A stretch of 64,000 nt of DNA. It comes from Oscillatoriales cyanobacterium. GTDB lineage: Bacteria; Cyanobacteriota; Cyanobacteriia; CACIAM-69d. Positions 1 to 64,000 of the stretch are shown in pieces. A program made the position numbers and the translations under genes. The stretch spans positions 1 through 64,000 of the forward strand of contig RDXB01000058.1 of assembly GCA_004292515.1 (NCBI GenBank), in the 5' to 3' direction. Below the pieces are notes generated by a model. The model made no database searches. It was not told the origin of the DNA and saw only the letters and a list, made by a program, of their open reading frames with translations. How positions within the stretch are numbered: the stretch's first letter is position 1; each line of letters opens with the position of its first letter.

Positions 1-691
1 TTGAGAAAACCTTTCATAGTGGCAGAGTGGCGTACAGCCTAGGCGCTGTGGAGGGGAGACAGGCAAACGGAGTGGGTAACGGGCAATCGGGCAGGCAACC
101 AGTAATGGGCCATCAGTAACGGGTCATCGGGCATCATTGCCTTCAGCTCTAGCATTCCCCAAGATGCCTGGGCAAGGGGCAAGACTGACACCCTCCCACC
201 ACCCATTGGAGATCGCCCAGAGTCAGAACGATCGCCCTTGCTCCGGTGGCTGAGCGTCGAACCCGGCCATTGCCGCCGCTGGATGGGGGCACAGGGGGGC
301 CGTGGGGCGATCGAGCAGTCTAGGAATTAGTCTCAATTCCAGACTTGGTTTTATTCATAACAGTGCCGATGGGCTGCAGAGGAGAAATTGCTGGGGTAGA
401 GGAGAAATTGCTGGGGGAGCAGCCTTGCTCCCATTCACGGGTGATATCGATCGCGGGTATCAATCCGATCACGATCGTTGACAAGGTTGGGGATTGGCGG
501 TGTTGTGGATACAGCAATTGACCCAAGTTGCTCCCCTAATTTGCATCTCCAATGTGCCCTCGCTCGGCTCGATCGCTGCGATCAAGTCCGGTGGGTTGGG
601 CAAGGCTCCCCAAGCCTCGTGGGTCTGGTGATGACCCTTGGTTGGCCCGAGTCCTATTGGCATAGACAGGTTCCCTGAGGAAAGGTCTCGT
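1..691. other. Gene-poor spacer upstream of the PAS kinase
   Basis: No convincing coding region is seen; short frames on both strands lack protein-like composition. The stretch holds degenerate short repeats: variants of GTAACGGGCAATCGGGC near 75-135, and a direct repeat of GAGGAGAAATTGCTGGGG near 379-414. The 3' part presumably carries the promoter of the kinase gene. A Shine-Dalgarno-like AGGAAAGG at 678-685 supports the ATG at 692. Confidence 0.6.
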
Positions 692-3600
692 ATGTCCCAG
701 TCGCAACCGTCTCAACCCTCCAACGATCGTCAGCAACGATCGCCCCAGGGAGCGGCCCCCACACCGACGGTTTCCCCCCACGATCGCACCTTTGCTGCTG
801 CTGCTGTCCAGGCGATGCCGCTGCCCGTTGCCCTGATTGCCGCCGATGGGTGTTACATCGCAGCGAGCGATCGCTGGCGGGAAGTTCTGCACTTGGCCGA
901 CCACCACAACCTGGTGGACACCCCTTTAGCCCAGGGCCTGGCCGCAGCGGCCGAGGCCTGGCAAGGCTCCCTCGATCGCGCCCGCCAAGGAGAGCCGGCC
1001 CGCAGCGATCGGCCACAGTCTCTACCTTTGGCAGATGGACAATCGGCCTGGTTGGACTGGGAAGCGCAACCCTGGACGGCCTCAGCGATCGATGGGGTGT
1101 TGCTGTCCGTGCGGATCGCCCAGTCTCCATTAGCGAGCGATGTAGCTTGGCAGGAGTTGTTTCGGCAAGCTGGTAACTACCTGTGTCTGATCGACCAGCA
1201 GGGCCAGTTGCACCTAGAAAATGATGCTTGGGATGCCATTTTGGGCCCGGGAGCCACGAACCAGCAGCAGCCAGCCCTCCATTACTTGCATCCCGATGAT
1301 CATGAGGTCACCTCAGCGGAGTTTGCAGCCCTGACGAATGGGGCTTCCCGCAGCTTTGAAAATCGCTTTCGGCGCTATGACGGGCATTACCGCTGGCTGC
1401 GATGGCACGCGATTTGGGAGCCATCGCAGTCAATTATTTATGCGATCGCCCAGGATGTGACCGAGCGGCGGGCCCTGCGTCTGGCCCAAGACCAGGCCGA
1501 TCGAGCCTTGCGGGACAACAACGAGCGGTTTCGCACCATGGTGGCCAACGTGCCTGGGGTGATCTATCGCTGCTTGGGAGATGAGGATCGATCAATTTTG
1601 TTTGCAAGCGAAGCGATCGAAACCCTCACGGGCTACAGCACAGCCCAATTTATCCAGCACCGTAACCGCACCCTGCGCGAGCTGACCCACCCGGACGATC
1701 GCGAGGGGGTTTGGCAATCAATCCAACGGGCGATCGCCCACCAAACTCCCTACAACATTGAATATCGTCTCACCCGCGCCAATAGCGAGCTGCGCTGGGT
1801 CTCTGAGCAGGGCCAGGCCGCCTTTAGCCCAGAAGGCAAGCTGCTTTGGCTGGATGGGGCGATCTTTGACATTACCGATCGCAAAGCCACCGAACAGGCC
1901 CTCCAGGACTCGCGCAGCCGTTGGTCACTTTTGGTGCAGCGGATGCCCTGCGCAATTCTGGAATGGATTCCAGATGGGCGGATCATCACCTGGAACGGAG
2001 CCGCCAGCGATTTGTTTGGCTACAGCGCGGCGGAAATGCTGAATCAGCCTTTCGATCGGATTGTGCCACCCGAGGAAGTCACCAAAGTTTATAGGGTGGT
2101 GGCCGAGTTGCTCTCAGGACGCGGTGGTCAATATTGCTACAACTACAACCTGACGCGCGACGGCCGCACCATCCTGTGTGAGTGGTATAACAGCACCCTG
2201 CGAGATGCCCATGGCCAAGTCACCAGTTGCATTTCGATCGCCTTTGACATCACCTTGCGACACCAGGCCGAAAGCCAATTGCGCCAAAGCGAAGAGCGCT
2301 ATCGCTGCCTGGTCAAAGCCCTAGCCCAGACCACCTGGAACACGTCCGCCGATGGGGCTGTGACCGAACCCATGCCCGACTGGGCGGCATTTACGGGGCA
2401 GTCCTTTGAGGAGTATCGCAACTGGGGGTGGATTGAGGCGATCCACCCGGACGATCGCTCCTACACGGCGGCGGCTTGGCAACGGGCAATCGAACGCAAA
2501 AGTATCTACGAAGTCGAACATCGCTTGCGGCGCTACGACGGTGAATATCGCTACGTGACCGTGCGGGCGGTGCCTGTTCTGGAAGCCAACGGCCAGATTC
2601 GGGAATGGGTGGGTGTGGATACGGACATCACCGATCGCAAGCAAAACGAACTGGGCCTCATTGACCAAGAGCGGCTGCTGCGAACCATCATTGACACCAC
2701 CCCATTGGCCATTTGGCTGATGGATGCGGGGGGACGAATTCGCCTGGCCAATGCCACCCTCTGCGAGATGTTTGGCCCCACGGAAACCGCCTTGCAGTCT
2801 GCTAATCACTATTCCGACCTGTTTGGCATCGAAGTCTGTCGTCAATGCGTCGAGTCTGATCAGCAATGCTTGGGTGAGCAGCGGGTGGTACGCACCGAAG
2901 AACAATTTCCCTGTGTGGATGGGTGCTACCACACCTTTGATGTAATCAAAACGCCCTTGTTCGATCGCGATGGTCAAGTTGCGGGGTTGCTGTTGGTGGC
3001 CCTCGACATTAGCGATCGCAAACAAATCGAAGCCGAGCAACAGGTGCTGATGACCCGGTTGCACCAACAGGTCGATCGTGAACGGTTGATCAACACCCTG
3101 TCAGCGGAAATTCGCAAGCGCTTGCGCGGGTCCCAGCAGTCGGTGATTCAGTTTGCGCTGGCGGAAATTCGGACGGCCCTGGGAATCGATCGCGTCACCT
3201 TTGCGTTTTACGACGAGCCCGCCTCGGTTCACAGTGCCCCCTTGACAGCCGACCAACTTGCGGAGTCTGGCCCCGACCCTACGGTCTCACTGGCCCCGGT
3301 AGATGGCGGGGTGTGGACGATCGCCATTGAGTCAAAAGCCGATGCTCTACCCTCGATTTTGGGAACCTATCAGGAAGCCACCTTCCAAGCGGCCTTGGCC
3401 GGGTTGGCCCGCCGAGAACTGGTGCAAATCGACGATGTGCGGCAGTTGTCCAACCGATTGGAGCGGGCCACCTTCCAAAAAATGCACGTGCGATCGCTGC
3501 TGGTGATTCCCATGCGTGTTCATGGGTCGCGGGTGGCGGCCATTTCCTGTGTGCAAACCCGCCAAGCCCATATTTGGCAGCTCGAAGAAATCGATCTGGT

Positions 3601-4579
3601 GCGGGCCGTGGTCAACCAAGTGGCGATCGCCCAAAACCAGGCCTACTTGTTTGAACAAACAGAAACCGCTGCCAACGAAGCCCGGGCCAAAGCCGCTGCG
3701 CTGGAGCAAGCCTTGCAGGAGCTGCGCCAAACCCAAGCCCAACTGGTGCAACAGGAAAAAATGTCCAGCCTGGGTCAACTGGTGGCGGGCGTGGCCCACG
3801 AAATCAACAACCCCGTGAATTTCATCTATGGCAACCTCAGCCACACGGACGACTACACCAAGGACTTGCTGAGACTGGTGCAGCTCTACCGCCATACCTA
3901 TCCGATGGGCACTGACCCGATTAATGCGTTGATTGAGGATATTGACCTCGATTTTTTGGTGCTGGATTTGCCCAAAATGCTGCAATCGATGCACATCGGA
4001 GCCGAGCGAATCAAGGAGATTGTGCAGTCCCTACGCACCTTTTCGCGGATGGATGAGGCGGAAATGAAGGCGGTTAACCTCCATGAGGGGCTTGACAGCA
4101 CCCTGACGATTTTGAATGGGCGCATGAAAGCCCGCAATAACCGCCCGGCGATCGAGGTGGTGCGCTATTACGGTTCCCTGCCCCTGGTGGAATGCTATCC
4201 CGGCCAGCTCAATCAGGTGTTTATGAACTTGATTGCCAATGGGATCGATGCCCTCGAAGAGCGCGATCGCCAGCGATCGATGGAGCAAATGGTGGCTCGC
4301 CCCAGCCAGATCACGATCACTACGGAGCAATTGGGGGATTGGGCGATCGTTCGCATCACCGACAATGGCCCGGGAATTCCGCTGGAGGTGCAGCAGCGGC
4401 TCTTTGACCCGTTCTACACCACCAAGCCCGTCGGCAAGGGCACGGGGCTGGGTCTCTCAATTAGCTACCAGATCGTGGCGGAAAAGCACGGCGGCGCGCT
4501 CACTTGCACCTCTAGCCCCGGCCATGGCAGCACCTTTGTAGTCAGTGTTCCGTTGCAGCAGTTGGATGCACCGTCCTAG
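692..4579 (+). CDS. Multi-PAS/GAF sensor histidine kinase, soluble
   Basis: Predicted cytoplasmic two-component sensor kinase of 1295 residues with no membrane segment. After a polar N-terminus come six PAS-like units, several ending in the PAC motif DITDRK or a close variant, then a GAF-like domain at about residues 810-975 and a coiled coil. The H-box VAHEINNP has its phosphoacceptor His near residue 1036. The HATPase domain has the N-box [10 protein letters not shown], the G1 box DNGPGIP and the G2 box GKGTGLGLS. The ATG at 692 is preferred over an upstream in-frame start at 638 because AGGAAAGG lies 6 nt before it. The gene overlaps panB by a few bases tail to tail. No response regulator is adjacent, so it is an orphan kinase. 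The ligand of the PAS and GAF units cannot be read from sequence; no bilin-type Cys is evident. Confidence 0.93.
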
Positions 4580-5361
4580 GGGGGTGGAGCGGGAAATTGC
4601 CCCGATCGCACCTCATCGCAAAAAGACCGGGCCGCTGCGATCGCCCGATCGCCCAGGGTGTCATAAATCTTGGCAAAGGGCGGAACCGTTTCGCTGAAAC
4701 CCAACAAATCCGCCGTGACCAGCACTTGCCCATCGCAGTGGGGGCCAGCACCAATTCCGATCGTGGGAATGGCCAATTGCTGCGTAATTTGCTGGGCCAA
4801 GGGCGGCGGCACGTGTTCCAGCACGATCGCAAAGGCCCCCGCCGCTTCTAGGGCCAGGGCCTCTGTCAAAATGCGATCGCCCTCGGCCGGATCGCGCCCT
4901 TGCTGGCGATAGCCCAGTTGATTCACCGACTGGGGCGTGAGGCCCACATGGCCCATCACAGGAATGCCCGATCGCACCAGCTTGGCCACCGTCGCCGCCA
5001 TGTCGGGGTAGCCGCCTTCGAGTTTGACCGCTTGGGCCCCGGTTTCCTTCAAAACCCGACCAGCTGAGGCGATCGCTTGTTGGGGACTTTCCTGGTAGGT
5101 CAAAAACGGCAGATCCACCACCACCAAGGCTTGCTCCACCCCTCGACAGACGGCCGCCGCATGGTGAATGGCTTGGTCGAGGGTGAGGGGCAAGGTGGTT
5201 TTGTAGCCCAAGGCGACCATGGCCAGGGAGTCGCCCACCAGCACCACATCGACCCCGGCGCGATCGAGCAACCGTGCCCACAACCAATCGGAGGCGGTTA
5301 GCACCGCGATCGGTCGAGCCTGTTGCTTCCACTGTTGCAGGTGTTGAATCCGAACGACCAC
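4576..5361 (-). CDS. panB: 3-methyl-2-oxobutanoate hydroxymethyltransferase (ketopantoate hydroxymethyltransferase)
   Basis: Transfers a hydroxymethyl group from methylenetetrahydrofolate to alpha-ketoisovalerate, the first committed step of pantothenate and CoA synthesis. The protein is 261 residues, normal for the family. Family motifs visible are [10 protein letters not shown] with the metal-binding Asp-Ser, [20 protein letters not shown], the catalytic Glu in LEHVP, and the C-terminal PTIGIGAG and LGF segments. The stop codon overlaps the stop of the convergent PAS kinase. No other pantothenate gene is adjacent. An R2 element lies about 110 bp upstream of the start. Confidence 0.96.
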
Positions 5362-5472
5362 AATTGCGCGATCTCCTGCGGAAATGATTCCAGTCTTAGT
5401 CGAAATACTGGTCGAAATACTGAGTTGAATCCTAATCGAATCCCTGCCCCATCCAACGAACCCATTAAAGGA

Positions 5473-5620
5473 TTAGGGAGTATCGTCATTTCGCCTAAAA
5501 CCCTGATTCCGCCGTTACGAGATCGTTGGCAGCAAGGGGCTTAAGCCCCTTGTTACGACCATTGGGGCATGGAAAATCAACGATTTCAGCTTGATCCCAG
5601 GAAATGACGACAGGCCCTAA
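5473..5620. mobile_element. R2 element, copy 1 (MITE-like, about 148 bp)
   Basis: Non-coding element bounded by inverted repeats of the type TTAGGGCCTGTCGTCATTTC. The left end reads TTAGGGAGTATCGTCATTTC and the right end is its near reverse complement, ending GGCCCTAA. The centre holds the perfect 20-bp palindrome CAAGGGGCTTAAGCCCCTTG. It is the best-preserved R2 copy in the window. It lies between the start of panB and the stop of the proline-rich membrane gene. Confidence 0.8.
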
Positions 5621-5654
5621 ACCTAATTAATGGATTAAACCCAGTCGATTGAGC

Positions 5655-6383
5655 CTACTTGCGGTTCAGGTGCTGCAAACGGAACCAAGCACCCAAGCCA
5701 CAGATCACCACCACGGCGGCAAAAGTGCCGATCGGGGGGGTCGATCGCGACGGTTTCACCATGGGCTGCAATTCACCAAAACTGTTGGGGGCTGTGTTGG
5801 CTCCGGTTGGTGAATTTTGCTGAAAATCCCGCGATTGGGAGGTGGGAGCAGGGGCGTTGGGTGTGCCGTTGCTGTAGCCGGGGAGCTGCAACTGGGCAAC
5901 GGGCGTGGGGCGATCGATATTCAGCAAACGCACCGCCGCGATGCCGCCGATGAGCCAAAATAGGGCCCAAAACACAAACAACCCAATCAAAATTCGCCCA
6001 TGCAACATCTGGTCAAGGCGTTGGAGCACCTGTGCCCAGGGCATGGTGGGACTTTGGGGCGATCGCCGTCGTCGCGATCGACTGCGCGATCGCCGGGGAA
6101 CATCGGCAGCGGAGATCGGCTCGGGCGGGGCAGTTCGGCTGGGACGGGGCGTTGTGCGGGGGGCGATCGGCTCGGGCGGGGCAACCGGGGGCGGGGCCAA
6201 TCGCGGCAGGGGGGCCCTCAAGGGCGGTGGTGGCCCATATCGCCCCGAGTCTCGCAGGGGGGCAGGCGGCGTGACGGGGCGCGGCGGCAATGATGGCAGC
6301 GACGGCGATCCCCGATCGAGTGCCGCTTCAAAGGGATTACTATCCGCATCCGGTGCAGACGATCGCGACGACCCAGCGGTCAT
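5655..6383 (-). CDS. Proline-rich membrane protein of unknown function
   Basis: Protein of 242 residues that I do not recognise. Residues 1-115 are disordered and rich in Pro and Arg, ending in a basic RSRSRSRRRR-type stretch. A hydrophobic segment near 130-153 is a likely membrane helix. A second hydrophobic stretch near 217-234, just before the C-terminus, is a second helix. The linker between them is rich in Pro, Asn and Gln. It starts directly after the ddl stop codon (TAA then ATG without a gap), so the two are probably translated together. That pairing hints at a role at the cell envelope, but this is inference only. Confidence 0.75.
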   Translation of the reverse strand: MTAGSSRSSAPDADSNPFEAALDRGSPSLPSLPPRPVTPPAPLRDSGRYGPPPPLRAPLPRLAPPPVAPPEPIAPRTTPRPSRTAPPEPISAADVPRRSRSRSRRRRSPQSPTMPWAQVLQRLDQMLHGRILIGLFVFWALFWLIGGIAAVRLLNIDRPTPVAQLQLPGYSNGTPNAPAPTSQSRDFQQNSPTGANTAPNSFGELQPMVKPSRSTPPIGTFAAVVVICGLGAWFRLQHLNRK

Positions 6384-7472
6384 TTACACAGCCCCTTGCC
6401 CTGTGGCCTGACGGTCGATCGCCAGCTTCACCAGCCGATCAACCAACTCTGGAAAGGGCACACCCGTGGATTCCCACAGCCGGGGATACATGCTCGTGGC
6501 CGTGAACCCAGGCAGGGTATTGATTTCGTTGATGAAAATCTCACCCGTCGATTCCACATAGAAAAAGTCCACTCGCGCCAACCCCGCGCAGTCCAGCGCC
6601 AAGAAGGCCGCTTTGGCCATCGATTGCAGGCGATCGACCACAGCCGGGGGCAGGGTCGCCGGAATCACCAAATCTGCGGCCCCTTCGCCATATTTGGTTT
6701 CGTAGTCATAAAAATCGCTCTCGAAGGTAATTTCTCCAATCACCGAAGCCTGCGGGTCGTCATTCCCCAGCACGGCGCATTCCACTTCACGCGGTTTGCC
6801 ACCGGCCGCCGCTTCCACAATGATCCGGCGATCGAAACTGGCAGCGCTGTCGAGGGCCGCTTCTAGCTCTGATCGCGATCGCACCTTGGCAATCCCCACC
6901 GACGAACCTAAGTTGGCCGGCTTCACAAAACAGGGGTAGCCGATCGCTACTTCCAGCTCATCACAAAGCTTGGGGAAAATGCAGGGATTAAACCACACCT
7001 GCGATCGCGTCACCAGCCGGTAGTTCACCTGGGGCAACCCAGCCTGGGCAAACACCATTTTCATAGCGATTTTGTCCATCCCAGCCGCCGACCCCAGCAC
7101 GCCCGACCCCACACAGGGCACTTGCATCAGTTGCAACAGGCCTTGGATGGAGCCATCTTCCCCGTTAGGCCCATGCAGCGTGGGAAACCACACATCGACC
7201 TCGGCAGCTTCGGGGGGGAATTGCCAGAGCTGGGCGGGATTCTCGGGGCGATCTCCACTGGGTAGGGGCTGGGCGCTGTCGAGTACGCCTTGGGCGATCG
7301 CTGGCCCCTGCCATCGACCGTCTTTTTGTAAATAGAACGGCAACAGGCTATAGCGATCGCGATTGCTGCCCGCTTGCAAGGCCCGCGCAGCAGCAGCAGC
7401 CGATCGAATCGACACCTCATGCTCGCCCGATCGCCCACCAAACAACAGCCCGATTCGCAATTGATTACCCAT
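6384..7472 (-). CDS. ddl: D-alanine--D-alanine ligase
   Basis: ATP-grasp enzyme joining two D-alanines for peptidoglycan precursor synthesis. It is 362 residues from the ATG chosen here. The protein begins with the family N-terminus [17 protein letters not shown]. Further motifs are [24 protein letters not shown] for ATP binding, and the metal and substrate loop [11 protein letters not shown] near the C-terminus. An in-frame extension to 7628 would add 52 residues made largely of a basic tandem repeat (KRPVERPV units) encoded by a 24-bp DNA repeat, so it is rejected as untranslated. The proline-rich membrane gene follows with no gap. Confidence 0.95.
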
Positions 7473-8249
7473 GTTGTTGATCGTTTTATTCACATGCTTA
7501 TCCACATGACTTACCAACCCAATTGATGAATTCGTGCGATGGGGGTCACTCATCAATCGCTTAACCGGGCGCTCAACTGGGCGCTTAACCGGACGCTCAA
7601 CTGGGCGCTTAACCCGCACTGGGATCACGATTAGCCAGTGGGCCAGGGGGCTGCCAGCAGCCTTGAACCCTCAACAGCAGCACAGATGGCCAACGTAGCT
7701 ACCAGTTAATCACAGGTTGCTGGGTGTTGGGGGCAACCCAGTAGGGCCACCAATCCTTACCCATTGGGGGGTTGACCCCTCGGCTAAGATGCGTGACAGT
7801 TTGATATTCGTCTACTTCAATAGTCAGGCGATCGCGGGAGGCTATGACTCCTCCCAAGCATCCAGGAAGACTGGTCAATTGGTCATTTTCTGAGGATGTG
7901 ATTGGATGTAAAGTTTTCAGGAGCCTTCCCTAGTTTTTCACCTTTACTCGGTAGGGTTAAGGCCGAAACATCAAACCACCCACTGTCCACCCACTGTTAC
8001 CCCAAGCCGCGAACAACCCAAGCTCAACATCCTGAGAACCGTTTGGAGCTGTCTTGGAGCCGTCTTGGAGTCTGGTCAATCGCGTTTTGATCGAATTTCG
8101 CTGCTGTTCAAATCAACCTGCACCTGCTACCGAACTCCTTGCAGTGCCCCCCGGTCGATCAACTCAGTCCCTGTGATTTCGGCGCTACTGATGGGGCATA
8201 GGCGCGATAGTCATCACCGCTCTCCCTTCGTACTTCACAGGACTCCTCC
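7473..8249. other. Divergent spacer between ddl and a histidine kinase
   Basis: No supported gene. At about 7556-7617 a 24-bp unit containing GCTTAACCGGGCGCTCAACT repeats roughly 2.5 times. It happens to be open in the ddl frame but codes for a low-complexity basic peptide. The rest should contain the two divergent promoters; no clear boxes can be assigned by eye. Confidence 0.5.
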
Positions 8250-10109
8250 ATGATTGCCAAGGATCGCCCGATTCTACCGCTTGCTGACCAGGCCAGAGCT
8301 TGGCTAGAAGACGGCTCTGCCTGGTCGCAACGTGTGCAGCACGCGGCAATTGGTCCCTATCAGAAACTGATCCAACGCCTGTCTCGGGACTGGAGCATTG
8401 CTCGCAAAGTGTGTTGGGCTTCGAGTGCCGCCATCATCACAGCGATCGGGGGGACAAGCTTCGGGGTAATTGTGGGCGATCGCTACTCTGAGCAGGAAAT
8501 TACGGCCATTCGTCAAGCAGACATCCAGCAAGAGCAACTGATGCACTTTGCTGATGACTGGTCACAGCTCGTCAACTATCCGTTTCGATCGCTCCATTTG
8601 CTAGAGCATCCTGCTACGTTTTACATCGGTCAACAGGACTTTCTTGACAAGACTTTTGAACTCCGCCGGGAACTACTTGAGTTTTCTATCCAAAGCACTT
8701 CACAGGACAACAACGGAGTTGATCCAGCTCAATGGCAAAATATCGTTGAGCGTCTGAATAGAGCCATGATTTTGTACCAAAGGGCAATTTTCCCCCTGTC
8801 GCAGTCGCTCCAGTTGCGCTCAGGGTATACGCCCGAAGAGTATCAGCGATCGCGGCAAATGCTCCTCAACTTCTTGATGAGTGACACCTATCGTTTGCAG
8901 TACCAGGATCTCGAAAAAATTCACCAAGAATTGGTTGTCCTTGCCGAGAAAGTGGAGCAAGAAGAAGTTAGCTCCGTAGAACGGTTACAAAACATCCGCA
9001 GGGTGCAGCTTTACGTCATTAGCGGTAGCTTGCTAGTTAGTTTGATCCTGGGCATTTTACTGTCAATTATTGCCGGTCGAAAAATCAGCCGTCCCCTGTC
9101 GAGTTTGGCAGACATTGCCCAAAAAATTGTCAAAGATGGCGACCTCAAGCTGAGGGCTCCGGTAACGCGCGAAGATAAAACCACTGCCAATCTCTCGATC
9201 GCATTCAATCAATTGGTGGAGTGGGCAGATCTCTACATGTCTGAGTTGCAACAGGCCCAAACTCGCTTGGTTCACACCGAAAAAATGTCCAGCTTGGGCA
9301 AAATGGTGGCAGGAGTAGCCCATGAAATTAATAACCCGGCAGGCTTTATTCACAGCAACCTCTACCACGCTCGCAACTATGCCCAAGAGATGCAATCGAT
9401 TATTCATCTCTACCAGGAAGCCTATCCCAATCCACCTGAGCACCTACAAGCAGCCCTGACCCACAGCGAATTGGAGTTTATTCAAGAGGATTTTGAGCGC
9501 GTTTTCTTGTCCATGGAAAATGGCACAAGCCGTATCCGCGACATCGTGAAATCCTTGCGTACCTTTTCGCGGCTTGACGAAGCAGAGTTTAAAACCGTTG
9601 ATCTCCATGAGTCAATCGACAGCACCTTGACCATCTTGGGCTATCGACTGCGCGAACAAAACGATCGCCCCGAAATTCAGGTGACTTGTACCTATGGTCA
9701 AGTGCCTCCCATCGAGTGCTTTGCGGGACAGCTCAACCAAGCCCTAATGCATTTGTTAACCAATGCCATTGATGCTTTGGATGAGCGCGATCGCCAGCGA
9801 TCGTATCAAGACTGTGTCGATCGCCCCAGTCATATCCGCATTACAACCTGGCAGTATGATCCCCAGCATATTGCTATTCAAGTTGCTGACAATGGCCCCG
9901 GCATTCCAGAGTCAATCCAATCGGAATTGTTCGATCCTTTCTTTACCACTAAGCCCGTTGGGATGGGCACGGGTTTAGGACTCAGTATTACTTATCAAAT
10001 TGTGGTAGAACACCACAATGGACAACTCTCGTTTAAATCAAGCCTTAACCAAGGCACAGAATTTCTAATCGTGTTGTCTACTCAACATTCTGAAGCTAAA
10101 ACCCGGTGA
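8250..10109 (+). CDS. Membrane-bound HAMP sensor histidine kinase
   Basis: Sensor kinase of 619 residues. A first membrane helix at about 54-75 is followed by a helical extracytoplasmic sensor region to about 250, a second helix at about 252-274, a HAMP domain (GRKISRPLSSLADIAQKI) and the kinase core. The H-box is VAHEINNP with His near residue 358. The ATPase has the N-box LLTNAIDALDERD, DNGPGIP and MGTGLGLS. The catalytic half is closely similar to the last 270 residues of the PAS kinase at 692-4579, including DERDRQRS-type and LRTFSRLDEAE-type stretches outside the standard boxes, so the two are paralogues with swapped sensors. The start ATG follows CAGGACTCCTCC. No cognate regulator is adjacent. 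Confidence 0.92.
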   Translation: MIAKDRPILPLADQARAWLEDGSAWSQRVQHAAIGPYQKLIQRLSRDWSIARKVCWASSAAIITAIGGTSFGVIVGDRYSEQEITAIRQADIQQEQLMHFADDWSQLVNYPFRSLHLLEHPATFYIGQQDFLDKTFELRRELLEFSIQSTSQDNNGVDPAQWQNIVERLNRAMILYQRAIFPLSQSLQLRSGYTPEEYQRSRQMLLNFLMSDTYRLQYQDLEKIHQELVVLAEKVEQEEVSSVERLQNIRRVQLYVISGSLLVSLILGILLSIIAGRKISRPLSSLADIAQKIVKDGDLKLRAPVTREDKTTANLSIAFNQLVEWADLYMSELQQAQTRLVHTEKMSSLGKMVAGVAHEINNPAGFIHSNLYHARNYAQEMQSIIHLYQEAYPNPPEHLQAALTHSELEFIQEDFERVFLSMENGTSRIRDIVKSLRTFSRLDEAEFKTVDLHESIDSTLTILGYRLREQNDRPEIQVTCTYGQVPPIECFAGQLNQALMHLLTNAIDALDERDRQRSYQDCVDRPSHIRITTWQYDPQHIAIQVADNGPGIPESIQSELFDPFFTTKPVGMGTGLGLSITYQIVVEHHNGQLSFKSSLNQGTEFLIVLSTQHSEAKTR

Positions 10110-10247
10110 ACTAGGGGATGATCGTACCCCCGCTGCACCGGATCACTGCCAAACCCTGAGGGTCATGATTAGCGAAAACGATGAAACCCATTCACGAGTG
10201 ATGCACTACTCATCCTGGCTATTCTGCAATGATTTCTCTGATTTTTC

Positions 10248-10397
10248 TAAGATGATGTCTGAAAGGTATCTTTTGGCCCGGGCTAAGCACCGATCATCGC
10301 TGGAGCAAGGGGCTGGAGCAAGGGGCTGGAGCATCTTGTCTATATCGATCGATGGGGCATCCAGCATAGCAATTTTGGCTTTTCAGACATCCTCTTA
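10248..10397. mobile_element. R1 element, copy A (MITE-like, about 150 bp)
   Basis: Element with terminal inverted repeats. The left end is TAAGATGATGTCTGAAAGG and the right end is CTTTTCAGACATCCTCTTA. The interior contains CTAAGCACCGATCATCGCTG and the tandem GGAGCAAGGGGCT. No coding potential. Three further copies occur in the window. It sits between the membrane kinase and rnc. Confidence 0.8.
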
Positions 10398-10734
10398 GAG
10401 ATCCTCTAAAAACTCGAAAAGCTGTGATGATCCATTAATCACCATTACTCAACAGCAATCATGATTGATTTCAACATCAACCGGCGAATTCCAAGGATGA
10501 TTCTACAAACTTTGAGTTTTCAATTAATCCTCACCAGGAGGTTGAGTAATCCAGCCCCCAGCTAAGGCCCCGCTTTGAGTATTGTAGTTTTGGTTTTTTA
10601 CTCTCGATTTCAGTCTCAGTTTTAACTTGGTTTTCAACTCAGGTTTCAACTCAGATTTAAGTCAGCTATAGGGGCTTCTATGTCCTTTCCAGACTGTTAC
10701 TCTATCCTCCATCGACGGTAAAGAGAATTGCCCC
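10398..10734. other. Leader region upstream of rnc
   Basis: About 340 bp without a gene between an R1 element and rnc. It is AT-richer than the surroundings and contains repeated TTTCAACTCAG-like words near 10630-10660. It is probably the rnc promoter region. No defined sites can be called. Confidence 0.4.
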
Positions 10735-11583
10735 ATGACAGCCTTCAGCCATCGCCCCATTGAATCAGAAAGCTCGAAAATCTTGAGCTGGCCCACTCGC
10801 AAACCGCCGCTGTCCAATGTCCCCATTGTTCAGCCGAGTCCTGTCAAATTGTTGACAAGATTAATACCGGCCCTGCCCCGATTCAATCGCCCCACCTTGC
10901 TCAACCAAGCGTTGACTCACCGATCGCTGGTGCGCGAAAATCCTCAGCTTGGGGATGATAATGAGCGTCTGGAATTTCTCGGGGATGCCATCCTCACGTT
11001 TATTAGCGGAGCCTATCTCTATCGTCGTTTTCCTGAACTGGGCGAAGACGAAATGACTCGTCGGCGATCGGCGTTGGTGGATGAAAAACAGCTTGCTCAG
11101 TTTGCGATCGCCCTGGATCTCGGGCCCCAATTGCGTATGAGTCGTGGCGTGGAGCAAATGGGTGGCCGCCAAAACCCCAATCTCCTCAGCAGCGCCTTTG
11201 AAGCAGTTGTGGGTGCCTATTACCTTGACCAACAAGGAGATGTGGAAATTGTCCGCCCCTTTGTGGAATCGCTGTTTGACGCGGTGCCCTTAGAAGAGTT
11301 GCAGGCGCGATCGAGCCTTGATGTCAAAAATCAACTGCAAGAATGGGCCCACAAAAATGGCGTTGCGCTGCCCAACTACAGCACCCAAAAAATTGCCGGA
11401 CAAGATCACAATCCGCTGTTTTCTTGTCAAGTGTCCCTCGGTTTAACTGTCTTGGGCACGGGCGAAGGTCACTCCAAAAAAGAAGCGGAAAAAGCCGCCG
11501 CTGCTGCTGCCCTTCTGAGCCTGCAAAATTCTCAGACGGCCCAAGCTGTCCGGCAATCCACAACTACCCCACAATCCCCATAA
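10735..11583 (+). CDS. rnc: Ribonuclease III
   Basis: Double-strand-specific endoribonuclease acting in rRNA and mRNA processing. The nuclease signature NERLEFLGDAI is at about residues 76-86, with the second acidic cluster SSAFEAVVGAYYLD further on. A C-terminal dsRNA-binding domain at about 190-260 contains GEGHSKKEAEKAAA. At 282 residues it is longer than the usual 225-240: about 40 polar residues precede the nuclease domain and a Gln/Thr/Ser tail follows the dsRBD. No internal start makes a better N-terminus. Cyanobacteria often carry more than one rnc-like gene, so this need not be the only copy. Confidence 0.95.
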   Translation: MTAFSHRPIESESSKILSWPTRKPPLSNVPIVQPSPVKLLTRLIPALPRFNRPTLLNQALTHRSLVRENPQLGDDNERLEFLGDAILTFISGAYLYRRFPELGEDEMTRRRSALVDEKQLAQFAIALDLGPQLRMSRGVEQMGGRQNPNLLSSAFEAVVGAYYLDQQGDVEIVRPFVESLFDAVPLEELQARSSLDVKNQLQEWAHKNGVALPNYSTQKIAGQDHNPLFSCQVSLGLTVLGTGEGHSKKEAEKAAAAAALLSLQNSQTAQAVRQSTTTPQSP

Positions 11584-11721
11584 TCGAAGGGTGTCCCGTT
11601 GGCTCTGCATCGGCTCTGCATCGGGTTTGGGTCGAATTTAGGTTGAGTTTGAGTTGAGTTTGAGTGAGTGATTTCGCATCAATCCTGGCCATCCTCAGTG
11701 CGATCGCCGTGGCGATCGACC

Positions 11722-13077
11722 CTAGGAAACAGCCGCCACCAAAGCCCGACCAGTTAGGCTAAAAGCCCTCACCTCGGTAATTTCTACCGGCACAATTTTG
11801 CCCTTCAGTTCGCGAATGTTACCCGCAAAGAAGGTCAATCGATTGCCATCGGTACGGCCCATCACTTGGCTCGAATCCTTGGGGTTAACATCCTCCACCA
11901 ACACATATTCTGTGCGACCAAAATAACGCTGCGATCGCTCGGCCGCTTTCACGGACACCAAATGATTCAACCGTTGTAGGCGATCGCCCTTAGTCTCCTC
12001 ATCCAACTGGTTTTCCCATAGGGCCGCAGGCGTACCCGGCCGCGGTGAGTAGGCCGCCGTGTTGAGCTGGTCGAACCCAATGTCATCAACCAACCGCAAC
12101 GTATTTTGGAATTGCTCTTCCGTTTCGCCGGGAAAACCCACGATCGCATCGGCACTGATCGACGCATCGGGCATATAGCGGCGAACCGTGTCGATAATGT
12201 GCCGGTAGCGCTCGTGAGTGTAGCCGCGCGCCATAGCCTTCAGCACATCGTTGTCGCCGGACTGGAACGGAATGTGGAAATGCTTGCACACCTTCGGCAA
12301 CTCGGCGCAGGTGCGAATTAGTCGCTCAGTAAAGTAGCGCGGGTGGCTGGTGGCAAACCGCAACCGCTCAATCCCTTCCACGTCATGCACTTCCCGCAAC
12401 AAGTCCGTGAAATTGTACTTGTGTCGTCCATCGGGCAAGCTCCCGGGCAAGTCGCGCCCATAGGCATCGATGTTTTGGCCCAGCAAGGTCACTTCCTTGT
12501 AGCCCTGGCGACCCAGCTCCTCCATTTCCCGGCGAATGTCCTCGGGATAGCGCGATTGCTCCACACCGCGCACGCCCGGAACCACGCAATAGGTGCAGCG
12601 CTCGTTGCAACCATAGATCACGTTGACCCAAGCCGTAATTTGGCTATCCCGGCGGGGCTTGGTGATGTCTTCCATGATGTGAACGGCTTCGGTAGCCACC
12701 ACCTGGCTGCCATTAAACACCTGCTCCAACAAGTCTTCAAGGCGGTTGGCGTGCTGGGGGCCCATGATCAAGTCCACCTCGGGCACGCGCCGCAACAGTT
12801 GCTCGCCTTCCTGTTGGGCAACGCAACCGGCCACCACGATCGTTAGGTCGGGGTTGGTTTGTTTGCGCTTGGCCTGCCGCCCCAAGTAGGAATAAACCTT
12901 TTGTTCGGCATTGTCGCGGATCGTGCAGGTGTTGTAGAGAATCAGATCCGCTTCTTCGGGTTCTTCGGTCCAAGCAAAGCCCATGGTGTCGAGGATGCCG
13001 GCCATCCGCTCGGAGTCGGCCTTGTTCATCTGGCAGCCGAAGGTGGTGATGTGGTAGCGGCGGGGTTGGTTGCTCAT
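11722..13077 (-). CDS. miaB: tRNA-2-methylthio-N6-dimethylallyladenosine synthase
   Basis: Radical-SAM methylthiotransferase that adds a methylthio group to i6A37 in tRNAs reading UNN codons. The UPF0004 domain has the three cluster cysteines in [21 protein letters not shown] and VAGCVAQQ. The radical-SAM motif is [12 protein letters not shown] (CxxxCxxC). A TRAM domain ends the protein. It is 451 residues from the ATG at 13077. An in-frame extension to 13146 exists but would enter a short tandem repeat and lies before the conserved N-terminus [10 protein letters not shown]. Solitary gene. Confidence 0.96.
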
Positions 13078-13828
13078 GGCTCTGGCGGGGCGATCGAGAC
13101 TCCTCATTTTAAAGCACGACGCTTCATTGGGCTGATCAAAGCCCACTCAATCAAAGCCCACTCAATCAAAGCCGATTCAAGATTGAGACTCGGTATGGTT
13201 CTGGATGGTATGGATTGTGATGCTTGTTGCTAATTCGGTGCGGTTAAGAGTCTCAATTTGGGGTGATGATCTTGCTTGCTGCCGGCGCGGGAAGGATTAT
13301 TGATCCAATCAGCGATCAGTGATGACGGTAGTTCCTCTGAGAGAGATTTTTTGAGATATTGCTTATGCAGCGAGGATTTCACTTGTTTGCTGTGACTGAA
13401 TAATCGCAATGTCTAGACGATTGCTGTCATTCCTATATCGAACTCAATGGTTGGGGGATGCTGGTGGGTAAGCCATCCCAACATTGAAACTCCCGTGATC
13501 ACAAGGGCGAATCAGCCCAAGCGATTTAGCAGGAGATCAATGGCGTTTAGATGCAAGATTTCACCCATGCAAATCCCATGTCAATCTCCATCCGCAAGTT
13601 CCGTTGAACGCCTGCTGATCCATGAACTGCGATCGCGCTCGTGATGACAGCCATGATCAAAAGCAATCGGTTTTGAGGGTGATCGGCCGGCCGCCGTTGA
13701 AACAGCCATAGTAAGATTGCCTAGAGCCGTCCCCCCGCCACTCGCAAAGCCGTGGTGGGTGGGGCTGTAGCCCTTGTTTGGGCCGATGATCGCTCAAGTC
13801 CAGCATTCCGCGCGATCGCGCAACGCTC
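13078..13828. other. Spacer between miaB and ndhN
   Basis: No supported gene. Directly upstream of miaB, about 13133-13185 carries three copies of a 17-bp unit (CAATCAAAGCCCACT and variants). A 34-codon frame at 13540-13644 has AGGAG 4 nt before its ATG but no other support. The miaB and ndhN promoters must lie here. Confidence 0.45.
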
Positions 13829-14302
13829 ATGGTAGCCCTGCAAGATGGTGTCTTTTCGCTTTTCGCAGACGGTAAGCGCCTGGTGCGCGATCTCGAAACC
13901 CACGGTGCTTTAGCGTTTTATGCCCCCCTCGAAGGCGGCTATGAGGGCCGCTACATTCGTCGGATTCGGGCCAATGGCTACACCGCCGTCAAGCTCACGG
14001 CCCGGGGTCTCGGCGACCCGGACACCTTTCTGACCGGTGTGCACGGCGTGCGACCGCCCCACCTGGGCAAAAAGGAGATCCAAACCTACTTCATCCCACC
14101 GATCATCGAAACCCAGCTCACGGGCCTGTCGCCCAAGTCCAAGGGCCTGTTGCTGTGGATTCTGGAAGGGTTTGTATTGTCGCGCCAGGAAATTGAGTTT
14201 CTCTGTGCCCTGCCCAAGCTGGACCCGCGTGTCAAGGTTGTGGTGGAAATGGGTGGCGATCGCACCCTGCGGTGGATGCCCTTGAAGGACACACCGGTTT
14301 AG
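13829..14302 (+). CDS. ndhN: NAD(P)H-quinone oxidoreductase subunit N (NDH-1)
   Basis: Small peripheral subunit of the photosynthetic NDH-1 complex in the thylakoid membrane, specific to cyanobacteria and chloroplasts, serving cyclic electron flow and respiration. It is 157 residues, the family length. Diagnostic conserved stretches are YAPLEGGYEGRYIRRIR, LTARGLGDPD, GVHGVRPPHLGKKE, PPKSKGLLLWILEG-type text in the middle, and RVKVVVEMGGDRTLRW at the end. It is separate from other ndh genes, as is usual for this subunit. Confidence 0.95.
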   Translation: MVALQDGVFSLFADGKRLVRDLETHGALAFYAPLEGGYEGRYIRRIRANGYTAVKLTARGLGDPDTFLTGVHGVRPPHLGKKEIQTYFIPPIIETQLTGLSPKSKGLLLWILEGFVLSRQEIEFLCALPKLDPRVKVVVEMGGDRTLRWMPLKDTPV

Positions 14303-14340
14303 ACCGTTATCAGCCGTTATTAGGCCGTTATCAGCCGTTA
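14303..14340. repeat. Short tandem repeat behind ndhN
   Basis: A 21-bp unit (CCGTTATCAGCCGTTATTAGG) is repeated about twice directly after the ndhN stop and runs into the R2 relic that follows. Confidence 0.6.
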
Positions 14341-14510
14341 TTAGGTCGTTACTAGGTCGCTAACAGTTGATTTCCCATGCCCCAATTTGTGGGCCCAAAT
14401 CCATACCCCAGCCCATGCCCCAATCGTCGTCACAAGGGGCTTAAGCCCCTTGCTCTTTGCGATCCCGTTGCCGTGGAGTCAAGGTTTCAGATGATGTGAC
14501 GATAAGCTCT
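14341..14510. mobile_element. R2 element relic overlapping the hisG upstream frame
   Basis: Degenerate R2 copy in reverse orientation. The left end TTAGGTCGTTACTAGGTC resembles the R2 terminal repeat. The interior has TTTCCCATGCCCCAA and the intact 20-bp palindrome CAAGGGGCTTAAGCCCCTTG at about 14433-14452. The right end GATGATGTGACGATAAGC corresponds to the opposite terminus. The boundaries are approximate. Confidence 0.6.
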
Positions 14511-14573
14511 GAGCATCTTGCCCCCATAACCGAGTCATCTGACCGTCCCTTTGCCCTTTCCCCCGATCGCCCT

Positions 14574-15218
14574 GTGCTGACTATCGCCATTCCCAAAGGA
14601 TCTTTGCTAACCGACAGCGTGAAGCTGCTAGCCTCTGCTGGTCTCGACTTCAGCGTGCTGCTGGACAAGAGCAACCGCCAACTGCAAGTGACTGATCCCA
14701 CCGGGAAGGCGCGGGCGATGCTGGTGCGCAATGGGGATGTGCCGGTGTATGTGGAGTGTGGCCAAGCCCAGCTCGGGATTGTGGGCTACGACGTGTTGCG
14801 CGAAAAGGCTCCCAATGTTGCGAACTTGCTGGATCTGGGGTTTGGGGGCTGTCGGATGTCGGTGGCGGTGTCGGCCGATGGGCCCTACCAACGGGCGATC
14901 GACCTGCCGGCCAACAGTCGGATTGCCTCTAAATTTGTGCGCTGTGCCCGGGAATATTTCCAGGGCTTAGATTTGCCAGTAGAAATCGTGCCGCTCTATG
15001 GGTCTGTGGAGCTGGGGCCCATTACGGGGATGTCCGAGGCGATCGTGGACTTGGTGGCCACGGGTCGCACCCTCAAGGAAAATGGCTTGGTGGAAATCGA
15101 AGTGTTGTTTGAAAGCACAGCTCGCCTGATTGCGCATCCCACCAGCTACCGCCTGAACACCTACGAGATGGTGGGTTATATCAATTCCCTGCGATCGACC
15201 CTGAACGCTGCTGCTTAA
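14574..15218 (+). CDS. hisG: ATP phosphoribosyltransferase, short form
   Basis: First enzyme of histidine synthesis, condensing ATP with PRPP. The short form needs the HisZ regulatory subunit encoded elsewhere. The body begins [19 protein letters not shown] and contains the PRPP loop-type segment [17 protein letters not shown] near the end. The frame is open back to a TTG at 14457, which would give 253 residues. However, the first part of that extension lies in an R2 relic and is unlike the family. I therefore prefer the GTG at 14574, giving 214 residues, the usual short-form length. A GTG at 14496 is a second possibility. No strong ribosome site decides between them. Confidence 0.9.
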
Positions 15219-15247
15219 CGTTTGTGGCTGAGTCCCTAATAAATTCC

Positions 15248-16252
15248 CTAATAAATTTGGTGGTAGATTTGACCGTCTGGCATGGTCGCATTGAACAGGT
15301 TTGCGCCGGTTAGGTTAGCGCTGCTCATTTCTGCCCGATTCATCAGCACTTTCGTTAGGTTGGCCTCGCGCAGATTGGTGCGGGTTAAGAACGAATCCAC
15401 CAAATCTACCTGCGACAGGTTCGCTCGACTCAAATCCGCTCGACTCAAATCCGCTCTGGTTAGGCGGGCATAGGCCAAATCAGCCTGCAATAACTTGGCG
15501 TTCACAAACTTGGCATCGGCGAACAGGGCCATTTGACAGGTGCTGCCACTGAGGTTGCACTCATTAAAGCTCGATCGCTCGGCCCGCACACTGGTTAAGT
15601 TGGCTTGCACCAACACTGCCCGATCCAAAATGCTGTCGCTCATGGTCGAATTGCAGATAATGGCCCCGCTGAGGTTGGCTTCCGTGAAGTTCACACCGCG
15701 CAAGCCAGTTTCCCGCAGGTTGGCCCCGGTCAGGTTGGCCCGGGTCAAGTCTGCTCCCGACAAGTCGGCCCCCTGCAAATCGGCAAAACTCAAGTCAGCG
15801 CCGCGCAGGTTGGCTCCTTGGTAAACCCGCTTTTCTTCCCGAAAGTTGGCCCCCCGCAAGCAAGCTCCCCGGGCGTTGATGCCGCTGAGGTTGGCGTTGC
15901 GCAAGTCGGCTTCGACCAAGTTGGCATCGGTCAAAATCGACAGGGACAAGTTGACATTGCGTAGATCGGCGGCTTCGAGTCTCGCCCCATGGAGGTCGGC
16001 ATCGCGCATATTGGCCGCACTCATGTTGGCGCGATCGAGGTTGGCTCCGCTGAGTTTGATATGCGCTAAGTTTGCCCCGCGCAAGACCGCCCGGTTGAGG
16101 TACGACAAAATTAAATTGGCGTGACTGAGATCGGTTCCCGTAAAGTTCGCTCCCACTAGATCAGCGCGAATCAGCTTGCAGCCGCTGAGATTGAGTCCAC
16201 TGAAGTTGGTTTCGCCCGCTTTGTACCGTTGCAGGATGGCTTGTGCGTCCAT
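15248..16252 (-). CDS. Pentapeptide repeat protein
   Basis: Protein of 334 residues built almost wholly of A(D/N)LxX repeats, which fold as a right-handed quadrilateral beta helix. A short N-terminal part (DAQAILQRYKAGE) precedes repeats that run nearly to the C-terminus, with one interruption near the middle (ANFREEKRVYQGANL). There is no signal peptide, so it is probably cytoplasmic. Cyanobacterial genomes contain many such proteins and function cannot be inferred from the repeat. It may be co-transcribed with the unknown gene upstream (150 bp gap, same strand). Confidence 0.9.
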   Translation of the reverse strand: MDAQAILQRYKAGETNFSGLNLSGCKLIRADLVGANFTGTDLSHANLILSYLNRAVLRGANLAHIKLSGANLDRANMSAANMRDADLHGARLEAADLRNVNLSLSILTDANLVEADLRNANLSGINARGACLRGANFREEKRVYQGANLRGADLSFADLQGADLSGADLTRANLTGANLRETGLRGVNFTEANLSGAIICNSTMSDSILDRAVLVQANLTSVRAERSSFNECNLSGSTCQMALFADAKFVNAKLLQADLAYARLTRADLSRADLSRANLSQVDLVDSFLTRTNLREANLTKVLMNRAEMSSANLTGANLFNATMPDGQIYHQIY

Positions 16253-16401
16253 GAATTCCGTTGGCTTCAGGCTGTTAAAAGGTTTGCGACTAGTGGGATG
16301 AGCAGATGAGCAATCGTGTCTGGCTCATGAGGCGGATGAATCCGCTGGGTCGATCGGGGCTGATGTGGGGGTTGGGGCGATCGAACAACACGGGCGATCG
16401 G

Positions 16402-17355
16402 CTATGGACGCGCGCGGGTAAAGATGTTCTCTACTGCAAACATCGATCGCTCCGACTCGTCATCCTCGCTGCTACCCGGAGTGGGCAAGCCGCTGCTGAG
16501 TTGTGTCCCTTCGCCCACATCCCCAAACAGCTCGAACCCTGGGAATCGCCCTGTGGCCCCAAAGGATTCTTGGGCCAGTTGGTTGGGCTCTGGATCGGCA
16601 GAATAGACCACGCGATCGAGCACTCGAATCATCGACTCCGCAGCTTGGGCATATTCTTCGACTTCTGGAAAACGATTCACCGTGCTTTGGAGGCGGCTTT
16701 CGAGATCGTCGAGGGTGGGGCAAGCTTCGCAGAGACGATAGAGCAGGCGATCGAGCAGTTCTGACTTAATTGAGGCCCAAGTGTAGGCATTGAAGCTCGT
16801 TTGCGGGTCGAGCGTAAAAAAGCTCAAAATCTTGACCCGCAATGGATTGGTGGCTCGCAGCAGCTCAAAGCGGATGGCAAACCAGTTATATTCCGCCAAA
16901 TTTCCCACCCGCTTATCGGTTTGGGTTTCATGTTCGGGAGTGGGTGGCTCGGGTGTGGATGAGCTGCCGGGCCCCTGGAAGGATAGCAGGGTGCGCTCGC
17001 CTTCGCCCTCAACGGGTAATCGTGGCTCTGTGCTGGTGCGGGTGGGTTCCGCGTCGGTGGGTGCAAAAAGGTTGGTGATTCGCTTGCTGATTCGATCGGC
17101 AATGACACCGTAGACCTGGGGCTTGTTCAGGTGAGCGGCGGCTCGCTTGAGACGCATGGACAGGCGATCGACCGTGGGCGACAGGGAATGGAGCCGCTGG
17201 AGTAGGCGGGCTGTGTCGAGCAAGGCAATTTTGTGGCCATCGCTTTCCCAGTGACCGGTGCAGGCAAGAAGCAGCAGCTTTTTGATGCGGACGATTTCTT
17301 TGTCGTGCTCCAACTCCCGCGCCAGGTCTTGGAGAAAGGGGGGTATATCGCTCAT
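16402..17355 (-). CDS. Conserved-looking protein of unknown function
   Basis: Protein of 317 residues from the ATG at 17355; a 19-residue in-frame extension to 17412 is less likely. I do not recognise the family. Two mostly helical, charged blocks are seen: residues 1-95 (ARELEHDKEIVRIKKLLLLA, then RISKRITNLF) and about 150-260 (YNWFAIRFELLRATNPLRVK, then PTLDDLESRLQSTVNRFPEV). They are joined by a low-complexity Pro/Thr/Glu linker. The tail is acidic and Ser-rich. No membrane segment or signal peptide. Composition and HIP1 content match the neighbours. Confidence 0.75.
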   Translation of the reverse strand: MSDIPPFLQDLARELEHDKEIVRIKKLLLLACTGHWESDGHKIALLDTARLLQRLHSLSPTVDRLSMRLKRAAAHLNKPQVYGVIADRISKRITNLFAPTDAEPTRTSTEPRLPVEGEGERTLLSFQGPGSSSTPEPPTPEHETQTDKRVGNLAEYNWFAIRFELLRATNPLRVKILSFFTLDPQTSFNAYTWASIKSELLDRLLYRLCEACPTLDDLESRLQSTVNRFPEVEEYAQAAESMIRVLDRVVYSADPEPNQLAQESFGATGRFPGFELFGDVGEGTQLSSGLPTPGSSEDDESERSMFAVENIFTRARP

Positions 17356-17832
17356 ATCACCAGGGGGATCGAAACGCGAGAGTCCAGAGGAGGGCGATCG
17401 AAAAGCACCCACATTCAGCGCGATCGCCGCAGATCAACGGAGAAATGCTGATCGAGATTGTCTAGGCGAGGTTGGTTGTCTGTGCAGCATCTGATGGGTG
17501 TCGGTGTACCCGGAATGGCAACACAATGGCAGCAGAGGGCTAACGAATCAAAGGGTCGTGAGTCGCGGAGTTAAGGGCAGTATCCGTCCAGGCTAAATCA
17601 TCCTCAATCGTAACAGTCTGAATGGATTAGCCGCGAGGTTCCTCAACTATCGGTTACCCAAGAGGTTCCTCAACGAGCGGTTACCCCAGCCATATACTCC
17701 GGTCGTGGCCGCAACTCACTGAAAACCTATTCATTAGTCAGGCTCACTGAAATATAGCCCCTTGCTGCCGATTAGCTCCAAAGTCGATCCAAAGACGCTT
17801 GGAATCGTTGGCAAGCACCTGGGCGATCGCCC
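17356..17832. other. Spacer with repeat debris
   Basis: No supported gene. A direct repeat GAGGTTCCTCAAC plus GGTTACCC occurs at about 17635-17685. A piece reading GCCCCTTGCTGCC at about 17757-17770 resembles the centre of R2 and may be a fragment of it. Confidence 0.4.
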
Positions 17833-18012
17833 TAGGGAATGGCTGAAAAGCCAAAGTTGAAAAGCCAAAGTTGATGCGCTGTATTCCCCATGGATCGACG
17901 GAGACCAGGCGCTTGAGCATCTTGCTGCCATCACTATTGGGGCTTGATTGGAGCTTAATTGGGGCTTAACTGGAGCTTGATACCGAGAGATACTTTTCAG
18001 ACATCCTCGTTA
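17833..18012. mobile_element. R1 element, copy D (reverse orientation)
   Basis: MITE-like R1 copy in the reverse orientation. The left end TAGGGAATGGCTGAAAAGCC matches the right terminus of copy A in reverse complement. The right end GATACTTTTCAGACATCC matches the left terminus of copies B and C in reverse complement. Near the left end the stretch TTGAAAAGCCAAAG is duplicated. Non-coding. Confidence 0.72.
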
Positions 18013-18442
18013 AGTGGGAGTAGGGATCGCGATGGGTGGGGGGCGAGATGGGCTGGCGACGCATGGGATGCGATCGCCCGGTCAATCGGCATAGGACTAT
18101 TAGGACTATGGGGATGGGACTATCGAGCGGGCTGGCGATCGACCCGGGCCCGTTGGGCAAACAGCCCTGTAAAGTTTTTTGATAAGCTCTAGGGTAAGGA
18201 AACAATCCCAACAGCGATTGCGATCGTGATGAGCGATCGCCCTCAGGCTTTAGACAGTTCGGGCCCACTTGACTTTACCCAGCTTTGTACTGGGGCAACT
18301 CGGGCGCGATCGTCGAACCCATAGTTTGGGTGTTGGTTGGCCCAATCATCCTTTGCCCAGCCAATAGTCCCAACCAACATTCCCAGCCAGCATTCGCCTG
18401 TTTGTTCGGATTGCTCCTTGCTGAGGGTTTGTTGCGCCAATC

Positions 18443-18518
18443 GTTTCGTCACCACCGTTTCGTCACTATTGCTTCGTCACCACCGTTTCGTCACTATCGC
18501 TTCGTCACAACCGCTTCG
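18443..18518. repeat. 14-bp tandem repeat upstream of map
   Basis: Five imperfect copies of a 14-bp unit (TTTCGTCACCACCG / TTTCGTCACTATTG) end about 25 bp before the map start codon. The array is open in the map frame, but the map N-terminus is better placed after it. Confidence 0.75.
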
Positions 18519-18543
18519 ATCGCTTACCCCATTTGCTAACACC

Positions 18544-19389
18544 ATGAACGTTTTTGCCGATTTGCTGCCAAAGTCCAAGCCCTCCCAATCCGCCGCTTCG
18601 GGCCCGCGAATTCAAAAAAACCGTCGCGGTATTGAAATCAAATCCAAGCGCGAAATTGAGATCATGCGGCAGGCCTCGGCGATCGTGGCAACGGTGCTCA
18701 AGGAAATTATGGAAATGGCGGAACCGGGCATGACCACCGCCGATCTCGACCACTACGCAGAGAAGCGAATTCGCCAACTTGGGGCCACCCCTAGTTTTAA
18801 GGGCTATCACGGCTTCCCAGCCTCGATTTGTGCCTCCATCAACAACGAAGTGGTGCATGGCATTCCCAACGCCAAAAAAGTAATCCACAACGGCGACTTG
18901 GTGAAGGTGGATACGGGGGCCTTTTTCAACGGCTTCCATGGCGATTCCTGCGTGACGGTTCGGATTGGGCAAGTGTCGCCCGAGGCCGATCGCTTGGCAC
19001 GGGTGGCTGAAGAGTCCCTGTTTGCCGGGATTCACCAGGTTAAGCCCGGTGCAACTCTGATGGACATTGCTGGGGCGATTGAAGATGTGGTGAAGGCTAA
19101 CGGCTACTCGGTGGTCGAGGACTTTACGGGCCACGGCGTGGGTCGCAACCTGCACGAAGAACCGGCGGTGTTTAACTTTCGGACGCGGGAGTTGCCAAAT
19201 GTGCGGTTGCGATCGGGCATGACCCTGGCGATCGAGCCGATTTTGAATGCGGGTTCCAAAAAAACCAAGATTCTGGGTGATAAGTGGACAGCCGTGACGA
19301 CCGATCGCTCCTGGTCAGCCCAGTGGGAACACACGGTGCTGGTGACAGAAGACGGCTTTGAAATCCTGACCGATCGCACCAAGGTCTAA
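18544..19389 (+). CDS. map: Methionine aminopeptidase, type I
   Basis: Metalloprotease removing initiator methionine from nascent proteins. It is 281 residues from the ATG at 18544. The frame is open back to 18337, but that part encodes a short tandem repeat. The five metal ligands are visible: two Asp in [17 protein letters not shown], His in [10 protein letters not shown], Glu in AIEPIL and Glu in [10 protein letters not shown]. The extra 25 polar residues before [16 protein letters not shown] are common in cyanobacterial forms. A strong intrinsic terminator follows at 19437-19476. Confidence 0.96.
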
Positions 19390-19436
19390 ACCTGAGACCG
19401 GGGGATGGGTTTAGCCAATCATCCCCAAAACGCTTG

Positions 19437-19476
19437 GTGGGGGCAGGTTTGAAACCTACCCCCACGATTTTTTTTT
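19437..19476 (+). terminator. Intrinsic terminator of map
   Basis: GTGGGGGCAGGTTT pairs with AAACCTACCCCCAC with one mismatch around a one-base centre, and nine T follow two bases after the stem. The stem is also of the type found as a dispersed hairpin in cyanobacterial spacers. Confidence 0.85.
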
Positions 19477-19563
19477 GAGGACTATTTTTTTGAGGACTAT
19501 TTTGACGAAGTATTGACGAACCCGTTGGGTTGTTTTGCGCGGGCGGGGGGATGGGGCGATCGA

Positions 19564-20328
19564 CTAGGGACGCTCCCAAAACCCACGCAGATATTGCCGA
19601 AACCGCCGGGGGAAGGATCGCTCGCGGGCAGCCTTCGCGCGCAAGGCTGCCATCTTGGTTTCATAAAAATCGCGTGGCTTCACGGGGTGATAAATGCCGG
19701 GTTTGCTCAGATCGTAGGGTTTGAGATCGGAGCAAATGGTGTCATCAATAGTGGAGGGGAACGGAGCTTGCTTCAGGCCTGCCTTGCGAATGGCCGTGCC
19801 CAGTCGCAGCTCGCAGAACACGTCTTCTGTGGTGACTGCATCCAGCACCCGCGAGGCCCCTTCATGGGACAACATCGTGCCCACAAACGGCACAACTCCA
19901 GCGGCATAGGGGCGATCGCCTGGTGGCAGCTTGGCCAGTTCTGTCTCTGAAAACCAGAACCAGGTGGTGTTGATCTCAGGAATAAACAACCGCCGACAGC
20001 TCACCTCCGCATCCCACACCTCTGCATAGGCTTCGGCCACGGGCATCAAGCAGCGACAGTCATACTCAAACAGAATGTAGCGCTTGGCGGACAGTTGCCG
20101 ATTCAGAAACCAGAGATAAAACGTGGTGTCGAGCGATCGCCACTTGTTGCTGGTGTCCCAAGGTGAGTCGAAGTCTTTTACATCAACCGAGTTGGGTAAA
20201 TAGTCGCTGATATCGTTGGTGAGTGGGACAACGATCGCCTCAGGATTCATCTGACAGATCAGGTCATAGTGCTGAACAGTCAGCGGATCAACCCGGTGAT
20301 AGAGGTACAGAATGCAGGTGTCTTCCAT
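19564..20328 (-). CDS. Unknown protein, possibly glycosyltransferase-like
   Basis: Protein of 254 residues starting MEDTCILYLYHRVDPL. No signal peptide or membrane helix. A segment WFLNRQLSAKRYILFEYDCR carries an acidic pattern (EYDCR) after a hydrophobic strand. Together with the N-terminal strand pattern it recalls GT-A glycosyltransferases, but I cannot confirm the family. The C-terminus is strongly basic (KAARERSFPRRFRQYLRGFW). Flanking genes give no clue. The gene call is supported by length, composition and a clean start. The function label is tentative. Confidence 0.65.
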   Translation of the reverse strand: MEDTCILYLYHRVDPLTVQHYDLICQMNPEAIVVPLTNDISDYLPNSVDVKDFDSPWDTSNKWRSLDTTFYLWFLNRQLSAKRYILFEYDCRCLMPVAEAYAEVWDAEVSCRRLFIPEINTTWFWFSETELAKLPPGDRPYAAGVVPFVGTMLSHEGASRVLDAVTTEDVFCELRLGTAIRKAGLKQAPFPSTIDDTICSDLKPYDLSKPGIYHPVKPRDFYETKMAALRAKAARERSFPRRFRQYLRGFWERP

Positions 20329-20642
20329 CGGAGTTTCATGGGAATTTTGATCGGCATTGCGCCAGTTCTTGATCGAGCCAGTTCTTGATCGGGAAGGACT
20401 GATGTAAATGCAGCTAGGTGGTCAGGAGCAGGGAGTTTCAATCCTTTGGGCTTCAACGCTTTAGCTGTCTGTTCCCTTCGCTGCCTATGCCCTTAGCTGT
20501 CTGTTCCCTATGCAGTCCTAACAATCTTGAGTGGATCGCTCCTCGCCTTTCCTACACGCCAATGACAAGCGATTCCGGTGGGTTTAGTTCCTTGGATGGG
20601 GGCGATCGCCCGTGATCGCCCCCATCCTGTGCCGATCGCCCG
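20329..20642. other. Spacer between amidase stop and unknown gene start
   Basis: No gene seen. A direct repeat of CTTTAGCTGTCTGTTCCCT / CCTTAGCTGTCTGTTCCCT lies at about 20458-20510. The promoter of the unknown protein should lie near 20330-20420. Confidence 0.4.
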
Positions 20643-21575
20643 CTAGCCGATGAGCGCCGCCCACACCTGCGGGCCAATAATCCCATCCACCGTCAGCTTG
20701 TTTTGGGACTGGAAGCGCTGAACGGCAGCCAGCGTGCCGGGGCCGTAGATGCCGTCGATGTCTACCCCAACGCGATATTGCACATAGCGTACGGCTGGGC
20801 CAGACGTTTGGTTGGGACGCAGGATCGGCTTGGCCAGAATCTGTCGAACGTTGATCCAGGTGCGATCGCCCGCCACACCATCAGTCACCAAGCCCAAAAT
20901 CGCTTGGAGGCGCTGGGTAGCCGAGGTGGTTGCAGACCCTGCAAAGCCATCTTCGGCTAAACGCTGGCCGTTGCGATCGGGAATCCGCAATCGATTCAGC
21001 GTGCGCTGCAACTCCAACACCTCAGCGCTGGGACGCACCACGGCCGGCGGGGGTTCGGGCTTGGGCACTTGGCCTGTCAGCCCTTTAACAATCGCATTAG
21101 CCATCTTTTCGGGATCGAACAAATCCATATCGCGCTTCGAGTCACAGAAGCAACATTCCACCAAAATGGCCGGCGAGGACGTGTTGCGAATCACGTAGAG
21201 ATGCGCCCCATTTTTTACCCCTCGATTGTTAAAGCCCAGGGCAACGATTTCCCGCAGCACCGGAGCCGCGATTTTTTCGCCCGTCTCGCTGGCTGCAAAC
21301 ACTTCCGTGCCATTAACAGTGCGGTTAAAGGCGTTGAAGTGAATCGAAACGAAAACATCAACCCGGTTGAGGTTGGCGACATTGCAGCGCTGCCAGAGGG
21401 AGTTGGTGACACTGGAGGCCGATCGCGGCAAGCAACTCACCACCGTATGACCGAGCGATCGCAACTTGTTGATCACGCGCGTGCCAACGGCCATGGTCAT
21501 TTCGTCTTCAAACCGAATGCCGCGCGCGCCAGTATCGGGGGGAGCATTGTGGCCAATGTCGATTCCGTACTTCAT
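20643..21575 (-). CDS. N-acetylmuramoyl-L-alanine amidase with two peptidoglycan-binding domains
   Basis: Zinc amidase that cleaves between MurNAc and the peptide stem. The Amidase_3 domain at about residues 1-170 shows the zinc ligands in DIGHNAPP, the Glu of FEDEM and the His in VSIHFNAFN, plus the catalytic Glu in LVECCF. Two PG_binding_1 domains follow at about 185-245 and 250-310, with typical LQRTLNRL...GFAGSAT and VQYRVGVDIDGIYGPGTLAAV text. There is no recognisable signal peptide at the chosen ATG, so export by another route or a cytoplasmic or phage-like use is possible. It is 310 residues. No holin or phage genes are nearby. Confidence 0.92.
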   Translation of the reverse strand: MKYGIDIGHNAPPDTGARGIRFEDEMTMAVGTRVINKLRSLGHTVVSCLPRSASSVTNSLWQRCNVANLNRVDVFVSIHFNAFNRTVNGTEVFAASETGEKIAAPVLREIVALGFNNRGVKNGAHLYVIRNTSSPAILVECCFCDSKRDMDLFDPEKMANAIVKGLTGQVPKPEPPPAVVRPSAEVLELQRTLNRLRIPDRNGQRLAEDGFAGSATTSATQRLQAILGLVTDGVAGDRTWINVRQILAKPILRPNQTSGPAVRYVQYRVGVDIDGIYGPGTLAAVQRFQSQNKLTVDGIIGPQVWAALIG

Positions 21576-21701
21576 CAGTCAATTCCTTGATAAATCCCTG
21601 GCAAGCTGGCGGGCCGCGATCGCCATCGCTCGGTAGCCGGGGGCATGGGTTCCGCCCCCATTTAAGCGCAGGCCCTGGCGAATTCCCAACGGGGGCGACC
21701 C

Positions 21702-22664
21702 CTATGATCGGCCATGTTCCGAGCGATCGCCGGTCAAGTCCTTCAAACTTTCGATCGTCGAGAGAATGTTGCGCGGGTCCATAAACATCACCTTACTGCT
21801 GCTGCTGGTGCCGATCGCCTGGCCCGTGGCCAAGTAACTTTGGGCGATCAGGAACTGCAAGGCCTCGGCAGCCTTCGGGTCGTTTTGTAGCGACTGGGCC
21901 ACGATCGCCAGGGCTTCCGAGGTGGCTTGGGCTTGCAAAACCTGCTTTTGGCGATCGGCTTGGGCCTTGAGCACGATCGCCTGCTTTTCGGCCTCGGCAC
22001 CCAGCACCGCCGCTTTCTGTTGGGCCTCCGCCGCCAGCACTTGGGCCTCCGCTTGCCCCCGGGCCGTGTTCACCGCCGCTTCCCGTTCCCCTTCCGAAGT
22101 CAAAATAGCCGCCCGTTTGCGCCGTTCTGCGGCCATTTGCAACTCCATCGACTCCTGCACCGCCCGAGAGGGAATGATGTCGCGCAGTTCCACCCGCGTC
22201 ACCTTCACCCCCCAAGGATCGGTCGCAACATCCAAATCCTGAAGCAGCACTTCATTAACCCGTTCCCGAGCCGTGAAAGTTTCATCAAGTTCCAATTTGC
22301 CCATCTCCGATCGAATTTGGGTCAGCACCAAATTCGTCATCGCCATTTGCAAATTCTCGACCTTATAAAACGACTTTTCGAGGTCAACCACGCGCCAATA
22401 GACCACCGCATCAGCCGTAATGCTGACGTTATCGCGGGTGATGCATTGCTGTGGGGGTATATCGATCACCCGTTCCCGTAGGGTTTGCCGATAGGCCATG
22501 CGCTCCAAAACCGGCACTACATAGTTAATTCCTGGTTCGAGTCGCTTGCCTTTATATTTTCCCAGTTGCTCAACCAAGGCTTCATCACCTTGGTTAATAA
22601 TTTTGATTCCTGAAAGGGCAGTGCCACCCAAGGCAATCATCAGAAAGAAGAAAAAGGGGTTCAT
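21702..22664 (-). CDS. SPFH/stomatin-like membrane protein (slipin/QmcA type)
   Basis: Band-7 family protein of 320 residues. A hydrophobic N-terminus (residues 1-20) anchors it. The SPFH domain follows with [37 protein letters not shown] and [14 protein letters not shown] long Ala/Glu/Gln coiled coil at about 185-265 comes next, then a conserved [16 protein letters not shown]-like C-terminal part. These proteins assemble membrane microdomain cages. The ATG at 22664 is chosen because it places the hydrophobic anchor at the very N-terminus; an extension to 22721 would run towards a tandem repeat. The NfeD gene upstream on the same strand is the standard partner. Confidence 0.92.
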
Positions 22665-22712
22665 AGGGGTTGAAATGATTGTGAAATCAGGACTGAATGG
22701 CAGGTCAAACAC

Positions 22713-22772
22713 AATCAACATCTACAGAATCAACATCTACAGAATCAAGATTTACAGAATCAAGATTTACAG
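22713..22772. repeat. 15-bp tandem repeat between nfeD and SPFH genes
   Basis: Four units of 15 bp: two AATCAACATCTACAG followed by two AATCAAGATTTACAG. It lies about 50 bp upstream of the SPFH start codon, in its 5' leader. Confidence 0.85.
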
Positions 22773-23101
22773 AATCGAGCAGTAAGCGTGGAATGATTAG
22801 GAAATAGTCCGGCAATAATTCAGCAATAATTTGGAGTTGATGACTGACAAGCTCAGACATGAAATCAAAAAATCGAGGTAATTTGATCACAACCTGCACA
22901 GAATAGGGATATTCAGGAAGCCAGTCCCTTAATTAACTTGCTAAATACAGCTTTCACCTCAAACAATTGATCAACGATTGATCCATCAGATCGCAGATGC
23001 TATGAAGTTAGTCGGTGGGCAATGCCCACCCTACAGGCTACGGCTAATATCTATCACTGAGCAAGAAAGCACTGAGCAAGAAAGCACTGAGCGCAGGTTA
23101 T
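22773..23101. other. Spacer between nfeD and SPFH genes
   Basis: No gene. It contains the perfect hairpin GGTGGGCAATGCCCACC at 23014-23030, a dispersed palindrome type widespread in cyanobacterial genomes, and two copies of CTGAGCAAGAAAGCA at about 23057-23090. The 437-bp distance makes a tight nfeD-SPFH operon doubtful. Confidence 0.55.
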
Positions 23102-23578
23102 TTAGCGGTGCTGATCGCTGGCTAAACCATCGAGATTGTCTAGGCTGTCTGCGGTGTGGTCTACCACATCGATCGGCATAATCCAGAGCGTTGTTCCTTG
23201 GCGGCCAACCACATAAACCGGGGTGGCGGCGGCGATCGCTTGGTGAGGATCACCACAGCGGGCTGCCCAGGATTGGCCTTCATAAAGCACCCGCCCCTGG
23301 TGGCCGGGCACAATGTCCGTGAGGGTGCGGCCCTCGATCGCATCCCAATAGTGTTTAGGGCCGGGGCGATCGACCCATTGGCGAGCAGCGCGGATAGCTG
23401 CGACGGACAGCAGCATCCATAGGGCCACCTGCAACGGTGGGCTGGGCAACACCATCGACACCAAAGCCACAATCAACGCACTCAGACCCATGACCGCCGC
23501 CACAAAGGCCGTGGGCACCACCAACTCCGCTAGGCACAGACCCGCACCCAGCCATAACCAAAGCATCGTCAGAGACAC
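23102..23578 (-). CDS. NfeD-like membrane protein
   Basis: Protein of 158 residues. Membrane helices lie at about 3-17, 20-43 and 48-62, followed by a soluble OB-fold domain (about 85-142) with the typical NfeD text GRVLYEGQSWAARC and VYVVGRQGTTLWI. NfeD proteins work with SPFH/stomatin proteins in membrane quality control. This is the short form without the ClpP-like protease domain. The SPFH gene lies downstream on the same strand, in agreement with the usual pairing. Confidence 0.9.
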   Translation of the reverse strand: MSLTMLWLWLGAGLCLAELVVPTAFVAAVMGLSALIVALVSMVLPSPPLQVALWMLLSVAAIRAARQWVDRPGPKHYWDAIEGRTLTDIVPGHQGRVLYEGQSWAARCGDPHQAIAAATPVYVVGRQGTTLWIMPIDVVDHTADSLDNLDGLASDQHR

Positions 23579-23810
23579 GGGAAGATCTCCAGTAGCCGCA
23601 ACCGATCGATCTCCAGCCGCCGGAGCGCAGGGGATCTTGGGGCCATTCTAGCGTTTTGATTTTGGCGGCTGAGTAGACTGTTGATTAACCTCAACCCACC
23701 TGTGGAGGATGGCTGTGGCCTGATTAATCCAGTGACAGCGATCGCGCGGGGCTAAGTAGGTGTGTGGATTGCTGTCGATGGCATCAACTGATTCTGAGCT
23801 ACATTCAGGA

Positions 23811-23866
23811 TCTAGAGATCCAGAGTTTAGAAATCCAGAGTCTAGAAATCCAGAGTCTAGAGATCC
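23811..23866. repeat. 15-bp tandem repeat downstream of the photolyase gene
   Basis: Three to four imperfect units of AGAAATCCAGAGTCT, just after the photolyase stop at 23881 (in minus-strand direction). Confidence 0.75.
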
Positions 23867-23880
23867 TGCCCATGCAATCA

Positions 23881-25461
23881 CTAACTTAATAATTGCTGTT
23901 GACGATGCCAGGCGACGGAGAGGGCCCGAATTGCGGCCATCTCTTCGGCGGGGATTTTTTCCAGATGCTTCAAAATCAGGCTCATGCGCCCCTGCGATCG
24001 CAATTTAGTCTCGTGTCGCGCCAGAAAATCCCAATAGAAAAAGTTAAACGGGCAGGCTTTGGGGCCGGTGCGATCGCGCGGGTTATAACGACAACCTTTG
24101 CAATAGTCACTCATCCGATTGATGTAGTTGGCTGATGCCGCGTAGGGCTTGGAAGCCAACAGCCCGCCATCGGCAAATAGGCCCATTCCCAGTACGTTGG
24201 TTTGCATCACCCAATCGTAGGCATCAACAAAAACCGCGTGGAACCAGTTTTCAACTTCCTGGGGATTCAGACCAGCAATCAGGGCAAAATTTGACAGCAC
24301 CATTAACCGCTGAATGTGGTGAGCATAGCCGGTGCGATCGATTTGCTTAAATACTTGACTCAGGCAATTCATCTCGGTTTTGCCTGTCCAAAACCAGCTT
24401 GGAAGCGGTTGTTGATGATCAAACCAATTGCGATCGGGATAGGGAAGATCCTCGGTGGGTCGATCGGGTCGATCGAGATCCAGGACAGATAAATAAATGC
24501 CGCGCATATATTCGCGCCAGCCCAGTACTTGCCGAATAAACCCTTCCACACTGGCGAGGGGTAAACCGCGATCGCGCCAGGCTTTTTCGGTGGCAAAAAT
24601 TACCTCGCGCGGATGCAATAGCCCCACATTCAAATAGGGTGAGAGCAGCGCGTGCCACATGGTTTCCTGACCCGTAACCATCGCATCTTGGTAAGGGCCA
24701 AAGGTGCGGAGGCGATCGGTGATGAAGTAGTCGAGGGCATCGAGGGCCTGCGATCGACTGGTAGCCCAAGCAAAGTTGTCGAGGGAACCAGAGGTGGGCA
24801 AATCGAGCGATCGCACTTTGTCGATCACCGTCGCCACAATTTCATCGGGGGTAAACTGCAAGGGTGCGGGGGGATTGATCGCTCCTTTCGGTGGCTGGCG
24901 GTTATCTTTATCGAAATTCCATTGACCACCAACGGGCTTGTTCCCCTCCATCAAAATATCGAATCGCTTGCGCCCTTCTCGATAGAAATCCTCCATCAAA
25001 AACCGCTTGCGATTACTAAACCAGTCGGCTAATTCCGATTCGCTCCAGAGGAATTGGTTGTTGGAAATTTGCTGAATTTTGCAGGGTAGGTCGAGGGCGG
25101 CGATCGCCTGTTGAAACGGGCGATCGAGCGGGGCCATCACCAATAGGCGATCGATTTGGTGTTGTTGAACCCAGGCTCGCAGGGGCGTTGCAAAGTCCTC
25201 CGCCTCGGCCCAGGTGGCAGGCCAGCCCATGTCTTGCAAATCCCGCACAAAATGGCGCATGGCTGACCAAACCAGCACCAGTTTTTGGGCATGGTAGGGC
25301 CGGGTTCGCACATGGGCTAGGGACTCGATCGCAATCACGGGCACTCGCGCGCGATCGCCTGCACAGGCCAGCAACGCCGCCTGGTCGGGCCAGAGTTGAT
25401 CGCCTAAAATCCACACCCCCGTTTTCATGGGGATGCTCAACTGTTGCAGCTCGCTGGTCAT
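23881..25461 (-). CDS. Iron-sulfur bacterial cryptochrome/photolyase (PhrB/CryB type)
   Basis: Deoxyribodipyrimidine photolyase-related protein of 526 residues, of the FeS-BCP class known for (6-4) photoproduct repair. The N-terminal alpha/beta antenna domain starts WILGDQLWPDQAALL. The FAD-binding region has the class motifs GWREYMRGIY and TGYAHHIQRLMVLSNFAL. Four cysteines likely bind a 4Fe-4S cluster: one in KTEMNCLSQVF and three in SDYCKGCRYNP...ACPFN. Upstream on the same strand, 30 bp away, is a small membrane protein that may be co-transcribed. A second in-frame Met at residue 12 is a possible alternative start. Confidence 0.95.
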   Translation of the reverse strand: MTSELQQLSIPMKTGVWILGDQLWPDQAALLACAGDRARVPVIAIESLAHVRTRPYHAQKLVLVWSAMRHFVRDLQDMGWPATWAEAEDFATPLRAWVQQHQIDRLLVMAPLDRPFQQAIAALDLPCKIQQISNNQFLWSESELADWFSNRKRFLMEDFYREGRKRFDILMEGNKPVGGQWNFDKDNRQPPKGAINPPAPLQFTPDEIVATVIDKVRSLDLPTSGSLDNFAWATSRSQALDALDYFITDRLRTFGPYQDAMVTGQETMWHALLSPYLNVGLLHPREVIFATEKAWRDRGLPLASVEGFIRQVLGWREYMRGIYLSVLDLDRPDRPTEDLPYPDRNWFDHQQPLPSWFWTGKTEMNCLSQVFKQIDRTGYAHHIQRLMVLSNFALIAGLNPQEVENWFHAVFVDAYDWVMQTNVLGMGLFADGGLLASKPYAASANYINRMSDYCKGCRYNPRDRTGPKACPFNFFYWDFLARHETKLRSQGRMSLILKHLEKIPAEEMAAIRALSVAWHRQQQLLS

Positions 25462-25491
25462 TACACCCTATATGTCATTAGACATCTTCGA

Positions 25492-25902
25492 TTAGGCATC
25501 GGTGGGCTGATCGCCCGGTTGACCTTTCACAATCAGTTGAATCGCCAGCGCAATCAACCCCACGGTGACAAAGCCAAACACAAAAGTGCCCAACGCACTC
25601 ACCCCCACCACCAGCGTTCGCACAGCGCTGCCAATGCTGAGGGTGAGGCGATTGGTGCTGTGGATTGGGTGGGTGGCGAAGGTGTAGGCGATTTTTTGGG
25701 TCAAGAGGGCTGCCCCCACGGCGATCGCCCCGGAAATGCCCGAGCCACCCAAGCAGTCGAGGGGGGACGGCATTTTTTTGGTCGGGCCTGGGGTCGGGCC
25801 TGGGGTCGGGTTTTGGGGCGAGGTTGGCTGGTTGGTGGCGGTGGCGATCGAATCGGCATTCGATCCAGAAACAGGCGGAGCCGAATCGGGATGGGTGGTC
25901 AT
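25492..25902 (-). CDS. Small membrane protein, DUF3082-like
   Basis: Protein of 136 residues. About 45 polar, Pro/Thr-rich residues precede the motif PLDCLGGSGISGAIAVGAALL. Hydrophobic segments lie at about 53-70 and 95-125, the last ending in LIALAIQLIVKG. The pattern recalls the DUF3082 family of cyanobacteria and plastids; the family call is from memory and moderate. It ends about 30 bp before the photolyase gene, so the two are probably transcribed together. Confidence 0.75.
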   Translation of the reverse strand: MTTHPDSAPPVSGSNADSIATATNQPTSPQNPTPGPTPGPTKKMPSPLDCLGGSGISGAIAVGAALLTQKIAYTFATHPIHSTNRLTLSIGSAVRTLVVGVSALGTFVFGFVTVGLIALAIQLIVKGQPGDQPTDA

Positions 25903-26145
25903 GGTGCGGCGGTCAAGACTCCCACCAATTTACCGTCGATCGGGCGATCGCAAACCCAGGGCGATCGGATCTCCCCGGCAGTCAACTGCCCCACCCATAA
26001 GGCAACTTGGCCGCACCAATCAGCAGACCAGTGACAGGACAGGCCACAAATCACGCCACACTTAGCAACAGAGATTTTTATAGATCTGGGCTTACCCGAT
26101 CCTTTCGAGAATCTTGATACGGACTACCGATCGAGCGCCGGAACC

Positions 26146-26568
26146 ATGACCATGATCGAGCCACTCCTGGCCAGCGGCATCGCCACCGCCGAACAACAGG
26201 TGCAATTTGCGATCGATTTGCCCCGCGACCCCACCGACCCGCGCGAGCTGTCGGAGCTGCCCGAGGTGCGCCTCTGGTTTTTGCGACTCGATGCGCGCTA
26301 TCCCTGGCTGCCCTTTGTTTTGGACTGGAAGGCAGGTGAGCTGGGCCGCTACACGGCCATGCTTGTGCCACACCAGTTCCACCCCACCGATGGGATTCAG
26401 TTCAACCCGGAAGCCCTGGAATTGTTCGTGATGGGCAAGCTGTTTGTGTTGGCCGATTGGATGGCGGCGCAGGGAATTGGGGCCCGATCGCGCCTTCAGG
26501 GGATGGCTCAAATGTTGGGCTACGATCTGGAGGGCGGCTTGTTTGATTTGTTAGAAGCCGATCGCTAA
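26146..26568 (+). CDS. crr6: CRR6-like protein, NDH-1 assembly factor (DUF1817)
   Basis: Soluble protein of 140 residues. The text VRLWFLRLDARYPWLPFVLDW and GELGRYTAMLVPHQFHPTDG matches my recollection of the DUF1817/CRR6 family. Its plant member is needed for assembly of the NdhI subunit of chloroplast NDH. The length is normal. It stands alone; ndhN at 13.8 kb is the only other NDH-1-related gene in the window. A second Met lies two residues after the first. Confidence 0.8.
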   Translation: MTMIEPLLASGIATAEQQVQFAIDLPRDPTDPRELSELPEVRLWFLRLDARYPWLPFVLDWKAGELGRYTAMLVPHQFHPTDGIQFNPEALELFVMGKLFVLADWMAAQGIGARSRLQGMAQMLGYDLEGGLFDLLEADR

Positions 26569-26706
26569 CCGTCCGTTAATACCCAATCAGCCCGATTGAT
26601 CGGCGATCGCCACCCGCCCAGATTGGGGAACCTTGGGGCTAGCGGGGGCGATCGTCCGGTCAGGGGCGATCGGCACCGGAAAAGAACCGATACGATCAAT
26701 CGCCCC

Positions 26707-27603
26707 ATGCCCATGACCCCCCTTTCTCGGGATTATCTAAAAACCAAATGGCGATCGGCCCGCAACAAACTGCCAACCTGGTTGCCCGCTCGTCAGCCAG
26801 ATCCAATGTTTCAAGTGGTGCTGATCGAAACCCAAAATAGCTGCACGCGCACCTGTGGTTTCTGTAAGTTTGGCCTAGAACGCCAAGACCCCGGCCGAGC
26901 GGTCATTAGTGATGGCATTATTCAAAAAATTGCCCGCGATTTGCAACGGATTGACTATGCCGGCCGGATTTCGCCCTTTGGTATTAATGAGCCGCTGTTA
27001 GAACCGCGAATTTTTGACATTATTGCCCTGTTTCGGCAGGCTTGTCCCAAGGCAGCAATTACGATCGCCTCGAATGGTGATTGCCTCAATTCCAAGCTGT
27101 ATGATCGCCTCTTTGCAGCGGGTTTGGACTATTTATTCGTAGATGCCTACGACGACAAAGCCCTTGAAAAAGTCGAGAAATTTCGACAATTGGCTAACGT
27201 CACAGTCAACGATATGCGTCATCCCGATCCAACCCATCTGGAAAATCGGGCCGGGTCGGTTCCCGGTGATGAAAAACGGGCCGCTGAACGGCAAGGGTCT
27301 AATTGTTTGCGCCCCTCCTCGATGGTGTTTATTCGGCCGCCGGGGCAGGTGGTGCTCTGTTGTTCGGATATGTATAGCGATCGAGTGATGGGCGATTTGC
27401 GCCACGATTCGATCGTCGATATTTGGCAAAATCAATTGTTTTGTCACTACCGCGAAACCCTGGCCCACGAAGGGCGCAAAAACCTGCAAATGTGCCAAAA
27501 CTGCTCCTATGGAGGTAAGGCGGCCCTGCGCGGTTGGTCAACGCCCGCCCATCACCACAAGTGGCAAGAGGATTACCAAGCGATCGCCCAGCGCGCCGAC
27601 TAA
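26707..27603 (+). CDS. Radical SAM/SPASM protein of unknown product
   Basis: Protein of 298 residues. The radical-SAM cluster motif is CTRTCGFCKFG (CxxxCxxC) at about residues 45-52, after a strand VVLIETQNS. Further radical-SAM features are GINEPLLEPRIFD and ITIASNGDCL. A C-terminal SPASM-type region has CLRPSSMVFIRPPGQVVLCC and LQMCQNCSYGG for one more cluster. SPASM proteins modify peptides or proteins or act as dehydrogenases. No precursor-peptide gene or transporter is seen beside it, so the substrate is unknown. The ATG at 26707 is chosen; a longer frame to 26596 adds a non-conserved, HIP1-rich stretch. Confidence 0.88.
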   Translation: MPMTPLSRDYLKTKWRSARNKLPTWLPARQPDPMFQVVLIETQNSCTRTCGFCKFGLERQDPGRAVISDGIIQKIARDLQRIDYAGRISPFGINEPLLEPRIFDIIALFRQACPKAAITIASNGDCLNSKLYDRLFAAGLDYLFVDAYDDKALEKVEKFRQLANVTVNDMRHPDPTHLENRAGSVPGDEKRAAERQGSNCLRPSSMVFIRPPGQVVLCCSDMYSDRVMGDLRHDSIVDIWQNQLFCHYRETLAHEGRKNLQMCQNCSYGGKAALRGWSTPAHHHKWQEDYQAIAQRAD

Positions 27604-27624
27604 GACTACGCGGGGCGATCGCCA

Positions 27625-27760
27625 GTAGGTTGGGTTGAGGCGCGAAACCCAACGCCAGCAACGATTGGCAGTCATCAGCGCTGATCGGAGCTGATCGGAT
27701 CTAGCCCAGCAGGTTGAGCTTAGGCCCGAAACCCCACACCGGCAAAGCTGGGCAGCAATC
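27625..27760. repeat. Diverged tandem duplication with a GTTGGGTT hairpin
   Basis: Two diverged copies of a unit of about 57-90 bp. The first has GGTTGGGTTGAGGCGCGAAA then CCCAAC. The second has AGGTTGAGCTTAGGCCCGAA then ACCCCAC. Each ends in GGCAG(T/C)(A/C)ATCAGC-like text. The hairpin GTTGGGTT...AACCCAAC belongs to a common cyanobacterial repeat type, also seen at 34851-34936. Confidence 0.6.
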
Positions 27761-27774
27761 AGCACCCACCAAAT

Positions 27775-29088
27775 CTAGCGGGGCTGGCTGGTTTGGGCAT
27801 AATAATCGCGCGTGCCCTTCACTTCGATCGCCTCCCGCAACCGATCGAGTGCATGGACATAGGCCGCCGTCCGCAGGGACAGATCGAGCGATCGGGCGAG
27901 CTGCCAAATTCGCTCCGTTTCGCGGGTCATCCGTTCGGCCAGGCGCTGTTCCACCTCCGCCGCCGACCAATACAGGCCGCTGCGATTTTGTACCCACTCG
28001 AAATAGCTGACCGTTACGCCGCCCGCGTTGGTCAAAATATCCGGCAGCACATCAATGCCCCGTTCAGCCAAGCGGCGATCGGCGGCAAAGGAAATCGGCC
28101 CATTGGCTACTTCAAAAATCAGTTTGGCTTGAATCCGATCGGCATTTTCTTCGGTGATTTGATTCTCCAAAGCGGCTGGAATCAACACATCAACCGGCAA
28201 CTCTAAAAGTTCTTCGTTGGTAATCGTTTGATGATTTACGGTGCTGCAAACCGTGCCATCACAATAGAGGGCTTGCATACCCCGGCCGGCTTCTTTGTTT
28301 TGGCGAATGCTGGGAATATCTAACCCTTGGGGGGCATAGATGCCGCCTTTGGAGTCACTGACAGCCACCACCCGATAGCCCGCCCGGTGGATTTGTTCTG
28401 CCAAAAAACTGCCCGCATTGCCAAAACCCTGAATGGCCACGGTGGTGGTTGCGGGGTGGCGATCGAACTTGGGCAAAATCGTTTGGATCGCAAAAAATGC
28501 CCCCATCGCCGTGGCGGTTTCCCGGCCCGCACTGCCCCCAAGGGCGATCGGTTTGCCGGTCACCACCGCTGGGCAAGACTTGCGCTGAATGATGCTGTAG
28601 CGATCCATCATCCAACCCATAATCGTGGCGTTGGTGTAAACATCGGGAGCCAAAATATCCACATCGGGCCCAATAAAATCCGCGATCGCATCAATATAAC
28701 CGCGCGTCAGCCGCTCCAATTCCAACCGAGATAGGCGCTTCGGATCAACCGTAATCCCACCTTTACCCCCGCCAAAGGGCAAGTCTAAAACAGCACATTT
28801 GAAGGTCATCCAAAAGGCGAGGGAAGTGACTTCATCGAGGGAAACTTGCGGGTGGTAGCGCACACCCCCTTTGGCGGGCCCACGGGTGTCATCGTAGCGA
28901 ACCCGATAGCCTTGAAATACTTGTAAGGAACCATCATCCATCCGTACTGGAATTGATACTTGCAGGCTGGCTTTCGGATATTTTAAATAGGCGATCGCAT
29001 CGTCGGAAATCGCAATATGCTTGAGGGCCAAATCCAAATTCTGGCGCGCACCAATAAACAGCGATTGGCTTTCCATAACCCGAGCCAT
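27775..29088 (-). CDS. gdhA: Glu/Leu/Phe/Val-type (glutamate) dehydrogenase
   Basis: Oxidative deaminase-type enzyme of 437 residues, most likely glutamate dehydrogenase. Visible features are the substrate site text GYRVRYDDTRGPAKGGVRYH, the catalytic lysine region LPFGGGKGGI, DILAPDVYT, the nucleotide-binding GFGNAGSF and the C-terminal DILTNAGGVTVSYFEW. The frame extends to a TTG at 29127. The ATG at 29088 is preferred, and the ATG at 29076 is also reasonable because family proteins begin close to ESQSLF. Specificity for Glu versus branched-chain amino acids cannot be settled by eye. The gene is divergent from thiL. Confidence 0.92.
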   Translation of the reverse strand: MARVMESQSLFIGARQNLDLALKHIAISDDAIAYLKYPKASLQVSIPVRMDDGSLQVFQGYRVRYDDTRGPAKGGVRYHPQVSLDEVTSLAFWMTFKCAVLDLPFGGGKGGITVDPKRLSRLELERLTRGYIDAIADFIGPDVDILAPDVYTNATIMGWMMDRYSIIQRKSCPAVVTGKPIALGGSAGRETATAMGAFFAIQTILPKFDRHPATTTVAIQGFGNAGSFLAEQIHRAGYRVVAVSDSKGGIYAPQGLDIPSIRQNKEAGRGMQALYCDGTVCSTVNHQTITNEELLELPVDVLIPAALENQITEENADRIQAKLIFEVANGPISFAADRRLAERGIDVLPDILTNAGGVTVSYFEWVQNRSGLYWSAAEVEQRLAERMTRETERIWQLARSLDLSLRTAAYVHALDRLREAIEVKGTRDYYAQTSQPR

Positions 29089-29244
29089 TCCTCGGAACGT
29101 AGCAGTGGGGAAGCGTTCCTTAATCAAATTGTAGTCTTTGATACGGTTTGCTCGCTAGATTCCCGATCCCAAAGGGGATCATCGCGCTCAATCCAACCAT
29201 ATCCACACACAAAACCCAAAGATGAATACAGGTGCGATGGGCCT

Positions 29245-30288
29245 ATGGATGCGTTGCGGCTGGCGGATTTAGGGGAAGCGGGGCTGCTGGCTCGGCTGTT
29301 TGCATTTTGCGATCGGACTCTAGTGGGCGACGATGCGGCGGTGTTGACCGGGTTGGCGGGTCGATCGCCCGTTGTGACCACCGATGTACTGGTGGACGGT
29401 GTGCATTTTAGCGATCGCACCACACCGCCCCACGCGATCGGTTGGCGGGCGATCGCGGCCAATCTGTCGGACTTGGCGGCGATGGGGGCCGAGCCGATCG
29501 CCGTTACGGTGGGCCTGTCCTTGCCGGGAACCGTGGCGATCGATTGGGTGGAAGCGCTTTATGGCGGGATGGCGGATTGTTTGGGCAAATTTGGCGGGGT
29601 GATTGTGGGGGGCGATGTGACCCGATCGCCCGTGGCCGTGGTGGCAATCACGGCGATCGGGGCGGTGGCGGCGGACGATTCCGACCATTTCCAAATCATT
29701 CGCCGGGACACGGCCCAGGCGGGCGATGCAATCGTCGTGACGGGCGCGCATGGGGCTTCGCGGGCCGGGCTGGCTTGGTTGCTGGCCGATTGGCCCACGC
29801 CCGATGCGCCACCCCGCGAAATCAGTGATTGGATCGCTGCCCACCAATACCCTCAGCCCCGGTTTGACGCGATCGCCCAACTCGATCGCCTGCGGGCCAG
29901 AGACGATCGCCCGATCGCCGGGATGGATTCCAGTGATGGCTTGGCCGATGCGGTGGTGCAGTTGGCTCGATCGAGTGGATTGGCGGCCCGGCTCGATCGG
30001 CTGCCGATCCCAGCGGGCTTGGTGGCCGCAGTCGGGCTGGAACGGGCGATCGACTGGACGCTCTATGGCGGCGAAGACTTTGAGTTGGTGCTGTGTTTGC
30101 CACCGGAGCTGGCCGATCGGTTAGTGCGATCGCTCGGTGGGGCGGCGGCGCTGATTGGGCAAATGATCGATCGCGCCGATTCCGGGACGATCGTCACTTG
30201 GCAAAGCGCACCGGGTCGCTGGTCTGCCCTCACCCAAGCCCAGGGATTTCAGCATTTTGCGGTGGAATCTACCACAGCCCCGCCCTAG
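29245..30288 (+). CDS. thiL: Thiamine-monophosphate kinase
   Basis: Phosphorylates thiamine phosphate to thiamine diphosphate, the active cofactor. Protein of 347 residues with the AIR-synthase-like fold. Motifs are VGDDAAVL, the metal-binding DVLVDGVHF, AANLSDLAAMGA, GGDVTRSP, GMDSSDGLADAV and YGGEDFELVL near the end. The ATG at 29245 places the N-terminus MDALRLADLGEAGLL correctly. The frame is open further upstream to 29017, but that part overlaps the start of gdhA and is not conserved. No other thiamine gene or TPP riboswitch is visible nearby. Confidence 0.95.
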   Translation: MDALRLADLGEAGLLARLFAFCDRTLVGDDAAVLTGLAGRSPVVTTDVLVDGVHFSDRTTPPHAIGWRAIAANLSDLAAMGAEPIAVTVGLSLPGTVAIDWVEALYGGMADCLGKFGGVIVGGDVTRSPVAVVAITAIGAVAADDSDHFQIIRRDTAQAGDAIVVTGAHGASRAGLAWLLADWPTPDAPPREISDWIAAHQYPQPRFDAIAQLDRLRARDDRPIAGMDSSDGLADAVVQLARSSGLAARLDRLPIPAGLVAAVGLERAIDWTLYGGEDFELVLCLPPELADRLVRSLGGAAALIGQMIDRADSGTIVTWQSAPGRWSALTQAQGFQHFAVESTTAPP

Positions 30289-30450
30289 ACCCAGACTCGA
30301 TCCTGGCGCGATCGCTCCTCACCAATCGGATCGAAATCTAGGGCATACTGATTGGAACCGATTGGGGTTGGTTGACCGGCAAACCGCCTAACCATCAGGC
30401 TTTCTGTGGCCCCAAACTGCGGCCGCATTCGACATCACTGAGCGAGAACC

Positions 30451-32154
30451 ATGGGGCCCTTGGAGCATCCACCCGCACCGATCGAGGCACAAACCACCGA
30501 AGCGGTGCTGCAAGACTTTTCGCAGCAACTCCAGGCCCTCCAACAGGCCTTCCTCCAAAAACTGACCCAAGATCTAGAGCGGCTCGGAGCCGAAAAGACC
30601 CAACTTGCCCTCGATATCGATCGGCTCGATCGCTACCGCCAGCAGCTCCAAGCGCGCCAAACCCAAGCAGCGCAACCCAATCAATCTCTGCTCGACCCCA
30701 CCAGCCAGGAATGGGCCCAACAGTGGGCCAAACAACTGGCCCAACACATGGGCGCTTACCTGAAAACCGCTATCGATCGCCACTTCCAAGATCTAGCGGC
30801 GGAGCTGGCCACCGCCGGAGTTTCATCTGGCCAACCGAGATCGCCCCTGACCACTCCTGAGTTGCCCAACTCGGGTTATGCCACCGTGATCCATGGGCAA
30901 CTGAGCAGCCCGGTAAGCGATCGCCTGCTGATCGAACTGGATCGATCGCTCCAAACCACCTTCACCACCCTGCAACAGGAACTCGATCGCTACGAACAAG
31001 ACCTTGGCGATCGGGTCAGTCGCCTCGCCAGTATGCAGCAAGCCAGTGAAGCGCTATTTTTGGAGCTGGTGCGGCGCTTACAGCCTACTGACCGCCTTGC
31101 CCCCGACCCGCCCTCCGGTAATTCTGCCCCCATGCCTCGTTCCGCTCCTCCACCCGCCGCCCGCCACTCCTCCGCCTTGCACCGGGGCCTGTGGATGGCG
31201 TTGGCTTCGGCGGTGGTGCTGGCGATTTTTAATGTGATCCTCAAGCTGTTGTTGCTGGGTCGGCAGCCGGAAACTTTGCTGGGGCTGGTGAGCATTCCGG
31301 GCGTGGTTACCCCGACCTTGGGCAATGCCTTGCTGATTTTGCTGTTGCGGACGATCGCGATCGCCCTGGTGTTTCCGGCGATCGCCACTCGGCTCTATCC
31401 CGCCACCTGGCCCGAGATTCGGCAGCTTGTTCAGCAACCCAACGGTAAGCTGTGGGGCAAAATTCTGCTGAACGGCGGCCTGCTCTTTGTCTCGCAAGTG
31501 GCCTTGTATGTGGCGATCGGCAACTTGCCAACGGGCCTGGCGATTTCGCTCTTCTTTGTTTACCCGATCGTCACCTTGCCCGCATCCTGGCTGCTGTTTG
31601 GCGATCGTCCCACCTGGGTGCGCTGGTTCACCACGGGCTTGATTTTGGTCGGTGGCTGTCTGGCCTTGCCGGGGGATGTGCTAGCGGCGGGTGATATTGC
31701 GATCGGTACTGCTTGTGCGATCGGGGCGGGCGTGGCCTTCGCGGGCTATTTGCTGACGGTGCAAAGCGGCACTCAGTCCTTGCATCCTGTACCCTTTACC
31801 CTGCTGTCGTTCTGCACCACCTTTGTACTCTGCTGCCTCAGCTTTATCATTCGGCCCGAATTTGCGACGGTGCAGATTAATCCTGAGTTTTGGCCTTGGT
31901 TGCTGGCCGGTGGAGTGGTCTTGGGGCTGCTAATGTTGCTGAGTTATTTGCTGAACAATTGGGCCGTGAAGCAAGCGGGCGCAACCCTCACGGCGATCGT
32001 CAGCGCCGCCAACAATGCCTTGACAGCGCTGGCTGCTCTGGTGCTGATTCAGGAAACCTTGCAAGCTAGCCAGTGGCTTGGCATTTTGCTAGTAACGGTA
32101 GGGGTGGCGCTGCTGAGTGCCGAGCGCCTGATTTTGGCCAAGTCCCGATCATGA
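30451..32154 (+). CDS. EamA/DMT-family transporter with long coiled-coil N-terminus
   Basis: Protein of 567 residues in two parts. Residues 1-235 are soluble and mostly helical, with heptad-like Leu/Gln-rich stretches (about 18-75, 90-125 and 165-210) and a Pro-rich linker. Residues about 240-560 have about ten hydrophobic helices of two EamA repeats, for example LWMALASAVVLAIFNVILKL and AGATLTAIVSAANNALTALA. DMT transporters export or import small metabolites; the substrate is not evident. Such a large soluble N-terminal part is unusual for the superfamily, and it runs into the first helix in one frame without a break. The start ATGGGGCCC is the first in the frame. Confidence 0.9.
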   Translation: MGPLEHPPAPIEAQTTEAVLQDFSQQLQALQQAFLQKLTQDLERLGAEKTQLALDIDRLDRYRQQLQARQTQAAQPNQSLLDPTSQEWAQQWAKQLAQHMGAYLKTAIDRHFQDLAAELATAGVSSGQPRSPLTTPELPNSGYATVIHGQLSSPVSDRLLIELDRSLQTTFTTLQQELDRYEQDLGDRVSRLASMQQASEALFLELVRRLQPTDRLAPDPPSGNSAPMPRSAPPPAARHSSALHRGLWMALASAVVLAIFNVILKLLLLGRQPETLLGLVSIPGVVTPTLGNALLILLLRTIAIALVFPAIATRLYPATWPEIRQLVQQPNGKLWGKILLNGGLLFVSQVALYVAIGNLPTGLAISLFFVYPIVTLPASWLLFGDRPTWVRWFTTGLILVGGCLALPGDVLAAGDIAIGTACAIGAGVAFAGYLLTVQSGTQSLHPVPFTLLSFCTTFVLCCLSFIIRPEFATVQINPEFWPWLLAGGVVLGLLMLLSYLLNNWAVKQAGATLTAIVSAANNALTALAALVLIQETLQASQWLGILLVTVGVALLSAERLILAKSRS

Positions 32155-32362
32155 TTCAGATTTATACCGGCTTCAACGGCTCGATCGCCCCTTCCCGCAA
32201 TCGCCCCTTCCCACAATCGCTCACGGTTGGTTCATCTCAGACTCATCTTGAGCCATTACCTTGAAACTCAAGACCCGCACCCCAGGGTCTCGCAGCGCCG
32301 CCGCTTCCCTAGTGGAAACGATCGGCAATGCTTCACCCTCGATCGAACGGAATGTGTCAGCG

Positions 32363-32839
32363 ATGAAACGGACTTCTTTGGTGTTGGTATTGGCCTTGAG
32401 CGCGATCGTGCCCGTTGTTGGTTCAGCAGTCACGGCCGCCAACGCCACGGCGATCGCCACCGTCTCCACAACAGCCCCGATCGCCCAAACCATCGCCACC
32501 AAAATGGCACGCACCCTCAAAACCGGCCGGTTCATAGCCCTAGAGCACCCCACCGCAGGCATGGTGCGCGTGATCGCCAACGGCAACCAAACCTACATCG
32601 AACTGGGCAACGACTTCCGCAGCGACAGCGGCCCGGATTTGCAAGTGGTGCTCCACAAATCGGCTACCCCCGGCATGAAGTTCAACGCAGGCGACTATAT
32701 GGTTTTAGCGCCCCTGCAAAAAACAACGGGCACCCAACGCTACAACCTTCCCCGCAACGTCAACCTGAACCAATATCGATCGGTAGCGATTTGGTGTCAG
32801 CAATTCAATGCCACCTTCGGCGCAGCAACGCTGAACTAA
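32363..32839 (+). CDS. Secreted DM13-domain protein
   Basis: Protein of 158 residues. The signal peptide MKRTSLVLVLALSAIVPVVG starts the protein when the ATG at 32363 is used; an upstream ATG at 32261 in frame would bury it. The DM13 domain covers about 55-158, with LKTGRFIALEHPTAGMVRV, YIELGNDFRSDSGPDLQVVL and the C-terminal YRSVAIWCQQFNATFGAATL. DM13 is related to DOMON domains and is thought to act in extracytoplasmic redox or electron transfer; the single conserved Cys is in SVAIWC. Location is periplasm or outside. Confidence 0.88.
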   Translation: MKRTSLVLVLALSAIVPVVGSAVTAANATAIATVSTTAPIAQTIATKMARTLKTGRFIALEHPTAGMVRVIANGNQTYIELGNDFRSDSGPDLQVVLHKSATPGMKFNAGDYMVLAPLQKTTGTQRYNLPRNVNLNQYRSVAIWCQQFNATFGAATLN

Positions 32840-32862
32840 TCCGCATCTCAAGCAAAGGCACA

Positions 32863-32891
32863 GTAGGGGCGGGTTTAAAACTCGCCCCTAC
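32863..32891. repeat. Dispersed hairpin after the DM13 gene
   Basis: GTAGGGGCGGGTTT pairs with AAACTCGCCCCTAC (one G-T pair). A T-rich stretch follows only about 12 bp later, so this may act as a weak terminator. The same stem type forms part of the map terminator at 19437. Confidence 0.6.
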
Positions 32892-32954
32892 GACTGACGA
32901 TGATTTTTATAGCTAATTGCGATTCGTTTGCTCATGACTATCGTCTGGGTTTGA

Positions 32955-33027
32955 TGGAGGTTAGCGGACTCGAACCGCTGACATCCTGCTTGCAAAGCAG
33001 GCGCTCTACCAACTGAGCTAAACCCCC
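32955..33027 (-). tRNA. trnA-UGC: tRNA-Ala (anticodon UGC)
   Basis: Reverse-strand cloverleaf of 73 nt. The acceptor stem GGGGGTT pairs with AACCTCC (one G-T pair), with discriminator A. The D arm is GCTCAGTTGGTAGAGC. The anticodon stem CCTGC/GCAGG encloses a loop with TGC. The T arm contains GGTTCGAGTCC. CCA is not encoded. It lies upstream of no rRNA operon. Confidence 0.97.
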
Positions 33028-33193
33028 GCGCTGCTTGTGGCATAACTGCCGCGTTCAGCGAAATCAATACTAACAAATTTCTCGAAAGTTGCAAGCCTTT
33101 TGGCAATTTTTTTGCGATCGGGGTGATCAAACGGCGATCGATTCCCTGCCCGATCGCCCCCAATCCTGCCCAGCCACAGCCCCATCAGCCATC

Positions 33194-34099
33194 CTAGGAG
33201 CTAGCCACCGCGTCCTGTTGCATTTGCGCGATCAACTGTTCCAACCCCGATTCATCGGTGCGGTAGACCGAATTACAGAAGTGACAAACCGCCTCCGCGC
33301 CGCCATCCTTTTCGATCATGTCGCGCAGTTCCTCTTCGCCCAGCAGTTTCAAGGCCCGCAACATCCGGTCATGGGTGCAGCCGCAATGGAAGCGCACCAT
33401 CTGCACATCGGGGAAAATTTCTAAGCCCAAATCACCGAGCAGGTCTTGCAGGATTTCCGGCAGGGACTTACCACTCCGCAACAGCGGGGTAAAGCCTTGC
33501 ATGGCAGCAATCCGGCTTTCCAGCAGGCTGACCGCGCTGTCATCGAGGTTGGCTTGGGGCATCACTTGAATCAACAGACCGCCCGCCGCCGTCACGCCCT
33601 CCGGTTCCACAAATACACCGAGCGAGAGGGCCGATGGTGTTTGCTCTGAGTTGGCGAGGTAGTGGGTGATGTCTTCGGCGACTTCGCCGGACACGATTTC
33701 CGTGGTGCTGGAGTAGGGATAGCCATAGCCCAAGTCGCGCACGGCATAGAGATAGCCACGCCCGATCGCCCCACCCACGTCGAGCTTGCCTTTGGCGTTG
33801 GGCGGCAGTTCGACAGCGGGATGGCTGACGTAGCCGCGCACCGTGCCGTCGCAACCCGCATCGACCATCACCGTGCCCAAAGGCCCGTCGCCCTGGAAGC
33901 GCAAATTCACGCGCGCTTCAGCCCGCTTCATGTTGGCGGACAGCAACAGCCCAGCGGTCATCGTCCGCCCCAAAGCTGCCGTGGCCACGTAGGACAGGTG
34001 GTGGCGGACGCGGGCTTCGTCCGTGAGGCGGGTGGTGATAGCGCCAACGGCACGAATGCCACCATCGGCAGCGGTAGCTCGAATCAGACGATCGCCCAT
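33194..34099 (-). CDS. hslO: Redox-regulated chaperone Hsp33
   Basis: Holdase chaperone activated by oxidation and unfolding. It is 301 residues. The N-terminal domain begins GDRLIRATAADGGIRAVGA and has RGYVSHPAVELPPN and GYPYSSTTEIVSGEVAEDI. The C-terminal redox switch contains the zinc-binding CGC in FHCGCTHDRM and CxxC in VCHFCNSVY. Solitary, between tRNA-Ala and an SRPBCC-like gene. Confidence 0.97.
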   Translation of the reverse strand: MGDRLIRATAADGGIRAVGAITTRLTDEARVRHHLSYVATAALGRTMTAGLLLSANMKRAEARVNLRFQGDGPLGTVMVDAGCDGTVRGYVSHPAVELPPNAKGKLDVGGAIGRGYLYAVRDLGYGYPYSSTTEIVSGEVAEDITHYLANSEQTPSALSLGVFVEPEGVTAAGGLLIQVMPQANLDDSAVSLLESRIAAMQGFTPLLRSGKSLPEILQDLLGDLGLEIFPDVQMVRFHCGCTHDRMLRALKLLGEEELRDMIEKDGGAEAVCHFCNSVYRTDESGLEQLIAQMQQDAVASS

Positions 34100-34399
34100 G
34101 ACTCAACCCTTATTACATTTCTTAACCTGCGTTGCCCTTCATTCTATCGGCTGGGGCCAACCGCGCGCAGCCAGAACCGAGGCGATCGCTTTGGGTAACA
34201 GTCGGTTGCTAATGGCCAGCCCTGTGACGCTCGGTTCCGATGGGCTAACCTGCAATTCAACCCAGATCCAGCCCCAAACCCAGGCCAAGTCCGACCAGGT
34301 TGCTCGGCTGGCAACCCCGAACCGAAGATAAATCGAGCACGAACCGATCGAGCGCGATTAGACTGAAACCAATCCCCCATAGCCTTCTCCTGAGCAGCA
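34100..34399. other. Divergent spacer between hslO and the SRPBCC-like gene
   Basis: About 300 bp with no supported gene. It must hold both divergent promoters; no boxes can be assigned with confidence. Confidence 0.4.
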
Positions 34400-34807
34400 A
34401 TGTTTGGCAATTTTCAGCAGGCGCAGTTGCGTCTTGAAATCGAAGCGACGGCCGCCCAAATTGCAGAGAGCATTTTGCACCCGGCTGCATGGCGGCATTG
34501 GATTGGCCCCCAGCGATTTTCCCAACCACTGCCCGATCGCCTAACCACGGGCACGGTCTACACCAGTTGGCTGGGGCCGCTGGAGATTGAACACCGTGTT
34601 CAGTGGGCAACCGATCGCAGTCTGTGCTTAGTGCTGGCTGGGGCGATCGATGGTTACCACGAAAGGCATTGGGGCGACGGCTGGGTGCAGTCCAGCGTGG
34701 CGGGGGTTTCCGTATTGCCGCTACGGTTAGGACACGTAACGAGTCTTTGGCGACTGAAAACGCATCTGGAGCGACAGGAGCATCCATCGCATCCCAACGC
34801 AGCATAG
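34400..34807 (+). CDS. Small SRPBCC-like protein of unknown function
   Basis: Protein of 135 residues. The pattern LRLEIEATAAQIAESILHPAAWRHWIG at the N-terminus, then GTVYTSWLGPLEIEHRVQW and a final amphipathic helix SLWRLKTHLERQE, fits a helix-grip (START/polyketide cyclase) fold. This is inferred from the strand and helix pattern only. No signal peptide. Composition matches the genome. Confidence 0.65.
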   Translation: MFGNFQQAQLRLEIEATAAQIAESILHPAAWRHWIGPQRFSQPLPDRLTTGTVYTSWLGPLEIEHRVQWATDRSLCLVLAGAIDGYHERHWGDGWVQSSVAGVSVLPLRLGHVTSLWRLKTHLERQEHPSHPNAA

Positions 34808-34850
34808 TGGTGTAACCGGACTAATACACCGGTCTAGCGCTAGTTAGTCT

Positions 34851-34936
34851 AGTCGGTTGGGTTGAGCTATGCGAAACCCAACATGATCAATACAAACTCC
34901 GTTGGTGCTGGGTTTGGTTTCTCAACCCAATCGACT
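34851..34936. repeat. 85-bp inverted-repeat element (GTTGGGTT type)
   Basis: AGTCGGTTGGGTTGAG at the left is mirrored by CTCAACCCAATCGACT at the right with one mismatch. Inside, a smaller hairpin is formed by GTTGGGTT and AAACCCAAC. No coding capacity. It belongs to a repeat type widespread in cyanobacteria. Confidence 0.75.
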
Positions 34937-34986
34937 GATTGGACTACTGGCTTGACGCAAGATCCAAACACCCGGGGCGATCGCCC

Positions 34987-35349
34987 CTAGCCCACCAGCC
35001 GACGCACCGTTTGCATCAGCTCATCGGGGTCAACCGGCTTGCGTAAATAGGCATTGGCCCCCAACATCGTGCCCCAAGTGCGATCAACCTCCGTTCCCTT
35101 GGTCGAACAAATCACCACAGGGATATTTTTGGTAGCGTCGTTGTGCTTCAGTTCCCGACAAATTTCAAAGCCACTTTGTCCCGGCAAGATGACATCCAGA
35201 ACGATTAAATCCAGCTTTTGTGAATTCAAGACTTTCTGAGCTTCGTCACCACTGCCAACGGCAACAACGACCCATCCCGCATCTTGGAGATATCGAGTCA
35301 TTACGCCGCGATCGGTTGGGCTATCTTCAACGACTAAAACGGTTTGCAT
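34987..35349 (-). CDS. CheY-like single-domain response regulator (PilH type)
   Basis: Receiver domain only, 120 residues from the ATG at 35349; an in-frame extension to 35430 is not conserved. The acidic pocket is VVEDSPTDR. The phosphoacceptor Asp is in LIVLDVILPGQSG, Thr/Ser in VICSTKG and Lys in LRKPVDPDEL. It follows the PatA-like and CheW-like genes on the same strand. The order suits a pilus-based taxis group, in which small receivers of this type shuttle phosphate. Spacing to the PatA-like gene is about 620 bp, so it probably has its own promoter. Confidence 0.9.
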   Translation of the reverse strand: MQTVLVVEDSPTDRGVMTRYLQDAGWVVVAVGSGDEAQKVLNSQKLDLIVLDVILPGQSGFEICRELKHNDATKNIPVVICSTKGTEVDRTWGTMLGANAYLRKPVDPDELMQTVRRLVG

Positions 35350-35716
35350 AGTGTGCTGGTTGCAGTGATGGTTGTGGACGCTTGGGTAAGGGCTAGCCAG
35401 CTCTCCCCAGGATGCTGTTAATTGCAACAATCGCTACAAGTTACGATCGCTCGTCAATTTGTAACATTTTTGTAACATCATCGAGTGGAGTACTGGATCT
35501 GGCCCGTGAACTCAACATCGGCGTTGGCCGATCTTGGCCGGCCAATGTCGGTCAATTCACCGAGGGCTGTTCTAGCAACCGCCCAGCAAATTGACAGAAT
35601 ACTGGAGGAATCGCAGCACTCGCACTGAGGCTTGCGCCAAATTGGTCAAGACCTCACAGGGGCAGACCCGCAAGGACACGCGGTTTGTGTGGCATCCAGG
35701 GCGCAGCGCATTGACC

Positions 35717-35867
35717 GGTAGTGTTGTGATTCAGTAGCGTCGTGATTCAGTAATGATCGACGAATGATGGACGGGTGATAGACGGGTGATGAACGGGTGA
35801 AAGCTCTGCTACATCAGTAATACATCAGCAACTTTTTGCCCAGAAGCATCACTTCAGAGGCACTACC
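35717..35867. mobile_element. R3 element, copy 1 (MITE-like, about 151 bp)
   Basis: Inverted ends GGTAGTG and GGCACTACC enclose a body with ATTCAGTAATGATCGACG, a threefold GACGGGTGAT-like unit, GGGTGAAAGC, ACTTTTTGCCCAGAAGCATC and ACTTCAGAGG. The second copy at 38573 shares the ends and these internal words in the same order. Non-coding. Confidence 0.7.
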
Positions 35868-35912
35868 CACTGATGGCACTACCCACTGATGGCACTACCC
35901 ACTGATGGCATT
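35859..35912. repeat. 16-bp tandem repeat at the right end of R3 copy 1
   Basis: Three and a half copies of GGCACTACCCACTGAT run out of the right terminus of the R3 element, as if its end had been amplified by slippage. Confidence 0.8.
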
Positions 35913-35972
35913 AGCGCTGATGCATGGGCTGGGCGATCGCATTGCCACTGACGACCCCAGCCCACGATGGTT

Positions 35973-37229
35973 TTAACCTGTTCTGGGGTGCAAGTTGGAA
36001 TTATTTGGCGGTGCTGTGTAATTTGCTCTGACTGGGGTGGAGGCAACATATTTATGAATGAGACCCAAAATTTTGTCATCTTCGATCGGCTTGCTGACAA
36101 AATCTGTGGCACCCACAACCTTCGCCCGCACGCGATCGATAATTCCATCACTACCCGTCAAAATAGCGATCGGAATATCCTTAAACACCGCCACTCGCCG
36201 AATTTGTGCACAAATTTCGTAGCCATTTGCCACAGGCATAATCAAGTCCAAAAAAATTAGTTTGGGCTTGCGTTCCAGCAAAATCGTGAGGGCTTGGGTA
36301 GAGTCTTGAATGCAGAGGGGAATATAGCCAGCCTGCTCAATGATCTGGCTCATAGCCGCACAGACTTGCGGACTGTCATCAATGCAAGCAACGGTGGCGA
36401 TCGGCACGTTGGCCGCAGGGGTCGATTGGCGACGCTCGGCAGCACGTCCACTCCCCTCAGCCTCAGTCACGGGAATAAAGACCAAGGGCAGCAGGTCGGC
36501 AATGGGCTGAAGATCGATGATTTTGCGGCGAATGTAGGGGACGAGCGATCGCACCAAGGACACCAAGTCCCGCCGCATCAACAGAGCCAAATCACGCACA
36601 GTGCGTTGACCATCGATCGCCCGCACCAGTTTTTGGTAAACCTCCGGTGTCAGCCGTTCGCGCAACTGATCTGGATCGCGAATGGTTAAGGCCCAATCCG
36701 GGTGCAAATCCATGAGCTGGGCCGCCTGCCAAGCAGCGCAGTCCTGGGCAGCTTGGGTCACAGCCACATGGCTTTTAACCGTCACGGATGCCATTTTTAA
36801 CACATCCAGTGGGTCGTAGGGTTGCTCCTCGACCACCCGAGTCGTGCCGCCGGTTTGCCACAACAGGTCAAATAGCGCCTCAGCAATCACCCCATTGACC
36901 ACCTGACAAAACAACTCTTGAGACAGCACCCGTCGATGCAACAGCACCATCAGCAGACTGTAGTTTTGGGCTGCGAATGCATCTCCTTCCCTTAGGGCAA
37001 ATCGTTTTTGCTTGACACTTGGACAAGCGGCTTGCAAAAGGCGTAACGCTCGACGGTTATCATTTTTGCCGTCATCCACCCAAAACAGCCGCCCCAAACA
37101 AAAGAAGAACGACCATGTTTGGTGGCTGTCACCCATAGGTGCAAGCTTTACCTGTCCGGTAAATTGCTGCTGCTTGTAGCGATCAAGCGACTGAATCAGG
37201 GCGTTAGGAGTAACATCTTCTGAAATCAT
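35973..37229 (-). CDS. PatA-like response regulator (PATAN domain plus receiver)
   Basis: Protein of 418 residues from the ATG at 37229; a GTG ten codons upstream (37259) is an alternative. The N-terminal region fits the PATAN/DUF4388 type (ALIQSLDRYKQQQFTGQVKL then FFFCLGRLFWV), followed by a helical middle. A receiver domain occupies about 280-405 with ACIDDSPQVC, phospho-Asp in LIFLDLIMPVANG, Thr in AILTGSDG and Lys in VSKPIEDD. This layout is that of PatA, PixG and PilG proteins of cyanobacteria, which control type IV pilus motility, phototaxis or patterning. The CheW-like gene lies directly upstream on the same strand. Confidence 0.92.
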   Translation of the reverse strand: MISEDVTPNALIQSLDRYKQQQFTGQVKLAPMGDSHQTWSFFFCLGRLFWVDDGKNDNRRALRLLQAACPSVKQKRFALREGDAFAAQNYSLLMVLLHRRVLSQELFCQVVNGVIAEALFDLLWQTGGTTRVVEEQPYDPLDVLKMASVTVKSHVAVTQAAQDCAAWQAAQLMDLHPDWALTIRDPDQLRERLTPEVYQKLVRAIDGQRTVRDLALLMRRDLVSLVRSLVPYIRRKIIDLQPIADLLPLVFIPVTEAEGSGRAAERRQSTPAANVPIATVACIDDSPQVCAAMSQIIEQAGYIPLCIQDSTQALTILLERKPKLIFLDLIMPVANGYEICAQIRRVAVFKDIPIAILTGSDGIIDRVRAKVVGATDFVSKPIEDDKILGLIHKYVASTPVRANYTAPPNNSNLHPRTG

Positions 37230-37404
37230 GGCAGGGCATCGCAGTTGGTGACTAGGCACACAGCAACGGCATGAGACAACAGATCAACCATATAAAGCAC
37301 GATCAAACGCGGGTAATTGTGATGCACCCCTAGATCGCTCAATCACTGGATTTGGCACTGGGTCTGATCATTCCCATATTTTCCCAGGTTCCCAACCCAG
37401 GAGA

Positions 37405-37923
37405 CTAAGCCACTTCATTCGCCCAAGCTAAGGCCTGGTGCAAGTTCAACAGGAAAATTGTCCTGGGAGCTGCATCGGGGGACAACACAACAGCACATTC
37501 TGCGAGTCGTGAGAGGGGCGATCGCTCAAAGTTGGCCGGCAACGGTTGCACTTGATTGCGGGGCAACTCAATCGAGTCAGGAGGGCGATCGGTCGGGATG
37601 CCACAGAGCGCCGTCCCCACCCGCGCGATCGCTAAAAACTGGTCGGTCAACTCCAGCGGGCGATCGGTAGTCCCCAACAACAAACCCAAGTCCATCACCT
37701 GGATCAGTTGCCGATCGACATAAACCAGACCAGCACGTTGCCACTCAGTGCCTTGCAAGGGCGGGCAATGGGTCACTTTCACAACCACCGCCATCGGCAG
37801 GGCAAATTCATAGCCACCCGACTGAAAGGCGATCGCCCGAATAGTTGGAATTTCTGGCGCGCGCGATCGCCCCCTCGCAATCGAACTGTTGGCAGCTCCA
37901 TGAGCCATCGTGGTTGACAGCAT
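37405..37923 (-). CDS. CheW-like adaptor protein (PilI/PixI type)
   Basis: Protein of 172 residues. The CheW fold begins at about residue 28 with IRAIAFQSGGYEFALPM and has VYVDRQLIQVMDLGLLLG and the C-terminal FLLNLHQALAW. It links a chemoreceptor to a CheA-type kinase. It heads the minus-strand group followed by the PatA-like and CheY-like genes. No receptor or CheA gene is in the window, so the group is partial here. The first 25 residues are polar and variable; a Met at residue 6 is another start. Confidence 0.88.
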   Translation of the reverse strand: MLSTTMAHGAANSSIARGRSRAPEIPTIRAIAFQSGGYEFALPMAVVVKVTHCPPLQGTEWQRAGLVYVDRQLIQVMDLGLLLGTTDRPLELTDQFLAIARVGTALCGIPTDRPPDSIELPRNQVQPLPANFERSPLSRLAECAVVLSPDAAPRTIFLLNLHQALAWANEVA

Positions 37924-38389
37924 GAACGATTCTCCTGGGTGGCTCGTAACGAGTCCCTAGCAAGCAATTCCTAGTCTCACCATACCCAAGCTTTCCGCAG
38001 TTTTAACCGCCCTAGACAGTTGGCTTGGAAGGATTAATTGAGAGGACGAGATCAATCGGTAAGATCTTGCCAGTTTTTGGGGTCAAGCTTTTGAGATGAA
38101 TTCTCAAATAGTGCTAGATAAAATCCGGACTAGCCAGTACACAAGTAGACCGAATTAAGCACCGCCAACGATTTTTTAGAAACTTGCGATCGTCAAGCAT
38201 CGCCAGCATTTAGCTCAGGTCAAGAACCATGCTCGATCGTGACCTAGGGCCAGCCAAGCTTCCTGCCAAATCAGATGGCTACCCTAGATGAAACCGGCCC
38301 AAAATCGCCGAATCAGTCATGTATAAACCAATACACAATTTTAGGCTCAACTGAGAAGCAGGAACAACCTTGCGCTTCAGTCTAATTAC

Positions 38390-38572
38390 TTACCAAAACG
38401 CCTACTATTTTTCTCAATCCCAGCATAACCCGATCTTAGAAGGCTGTCCTGTGTTGATGAGGAATCGCTCAACCAGCCTTGATCCTGTGCCTCATCGAGT
38501 GAGATATCGGGCAAACCATCCAGCAATCCGTCCCAAGTGTCGTAGGCTTTGAGCGCTGCTAGCACCAGCGGT
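38390..38572 (-). pseudogene. Possible gene remnant cut by R3
   Basis: On the minus strand, directly next to the R3 terminus, about 60 codons are open and read LVLAALKAYDTWDGLLDGL then PDISLDEAQDQGWL, ending in TAA. Hydrophobic and acidic residues alternate as in real protein. The frame closes inside R3 in the upstream direction. I cannot name a family. It may be the C-terminal end of a gene disrupted by the element, or chance. Confidence 0.25.
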
Positions 38573-38663
38573 GGTAGTGCCGTAATTCAGTAATGATGAA
38601 CGGGTGAAAGCCTTGCAGTGTAAGCAGTCTTTTTCCAAAAAACATCACCTCACAGGCACTACC
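38573..38663. mobile_element. R3 element, copy 2 (MITE-like, 91 bp)
   Basis: GGTAGTGCC at the left is the exact reverse complement of GGCACTACC at the right. The body has ATTCAGTAATGATGAACG, GGGTGAAAGC, CTTTTTCCAAAAAACATCAC and CTCACAGG, collinear with R3 copy 1 but shorter. Confidence 0.75.
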
Positions 38664-38835
38664 AGGATTCCAGGTCAGCATTTGTAGCATTGGCAATCGA
38701 AATTGGTATTACGCAGAATTTTCTCAGACCCTGTTTATTAATTGGTGTTCATTAGAATGGGTGTTTATTAATTGGTGTTCATCAGTCACAGCGCTCAAAA
38801 TCCTGGTCGAGGCAGATTTCTAGCGGTCAAATTGT

Positions 38836-38985
38836 CCTAGGACTTGTCATCCAATGAGCTTGATTAGGGCTGAAACGACCCATTTTCCTAGCCCAACCGC
38901 CCTAGACAATTGGCTCAAGCCCCTTGCTCCTCACGATCCGCTAACGGCAGCATCAGGGCTTCAGGGATTTGATGACAGACCCTAA
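38836..38985. mobile_element. R2 element, copy 4 (reverse orientation)
   Basis: Diverged full-length R2 copy. The left end CTAGGACTTGTCATCC and the right end GATGACAGACCCTAA are inverted relative to each other. Inside, CATTTTCCTAGCCCAACC, AAGCCCCTTGCTCC and ACGATCCGCTAACGGCAGCA match R2 copies 1 and 3 in reverse complement. Confidence 0.7.
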
Positions 38986-39365
38986 TCCCATCAAGAGCAA
39001 TATCGGCTCCGATCGCCTAGTTTCCGACAGACCCAGCATAGGAACAATCCCAAGGGCCGTTGACCAGATCATTCCATTGCAAAAAGTTCACATGGGTTTA
39101 TCCGGCTTAGGGAGTTCCCAGGGCGGATCGCCGATCGTCAGGATTCATGCTTTAATGAGCGCCTAAGGTTGCCCAGATTGTACGCAATTGCGATGCAGGG
39201 CAGTTCTGAGGAACCTGACAGCACTTTCGTCAAGGCTCAAGCAACCGACTGCCGAAGGTTTGGGGCAACCAAGCATTGCCTAATCAGCACTGGGGCAAGG
39301 TCGTTGATGGGAACTTGGCAAAGAGCGGTGGGTGTGGTGTGAAGAGTGAGTAGCGTGGTTTCGCT

Positions 39366-40481
39366 GTGGATGCTAAATTTCCAGTCCAGAAATCGTTTGC
39401 CCTGACCGGAACGCAGCTATTTTTGCTGCTGACGGGCTGTTTGAGCGCCGCCGCAGTGACGATCGACGGTCTGTCCGGCCGATCGCCCTACGGTCTTGAA
39501 TCACTGACACTGCCCCTGGTTTCGGCAGCAGCCTTGACCGCTGCAATTGGGTCTTGGGCCGTGCCGCTGCTACGGCGGATGAAAACTGGGCAAATTGTTC
39601 GCGAAGATGGGCCCCAGTCTCACTATTCCAAAGCCGGTACGCCCACCATGGGCGGCATCTTCTTTATACCGACGGCGGTGGTGCTGACTTTGTTGCTGGG
39701 TTTGGGTTGTGGCTGGTCGGGTGCTGACTGGGGCAATGCCCTGGCGGTGTGCCTGTTGACCTTGGGCTATGGCGCGATCGGTTGGCTCGATGATTGGCAG
39801 GTTTTGCGCCGCAAGTCTAACAAAGGGATCACCCCCCGCCAAAAACTCGCGCTGCAAATTGGGGTTGGGGCGCTGTTTTGCCTGTGGATGGCCCTGAGCC
39901 AACCCTGGGAAATTACGACGGTGGCTTTGCCCTTGGGTTTGTCCCTGCCATTGGGGTTGCTGTTCTTCCCGATCGGCTGGTTCACGCTGGTGGCCGAAAG
40001 CAATGCCACTAATTTGACCGATGGCTTGGATGGCCTAGCCGGTGGCACAGGGGCGATCGCTATGCTCTGTTTGGGGGCGATCGCGGCTCCGGTGTCTCCA
40101 TCTCTGGGCTTGTTCTGTGCCTCGATGGCGGGGGCCTGCCTGGGCTTTTTGGCCTACAACCGCAATCCCGCTCGGGTGTTTATGGGTGATACGGGTTCCC
40201 TGGCGCTTGGCGGAGGCTTGGCGGCGGTGGCGCTGTTGACCCACTCTCTCTGGAGCCTGGTGATTGTGGGTGGCCTGTTCCTGGCTGAAACCCTGTCGGT
40301 GGTGCTGCAAGTGAGCTACTACAAAGCCACAAAGGGGCCCGACGGCAAAGGTAAGCGCCTGTTTAAGATGGCTCCGTTACACCACCACTTTGAGCTGTCG
40401 GGGTGGTCGGAGTTGCAGGTTGTGGCCACGTTCTATCTGGTGGCGGCTGCGCTGGGTGCGTTGGGGTTGGTGCTGCGCTAG
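39366..40481 (+). CDS. mraY: Phospho-N-acetylmuramoyl-pentapeptide transferase
   Basis: Integral membrane enzyme making lipid I from UDP-MurNAc-pentapeptide and undecaprenyl phosphate. It is 371 residues with about ten hydrophobic helices. The active-site motifs are visible: GGIFF after the cytoplasmic loop, IGWLDDWQ with the double Asp, NLTDGLDGLAGG, VFMGDTGSLALGG and the late MAPLHHHFELSGW with the His cluster. The start is a GTG at 39366; no ATG in frame precedes the conserved part. It is separate from other murein genes in this window. A long repeat-rich spacer precedes it. Confidence 0.96.
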   Translation: MDAKFPVQKSFALTGTQLFLLLTGCLSAAAVTIDGLSGRSPYGLESLTLPLVSAAALTAAIGSWAVPLLRRMKTGQIVREDGPQSHYSKAGTPTMGGIFFIPTAVVLTLLLGLGCGWSGADWGNALAVCLLTLGYGAIGWLDDWQVLRRKSNKGITPRQKLALQIGVGALFCLWMALSQPWEITTVALPLGLSLPLGLLFFPIGWFTLVAESNATNLTDGLDGLAGGTGAIAMLCLGAIAAPVSPSLGLFCASMAGACLGFLAYNRNPARVFMGDTGSLALGGGLAAVALLTHSLWSLVIVGGLFLAETLSVVLQVSYYKATKGPDGKGKRLFKMAPLHHHFELSGWSELQVVATFYLVAAALGALGLVLR

Positions 40482-40673
40482 GGGTGCGGTTGAAAAACTC
40501 AACGGTCATCGGATATCAGACGACTATCAGGGTGCGTGGGGTGCGAGATGAGAAGATCTGGATGTGGGATCTGCACCCCGAGTGATCGCAAGTGGCGATC
40601 GCCAGTGAAATCAAGCAATTGATGGGCGATCGACGGGCGATCAACGGGCGATTGATCGAGGAGATCACGCCTA

Positions 40674-41723
40674 ATGAAGTTTCAATCCAATGGGCCAGTG
40701 ATGCGCGGTGCGGTAGATCAGGCTGATCGAACTGAGTCCACCATCACCGCCGATCGCTGGCCAAGCCTGTCGGTGATTGTGCCGATCTATAACGGTCAGG
40801 CAGATTTGCCAGATTTGGTGGCTTGCTTGTTGAGCCAGGACTACCCGCGCGATCGGGTGGAGCTGATTTTGGTAGACAATCACAGCCGCGATCGCTCCTG
40901 GGAGGATCTGCAAGCTGCCCAAACCCAAGCTCAAGCAGCGGGCTGGGTGCTCAAGCCTATTCAAGAAAACGAGATTCAGTCGTCCTACGCCGCCCGGAAC
41001 AAGGGAGTGCGCCTGGCCCGGGGCGAAATTTTGGTGTTTACGGATGCGGACTGCCGACCTCAACCCCAATGGCTGCGGGAAATTGTCGGCCCCCTAAGCG
41101 ACGATCGCGTGGGAATGGTGGCGGGAGAAATCCAGGCCCTGTCGGGATCGAGCCTGCTAGAGCGCTATGCCGATCGCCAAGAAACCCTCTCGCAGAAACA
41201 CACCTTGGCCCATTCGTTTTTGCCCTATGGCCAAACGGCGAATTTGGCGGTGCGGCGATCGGTGTTCCAGGCGATCGGGCTGTTTCGGCCACACCTGACC
41301 ACCGGGGGCGATGCGGATATTGGCTGGCGAATGCAACAGGCGGCGGCCGGGTCGATCGCCTTTGCGCCCCAAGCGATCGTTCAACACCGCCACCGCGCCA
41401 CCTGGGATGACTTTGCTAGTCAATGGCGACGTTATGGGCGATCGAATCGCTATCTCCATCAACTGCATGGTGTGCCGCTGATGGTGCGTCGGCCCCTGTG
41501 GCAAACAATGCGCCGTTGGTTGCGTTGGTTGGTGTGGGAGTTGCCCAAGGGGAGCCTGCGCTGGGCGATCGGTCGTGGCGATCGGTTGGCCCTGTGGTCT
41601 ACCCCGATCGAGTTGTTGGCCTATCGTGAGCGCTGGCGGGGGCAGGTGTCGGCTCGGCTACCCGATCGCGCCGACTGGATTGAACCGTTTACTGAGCCAT
41701 TCGCTGGCGATCAACAGCCCTGA
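40674..41723 (+). CDS. Family 2 glycosyltransferase
   Basis: Protein of 349 residues. A polar N-terminus of about 30 residues precedes the GT-A domain. The nucleotide-binding strand is LSVIVPIYNGQADL, LILVDNHSRD follows, and the metal-binding DxD is FTDADCRPQP. The acceptor region has GGDADIGWRMQQAAAG. The final 90 residues are rich in Trp and Arg (RRPLWQTMRRWLRWLVW), probably a membrane-associated amphipathic part. Donor and acceptor are not evident. The 190-bp gap from mraY and their common strand leave co-transcription open. Confidence 0.9.
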   Translation: MKFQSNGPVMRGAVDQADRTESTITADRWPSLSVIVPIYNGQADLPDLVACLLSQDYPRDRVELILVDNHSRDRSWEDLQAAQTQAQAAGWVLKPIQENEIQSSYAARNKGVRLARGEILVFTDADCRPQPQWLREIVGPLSDDRVGMVAGEIQALSGSSLLERYADRQETLSQKHTLAHSFLPYGQTANLAVRRSVFQAIGLFRPHLTTGGDADIGWRMQQAAAGSIAFAPQAIVQHRHRATWDDFASQWRRYGRSNRYLHQLHGVPLMVRRPLWQTMRRWLRWLVWELPKGSLRWAIGRGDRLALWSTPIELLAYRERWRGQVSARLPDRADWIEPFTEPFAGDQQP

Positions 41724-41742
41724 CGGGATTGGGGTCTGCGGC

Positions 41743-42729
41743 CTAGGGTGTTGGGTCAGTCGGTTCAGCGGGCCAGGGGCGATCGATCCCACCTAGGTTC
41801 CGAACGATCGCCCTTGTATTGGTGACCAGCATTTTTTCATAGCTGTCGGCTGGGCCGCCCCGCGCCCCGATCGAGTCTGAATACAACTGCTGATCGGCTA
41901 GGGGCACGCCGCTTTCCGCGGCCACCGTTTCGATCAGGGCAGGGTTGATCGTGGTTTCCGCAAAAATTGCCTTTACCCCCGATCGCCGAATGCTTTGGGA
42001 GATGCGGGCCATGGTTTGGGCGCTGGGTTGTTCTTCGGTGCTGATGCCCACTAGGGTCCCGAGTACTGGAATCCCGTAGGCGCGTGCATAGTACTGAAAC
42101 GCATCGTGGGTTGTCACCAAATAACGTTTGGCAGCGGGAATGGTCTGAATTTGTTGCCGAATCCAACGATCCAACCGTTCCAACCGAGCGGTTAGTTGGG
42201 CCGCATTTGCCGCAAACTCGGCTCGATCGCTCGGTGACAGTTGGCTCAGGCGATCGCGAATGGCGGCCACCATGGCGATCGCATTGCGGGCATCGCCCCA
42301 CACATGGGGATCGGGCACAAGCGCCCCCGCCTTCGTCAGGGCCAGCGGCTTGACCACTTCCCCAATCGGGACGGCCGCCCCCCGTAAATTCGCAGACTCA
42401 ATCAGCTTGATCAGCCCCGGCTCCAGGTGATAGCCGTTATACAAAATCAGGTCAGCCTGTTCGATCAACACCGTATCGCGCGGCACAGGCTCATAGATAT
42501 GGGGATCGTCGCCGGGACGTAACAGCCCCACAACCGTCACTTCATCACCGCCAACCCGTTCCGTCAAGTCCAGCAGGATCGTGCTGGTGGTAATGACTTT
42601 AGGCTGAGGCGATCGCCCCGATCGCCCCGTGCCACAGCCCACGCACAGCCAGCTCAACAGCAGAACGACCCCGCCCCACCGGAGCGATCGCCCCCAACGC
42701 CAATTGCTCAACAACGCTTCAACCTCCAT
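41743..42729 (-). CDS. Zinc/manganese ABC transporter substrate-binding lipoprotein
   Basis: Cluster 9 (TroA/ZnuA/MntC) binding protein of 328 residues. The N-terminal hydrophobic segment ends WLCVGCGTG, a lipoprotein-like signal with Cys near residue 32. Likely metal ligands are His in DDPHIYEP, His in PDPHVWGD, His in TTHDAFQYYARAYGI and Asp in LYSDSIG. The third ligand is His, as in TroA and ZnuA, and not Glu as in the MntC and PsaA types, so zinc is more likely than manganese. There is no His-rich loop. It is divergent from the ATPase and permease genes, and the shared spacer probably controls both units. Confidence 0.9.
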   Translation of the reverse strand: MEVEALLSNWRWGRSLRWGGVVLLLSWLCVGCGTGRSGRSPQPKVITTSTILLDLTERVGGDEVTVVGLLRPGDDPHIYEPVPRDTVLIEQADLILYNGYHLEPGLIKLIESANLRGAAVPIGEVVKPLALTKAGALVPDPHVWGDARNAIAMVAAIRDRLSQLSPSDRAEFAANAAQLTARLERLDRWIRQQIQTIPAAKRYLVTTHDAFQYYARAYGIPVLGTLVGISTEEQPSAQTMARISQSIRRSGVKAIFAETTINPALIETVAAESGVPLADQQLYSDSIGARGGPADSYEKMLVTNTRAIVRNLGGIDRPWPAEPTDPTP

Positions 42730-42813
42730 AGGTGGCCCCCAAACTCAATCCCAGGGCGATTCCAGCGATCGTGGCGCTGGCGATTGCTGCCTGCGGTGCA
42801 GTGGGGGGCTTGA

Positions 42814-42860
42814 CGACATTTTCATTATCGTTTCATAATCTAGTTCATAATATTTTCACG
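42814..42860. promoter_or_regulatory. Four TTCA boxes at helical spacing (putative operator)
   Basis: TTCA occurs at 42821, 42832, 42844 and 42855, spaced 11, 12 and 11 bp, each followed by an AT-rich (T/A)-type word such as TTATC or TAAT. The array lies about 90-130 bp upstream of the binding-protein start. Regular one-turn spacing suggests cooperative binding of a regulator on one DNA face. Zur or a manganese regulator would be logical, but no known consensus is matched exactly. Confidence 0.45.
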
Positions 42861-42907
42861 ATCACACCAAATTTGATACTGTTGGAGGTAAGTAGCTGCT
42901 AGATCGA

Positions 42908-42945
42908 GTTCAGATCGCGTCACCAATAACGATCTGAACTTTTTT
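42908..42945 (+). terminator. Intrinsic terminator without an upstream gene
   Basis: GTTCAGATCG and CGATCTGAAC form a perfect 10-bp stem around a 12-nt loop, followed directly by six T. It points along the plus strand. No plus-strand gene lies between the array at 42814-42860 and this site. It could end a small RNA or act as an attenuator for the ATPase-permease operon that starts at 43180. Confidence 0.8.
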
Positions 42946-43179
42946 ATGGATCGGCAATTTCTGAGTGCTGCTCGTGTTTGAGAGTATCCTGACGAGCTAA
43001 TATTTCGCTTTTGTCATAAAAATTGATTTTTAGGCTGTTTTCCTAGGTTTTTAATGTCATTGGTTGGCCAAAGCAGCGCTCATTGGCCAGCAACAAGTGC
43101 AATTTGCTCCTGATAACCCAATATTCTGCACAGCAGCTTGATTGATCCCTGTTCCTTTTGAAAACTGAGTGAAACGATC
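42946..43179. other. Leader before the ABC ATPase gene
   Basis: About 230 bp without a gene. An AT-rich stretch at about 42995-43055 (GCTAATATTTCGCTTTTGTC followed by ATAAAAATTGA) is a likely promoter area for the ATPase-permease operon if transcription does not read through the terminator. No clear Shine-Dalgarno precedes the GTG at 43180. Confidence 0.4.
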
Positions 43180-43923
43180 GTGACTTTTGGGACATCGGCT
43201 ATTCATATTCACCACCTGAATGCCGCTTACCGGAGCGTGCGCGCTTTGCAGGATGTGAGCTTGTTAATTCAGCCGGGACGCTTGACGGGCATTGTGGGTC
43301 CCAATGGTGCGGGCAAAAGCACGTTGCTCAAGGCCATGTTGGGCCTGTTACCCAATGCAGTTGGCAGCATTTGCTATGACGATCGCCCCTTGCAGCAACA
43401 GCTTGAGCGAGTGGCCTATGTGCCCCAGCGATCGCAGGTGGATTTTGACTATCCGGCCACGGTTTGGGATGTGGTGCTGATGGGGCGCACCCGCAAAACC
43501 GGCTGGTTTCGATCGTTTTCGGCCGCCAGTCGCCGAGCGGCTCAAGCGGCCCTAGAACGGGTGGGACTGTGGGATCTGCGCGATCGCCCGATTGGTCAGC
43601 TTTCCGGCGGCCAACAGCAGCGGGCTTTTTTGGCGCGGTCAATCGCCCAGGAAGCCGATATCTTCTGCTTCGACGAGCCATTTGTGGGGGTCGATCGCCG
43701 CAATGAAGCGATTCTGTTTGAGCTGTTTGGCGAGCTAGCCCGTGATGGCAAAGTGGTGTTGGTGGTGAATCACGATCTCGGCGAATCGATCGCCCATTTT
43801 GACGATCTGATTTTGCTGAACCGGCAGTTGGTGGCGGCAGGCGATCGCGCCATGGTGCTCAATGATCTCAACCTGCAACGGGCCTATGGCGGCCAAGTGC
43901 GGTTTTTTCAGGAGGCTGCTTAA
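43180..43923 (+). CDS. Zinc/manganese ABC transporter ATP-binding protein
   Basis: ATPase of 247 residues energising metal import through the permease behind it. Walker A is GPNGAGKST, the Q-loop region is AYVPQRSQVDFDYPATVWDV, the signature is LSGGQQQR, Walker B is IFCFDEPFVGVD and the switch His is in VVNHDLGE. The Q-loop text with DFDYPATV is typical of cluster 9 metal importers. The start is GTG at 43180, the only one giving the complete fold. The stop overlaps the permease start in TAATG, so translation is coupled. Confidence 0.93.
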   Translation: MTFGTSAIHIHHLNAAYRSVRALQDVSLLIQPGRLTGIVGPNGAGKSTLLKAMLGLLPNAVGSICYDDRPLQQQLERVAYVPQRSQVDFDYPATVWDVVLMGRTRKTGWFRSFSAASRRAAQAALERVGLWDLRDRPIGQLSGGQQQRAFLARSIAQEADIFCFDEPFVGVDRRNEAILFELFGELARDGKVVLVVNHDLGESIAHFDDLILLNRQLVAAGDRAMVLNDLNLQRAYGGQVRFFQEAA

Positions 43924-44813
43924 TGGACTCGGTGCTGCAATCCCTAGCCGAGCCGCTGCACTATGCCTTTTTTCAGCGATCGCTTCTAGCCGCCTTAATT
44001 GTCGGGGTGCTTTGTGCCTGCACGGGTAGCTATCTGCTGGTGCAGCGGATGGCCCTGTTGGGCGACGCGATCGGCCACTCCCTGTTGGTGGGTTTAGCGA
44101 TCGCCTTTGCCATGGGGGGCAGCTTGTTTGTAGGGGCCTTGGTGTCGGGGTTGGTTAGTGCGGCGGCGATCGACTTCATCCGAGCGCGATCGCCCCTCAA
44201 GGAAGATGCGGCCATGGGGATCGTGCTCTCGGCCTTCTTCGCGTTGGGGATCGTGCTGATCACCCTGGTGCAAAAAGACAACAAAATCGATCTGAATCAC
44301 TTTCTGTTTGGCAACTTGCTAGCCGTGACCGGCGGCGATCTCTGGGACACCGGCCTGGCAGCCCTGCTGGTGTTGGGCGCGATCGCCCTGTGCTACAAAG
44401 AGCTGCACTTTTATACATTTGATCGGCTCGGAGCCCAGGCCGCTGGCTTGCCCGTGCGCTGGCTGGACTGGGGACTCACCACCGCGATCGCCATTACGAT
44501 CGTCGCCAGTATGAAAGCCGTGGGCGTGGTGTTGGTATTGGCGTTATTGATCACACCACCTGCAACGGCCTATTTGCTCGTGCCCCGCTTGCACCAAATG
44601 ATGGGTTTAGGAGCGCTGCTAGGTTGTTTTTCGAGCTTGACGGGCTTGTATTTAAGCTACTTTTTCAATCTACCTTCGGGCCCGGCGATCGTGCTGGTGG
44701 CCTCCGGGTTGTTTGTGTTGGCCTTGCTATTCAGTCCCCGCCAGGGATTGCTGATTGCCAGTGGGCGATCGAGTGTAGCTGACGCTTCCGAAGGCGATCG
44801 CCCCGCTAGTTGA
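43923..44813 (+). CDS. Zinc/manganese ABC transporter permease
   Basis: ABC-3 type permease of 296 residues with eight to nine hydrophobic helices. Typical family text is VQRMALLGDAIGHSLLVGLA, HFLFGNLLAV and MKAVGVVLVLALLITPPATA. It overlaps the ATPase gene by one base and completes the importer with the divergent binding protein. The C-terminal tail is polar. Metal specificity is set by the binding protein, for which zinc is favoured. Confidence 0.93.
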   Translation: MDSVLQSLAEPLHYAFFQRSLLAALIVGVLCACTGSYLLVQRMALLGDAIGHSLLVGLAIAFAMGGSLFVGALVSGLVSAAAIDFIRARSPLKEDAAMGIVLSAFFALGIVLITLVQKDNKIDLNHFLFGNLLAVTGGDLWDTGLAALLVLGAIALCYKELHFYTFDRLGAQAAGLPVRWLDWGLTTAIAITIVASMKAVGVVLVLALLITPPATAYLLVPRLHQMMGLGALLGCFSSLTGLYLSYFFNLPSGPAIVLVASGLFVLALLFSPRQGLLIASGRSSVADASEGDRPAS

Positions 44814-45188
44814 TCTTTGCTTTCATTAATCCCAAGCTTGAAAAAATCCCAAGCTTGAAAAGCTAGTTGCTAGCCCGTTAGAGCATGGCTGAAAAGTATC
44901 TTGTGGCCCGAACCAAGCACCAATAGTCGCGGGAGCAAGGAGCTTCAGCCTTTTGTCTACTTCGATCACTGAAGCACACAGAGTAAGTAATAATCTGGGC
45001 TTTTCAGACATCCTCTTGGTGAAATCAGGTTGGTTGCGATCGCGCTCGGGGAGCGCCCGGCTCAAGCCAACTGATGACTTGGCCTTGCAAAACAGCAGCG
45101 TAGATGGCGTAGATGATTGATTGTCCGCGCTGCTGTTGGTCTCATGGGGCGAAGCTTTGGGGGGAAGCTAACTAACGCAGTTTTTGAA
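44814..45188. other. Spacer with R1 copy B
   Basis: No gene. A direct repeat of AATCCCAAGCTTGAAAA lies at 44828-44861, followed by R1 copy B. The rest to 45188 shows nothing recognisable. Confidence 0.5.
44879..45017. mobile_element. R1 element, copy B (MITE-like, about 138 bp)
   Basis: The left end is TAGAGCATGGCTGAAAAGTA and the right end is CTTTTCAGACATCCTCTT, inverted to each other. The interior shares AAGCACCAATAGTCG and GGGAGCAAGGAGCT with copies A and C. Non-coding; located behind the permease gene. Confidence 0.78.
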
Positions 45189-45746
45189 CTAGCGCAGTTT
45201 TTGCTTGATAAATGTAACCAGTTGCCCCAACTGTTTCTTCAGTTGATCCACTTCGCCCTGCAATGTAGCGACCTTTTGTTCGAGGGCTTGGATTTCAGCA
45301 GCCGATGCTCCAGCAACAGCAGCAGCGGGTGCAGCAGCGGCAGGTGGCGGAGACAGCGTCGGTTTCACGCTAGAAGCAATCCGCATCGCTTCTTTAATCG
45401 ATTCGATTAATTCCTTCTTTTCAAACGGTTTTTCGATGAAGGCAAACCGCTCGAAGGGTTCAGAGATTTTTTCGGTGACTTCTTCTTTGCGACCCGACAT
45501 TACCAACAAGGGAATGGCTTGCAGATGGGGTTGCGTTTGAATTTGCTGATAGACTTCCCAGCCACTCATTTTGGGCAGCAGGAAATCCAACATGATCAAG
45601 TTGGGATGTTCTTGCTGAATCAATTGCAGCCCCTCGAGTCCGTCTTTGGCTTCTAGGACTTCAAAGTTTCCGGCTGGCAGCATTTCTTTGACGCGCTGCC
45701 GAATCACTTTGCTGTCGTCGATAACGAGGATTTTGTGTGTTGCCAC
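45189..45746 (-). CDS. Response regulator with C-terminal coiled coil
   Basis: Protein of 185 residues. A receiver domain (1-125) has VIDDSKVIRQR, phospho-Asp in LIMLDFLLPKMSG, Ser in LLVMSGRKEE and Lys in FIEKPFEKKEL. A Pro/Ala-rich linker follows, then a coiled coil at about 150-183 (EIQALEQKVATLQGEVDQLK). The tail probably mediates dimer formation or partner binding rather than DNA binding. No kinase is adjacent. Both orphan kinases in the window are conceivable partners, but nothing in the sequence shows it. Confidence 0.9.
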   Translation of the reverse strand: MATHKILVIDDSKVIRQRVKEMLPAGNFEVLEAKDGLEGLQLIQQEHPNLIMLDFLLPKMSGWEVYQQIQTQPHLQAIPLLVMSGRKEEVTEKISEPFERFAFIEKPFEKKELIESIKEAMRIASSVKPTLSPPPAAAAPAAAVAGASAAEIQALEQKVATLQGEVDQLKKQLGQLVTFIKQKLR

Positions 45747-46047
45747 GACGGTCTCCTTAGGCTTGCGTGCAGACGATTCGAGGGTGATGGGCGCGATGAT
45801 TGCCCCCCGCCTGAGCCTTAGCGATCGCCCTCTAAGGGGAGGATCTTGGCCGCAGGGAAGCTAAGGTGGGCATCTGCGACTCCAGTATATTGCGATCGCC
45901 CCAATCTTTGAAAAGACCTGATGGGTTTGCACCGGATGGGTTTGCTGTTGACCCGGACAGTTGCATCAGTTCGATGCCCACTAGCAAAATGGAAGGTGCG
46001 ATCAGTCCAAGCGCCGGGGGAGCAGTCCCAGGCAATCGCTCATCGCC
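45747..46047. other. Divergent spacer before lipA
   Basis: No gene. It holds a small direct repeat GATGGGTTTGC at about 45920-45945 and probably the two divergent promoters. Confidence 0.4.
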
Positions 46048-46983
46048 GTGCCTAGTCCTTCCTCACCTTGCCTGCCGCCTGTGTCGTCTTCTCCTCGTTC
46101 GATCGCATCCTTGGCCACCGGCTTGCCCCCTTGGCTGAAACCGCAACTGGGGCGGGCCAGCGACATGGCAGAAGTCCAACGGATCATTAAGCAGCGGCAG
46201 ATTCACACGATTTGCGAAGAAGGGCGCTGTCCCAACCGGGGCGAGTGCTATGCCAACCGCACAGCCACATTTTTGTTGATGGGGCCGGTCTGCACACGAT
46301 CATGTGGCTTTTGTCAGGTAGACAAGGGCCATGCACCGATGCCCCTCGACCCCCAAGAACCAGAGCAGGTGGCGGAGTCGGTGGCCCTGTTGGGGTTGCG
46401 CTATGTGGTGTTGACTTCCGTGGCGCGGGATGACTTGCCCGACGGCGGCGCGGGGGGCTTCACGGCCACCATGGCTGCGATTCGCCAACGATGTCCAGAG
46501 ACAGCGATCGAGGTGTTGACCCCAGATTTTTGGGGTGGTCAGCCCGACCCCGCCGCCCGCCAGCGATCGCGGGTGGCGGCGGTGGTGGCGGCCCGACCAG
46601 CTTGCTATAACCACAACCTGGAAACCGTGGAGCGACTCCAAGGGCCGGTGCGCCGGGGAGCCAAATATGGGCGATCGCTCGATGTGCTGCGTTGGGTGAA
46701 AGAGCTGGATCCAACCATGCCCACCAAGTCGGGGTTGATGTTGGGCCACGGCGAAACGGAAGCCGAAGTGTTGCAAGCCTTGCGGGATTTGCGATCGGTC
46801 GGCTGCGATCGCCTCACCCTGGGCCAATACCTGCAACCATCCTTGGATCACTTGCCAGTTCAGCATTACTGGACTCCTGAGGATTTTGAGCGGTTGGGTG
46901 CGATCGCTCGGGCGATGGGCTTTGCACAGGTGCGATCGGGCCCCTTAGTCCGCAGCTCCTACCATGCTGCTGAAACCGACTAA
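46048..46983 (+). CDS. lipA: Lipoyl synthase
   Basis: Radical-SAM enzyme inserting two sulfur atoms into octanoyl-protein to form lipoyl groups. It is 311 residues from the GTG at 46048. The auxiliary cluster motif is [13 protein letters not shown] and the radical-SAM motif [10 protein letters not shown]. Further family text is [25 protein letters not shown] and [10 protein letters not shown], with [11 protein letters not shown] holding the C-terminal Ser ligand. About 25 variable residues precede the core. The pentapeptide gene behind it starts 73 bp after the stop and may be co-transcribed. Confidence 0.95.
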
Positions 46984-47036
46984 CGATCCGGCCCACAATC
47001 TACCCAGTCCACAATCTACCCAGTCCACAATCTATC
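46984..47036. repeat. 17-bp tandem repeat between lipA and the pentapeptide gene
   Basis: Three units of CCACAATCTACCCAGT, the last truncated, end about 20 bp before the start codon at 47057. Confidence 0.75.
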
Positions 47037-47056
47037 TTCGGTTTCTACGGTTTCCT

Positions 47057-47608
47057 ATGCTGTTCGCTGCTTTCGATCGCCTCTGGTCGCCTCTGTCGCG
47101 TTTGACACTCCAGAGCTGGGTTTGGTTGGGAGCCGCTATCCTCAGCACAGCCCTGACCTTGGCCGGCAACGTGGCCCCCGCCTGGGCTGCTAGTTCCGCC
47201 GCCATTCGTGCCTACGATGACGCTGAGGTGCAAACCCGTAATTTTGCCGGTCAAGATCTCCGCCGCGCTGAGTTTGCCAGTGAAAACCTCAGTGGCGCTG
47301 ATTTTCACGGGGCTGATTTGCGCGGCGCGGTTTTCAACGGCACTAGTCTCACCGATGCCAATCTCAGTGGCGTAGACTTCAGCAACGGCATTGGTTATCT
47401 CAGCAGCTTCAATGGCACTGACCTGACCAATACCGTGCTCTCTGATGCGATGTTGCTGCGATCGACCTTCAAAGGGGCCAAGATTGAGGGCGCAGATTTT
47501 AGCTATGCCGCCCTCGATCGGTTCCAAGCAGCCCAACTTTGTGAATATGCCAGCGGGACAAACCCCAAAACCGGGATCAGCACGCGCGACTCGCTGGAAT
47601 GCCCCTAA
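47057..47608 (+). CDS. Exported pentapeptide repeat protein (lumenal type)
   Basis: Protein of 183 residues. The ATG at 47057 gives a signal peptide: basic and hydrophobic region SWVWLGAAILSTALTLAG with a cleavage site after PAWA (AxA type). The mature protein has pentapeptide repeats at about 75-150 (DLRRAEFASENLSGADFHGA and following). It ends in a small Cys-containing cap (AQLCEYASGTNP...DSLECP), whose two Cys could form a disulfide. The layout matches thylakoid-lumen pentapeptide proteins of cyanobacteria and plants; lumen or periplasm is inferred. Confidence 0.88.
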   Translation: MLFAAFDRLWSPLSRLTLQSWVWLGAAILSTALTLAGNVAPAWAASSAAIRAYDDAEVQTRNFAGQDLRRAEFASENLSGADFHGADLRGAVFNGTSLTDANLSGVDFSNGIGYLSSFNGTDLTNTVLSDAMLLRSTFKGAKIEGADFSYAALDRFQAAQLCEYASGTNPKTGISTRDSLECP

Positions 47609-48245
47609 AGGCGATCAGCTTGCCACTCATCGGGTTCTCGAACAGCTACCCCCGATTCAGCACCATCCCCTAGACCCAATAGATCCAAGCCCCTCAAAGC
47701 GAGCCAGCCTGGCCATCTCGCCCATGATGCTGCATCATTCCGCAATGGCTAATGGCTATTGTCTGCGATCGCAATCCAAACGCTGCTCTGTAGCATGGCC
47801 AGGCGACTCAGGTTTAAGATAGAACCCAAGTTCAACCACTGCCCACCCAACGAACAACTTCCACTGGTGGATCTTGTCCGTTGCCAGGGTTAATTAACGG
47901 TTTCTGTCTACAGCTGCTGGTCAAGGATGCTGGATTGCTGGCTACCATCCAGCAAAAGCGGCTCTAAGCTGGAGCAATCGATCTGAACGTTTGATTGAAA
48001 CGTGGCCCTTGCCCAGCAAGTCTGGAATCAGACCTGACCAAGGCAAGGTGTAGACAAAAGGCGGCAGGCCCTGTCGTGTCAGCCTGTGGATGATGGGTCG
48101 GAGCGAACTTCTCCGCCATGAAGCAGGAAGTTTCCGATGAGCTACCGGTTAGCCAAGGTTCGTGAAACAAGAGCAGAAGAGTCCTTTGGTGGCTTCACTT
48201 AGGGTTTATATCGGACAGTCAGGCAAACCTATCGGGGGCAATGCG
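47609..48245. other. Spacer containing a TnpB relic
   Basis: No intact gene. The first 400 bp show nothing recognisable. A TnpB C-terminal relic is described separately at 48022-48165. The promoter of the HD-like gene would have to lie within or after that relic. Confidence 0.45.
48022..48165 (+). pseudogene. Relic of a TnpB (IS605/IS1341-type) C-terminus
   Basis: One plus-strand frame reads RQKAAGPVVSACG, then a TGA stop, then WVGANFSAMKQEVSDELPV and a final stop. The pair AAGxxVSACG and MKQE, about 15 residues apart, is the hallmark of the end of cyanobacterial TnpB proteins. The rest of the gene and its zinc-finger part are not found upstream, so this is a degraded remnant with an in-frame stop. 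The nucleotide text CCATGAAGCAGGAAG is also typical of such element ends. Confidence 0.55.
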
Positions 48246-49637
48246 ATGAGCCGGGAACGCGATCGAGCAGAGTGCCTAGAGAAGCTCTCATGGGCCACTC
48301 AGGCAGCCGGAGTGGGAGTGGATGGTGCGCCGCTCGACAAGATTGCTGCCACGATCGTGCAGACAATGACCGGCCCGTGGCGCTATTTCCACACACCAGA
48401 ACATATTTTTGAGGTGGGTGGTTACGAAGACCCGATCGAGGTGTTGTCGGCCCTGTTCCACGATTTGGTTTATGTGCAGGTCGATCGCAGTGTCAATTTC
48501 AACCTCAGCTACTACATCACGCCCTTTGTGCGGGAGGAAGGCGAGGCCCTGATCATCCGCGATCGCTTCGAGCTACCGGCCCATGATCTGACCCTGGAAC
48601 TGGTCACCGATATTTTTGGCTTTGAGCCGGGGCAAACCCTCTCGCCCTATGCGGGCATGAATGAGTATCTGAGCGCCCTCTCAGCGGGCAAGATCCTCGA
48701 AGCATTTGCATCCCTGAGTCTGATTGCCCAGGTCGCCGCTTGCATTGAGGGTACAATCCCGTTTCGAGCCAAGAGTCCTGATGGACTGAGCAACTGTGAA
48801 ATTTTGTTCCAGCGTTTGCAAGCGGCCAACGATAAATATGATCTCGGCTTGGATGAGGCGCTGATCGAAAAAACCGTTAAGCGATCGGTGCGCCTGGCCA
48901 ACCGAGATGTGGGTAGCTTTGCCAACCCCAGCGCCGCCCGCTTTTTGGATAACACCTGGAGCCTGTTGCCGGAAACCAACCACAACCTGAAGTTCTCCAC
49001 CTCCTACACGGTCTATCAATACCGGGTGGCGCTGCAAAAAATGGAAGGCTTCATGAATTCCTTGCAGCCAGAGCGGATCTTTCACCAGTTCCGAGGTGAA
49101 CCCGATGATGCCACCTTCAACGCGCTGGTAGACCAGGCCCGCAACAACCTAGACATTGGGCGGCTCTATCTGGGCACGAAGTTGTTTACGATCGCCTTCC
49201 TAGAAGCGCTGTCAATGCGGTTTGGCAAGGATATTCCCCTGTCGATGCTGATGGGTGAAATGCCGAGCGAAGGGTTCAATGTGTCGTCCTTGGCGGACTT
49301 TTTGCCGGAACTGGAGCATATCTACCGTCCGCGCAACACGATCGAGGAAGAAGTCCTGACCCTGGTGGAAGTGGGTCGCTTGCAGGACTTTGACTATGAC
49401 ATCAAGAACTCGCCCCTGACGACCTACATGGTCAAGGCCATGGGGTATGACGAAATGTCACGCTTGCGCGATCGCGGTAAGGCGTTTTTTGCCGGTGAGT
49501 TGTCGGCAGAAGCCTTCATTGCTGAATGTCCCCAAAAGATCGTTGGGGACGTGACGGAGGGACTGGGCAAGCTGTTCGACAGTCGCAAGTCGGCCCTCAG
49601 TGGTAGCAAATTGTTGGCGGCTGAGGTTTCGGCTTAG
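48246..49637 (+). CDS. HD-like domain protein of unknown function
   Basis: Protein of 463 residues from the ATG at 48246; a GTG in frame at 48162 would add 28 residues partly coded by the TnpB relic. Near residues 45-80 the text WRYFHTPEHIFEV...LSALFHDLVYV has the His...His-Asp arrangement of HD-superfamily metal phosphohydrolases. The remaining 350 residues are mostly helical and match nothing I recognise. No signal peptide or membrane helix. Conservation within cyanobacteria seems likely from its regular composition but cannot be checked here. Confidence 0.8.
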   Translation: MSRERDRAECLEKLSWATQAAGVGVDGAPLDKIAATIVQTMTGPWRYFHTPEHIFEVGGYEDPIEVLSALFHDLVYVQVDRSVNFNLSYYITPFVREEGEALIIRDRFELPAHDLTLELVTDIFGFEPGQTLSPYAGMNEYLSALSAGKILEAFASLSLIAQVAACIEGTIPFRAKSPDGLSNCEILFQRLQAANDKYDLGLDEALIEKTVKRSVRLANRDVGSFANPSAARFLDNTWSLLPETNHNLKFSTSYTVYQYRVALQKMEGFMNSLQPERIFHQFRGEPDDATFNALVDQARNNLDIGRLYLGTKLFTIAFLEALSMRFGKDIPLSMLMGEMPSEGFNVSSLADFLPELEHIYRPRNTIEEEVLTLVEVGRLQDFDYDIKNSPLTTYMVKAMGYDEMSRLRDRGKAFFAGELSAEAFIAECPQKIVGDVTEGLGKLFDSRKSALSGSKLLAAEVSA

Positions 49638-49797
49638 GGTCGGTTTGGGCTGGGTCAGGGGTCTCGGTTCGGTTAGGGGTGGTGGCAGGGCCTTTCCAAT
49701 TCGCTCTACTATTTAGAAGCGGTTTCGGCCGGCCGAGCGATCGGCCAGGGATTCCCAGCCGATCGCCCTCCCCACCCCGTTTGAGTAACCGTCGCGC

Positions 49798-52506
49798 GTG
49801 ACTGTTTCCCCCATTTCACCCCAAGCTGGCTCACCGATGGCGGGCCAAGGGCCGGCTCCAGCCGATGTGTTTGGCTTTGCGCTCGATCGCTTTCAACTGG
49901 AGGCGATCGAAGCCCTGAACGCGAGCAAATCCGTGGTGGTTTGCGCCCCCACCGGTTCCGGCAAAACCCTGGTGGGTGAATATGCCATCTACCGCGCCCT
50001 CAGCCAGGGCAAGCGAGTGTTTTACACCACACCGCTGAAAGCCCTCTCCAATCAAAAATTCCGCGACTTCAAAGAGCAGTTTGGCGAAGACCAGGCGGGC
50101 TTGCTGACGGGGGATGTGTCGATTAACCGCGATGCGCCCGTGGTGGTGATGACCACTGAAATTTTCCGGAATATGCTCTACGGCACTCCGATCGGGCAAA
50201 TCGGCACTTCGATGACCGATGTGCAGGCGGTGGTGCTCGATGAATGCCACTACATGAACGATTCCCAGCGCGGCACGGTCTGGGAAGAGTCGATCATCTA
50301 TTGCCCCTTTGAAATTCAGTTGGTGGCCCTGTCGGCCACGGTGGCCAACAGCCAACAACTGACGGACTGGCTGAACTACGTCCATGGCCCCACGGAGCTG
50401 ATCTACTCCGACTTTCGGCCCGTGCCCCTGCGGTTCCACTTCGGCAACTACAAAGGCTTGTTTCCGCTGCTGGATGAGGAGGCCAAACGGCTCCACCCGC
50501 AGTTCAAAACCGAACGCCGCAACCGCCGCAAACCGCGCGATCAAGTACGGCGAGATCTGCGGGCCGAAACACCCGATATTCCCTTTGTGCTGGCCCAGCT
50601 CCAGCAGCGGGATATGCTCCCGGCGATTTATTTCATCTTTAGCCGTCGGGGGTGCGATCGCGCCGTCACCAACGCTTCAAGTTTGTCGCTGGTGTCCGAT
50701 CGCGAAGCCGCCCAGCTCAAGCCACGGATTGACAGCTTTTTAGCCAAGAACCCGGGAGCCGCCCGCGATGGCCAATTGGCGGCCCTCTATCGCGGGATCG
50801 CGGCTCACCATGCTGGCATTTTGCCCGCCTGGAAAAGCCTGGTGGAAGAGCTATTTCAAGATGGCCTGATCAAGGTGGTATTTGCCACCGAAACCCTGGC
50901 GGCGGGGATCAACATGCCCGCGCGGACTACAGTGATCTCCAGCTTGTCGAAGCGCACAGACGACGGCCATCGCATGTTGCGGCCTTCCGAGTTCTTGCAG
51001 ATGGCGGGGCGAGCCGGGCGGCGGGGCAAGGATGTGCAGGGCTATGTGGTGACGCTGCAAACGCCCTTTGAAGGGGCTAAGGAGTCGGCCCACCTGGCTA
51101 CGGCTGAACCGGATCCGCTGGCCAGTCGCTTCACGCCGACCTATGGGATGGTGTTGAACCTGCTGCAAACCCATTCCCTGACGGAAGCCCGCAGCTTGAT
51201 TGAGCGCAGTTTTGGGCAATACCTATCGACCATCCATCTGATTCCCTATCAGCAGGAGGTGGAATCGCTGGAGGCGGAGATCGATCGCCTGCGGGCCCAA
51301 ACGGCCGAGGTGGATCTGGATCAAGTGGCGGAATATGAAAAGCTGAATCAGCGCCTAAAGGCCGAAGATCGGCTGTTGCGAACCTTGCAGGAACAGGCTG
51401 ATGTGGTGCGGGGCAAGGATTTGGCTCCGGCCCTACAGTTTGCGGTGGCGGGGACGGTGCTGTCCTTAAAAGGCCCGTCGATCTCCGTTCAGGAACCGTT
51501 GCCGGCAGTGTTGGTGCTGAAGGTGGCGGGGTCGGGGCGGTTCCCCTACCTGCTTTGCTTGGGTGCTGACAATGCTTGGTATGTGGTCAAAACCGAAGAT
51601 GTGGCGGGGTTGTATGGGGAGTTTCCGCGCATTGCGGCGGTCGATCGCCTAGAGCCGCCTGTGGCTTTGGCGTTGCGACCGGGCCAGTCCTTGGCGGGTG
51701 ACGAGGAAACCTTGGCGATCGTCCGGCGGATTCCGGAGTTGCCCGATCCCGAAGATGCGCCGGAAGTGATTGAACAGCGCGATCGCCGGGATGCGGTGGC
51801 GGCTCTGTTGGCGGATCACCCGGTCTCCCAATGGACGAATCGCAAACACCTGTTTAAGGCGTTGCACAATCTTGATGAAATGGAAGCCCTGCTAGCCGAT
51901 CAGCGATCGCAGTTGGGTCAAATGTCCGAGCGCTATTGGCAGGAGTTCGTCAACCTGATCGAGATCTTGCAATATTTCAATTGCCTCGATGACAACCACC
52001 AACCCACGGAACTGGGCCAGGCGATCGCCACCCTCCGAGGTGAAAACGAGTTGTGGTTGGGGCTGTCCCTGATGTCTGGGGAGTTCGACCATCTGGAGCC
52101 AGCCCCGTTGGCGGCGGCCTGTGCGGCCCTGCTGCTCGAAGAACCCCGCCCTGATACTTGGACGGAAGCTTTGCCCAGCGAGGGGGTGTTGGCCGCCTTG
52201 AATCACCTGGGCGACCAGCGGCGGGAACTGTTTAAGGTGCAACGGCGCTATCGGGTGGCGCTGCCCATCTGCCTAGAAGAAGAGTTGATCGGGTTGGTGG
52301 AGCAGTGGGCTTCGGGGACGGAGTGGGCGGACTTGGTGGCGCGGACTAGCTTGGATGATGGGGATGTGGTGCGGATGATGCGACGGACGCTGGATTTGTT
52401 GTCCCAGGCGATCCATGTGCCCTACCTGTCGAGCGAGTTGAAGAATCGTGCCAGCGATGCCCGGGCTATGCTCGATCGCTTCCCAGTGTCGGAAACGGTG
52501 GATTAG
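49798..52506 (+). CDS. Ski2-like DExH-box RNA helicase
   Basis: Superfamily 2 helicase of 902 residues. Walker A is APTGSGKT at about 50-57. Motif Ib region text is TTPLKALSNQKFRDF, motif II is DECHYM, motif III is LSATVAN, motif V is GINMPARTTV and motif VI is QMAGRAGRRG. A long C-terminal part with helical and DSHCT-like sections follows. These features place it with Ski2/Mtr4-type RNA helicases. The start is a GTG at 49798 after a spacer with no better ATG. A NurA-domain gene follows on the same strand 58 bp after the stop, so an operon is likely. Confidence 0.92.
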   Translation: MTVSPISPQAGSPMAGQGPAPADVFGFALDRFQLEAIEALNASKSVVVCAPTGSGKTLVGEYAIYRALSQGKRVFYTTPLKALSNQKFRDFKEQFGEDQAGLLTGDVSINRDAPVVVMTTEIFRNMLYGTPIGQIGTSMTDVQAVVLDECHYMNDSQRGTVWEESIIYCPFEIQLVALSATVANSQQLTDWLNYVHGPTELIYSDFRPVPLRFHFGNYKGLFPLLDEEAKRLHPQFKTERRNRRKPRDQVRRDLRAETPDIPFVLAQLQQRDMLPAIYFIFSRRGCDRAVTNASSLSLVSDREAAQLKPRIDSFLAKNPGAARDGQLAALYRGIAAHHAGILPAWKSLVEELFQDGLIKVVFATETLAAGINMPARTTVISSLSKRTDDGHRMLRPSEFLQMAGRAGRRGKDVQGYVVTLQTPFEGAKESAHLATAEPDPLASRFTPTYGMVLNLLQTHSLTEARSLIERSFGQYLSTIHLIPYQQEVESLEAEIDRLRAQTAEVDLDQVAEYEKLNQRLKAEDRLLRTLQEQADVVRGKDLAPALQFAVAGTVLSLKGPSISVQEPLPAVLVLKVAGSGRFPYLLCLGADNAWYVVKTEDVAGLYGEFPRIAAVDRLEPPVALALRPGQSLAGDEETLAIVRRIPELPDPEDAPEVIEQRDRRDAVAALLADHPVSQWTNRKHLFKALHNLDEMEALLADQRSQLGQMSERYWQEFVNLIEILQYFNCLDDNHQPTELGQAIATLRGENELWLGLSLMSGEFDHLEPAPLAAACAALLLEEPRPDTWTEALPSEGVLAALNHLGDQRRELFKVQRRYRVALPICLEEELIGLVEQWASGTEWADLVARTSLDDGDVVRMMRRTLDLLSQAIHVPYLSSELKNRASDARAMLDRFPVSETVD

Positions 52507-52551
52507 GGATTTAGGGATCAAGTGGATTAGCCCAATTGAACAGAGCCAACC

Positions 52552-52556
52552 AGGAG
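52552..52556 (+). promoter_or_regulatory. Ribosome binding site of the NurA gene
   Basis: AGGAG lies 8 nt before the GTG at 52565 and decides for that start over in-frame codons further upstream, which lie inside the helicase gene. Confidence 0.8.
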
Positions 52557-52564
52557 CCGCGATC

Positions 52565-53767
52565 GTGCTGGATTTGGTGAAGCTGGCCAAGCAAATGCAG
52601 GGGATGGGTCAACAGCTCACCCAAGAGTCCCAAGCGGCCCGCCAGCGCTTGGCCCTGGCCCAGGAGCTGTTGACTCAGGTGCAGGCGGAACAGGCCCAGT
52701 GGGTGGCCCAGTTGCAGCAATGGCGCGATCGCCTGGAATTTGTGGCGGCCGAGCCAGTGGAACCCCTGACCACCCGCCAGCCGATCGCCCCGGCCCCGGA
52801 AGCCCACAGCCTGATCGCCACCGACGGCTCCCAAATTGCCCCCAGCCACCACGAAATCGCCTACTGTTATTTGCTGAACACCGGGCGCGTGGCCTTGCAC
52901 TACGGCCAAACCCGTTACCCGTTGCTGGATAGCCTGCCGGAGATTTTCTACAAGCCCGAGGATCTCTACATTTCTCGGCAGTGGGGAATCACCACCGAAG
53001 ACTGGATGGGCCACCGCCGCACCGTGGCCGAAGCCGAGGCCCTGGCCGACTTGGGCACTGACCTGGCCCACAGCATCACCACCGGCAACCGCAAAGACGC
53101 GCCACCGACTTTGGCCATGGTCGATGGTTCGCTGATCTATTGGTTTCTCGATCGAATGCCTGGCCCGGCCGTGGAGCGGATTTTGCCGCCGATTTTGGCC
53201 GCTTGGGAGCGGTTGCGGCTGGCGGGGATTCCCTTGGTTAGCTACCTGAGCGCTCCCCGTAGTGGCGAGGCGGCCAACTTTTTGCGCCTAAAAACCTGCA
53301 CCCAGCTCACGCCTGACTGCAAAACCCACTGTGTTGGTCAGGCGGACTCGGCCCCTTGCAATCGCCTGAAACCGTTGCGGGATACGGCATTGTGGTCAGC
53401 CATGCTGTCGGTGGGAGAGCGGGGGGCCCTGTGGCGATCAAATGCGCGGATTTTGGATGACTATGGCCGCCACCGGGTCTACTTTTGCTATTTGCACGTG
53501 GGGCCGGAGGTGGCGCGGGTGGAGCTGCCCGAGTGGGTGGCCGGTGATGCGGCCCAGCTCGATCGCGCCCTTAGCTTGGTGCTCAGTCAGGTGCAAAAGG
53601 GCTATGGCTACCCGATCGCCCTGGCCGAGGCCCACAACCAAGCGGTGGTTAGAGGGAGCGATCGGGCCCGGTTCTTTTCCCTGTTGGAGCGCGAAATGGT
53701 GAAAGCCGGCCTGCGCCACATCGGCACATCCTACAAAGAAGCCCGCAAACGCAACAGCATCGCCTAA
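52565..53767 (+). CDS. NurA-domain nuclease
   Basis: Protein of 400 residues. A coiled coil at about 1-55 (LAKQMQGMGQQLTQESQAAR) precedes the NurA domain. Catalytic-type acidic residues lie in LIATDGSQIAPS and MVDGSLIYWFLD, with a later DDYGRHRVYF. NurA proteins are 5'-3' nucleases that in archaea work with the HerA ATPase in end resection. No HerA is present here; the partner in this operon is a Ski2-like helicase. GTG start with a clear AGGAG in front. The nuclease assignment rests on the motif pattern. Confidence 0.88.
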   Translation: MLDLVKLAKQMQGMGQQLTQESQAARQRLALAQELLTQVQAEQAQWVAQLQQWRDRLEFVAAEPVEPLTTRQPIAPAPEAHSLIATDGSQIAPSHHEIAYCYLLNTGRVALHYGQTRYPLLDSLPEIFYKPEDLYISRQWGITTEDWMGHRRTVAEAEALADLGTDLAHSITTGNRKDAPPTLAMVDGSLIYWFLDRMPGPAVERILPPILAAWERLRLAGIPLVSYLSAPRSGEAANFLRLKTCTQLTPDCKTHCVGQADSAPCNRLKPLRDTALWSAMLSVGERGALWRSNARILDDYGRHRVYFCYLHVGPEVARVELPEWVAGDAAQLDRALSLVLSQVQKGYGYPIALAEAHNQAVVRGSDRARFFSLLEREMVKAGLRHIGTSYKEARKRNSIA

Positions 53768-53796
53768 AGTCCCGCCAACACCGGCAGACAAGGGGC

Positions 53797-53912
53797 TGAG
53801 GGTCTGTCATCATTGCCTGGGGTCAAGCTGAGACGATTGATTTTCCTCGCCCCAATCGCCGTAACAAGGGGCTTAAGCCCCTTGCTCCCGGGCGATTTGA
53901 CGACAGGCCCTA
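53797..53912. mobile_element. R2 element, copy 2 (reverse orientation)
   Basis: The left end TGAGGGTCTGTCATCATT and the right end ATTTGACGACAGGCCCTAA are inverted to each other. The interior has TGGGGTCAAGCTGAGACG, TTGATTTTCC and the intact palindrome CAAGGGGCTTAAGCCCCTTG. It is shortened on the right compared with copy 1. Confidence 0.75.
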
Positions 53913-54042
53913 AGCCCCTTGCTCCCAACCATGCCACCCAGTCCCAATTCGGTTGCGGTGGTATTAGGGTTTTGGGCGATTTGACGACAGGCCCTAAGCC
54001 CCTTGCTCCCAACCATGCCACCCAGTCCCAATTCGGTTGCGG
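53890..54042. repeat. Perfect 69-bp direct duplication at an R2 end
   Basis: 53890-53958 and 53974-54042 are identical over 69 bp, separated by 15 bp. The unit begins GGGCGATTTGACGACAGG, so it includes the R2 right terminus plus flanking DNA ending CCCAATTCGGTTGCGG. The perfect identity indicates a recent event. Confidence 0.92.
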
Positions 54043-54050
54043 AGACCGCG

Positions 54051-55850
54051 TCACGATTGCTGACTCAACGGGGGCAACTCGCCCAAAATTCGGAACCGCA
54101 CATGGTTGAGGGCCAAGTCGCCCACCTTCAGTTCTGACAAACCCGCTAAGGATTGGCCGCCCACTGTTACCCCTTGGAAGCGCGATCCCTTGGCGATTTC
54201 CACATGGTTCCAGGGTAGAGCCATGAAATAGCGCGTGGGATAGGGGCCACCCTCTTGCACATCGTCGGGGTTCGACTCCATCGGAATCCAACCAAAGCCG
54301 GGGATGAAAAACTCCAGCCACACGTGGTTGTAGTCGGGATAGAGCGCCACTTGGGTGCGATCGCCCGGTTGGGGGCACTTGTAGCGGCCCACCGTGCGCG
54401 TCGCGATCCCATTCAACCGACAGAGCGCCAACAACAACCCCACGTATTCCCCACAGCAGCCATAGCCCCGCTCCAACACCGCGTCCGGCGGCTCAATGCT
54501 GCGGCGGATGCGGTAGGCCAGGCGATCGTAGACATAGTTACGGATCGAGAGCATTTGTCGCAGCAGGTTGGTTTCGCTGCCGATCGCCTCCCGGGCCGCC
54601 TGCTGCACGGTGGGCTTGTCCATCGCCAGGTCGTCGTTATCGACCAAGTAGCGATCGCGATACTCCTCCGGCATGGCCGGCAACCGCTCCACATCCGGCG
54701 GGGTCAGTTGGTAGCGAATGCCCCGCAAATCAATGATCGCGCGCCAACCAAACAGCCGTCCTTCGCCCGCTTGGATTGTCCCCAACTTAAACACGGCCAT
54801 CCGCTGACCATCGGGCAGGGTTTCAATCTCAAAGGGCACACCCACGGGTTCCACCGATCGCACCGTTTGTCGATCAGTATCGGCGGGCAGGGCGATCCGC
54901 CATTCCAGGGCGTTCAGCAGGGTGAAGTCCACGCCTTCGAGGGGTGAAATCTCTTCCACATAGAACATTTCCACCCGATAGCCATTGGAAAGGGCATAGC
55001 CGCGATCGGGATAGAAACCATAGTCCAAGGGGCCGATCGTCACGCGATCGCGAAAGGCCACCTGCAACGGGTCGGGATCGTTGGGATTGTCGCGAATATA
55101 GGGTTCTTCCCCCGAGTAGGCTACCCACAGCGTCCCCTCGGGATCAAAAGCCAGGGCCGTGGGCGATTCGTAGGGTGTGAGCACACTGAAATTCATTAAC
55201 CCCGTGGCTCGATCAAGACAATAGACCGTCTGTTCGAGCCGATCGCACACCCACAGGGCCTCACTGGTGGCCACCAAATTTTCTAGGCCAATGCCCGGCG
55301 CGTAGAAGCGGGTAATTTCCTGACCCGTTTGCAGATCCAGCACGTAGATGCAGCCGGCCCGCTCCGAAGACACGTAGAGGGTCGATCGATAAATCGCGAT
55401 CCCCTCGATCCAGTCAGGCATTTGGTGCAGCACTTTCGGTTGCCACTCGCCCCAATGGCAGTAGCAAACATCGCGATCGCGTGCAAACCAGACGCTGGGT
55501 GCTGTGCCCCCATCCATCGGCGGCCCGATCGCCAGGCCGATCGTGTCCAGAAACTCACCAACTTGGTGGTTGTTGAGCACCTCGCAAACATCGGTGGCTA
55601 GGTCGATCCGCAGCAGATGTCCCCGCGCCGCATCCAGGGCGATCGCTGCTCCCTCATGAAACGCCAACCCCCGCAAGGCATAGGCTCCCAACGGCCGACA
55701 AAGCCGCACCGGGCGATCAACCTCTCGGCGATCGGCACTGGCTTCCCCAACTTCGGACTTCGATTCCAGCGATTCTGTCGATTTCATTGCAGTGGGGGAC
55801 TCCAGCCGGCCTGACGAGCGAAACGGCGACTTGCGAAATTTGGCAGCCAC
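54051..55850 (-). CDS. Beta-propeller plus transglutaminase-like protein
   Basis: Protein of 599 residues. After a polar 55-residue N-terminus, residues about 60-260 form NHL/SMP30-like propeller repeats (LYVSSERAGCIYVLDLQTGQ, ALWVCDRLEQTVYCLDRATG, LAFDPEGTLWVAYSG). A middle beta-rich part follows. The C-terminal transglutaminase-like domain is at about 440-560: catalytic Cys in GYGCCGEYVGLLLALCR, His in DYNHVWLEFF and Asp in PMESNPDD. Such domains are usually cysteine peptidases or amidases. No signal peptide. Substrate is unknown. The Cys-His-Asp triad appears intact. Confidence 0.88.
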   Translation of the reverse strand: MAAKFRKSPFRSSGRLESPTAMKSTESLESKSEVGEASADRREVDRPVRLCRPLGAYALRGLAFHEGAAIALDAARGHLLRIDLATDVCEVLNNHQVGEFLDTIGLAIGPPMDGGTAPSVWFARDRDVCYCHWGEWQPKVLHQMPDWIEGIAIYRSTLYVSSERAGCIYVLDLQTGQEITRFYAPGIGLENLVATSEALWVCDRLEQTVYCLDRATGLMNFSVLTPYESPTALAFDPEGTLWVAYSGEEPYIRDNPNDPDPLQVAFRDRVTIGPLDYGFYPDRGYALSNGYRVEMFYVEEISPLEGVDFTLLNALEWRIALPADTDRQTVRSVEPVGVPFEIETLPDGQRMAVFKLGTIQAGEGRLFGWRAIIDLRGIRYQLTPPDVERLPAMPEEYRDRYLVDNDDLAMDKPTVQQAAREAIGSETNLLRQMLSIRNYVYDRLAYRIRRSIEPPDAVLERGYGCCGEYVGLLLALCRLNGIATRTVGRYKCPQPGDRTQVALYPDYNHVWLEFFIPGFGWIPMESNPDDVQEGGPYPTRYFMALPWNHVEIAKGSRFQGVTVGGQSLAGLSELKVGDLALNHVRFRILGELPPLSQQS

Positions 55851-56081
55851 GGGGTTTAGAAAATTGAGGATTCAGCATCCTGGCAGCGGTCTGAGGATTT
55901 GATCAACTACTGCCCTAACCGCTTGTAGGATAACGCGCGGTCGGAAACTGTATCAATTGCGCCATCTATCACAATCTCAACCCAATTCCAAGAGTTTTGA
56001 TTGCCTTGAGCCACTGGTGCTACAGCCAAGATTTTGATGGGAAGCGGATTAAGAATCAACTTTGGTTGTTCAGATCGCCTT

Positions 56082-56361
56082 TGAGCGGATGTCTGAAAAG
56101 TATCTTTTGATCTGGGCCAAGCACCAATAGTCGTGGGGGCAAGGGGCCTAAGGTTTGTTATCAATTAGCCTGAAGCCCTGATGCTGCCGTTAGCGGATCG
56201 TGGGGCAGCAAGGGGCTGAAGCCCCTTGTTACAACGATTGAGGCGTGGAAAATCGATAATTTCAGACTCACTACAGGAAATGGTGACACCCCTTAAGCCC
56301 CTTGTCTGCGTTGATCGATGGGGCATACAAAGTATCAATTTTGACTTTTCAGGCATCCCTT
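56082..56361. mobile_element. R1 element, copy C, split by an R2 copy
   Basis: The left end GAGCGGATGTCTGAAAAGTA and the right end ACTTTTCAGGCATCCCTT are inverted. Left-side text AAGCACCAATAGTCG and right-side text GATCGATGGGGCAT and CAATTTTGACTTTTCAG match copy A. The extra 147 bp in the middle is an R2 element. Confidence 0.8.
56149..56295. mobile_element. R2 element, copy 3, nested in R1 copy C
   Basis: Collinear with R2 copy 1: CTGATGCTGCCGTTAGCGGA, CAGCAAGGGGCTGAAGCCCC, TTGTTACAACGATTGAGGCG, TGGAAAATCGATAATTTCAG and CAGGAAATGGTGACACCCC. The terminal repeats are eroded but recognisable. It was inserted at the GCAAGGGGC(C/T) part of R1, which itself resembles the R2 core. Confidence 0.78.
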
Positions 56362-56923
56362 GAGGGAGCGATCGGGAGCGATCGGGAAAATCAATTGAAC
56401 TCAGTTTTAAAAACCGTATCAAGTCATACGTTTTATCTGCCAATCATCAACAAGATTGCATTTCCCAAAATCAGATGAATCCTCGGGCAATGACAAACCC
56501 ATTCTTTTTTTCTGATCTATCATGGGTTCTATCGTTGATCAGGCTTTTCATCAACCAAGACCGACTTGATCAAACACGAACGATGCACCAACCCATGCCT
56601 AATCTGTGAGCAAGTTATGCTCAAACTATGGGCAAACTATGAGCTAACACTATGGGCTAACACTGAACTGATTGGTTGCTGAGACATGATTCGCAGTGGT
56701 CTCCTAAGCAAATCAATCTTGGATTGAACCCGAATCGAAAACCACGATTGATTAGGCTCGCTTGATTAGCGCTTGATTAGCGCTTGATTGGCATAGATGC
56801 CCTAGCAATTAAGTCCTATAACGGCGGGAGCTGACAGGAGCTGATCGGTTGCGATCGCCTGTGGCATTACCGTTGGTCTTGCTCTGGTTCTGATGTTGCT
56901 GCCATTTTGTTGAGGTTGACAGT

Positions 56924-57358
56924 ATGGGACTGACTGCTTCTGTTCAGCTCAAGCCTTTGGAATCGATCGAGTCGGGCATGGCTGTGTTCTACACGCCCCA
57001 ATCCTGCCATGAAACAATGTTGGTGCAGGTGCCGGCCATGGCTCGTGATCATTTATTTGTCCATCGTTTTCAAACCGATCAACTGTTGGCGGTTCGTGGA
57101 GAGTTTGTGATGGTGGTGTTACAAAATCGCCGCTATCACTACATTCCATTGAGCGATCGCCAACCGGCTGTGCTGACCATTCCGCCGGGAGTGCCCCACG
57201 GTGCTTTGAGCTTCAATCATGAGCCTTGTTGGGTGGTGAATGCGGTGGTGCGCCATGGGCGATCGCACCCCTTGGACTATCGATCGATAACACCGCCCTT
57301 TCCCTACGATGTGGCGGCGGCCGAGCGATCCTTAGCCCAGCTTTTGATCGCGGTCTGA
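56924..57358 (+). CDS. Cupin-fold protein
   Basis: Protein of 144 residues. The strand pattern VHRFQTDQLLAVRGEFVMVVLQNRRYHYIPL, then AVLTIPPGVPHGALSF, is that of a cupin similar to dTDP-sugar epimerase-like or RmlC-like proteins. The first motif lacks the full metal-binding His set, so catalysis or metal binding is uncertain. It is followed 80 bp later by the Wzc-like gene on the same strand, which might suggest a link to surface polysaccharide. Confidence 0.75.
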   Translation: MGLTASVQLKPLESIESGMAVFYTPQSCHETMLVQVPAMARDHLFVHRFQTDQLLAVRGEFVMVVLQNRRYHYIPLSDRQPAVLTIPPGVPHGALSFNHEPCWVVNAVVRHGRSHPLDYRSITPPFPYDVAAAERSLAQLLIAV

Positions 57359-57438
57359 TCCTGAAAACTCCAGCGGGGTCTTGAACTGAAGACCCAGCGG
57401 ATTTGTTATGGTTGGATCGCCACTTGTTTCTCCGTGCT

Positions 57439-59658
57439 ATGGCCTCGCCCCTCGTCAAACGGTTTACCCTCGCCCTCAAGCGCTATCTGTGGCTGTTGCC
57501 CCTTGGAGGGGCGATCGGGGCTACTGCGGGTGCTGGGCTGTCGATGCTGCCCGTTGCGCCGCCGCGCTACAACATTCTGGGTGTGTTGTCTTACCAGCGG
57601 GCGGGCGTGTCGTTTTCGGAAACGGGCGCGGCGATTGTGGAACAAGGCCAAACCCTTTCACCGGAACTGCTGAGTTCACCCGATGTGGTGGAACCCGTCG
57701 CCAAGCAGTTTCGCCAAGATCCGGTGAGCATCATCGATCGGTTGCGTGTCCGCGATCCCAATGCCGGTGACGACAAGGACAAGAAGAAGAAAGATGCGGG
57801 CCCGCCGACGTTAGAGGTTCGTTTTTCGGACGAGTCCGGCGACCTGGGGGTGAAGCTGACTAACGCCATGATGCAGGTGATGGTGGAAAAGAGCCGCCAG
57901 CTCAACGCGGCCCGGGTGCGCGGCATCATCGACTCCGTTCGCGGTCGGTTGCCACAGGTAGTGCAGGAACTGCGGAGGGCGGAGAAAAATCTAGAACGCT
58001 ACGATCGCGTGGAAGGAGCGGCACTGCTGGCGGTTCAAAATGGCGCGTTGATCGAATCGATCACGACCATGGGTAATCAACAGCGCCAACTGCAACTGCA
58101 ACTGGAGGGGGTGAGTGCCCAAGTGCGATCGCTCGAACAGCGACTGGGCCTATCGGTGGATGAGGCCTATGTGTCGTCGGCCTTGAGTTCTGACTCCATG
58201 TTGGCCCAGCTGCGGGTGGAGTTGCAGCGGATCGAGTCCGATCGCTTGATCCAAAGCCAGCGCCTGCGGCCCGAGCATCCCCAAATGCAGCAGCTCGCCC
58301 AAAAGCAGCAAGCCTTGGAAACCCTGCTGAACCGGCGTGCGACGGAGGTGATTGGGGGCGGTAGTGCGGGGGCGCGGCCCTTTGTGGCCACGGGCCGGGT
58401 GCGATCGGGCAGCAGCCTTGACCCTGCCCGCCAGCAACTCGCCAACACCCTGGTGGCCCTCAAGACCCAGCAAGAAACCTTGCAGCGCCAGTTGCAGCTC
58501 TCGTTCCAAGCCGAGCGCAGCCTGCGCCGAGAATATGCAGCGATCCCTAATAAACAACTGGAGCGCGATCGCCTGGCCCAGCAAGTGGTCTTGAAAAAAG
58601 CCCTCTACGATCGAATGCAGGCCAAGTTGGTTGATTCGGAAGCCGCCGAAGCCGAAACGGTCAGCAGCCTGACGATCGCCCAACCCGCCCAGGTGCGATC
58701 GGAAGAAATCGCCCAGAAGCTACCTTGGCGGCTCACCATCCCGGCGGGGTTTGCCGGTGGGCTGGTGCTGAGTGGTGGGTTGTTGTTCCTGTTGGGTCTG
58801 CTCGATCGCCGCTACCAAGCCGATGGCGAAATTCACAGCGCCCTGAGCGATCGGGAAATTCCGCTGCTGGGTTCCCTGCCTGAGCTGCCGATCCGCATTG
58901 CGGGGGCCATTCCCGCCATGATTGAACCCCTGCCCCAAGGGGAAGCCTACGAGCAATTTCGCAGCAGCTTGCGCCGGATTGATCCCAATCTGAAGGTGCT
59001 GTTGGTGGATAGTGTCCAGCCCGGTGAGGGTAAATCTGTTGTGGCCTATAACTTGGCGATCGCAGCGGCGCGATCGGGCAAGCGCACCCTACTGTTGGAA
59101 CTCGATTTGCGATCGCCCTCGGCAGCCAAGGCCCTGCGCGTTGCCGTTGATCCTGACGCAGCCCGCGAACCGTTCCACTACTACAGCAGCCTAAACCACT
59201 GCGCGCGGATGGTGCCGGACGTGGAAAATCTCTACATCGCTCCCAGCCCAGGCCCCCAAACGGACTGTGCCGCCATTTTGGAATCGAGTGAATTGCGTCA
59301 GTTAGTGGCCGATGCCCGCAGCCGCTTTGACTACACGGTGATTGAGGCCACGGCGCTGAATGCGGCTAACGATGCCTTTTTGCTAGAACCCCAAACCGAT
59401 GGCCTGATTTTGGTGACGCGGCCGGGCTACACGGACAAAACGGCCTTCACCCAACGGCTCGACGAACTGAGCGATGAGGACAACAGCTCGGTACGTCTGT
59501 TGGGCGTGGTGATCAACAGCGCCGAATCGCCGTTTGAACTCTACGAAGATGAGTTGTTACCGGATATGATGCCGCCTGGTGATCCGATGGATGCGATCGA
59601 TGAGTGGTCGGTGGCGCGCCCAACGGCGGATGTGGGGGCGCGATCGCGCGATCGCTAA
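57439..59658 (+). CDS. Wzc/GumC-like polysaccharide co-polymerase with altered ATPase
   Basis: Protein of 739 residues from the ATG at 57439; a TTG at 57403 would add 12. A first membrane helix lies at about 18-40, a long periplasmic coiled-coil region follows (to about 430), and a second helix at about 436-460 (GFAGGLVLSGGLLFLLGLLD). A cytoplasmic BY-kinase-like domain has Walker A VQPGEGKSVVAYN. Walker A' reads LLLELDLRSPS, with Glu where the family has Asp. The Walker B position reads YTVIEATAL instead of an Asp-containing IIDTPP-type motif. The tail lacks a Tyr cluster. It probably governs export of a surface polysaccharide, perhaps without kinase activity. Confidence 0.88.
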   Translation: MASPLVKRFTLALKRYLWLLPLGGAIGATAGAGLSMLPVAPPRYNILGVLSYQRAGVSFSETGAAIVEQGQTLSPELLSSPDVVEPVAKQFRQDPVSIIDRLRVRDPNAGDDKDKKKKDAGPPTLEVRFSDESGDLGVKLTNAMMQVMVEKSRQLNAARVRGIIDSVRGRLPQVVQELRRAEKNLERYDRVEGAALLAVQNGALIESITTMGNQQRQLQLQLEGVSAQVRSLEQRLGLSVDEAYVSSALSSDSMLAQLRVELQRIESDRLIQSQRLRPEHPQMQQLAQKQQALETLLNRRATEVIGGGSAGARPFVATGRVRSGSSLDPARQQLANTLVALKTQQETLQRQLQLSFQAERSLRREYAAIPNKQLERDRLAQQVVLKKALYDRMQAKLVDSEAAEAETVSSLTIAQPAQVRSEEIAQKLPWRLTIPAGFAGGLVLSGGLLFLLGLLDRRYQADGEIHSALSDREIPLLGSLPELPIRIAGAIPAMIEPLPQGEAYEQFRSSLRRIDPNLKVLLVDSVQPGEGKSVVAYNLAIAAARSGKRTLLLELDLRSPSAAKALRVAVDPDAAREPFHYYSSLNHCARMVPDVENLYIAPSPGPQTDCAAILESSELRQLVADARSRFDYTVIEATALNAANDAFLLEPQTDGLILVTRPGYTDKTAFTQRLDELSDEDNSSVRLLGVVINSAESPFELYEDELLPDMMPPGDPMDAIDEWSVARPTADVGARSRDR

Positions 59659-59741
59659 AACCGATCTGATTCAAAAAGCCAGTCTGATCCAAGCCCATCC
59701 AACCAGGTCGCGCCAACCATCAAAAATCACCCAAAACACAA

Positions 59742-59779
59742 ACAGAAAGCGACTTGGGATTACCGAAGTCGCTTTCTGT
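59742..59779 (-). terminator. Intrinsic terminator of the small protein gene
   Basis: ACAGAAAGCGACTT and AAGTCGCTTTCTGT form a perfect 14-bp stem around a 10-nt loop. On the minus strand it is followed by TTTGTGTTTT, so it most likely ends the transcript of the 68-residue gene. It may also stop the Wzc-like transcript on the plus strand, although the T-run on that side is poor. Confidence 0.75.
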
Positions 59780-59869
59780 CGTCATTGAATTGGACTAGAG
59801 AATTGAACCGCGCCAGGGAATTCACCAGGAACTCAGTCACCGGGAACCACCCTAGGAGCCATCAATTAC

Positions 59870-60076
59870 CTAGTAGGCGAGGGTTTCAAGAGTTTCGCGC
59901 AAATAACGACGCACTAACAAATCGATCGCAGCAGGTTGGGCGGCAGCCGACGGTTGCTGTTCAAGCCAGCACTCGAAACCAGAGCTAGAGGCGATCGCTT
60001 GGACTAAATTGTGCCAAACAGCCGTGCGGTCAGACTCGGACAAGGAAGCAGTAGAAGACGCGAGTGAAGGAGCCAT
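59870..60076 (-). CDS. Small protein of 68 residues, unknown function
   Basis: Short gene with strong translation signals: AGGAGG lies 5 nt before the ATG. The protein begins MAPSLASSTASLSESDRTAV and ends IDLLVRRYLRETLETLAY. It is predicted to be two amphipathic helices joined by an Ala/Gln-rich stretch; no membrane helix or signal peptide. A strong hairpin terminator follows at 59742-59779, making a complete monocistronic unit. I do not recognise the family. Confidence 0.75.
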   Translation of the reverse strand: MAPSLASSTASLSESDRTAVWHNLVQAIASSSGFECWLEQQPSAAAQPAAIDLLVRRYLRETLETLAY

Positions 60077-60611
60077 GAAAACCTCCTAACGAGTAAGGCA
60101 AGGCAGTTAATTAAATCGCTTTAAATCGCTGCCATTGAGCAATTCCGAGGGGCCGGGTGCTTCAACTGAGGTCACAACCCAACACCGCAAAACCAAACAT
60201 CGGCGATTTCAAACGGTGGAGTCCGAGGACAGGCGACTGGAATCGTCCAAGGGAGGGACGAAATTTGTTGGAGACCCGATTGGGGATGCGGTGACCCAAC
60301 AAGGCTTGGCTACATTGTGGCCGTCGCGGATGACAAAATCTGTCAGCTACGAACCTTGCTCCAAACTCGATCGCTGGGCGATGCCATCTTCAGTTGTAAC
60401 GCAAAACGGATGGATTCAGCCCGGGGGCCACACCAATGACCGCTGGGCTGGATCGATGCCCCATTGCCGCTAGCGCACTCGTCAACCGCTAGCCCGTTTG
60501 AGTCTGGCTTACTCGCGGCCATCCGTGATGGGAGCAAGCCAGAGACCTAATTCCTGGACCGATCGCCCCGACTCGATCGGGAATGGAGGCGGTGTTGTAG
60601 GCGAGGTTCGC
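60077..60611. other. Spacer between RNase J and the small protein gene
   Basis: AGGAGG at 60082-60087 (minus strand) is the ribosome site of the small gene. The rest shows no supported gene. A plus-strand frame at 60135-60473 starts with TTG and has no protein-like features. Confidence 0.5.
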
Positions 60612-62651
60612 TTAGGAGGCGACGGTGGCGGCAGTGCGGCGGCGGCGGCGACCCGACGGGGTGGCAGCATTTCCAGCATCACTGGTCGAGTTGACCGAAT
60701 TCATGGCTGAATTGACCGAATTCACCGATGAATCCACTGAGGTGGCGTTGGTCGGGGCAGCCGGAGCCGGGCGATCGCGTCGTACTGCCGAGACGGGGGT
60801 AGCGATCGACTGCACCAGCACGACGACTTGCGGGGTTCCCACAAAATCACGACGCAGAAGACGCTGAAACTCCCGCTCCAACTCTACCTTTACGCCAGCC
60901 CAGTCGATGTCATCATCACTGCGCCGCTCGGGATTGGTGACAAACCGCTCAAACCGATTGCTCAGGAAGTTGGTCAAGGTTGCGCCGATCGCCCCCTTCA
61001 GCTTGGACGGATCGATGCTGCTGACCACGCCACTCATGTGGACTTGTGGTTCACCGGCCAGCTTGCCGTTGCTGTAGATGCTGGCAGCCACCGTTACTAG
61101 CCCTTCGTTGGCCAACTGCTGACGCTCGCGCAGGGCCCGATCGCTCACGACACCCGATCGCGACGCATCCACCAGTTCAATACCTGACGGCACGCTATCA
61201 CCCAGCCCGATCCGATCTTGGGTCAGCTCCACCACATCGCCATTGTCAATGATCACCATGTTGCTGGCGGGGATGCCCAGGCTCTGGGCAATTTCCGAGT
61301 GCTTCACCAACATCCGGTGTTCACCATGCACCGGCACAAAGAATTTCGGGCGCGTCAGGCTGATCATCAGCTTGTGATCTTCCTGGGAACCGTGACCGGA
61401 CACGTGAATCCCCTTGTCGCGGCCGTAGACCACGTGGGCCCCAAGCATCATCAGGCGATCGATCGTGTTGACCACAGCGATCGTGTTGCCCGGAATCGGG
61501 TTCGCCGACAGCACCACCGTATCGCCCGATCGAATCTTGATTTGGCGGTGTTCACCCTTGGAAATGCGCGTCATTGCCGACAACGGTTCGCCCTGAGACC
61601 CCGTGGTCAAAATCAAGACTTTGTTGTCGGGATAGTTTTGCAGCTCGTGAATCGGCACGAATAAATCATCGGAGCATTTGACGTAGCCCAAATTGCGCGC
61701 GTGGGCGATCGTGTTCAGCATCGATCGACCCAGCACCGACACCACGCGACCTTGCTTTTTGGCAATGTCCAAAATCATGTTCACCCGGTGCACGGACGAA
61801 GCAAAGGTCGTCACCAGCAAGCGACCCGGTGCATTCGAGAACACCCGCTCTAGGTTCGGATAAACCGACTTTTCCGAGGGTGTAAAGCCCGGAATTTCCG
61901 CGTTGGTCGAGTCGCTAATCAGGCACAAAACGCCCTTTTCACCGTATTCGGCCAACCGCTGGAGGTCGAAATATTCGCCATCAACGGGCGTGTGGTCAAA
62001 CTTGAAGTCACCGGTGTGGATCACCACGCCCAACGGCGTATGAATCGCCACCGAAAAACTGTCGGCCATCGAGTGGGTATTGCGGATGAATTCCACCAGG
62101 AATTTGGTTCCCACCCGCACAAATTCGCGGGGTCCAACGGTGCGGAGTTCCGTGCGATCACTCACACCCGCTTCTTCCAACTTGTCGGCGAGCAACGCCA
62201 TTGCCAAGCGGGGGCCGTGAATCGTGGGAATGTCCACTTGCTTCAGGTGGAAGGCAATGCCACCGATGTGGTCTTCGTGACCGTGGGTGACAATCATGCC
62301 CTTGATTTTGTGGCGATTGTCGCGCAGGTAGGTCATGTCCGGCAGCACGATTTGGATGCCGTGCATACCGTCGGTCGGGAACGCTAGCCCCGCATCCAGC
62401 AGCATAATTTCATCTTCATATTCAAAGATGCAGGTGTTCTTGCCAATTTCATGCAAGCCACCCAGGGGAATAATCTTCAGGGTGCCAGCCTTACCATTGC
62501 TGACAAATTGCGTGTGGCCTTGGGCTCCGGGTTGCAAGCTGACGGGGCGATCGGCTCCTGAGTTGCTGACCAACCGGGGGGAAGATGGGGCCGAAGAATT
62601 GCCCGAATGGTTTGCCGAAGTGCGGTTTGAATTGCGACGAATCTGAGCCAT
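60612..62651 (-). CDS. rnj: Ribonuclease J
   Basis: Metallo-beta-lactamase-fold ribonuclease of 679 residues with 5' exo- and endonuclease activity in mRNA decay. The metal motif is VTHGHEDHIGG; others are HTGDFKFD, LISDSTNAE and the beta-CASP text TTFASSVHRV, GRSMLN, LTTGSQGEPLSAM and SGHGSQED. It has an extra Ser/Asn-rich N-terminus of about 55 residues. The C-terminal tail of about 60 residues is of low complexity (SVNSVNSAMNSVNS) and ends GRRRRRTAATVAS. dapA lies upstream on the same strand, an arrangement I recall from other cyanobacteria, separated here by 1.18 kb. Confidence 0.95.
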   Translation of the reverse strand: MAQIRRNSNRTSANHSGNSSAPSSPRLVSNSGADRPVSLQPGAQGHTQFVSNGKAGTLKIIPLGGLHEIGKNTCIFEYEDEIMLLDAGLAFPTDGMHGIQIVLPDMTYLRDNRHKIKGMIVTHGHEDHIGGIAFHLKQVDIPTIHGPRLAMALLADKLEEAGVSDRTELRTVGPREFVRVGTKFLVEFIRNTHSMADSFSVAIHTPLGVVIHTGDFKFDHTPVDGEYFDLQRLAEYGEKGVLCLISDSTNAEIPGFTPSEKSVYPNLERVFSNAPGRLLVTTFASSVHRVNMILDIAKKQGRVVSVLGRSMLNTIAHARNLGYVKCSDDLFVPIHELQNYPDNKVLILTTGSQGEPLSAMTRISKGEHRQIKIRSGDTVVLSANPIPGNTIAVVNTIDRLMMLGAHVVYGRDKGIHVSGHGSQEDHKLMISLTRPKFFVPVHGEHRMLVKHSEIAQSLGIPASNMVIIDNGDVVELTQDRIGLGDSVPSGIELVDASRSGVVSDRALRERQQLANEGLVTVAASIYSNGKLAGEPQVHMSGVVSSIDPSKLKGAIGATLTNFLSNRFERFVTNPERRSDDDIDWAGVKVELEREFQRLLRRDFVGTPQVVVLVQSIATPVSAVRRDRPAPAAPTNATSVDSSVNSVNSAMNSVNSTSDAGNAATPSGRRRRRTAATVAS

Positions 62652-63831
62652 TTTCCTCCAGGGAATCTGCGTAATGAAATCGTAAAAAGTTCAGGCTCGA
62701 TCGATCTGGTTGCAGAACGTTCGTTTGCGAAACGATTGAGACTTGAGGCTCAATCCACCCGTCATACCTTGGCTGCGATCGCACTGATCGCAGTTAGATC
62801 TCTGCTGCGGGAAACTTAGACGCTGACCTAGGTTTGATCCCCAAACCTAGGCAATTGGTGCAAGCCAGAACCCCAATGGGTTGTTTGGCTGGCTGGCAAC
62901 CGAAAATCTGGATGTCGTTAGCCATCGGCCACGAAGCTATCCCCACTCTCAGCGGGAGCAACAGCGCCTGCACAACTAAAATGCGATCGAAACCACAACC
63001 GTCGTCCAGGGCTAGCTTGGGGCGATCGCGCCGCGCCGCTGCCTTGGTGTCGTAAATCGAGTTGGTTTGCACTCATGTAATCATCACCGCCAGAAGAGGT
63101 TGATCTCAATTGCATACAAGTTTTGAGGAGGATTCAAACGTCACCATCCAAGCCAGGGGTTTACCGTTATTGGGCATTAATTCAGTCACTAATCTAGTTA
63201 CTAACAATTTAGGCATTCGTGCGGCTACGGGGGTATTCAGGGACTAGGGGTATTAGTTCAATCTGTAATTTAGACAGTTGGTTCCCAAGCTTTTAGAGAA
63301 TCCTTCGGGACTACTTTGGGACTACTTTGGAACTGTTGTGGGGCTGTTTTGGAGATATCGCCTTCTAGAACGATCAGGGTTACGGATTTTTTGAAGAATG
63401 ACTGAGAACCTGCCAAAAGCTGAGTGCCTGCCACTTAATGACTAAAAATTTAACAAGCGTCTAATCAGTAATCATTGAACCAACAGTCGTTTCATCAACC
63501 ATCTAGCAAACAACCATCTAGCAAATAATCATCTAACTGGCCATGGTCTAGCAGTCGAAAACCTGTTGTTTAAAACTTGCTACCGAAAACTTGGGGGCGG
63601 TGACCAGCGGTGGTGTGATGCGCTTGACCAGACGGTTGGCAGTGGCGGTCCATTGGGCGTGATTGGGCGAGAAATCTCAGTGGTGAAGCCCAGATTGCTG
63701 TCCTGGGGCTGCTGAGTGCGCTCGACTCATGCAACGGCGATCGCGATGGGCGGATGGGTTCGGTCTCGGATACTGCAGGCTTTGGGTCTCGAACGCTTGC
63801 CGACTGCACTCGCCCCAGTGGTGTATCCAGC
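62652..63831. other. Long spacer between dapA and rnj
   Basis: About 1.18 kb without a supported gene. Frames at 62794-63072 and 63570-63809 on the minus strand start with GTG and lack protein-like features. Short direct repeats occur, such as GGGACTACTTT (twice, about 63308-63335) and CCATCTAGCAAA (about 63500-63525). On the minus strand this is the likely leader and promoter region of rnj. Confidence 0.5.
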
Positions 63832-64000
63832 TTAGGCCGGAATGAGGCTCAACTCAATCATTACTTGTTTCAGGTCTTGGCGGATGGCATCCGGGCAGGG
63901 CACCAGCGGCGATCGCGGTTTGCCCACAGACCAGCCGCTCAGTTCGAGGGCTGCTTTCAGGGGAATCGGGTTCGTGGTCAAAAACAGCGCTTTGAACAAG
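63832..64000 (-). CDS. dapA: 4-hydroxy-tetrahydrodipicolinate synthase, C-terminal end (cut by window edge)
   Basis: The last 55 codons of a minus-strand gene whose start lies beyond the window. The text [20 protein letters not shown] and [15 protein letters not shown] is the conserved C-terminal part of DapA, the aldolase of lysine and diaminopimelate synthesis. It ends in TAA at 63832-63834 after ELSLIPA. Placement ahead of rnj on the same strand supports the call. Confidence 0.88.

Follow-up and report, generated by a model that had tools for sequence, protein, structure and literature searches.

Upstream of a metal-binding-protein gene, and between two divergent transporter units of a cyanobacterial genome, stand four TTCA boxes set about one helical turn apart, and they raise the question of what reads them and in response to which metal. 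The window that we analyzed is the whole stretch of 64,000 nucleotides, taken from a genome of 3.98 Mb in 111 contigs (G000); the relatives of this genome, like the named relatives of its binding protein, are cyanobacteria. A range of comparative data leads us to consider it likely that the array serves an OmpR/PhoB-family regulator, an orthologue of Synechocystis ManR, as its operator, and that this regulator would switch off the two divergent mnt units when manganese is in good supply. The features on which the argument turns are collected in Table 1.

Table 1. Genes and putative regulatory features around the TTCA array (window coordinates)
Feature	Position	Strand	Basis
ZnuA-family metal-binding protein (mntC-like)	41743..42729	-	Pfam PF01297, 271.6 bits
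Possible mntAB promoter, TTGACG-18-CATAAT, overlapping the array	42810..42839	+	10/12 matches
Putative operator pair nearer mntC, ATGAAACGATAATGAAA	42820..42836	-	TTCA at 42821 and 42832 (+), 11 bp apart
Possible mntC -10, GATAAT, within the array	42824..42829	-	By eye
Putative operator pair nearer mntA, GTGAAAATATTATGAAC	42843..42859	-	TTCA at 42844 and 42855 (+), 11 bp apart
Terminator-like hairpin and U run, between array and mntA	42906..42945	+	Fold of 42900-42950
ABC ATPase (mntA-like)	43180..43923	+	NCBIfam MntA, 226 bits, below cut-off
ABC-3 permease (mntB-like)	43923..44813	+	Pfam PF00950, 253 bits

The spacing of 11, 12 and 11 bp between box starts on the forward strand is as the first-pass annotation gave it, and so is the location of the array, 92 to 129 bp ahead of where the binding-protein ORF starts and between the divergent units. 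Seen from the binding-protein side, the array reads TGAA-11-TGAA-12-TGAA-11-TGAA, that is, two 11-bp TGAA direct repeats; direct repeats of 10 to 11 bp, about one helical turn, are what an OmpR/PhoB-type operator is made of. The four-box TTCA pattern (three gaps of 7 to 8) has a single occurrence in the window, and 100 Markov-1 shuffles produced none. The three-box pattern has three matches in the window against 0.05 expected, two of which are the array itself. The third, at 22671-22697 on the reverse strand, falls at the start of a 339-aa ORF (21705-22721, -); it lacks the extended pair (2 mismatches) and is probably a chance occurrence. Over the whole 3.98-Mb genome the bare three-box pattern is nothing special, since it matches 19 times and its reverse 15 times, and bare TTCA arrays were ruled out as a genome-wide signal. 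The extended box ATGAAANRATWATGAAA has exactly one match without mismatch in each of the five genomes G000 to G004, and in all five it lies at an mnt promoter. In the window's genome this sole perfect match is the mntC-proximal pair; the mntA-proximal pair, 12 bp from the other, is a weaker copy with three mismatches.

Phasing of this kind had been taken as a sign that several regulator molecules bind along the same face of the DNA, a claim that was to stand or fall with the spacing in close relatives. The exact 11-12-11 layout recurs at the orthologue in two genomes of the same genus (G001 and G002) and one of the same family (G004), at the loci L012, L013, and L037. Their proteins are 56 to 68% identical and their boxes begin between 55 and 329 bp away from the protein match, and the comparison thus lends support to that claim. 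When TGAG is allowed, the layout is also found in two Hydrococcus loci (L078 and L087). We assembled 110 loci of the window's type, 30 of them taken best first from those of 96 genomes and 80 retained out of 438 candidates that had been confirmed. With L081 set aside because too little sequence lies upstream of it, 109 were left for counting. At least one TGAR-N7-TGAR pair lies within 400 bp on the gene's strand in 97 of these 109 loci and on the other strand in none, with a mean of 4.8 and a maximum of 10 in shuffled sequences. Controls inside the gene gave 0 of 80 named loci in sense and 2 of 80 in antisense orientation, and controls 1.0 to 1.4 kb upstream gave 2 of 75 and 0 of 75, respectively. 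The 12 loci without a pair within 400 bp include five from Microcystis and one, L030, with an array just past that limit. ATGAA pairs at 11 bp number 83 across the 110 loci against 0.3 expected, and ATGAA boxes are enriched at distances of 11, 23, 34, and 45 bp on the gene's strand only. The consensus from 180 mntC pairs is AAATGAAAnaAaTATGAAAAn. Because both the spacing and the pair are conserved, a chance origin of the array is excluded.

Which metal the transporter carries is harder to tell from the proteins. Against NCBIfam the binding protein scores 239.5 for AztC and 200.4 for Deinococcus-type MntC, both below cut-off. Its likely metal site, three His and one Asp (H77, H142, H208, and D285), is invariant in 11 relatives. 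The third ligand is Glu in proteins of the MntC/PsaA type and His in AztC and TroA; H208 of the window's protein faces the Glu of the manganese lipoprotein chains 4utp and 4uto, so that the Glu of the MntC/PsaA type is wanting here. Since its likely ligands resemble those of TroA and AztC, the binding protein may take zinc as well as manganese; by its predicted regulation, it would work like a manganese system.

ManS and ManR reportedly control mntCAB in Synechocystis sp. PCC 6803, as described in 2002 by Yamaguchi and by Ogawa. This control is described in the available portions of four papers (PMC7020235, PMC4361706, PMC11649195, and PMC13421787), and according to reviews phosphorylated ManR binds and represses the mntCAB promoter in Synechocystis. 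Of 292 genomes sampled, 61 have the Synechocystis type of MntC, which is absent from the window's genus. None of those 61 is among the 33 genomes in which a window-type protein is matched over its full length at 53% identity or more, although only 11 of the 33, listed as searched without a Synechocystis-type match, are confirmed as sampled. G027, G041, and G051 combine a Synechocystis-type MntC with more distant window-like proteins (45 to 50%). The box is shared by both types: among 30 mntC loci of the Synechocystis type, the gene's strand bears the pair in 24 (mean of 0.9 and maximum of 4 in shuffles; PCC 6803 is not among the named loci) and the opposite strand bears one in 14, and L161 and L163, which are 96% identical to a solved Synechocystis MntC fragment, have four boxes at 11-7-11. 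As to the f2 lineage, the pair stands on the gene's strand in none of 22 loci examined (of 32 f2 loci listed) and on the other strand in 2 of 18 in one subset.

We identified ManR in two genomes from the genus to which L161 and L163 belong, by OmpR-family lengths and cysteine positions, as given in the accessible part of the published account: L185 has 232 residues with C64, C152, and C228, the published ManR has 234 with C64, C154, and C230, and SphR, RpaA, Rre28, and CcaR match the published lengths and positions exactly. The orthologue in the window's genome, L051 (G000:C55:538-1296, -), is the reciprocal best of ManR, at 661 versus 433 for the next protein of its own genome in a 32-row comparison, and it scores 271 to 272 bits against the genomes of that genus versus at most 182 for other genes; the gene of L178 reaches 169 bits versus 271 for L186. 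Orthologues of at least 233 bits are present in 84 of 89 non-f2 and 0 of 7 f2 genomes, and in a second set in 18 of 18 and 0 of 25 (best f2 score, 183); the f2 lineage, as sampled, has neither the motif nor a ManR orthologue. Five non-f2 genomes (G019, G022, G048, G069, and G092) are without an orthologue at this threshold. G069 is 99% complete as an assembly; G022 and G048, with assemblies 88 and 87% complete, have the pair, and they are the exceptions to the rule that the box stands before mnt genes where ManR is present.

In one genome, G063, response regulator, histidine kinase, and mntCAB adjoin in a single cluster (L252, 5155-8453); the regulator is 55% identical to L051, and the opposite strand has a pair 73 bp ahead of the mntC ORF. 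This is possibly an ancestral, or else a secondary, arrangement of a manganese two-component system. A search for autoregulation found the pair in 3 of 24 stretches upstream of manR, no clear signal, and Rfam returned nothing at the manR locus. On the NCBIfam model NF041734 (RppA, cut-off 250), L051 (250.2) and the G063 regulator (253.8) pass and L185 (230.1) falls below, and automatic names of ManR may be mixed. We set the RppA label aside for L051, given the 366 to 380 that CopR- and NrsR-like rows attain on the same model.

CopR and NrsR belong to the same subfamily as ManR, CopR- and NrsR-like proteins have a C-terminal SN-AA-RLLRRK segment in common, and a regulator of this kind might read the array in response to copper or nickel and not manganese. 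The available text of PMC4182526 places a putative CopR site, TTCATN4-5TTCAT, at the Synechocystis cop, mntC, and nrs promoters (upstream of the gene at mntC); like the array, it is a direct repeat of TTCAT. We nonetheless think a copper or nickel reading unlikely: the same text has Synechocystis mntC unchanged with copper or without CopR, the window's repeat is TTCAT-N6-TTCAT (42821 and 42832), L051 is far nearer to ManR (661) than to the CopR- and NrsR-like rows (441 to 462), its RppA score of 250 falls well below theirs, and the box also stands at the manganese genes mntP and hmx. We would give just as little credence to the idea that the regulator activates the mnt units from the array. 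OmpR-family regulators do act either way by position, as RpaB illustrates in the accessible part of PMC13421787; reviews, however, in the portions available, describe repression at Synechocystis mntCAB, and in 21 promoters laid out as 11-23-11 a -10-like hexamer falls between the pairs (at offset 11, exceeding 2 bits in 90% of cases), which argues against activation. We also looked for a -10 offset common to all importer promoters, and none emerged outside this 11-23-11 class.

That the array is an operator for Zur or Fur, or an AT-rich repeat that arose by chance, is the least credible reading, and we consider it very improbable. The zinc-type Pfam family of the binding protein and the three His and one Asp at its likely metal site speak for Zur or Fur, but the best matches to the palindromic Fur and Zur consensus sequences are at chance level (168 and 156 of 200 shuffles are as good). 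The view of the first-pass annotation that the array does not fit a Zur box is supported, the spacer having no Fur- or Zur-like match above chance. Against a chance repeat stands the conservation of array and pair already described.

Under regulation by ManR, each 11-bp direct repeat would take one head-to-tail ManR dimer, and two dimers would lie next to each other along the same DNA face. With sufficient manganese, phosphorylated ManR would cover the overlapping divergent promoters and turn off both mntC and mntAB; with scarce manganese, ManR would let go. From sequence comparison we infer which protein binds, how many dimers do so, whether control is negative or positive, and which metal is sensed. 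The overlap of the array with the possible mntAB promoter and the hexamer between the 11-23-11 pairs fit steric repression, and the mntC box, which overlaps or flanks the core promoter, appears to be in the place of a repressor. Taken on its own, the mntAB promoter match is at chance level (1 site found versus 0.6 expected); TTGAC and CATAAT can be read by eye at equal spacing in G001 and G002. The GATAAT of mntC is not independent evidence for a -10, since RATWAT also belongs to the operator consensus.

The leader of mntAB has a feature of its own. The fold of 42900-42950 (-16.1 kcal/mol; z, -3.66; equaled by 0 of 200 shuffles) contains a hairpin with a 12-bp stem, which a simple terminator scan missed because the loop exceeds the length allowed. 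A like hairpin with G-U changes lies directly ahead of mntA in G001 and G002, and none was seen by eye in G004. The hairpin may attenuate transcription in the mntAB leader, or it may end a short RNA. Rfam gave nothing useful between 41500 and 44000, the best E value being 0.97 for an archaeal-type family, and no match at the hairpin.

The box is not confined to mnt promoters. The only one-mismatch match to ATGAAANRATWATGAAA in the window's genome lies upstream of mntP, a gene of the manganese efflux family, and arrays are likewise found upstream of mntP in G001, G002, and G003; two-mismatch matches are mostly chance (7 in all in the window's genome versus 5 for the reversed pattern). The 96 genomes hold nine strong MntP loci, and in seven of these the gene's own strand carries the pair (mean of 0.5 and maximum of 3 in shuffles), five of the seven coming from one family and three from one genus, so that the independent cases are fewer; mntP of G010 and of G026 has no pair on that strand. 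A -10-like hexamer 26 nt after the second box averages 4.8 bits, versus -1.3 at the next best offset, and exceeds 2.5 bits in six of the seven loci, a location that suggests an activator. Rfam found nothing at three mntP loci.

An exact-pattern search of 15 chosen genomes returned 24 matches in 12 of them, the reversed control returning none. Sixteen lie upstream of the binding protein, two beside an ATPase gene very like mntA, five upstream of half-size UPF0016 genes, and one inside a large unrelated gene; the mntA cases and three UPF0016 cases were judged from translations, and the other two UPF0016 cases were confirmed by PF01169. Hmx1/2, pairs of half-size UPF0016 proteins, are manganese importers according to the available part of PMC11649195, which also has Synechocystis hmx1/2 transcripts unchanged on manganese excess. 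Twelve hmx loci chosen without the motif, six of them from the window's family and including the window's genome, have the pair on the gene's strand in 6 and on either strand in 8 (0.55 and 1.06 in shuffles). The hmx site of the window's own genome is a two-mismatch match and rests on its place and on the pairs in G001 and G002. In hmx promoters of this genus, TAGAAT precedes the pair by 20 to 22 nt, which puts the pair just past the start; the place of the -10 at hmx differs between promoters. The regulatory signs at mntP and hmx are predictions. Longer UPF0016 genes (putative mnx; n = 18) are not enriched, with 3 pairs in sense and 5 on either strand versus 1.3 and 2.2 in shuffles. Upstream of three such genes (L325, L334, and L339) we noted series of TTCA or TGAA boxes at 11-bp intervals, and those of L334 and L339 are suggestive.

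How does such a box compare with known systems? The Pho box of PhoB consists of 11-bp direct repeats that take one head-to-tail dimer near the -35 of activated promoters; the array has 11-bp repeats too, and mntP shows the near -35 place, but core sequence and signal are different. The HLR1 box of RpaB (KTTACAWW-N2-KTTACAWW in the accessible text of PMC13421787) is likewise a cyanobacterial OmpR-family direct repeat with a position-dependent sign, yet its core sequence, regulator, and signal are all other. With ManS/ManR-mntCAB of Synechocystis the window's locus has in common an OmpR-family orthologue, mnt genes as the target, and, in near-identical Synechocystis-type promoters, four TGAR boxes in two 11-bp pairs; it differs in that the gene for its binding protein diverges from those for ATPase and permease, that this binding protein belongs to a different subfamily, and that the pairs are 12 bp apart, not 7. 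ManS/ManR is described as the only reliably identified manganese-responsive transcription control in cyanobacteria, with promoter binding by ManR shown for mntCAB and transcript effects only for futABC, exbBD, and tonA (PMC7020235 and PMC11649195, available portions). What is already in print, in the texts accessible, is the repression of Synechocystis mntCAB by ManR and the TTCAT repeat before its mntC as a CopR-like site (PMC4182526). In the open-licence literature that we searched, we met no ManR consensus, no phylum-wide spread, and nothing that ties ManR to mntP or hmx.

The metal that photosynthesis uses to split water is manganese. For a broader proposition we see the chances as evenly balanced: that one ManR box, roughly AAATGAAANaAaTATGAAAA, serves as a position code for manganese balance in many cyanobacteria, repressing importers (mntCAB of two binding-protein types and hmx1/2) where it stands around the core promoter and activating the exporter mntP where it stands 26 nt upstream of the -10. 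A box common to importers and an exporter makes the regulon predictable from sequence and open to testing in laboratory strains. For a transporter family whose ligands are ambiguous, it also points to a probable metal. If the position code is true, ManR would be a two-way manganese switch and not the repressor of a single operon.
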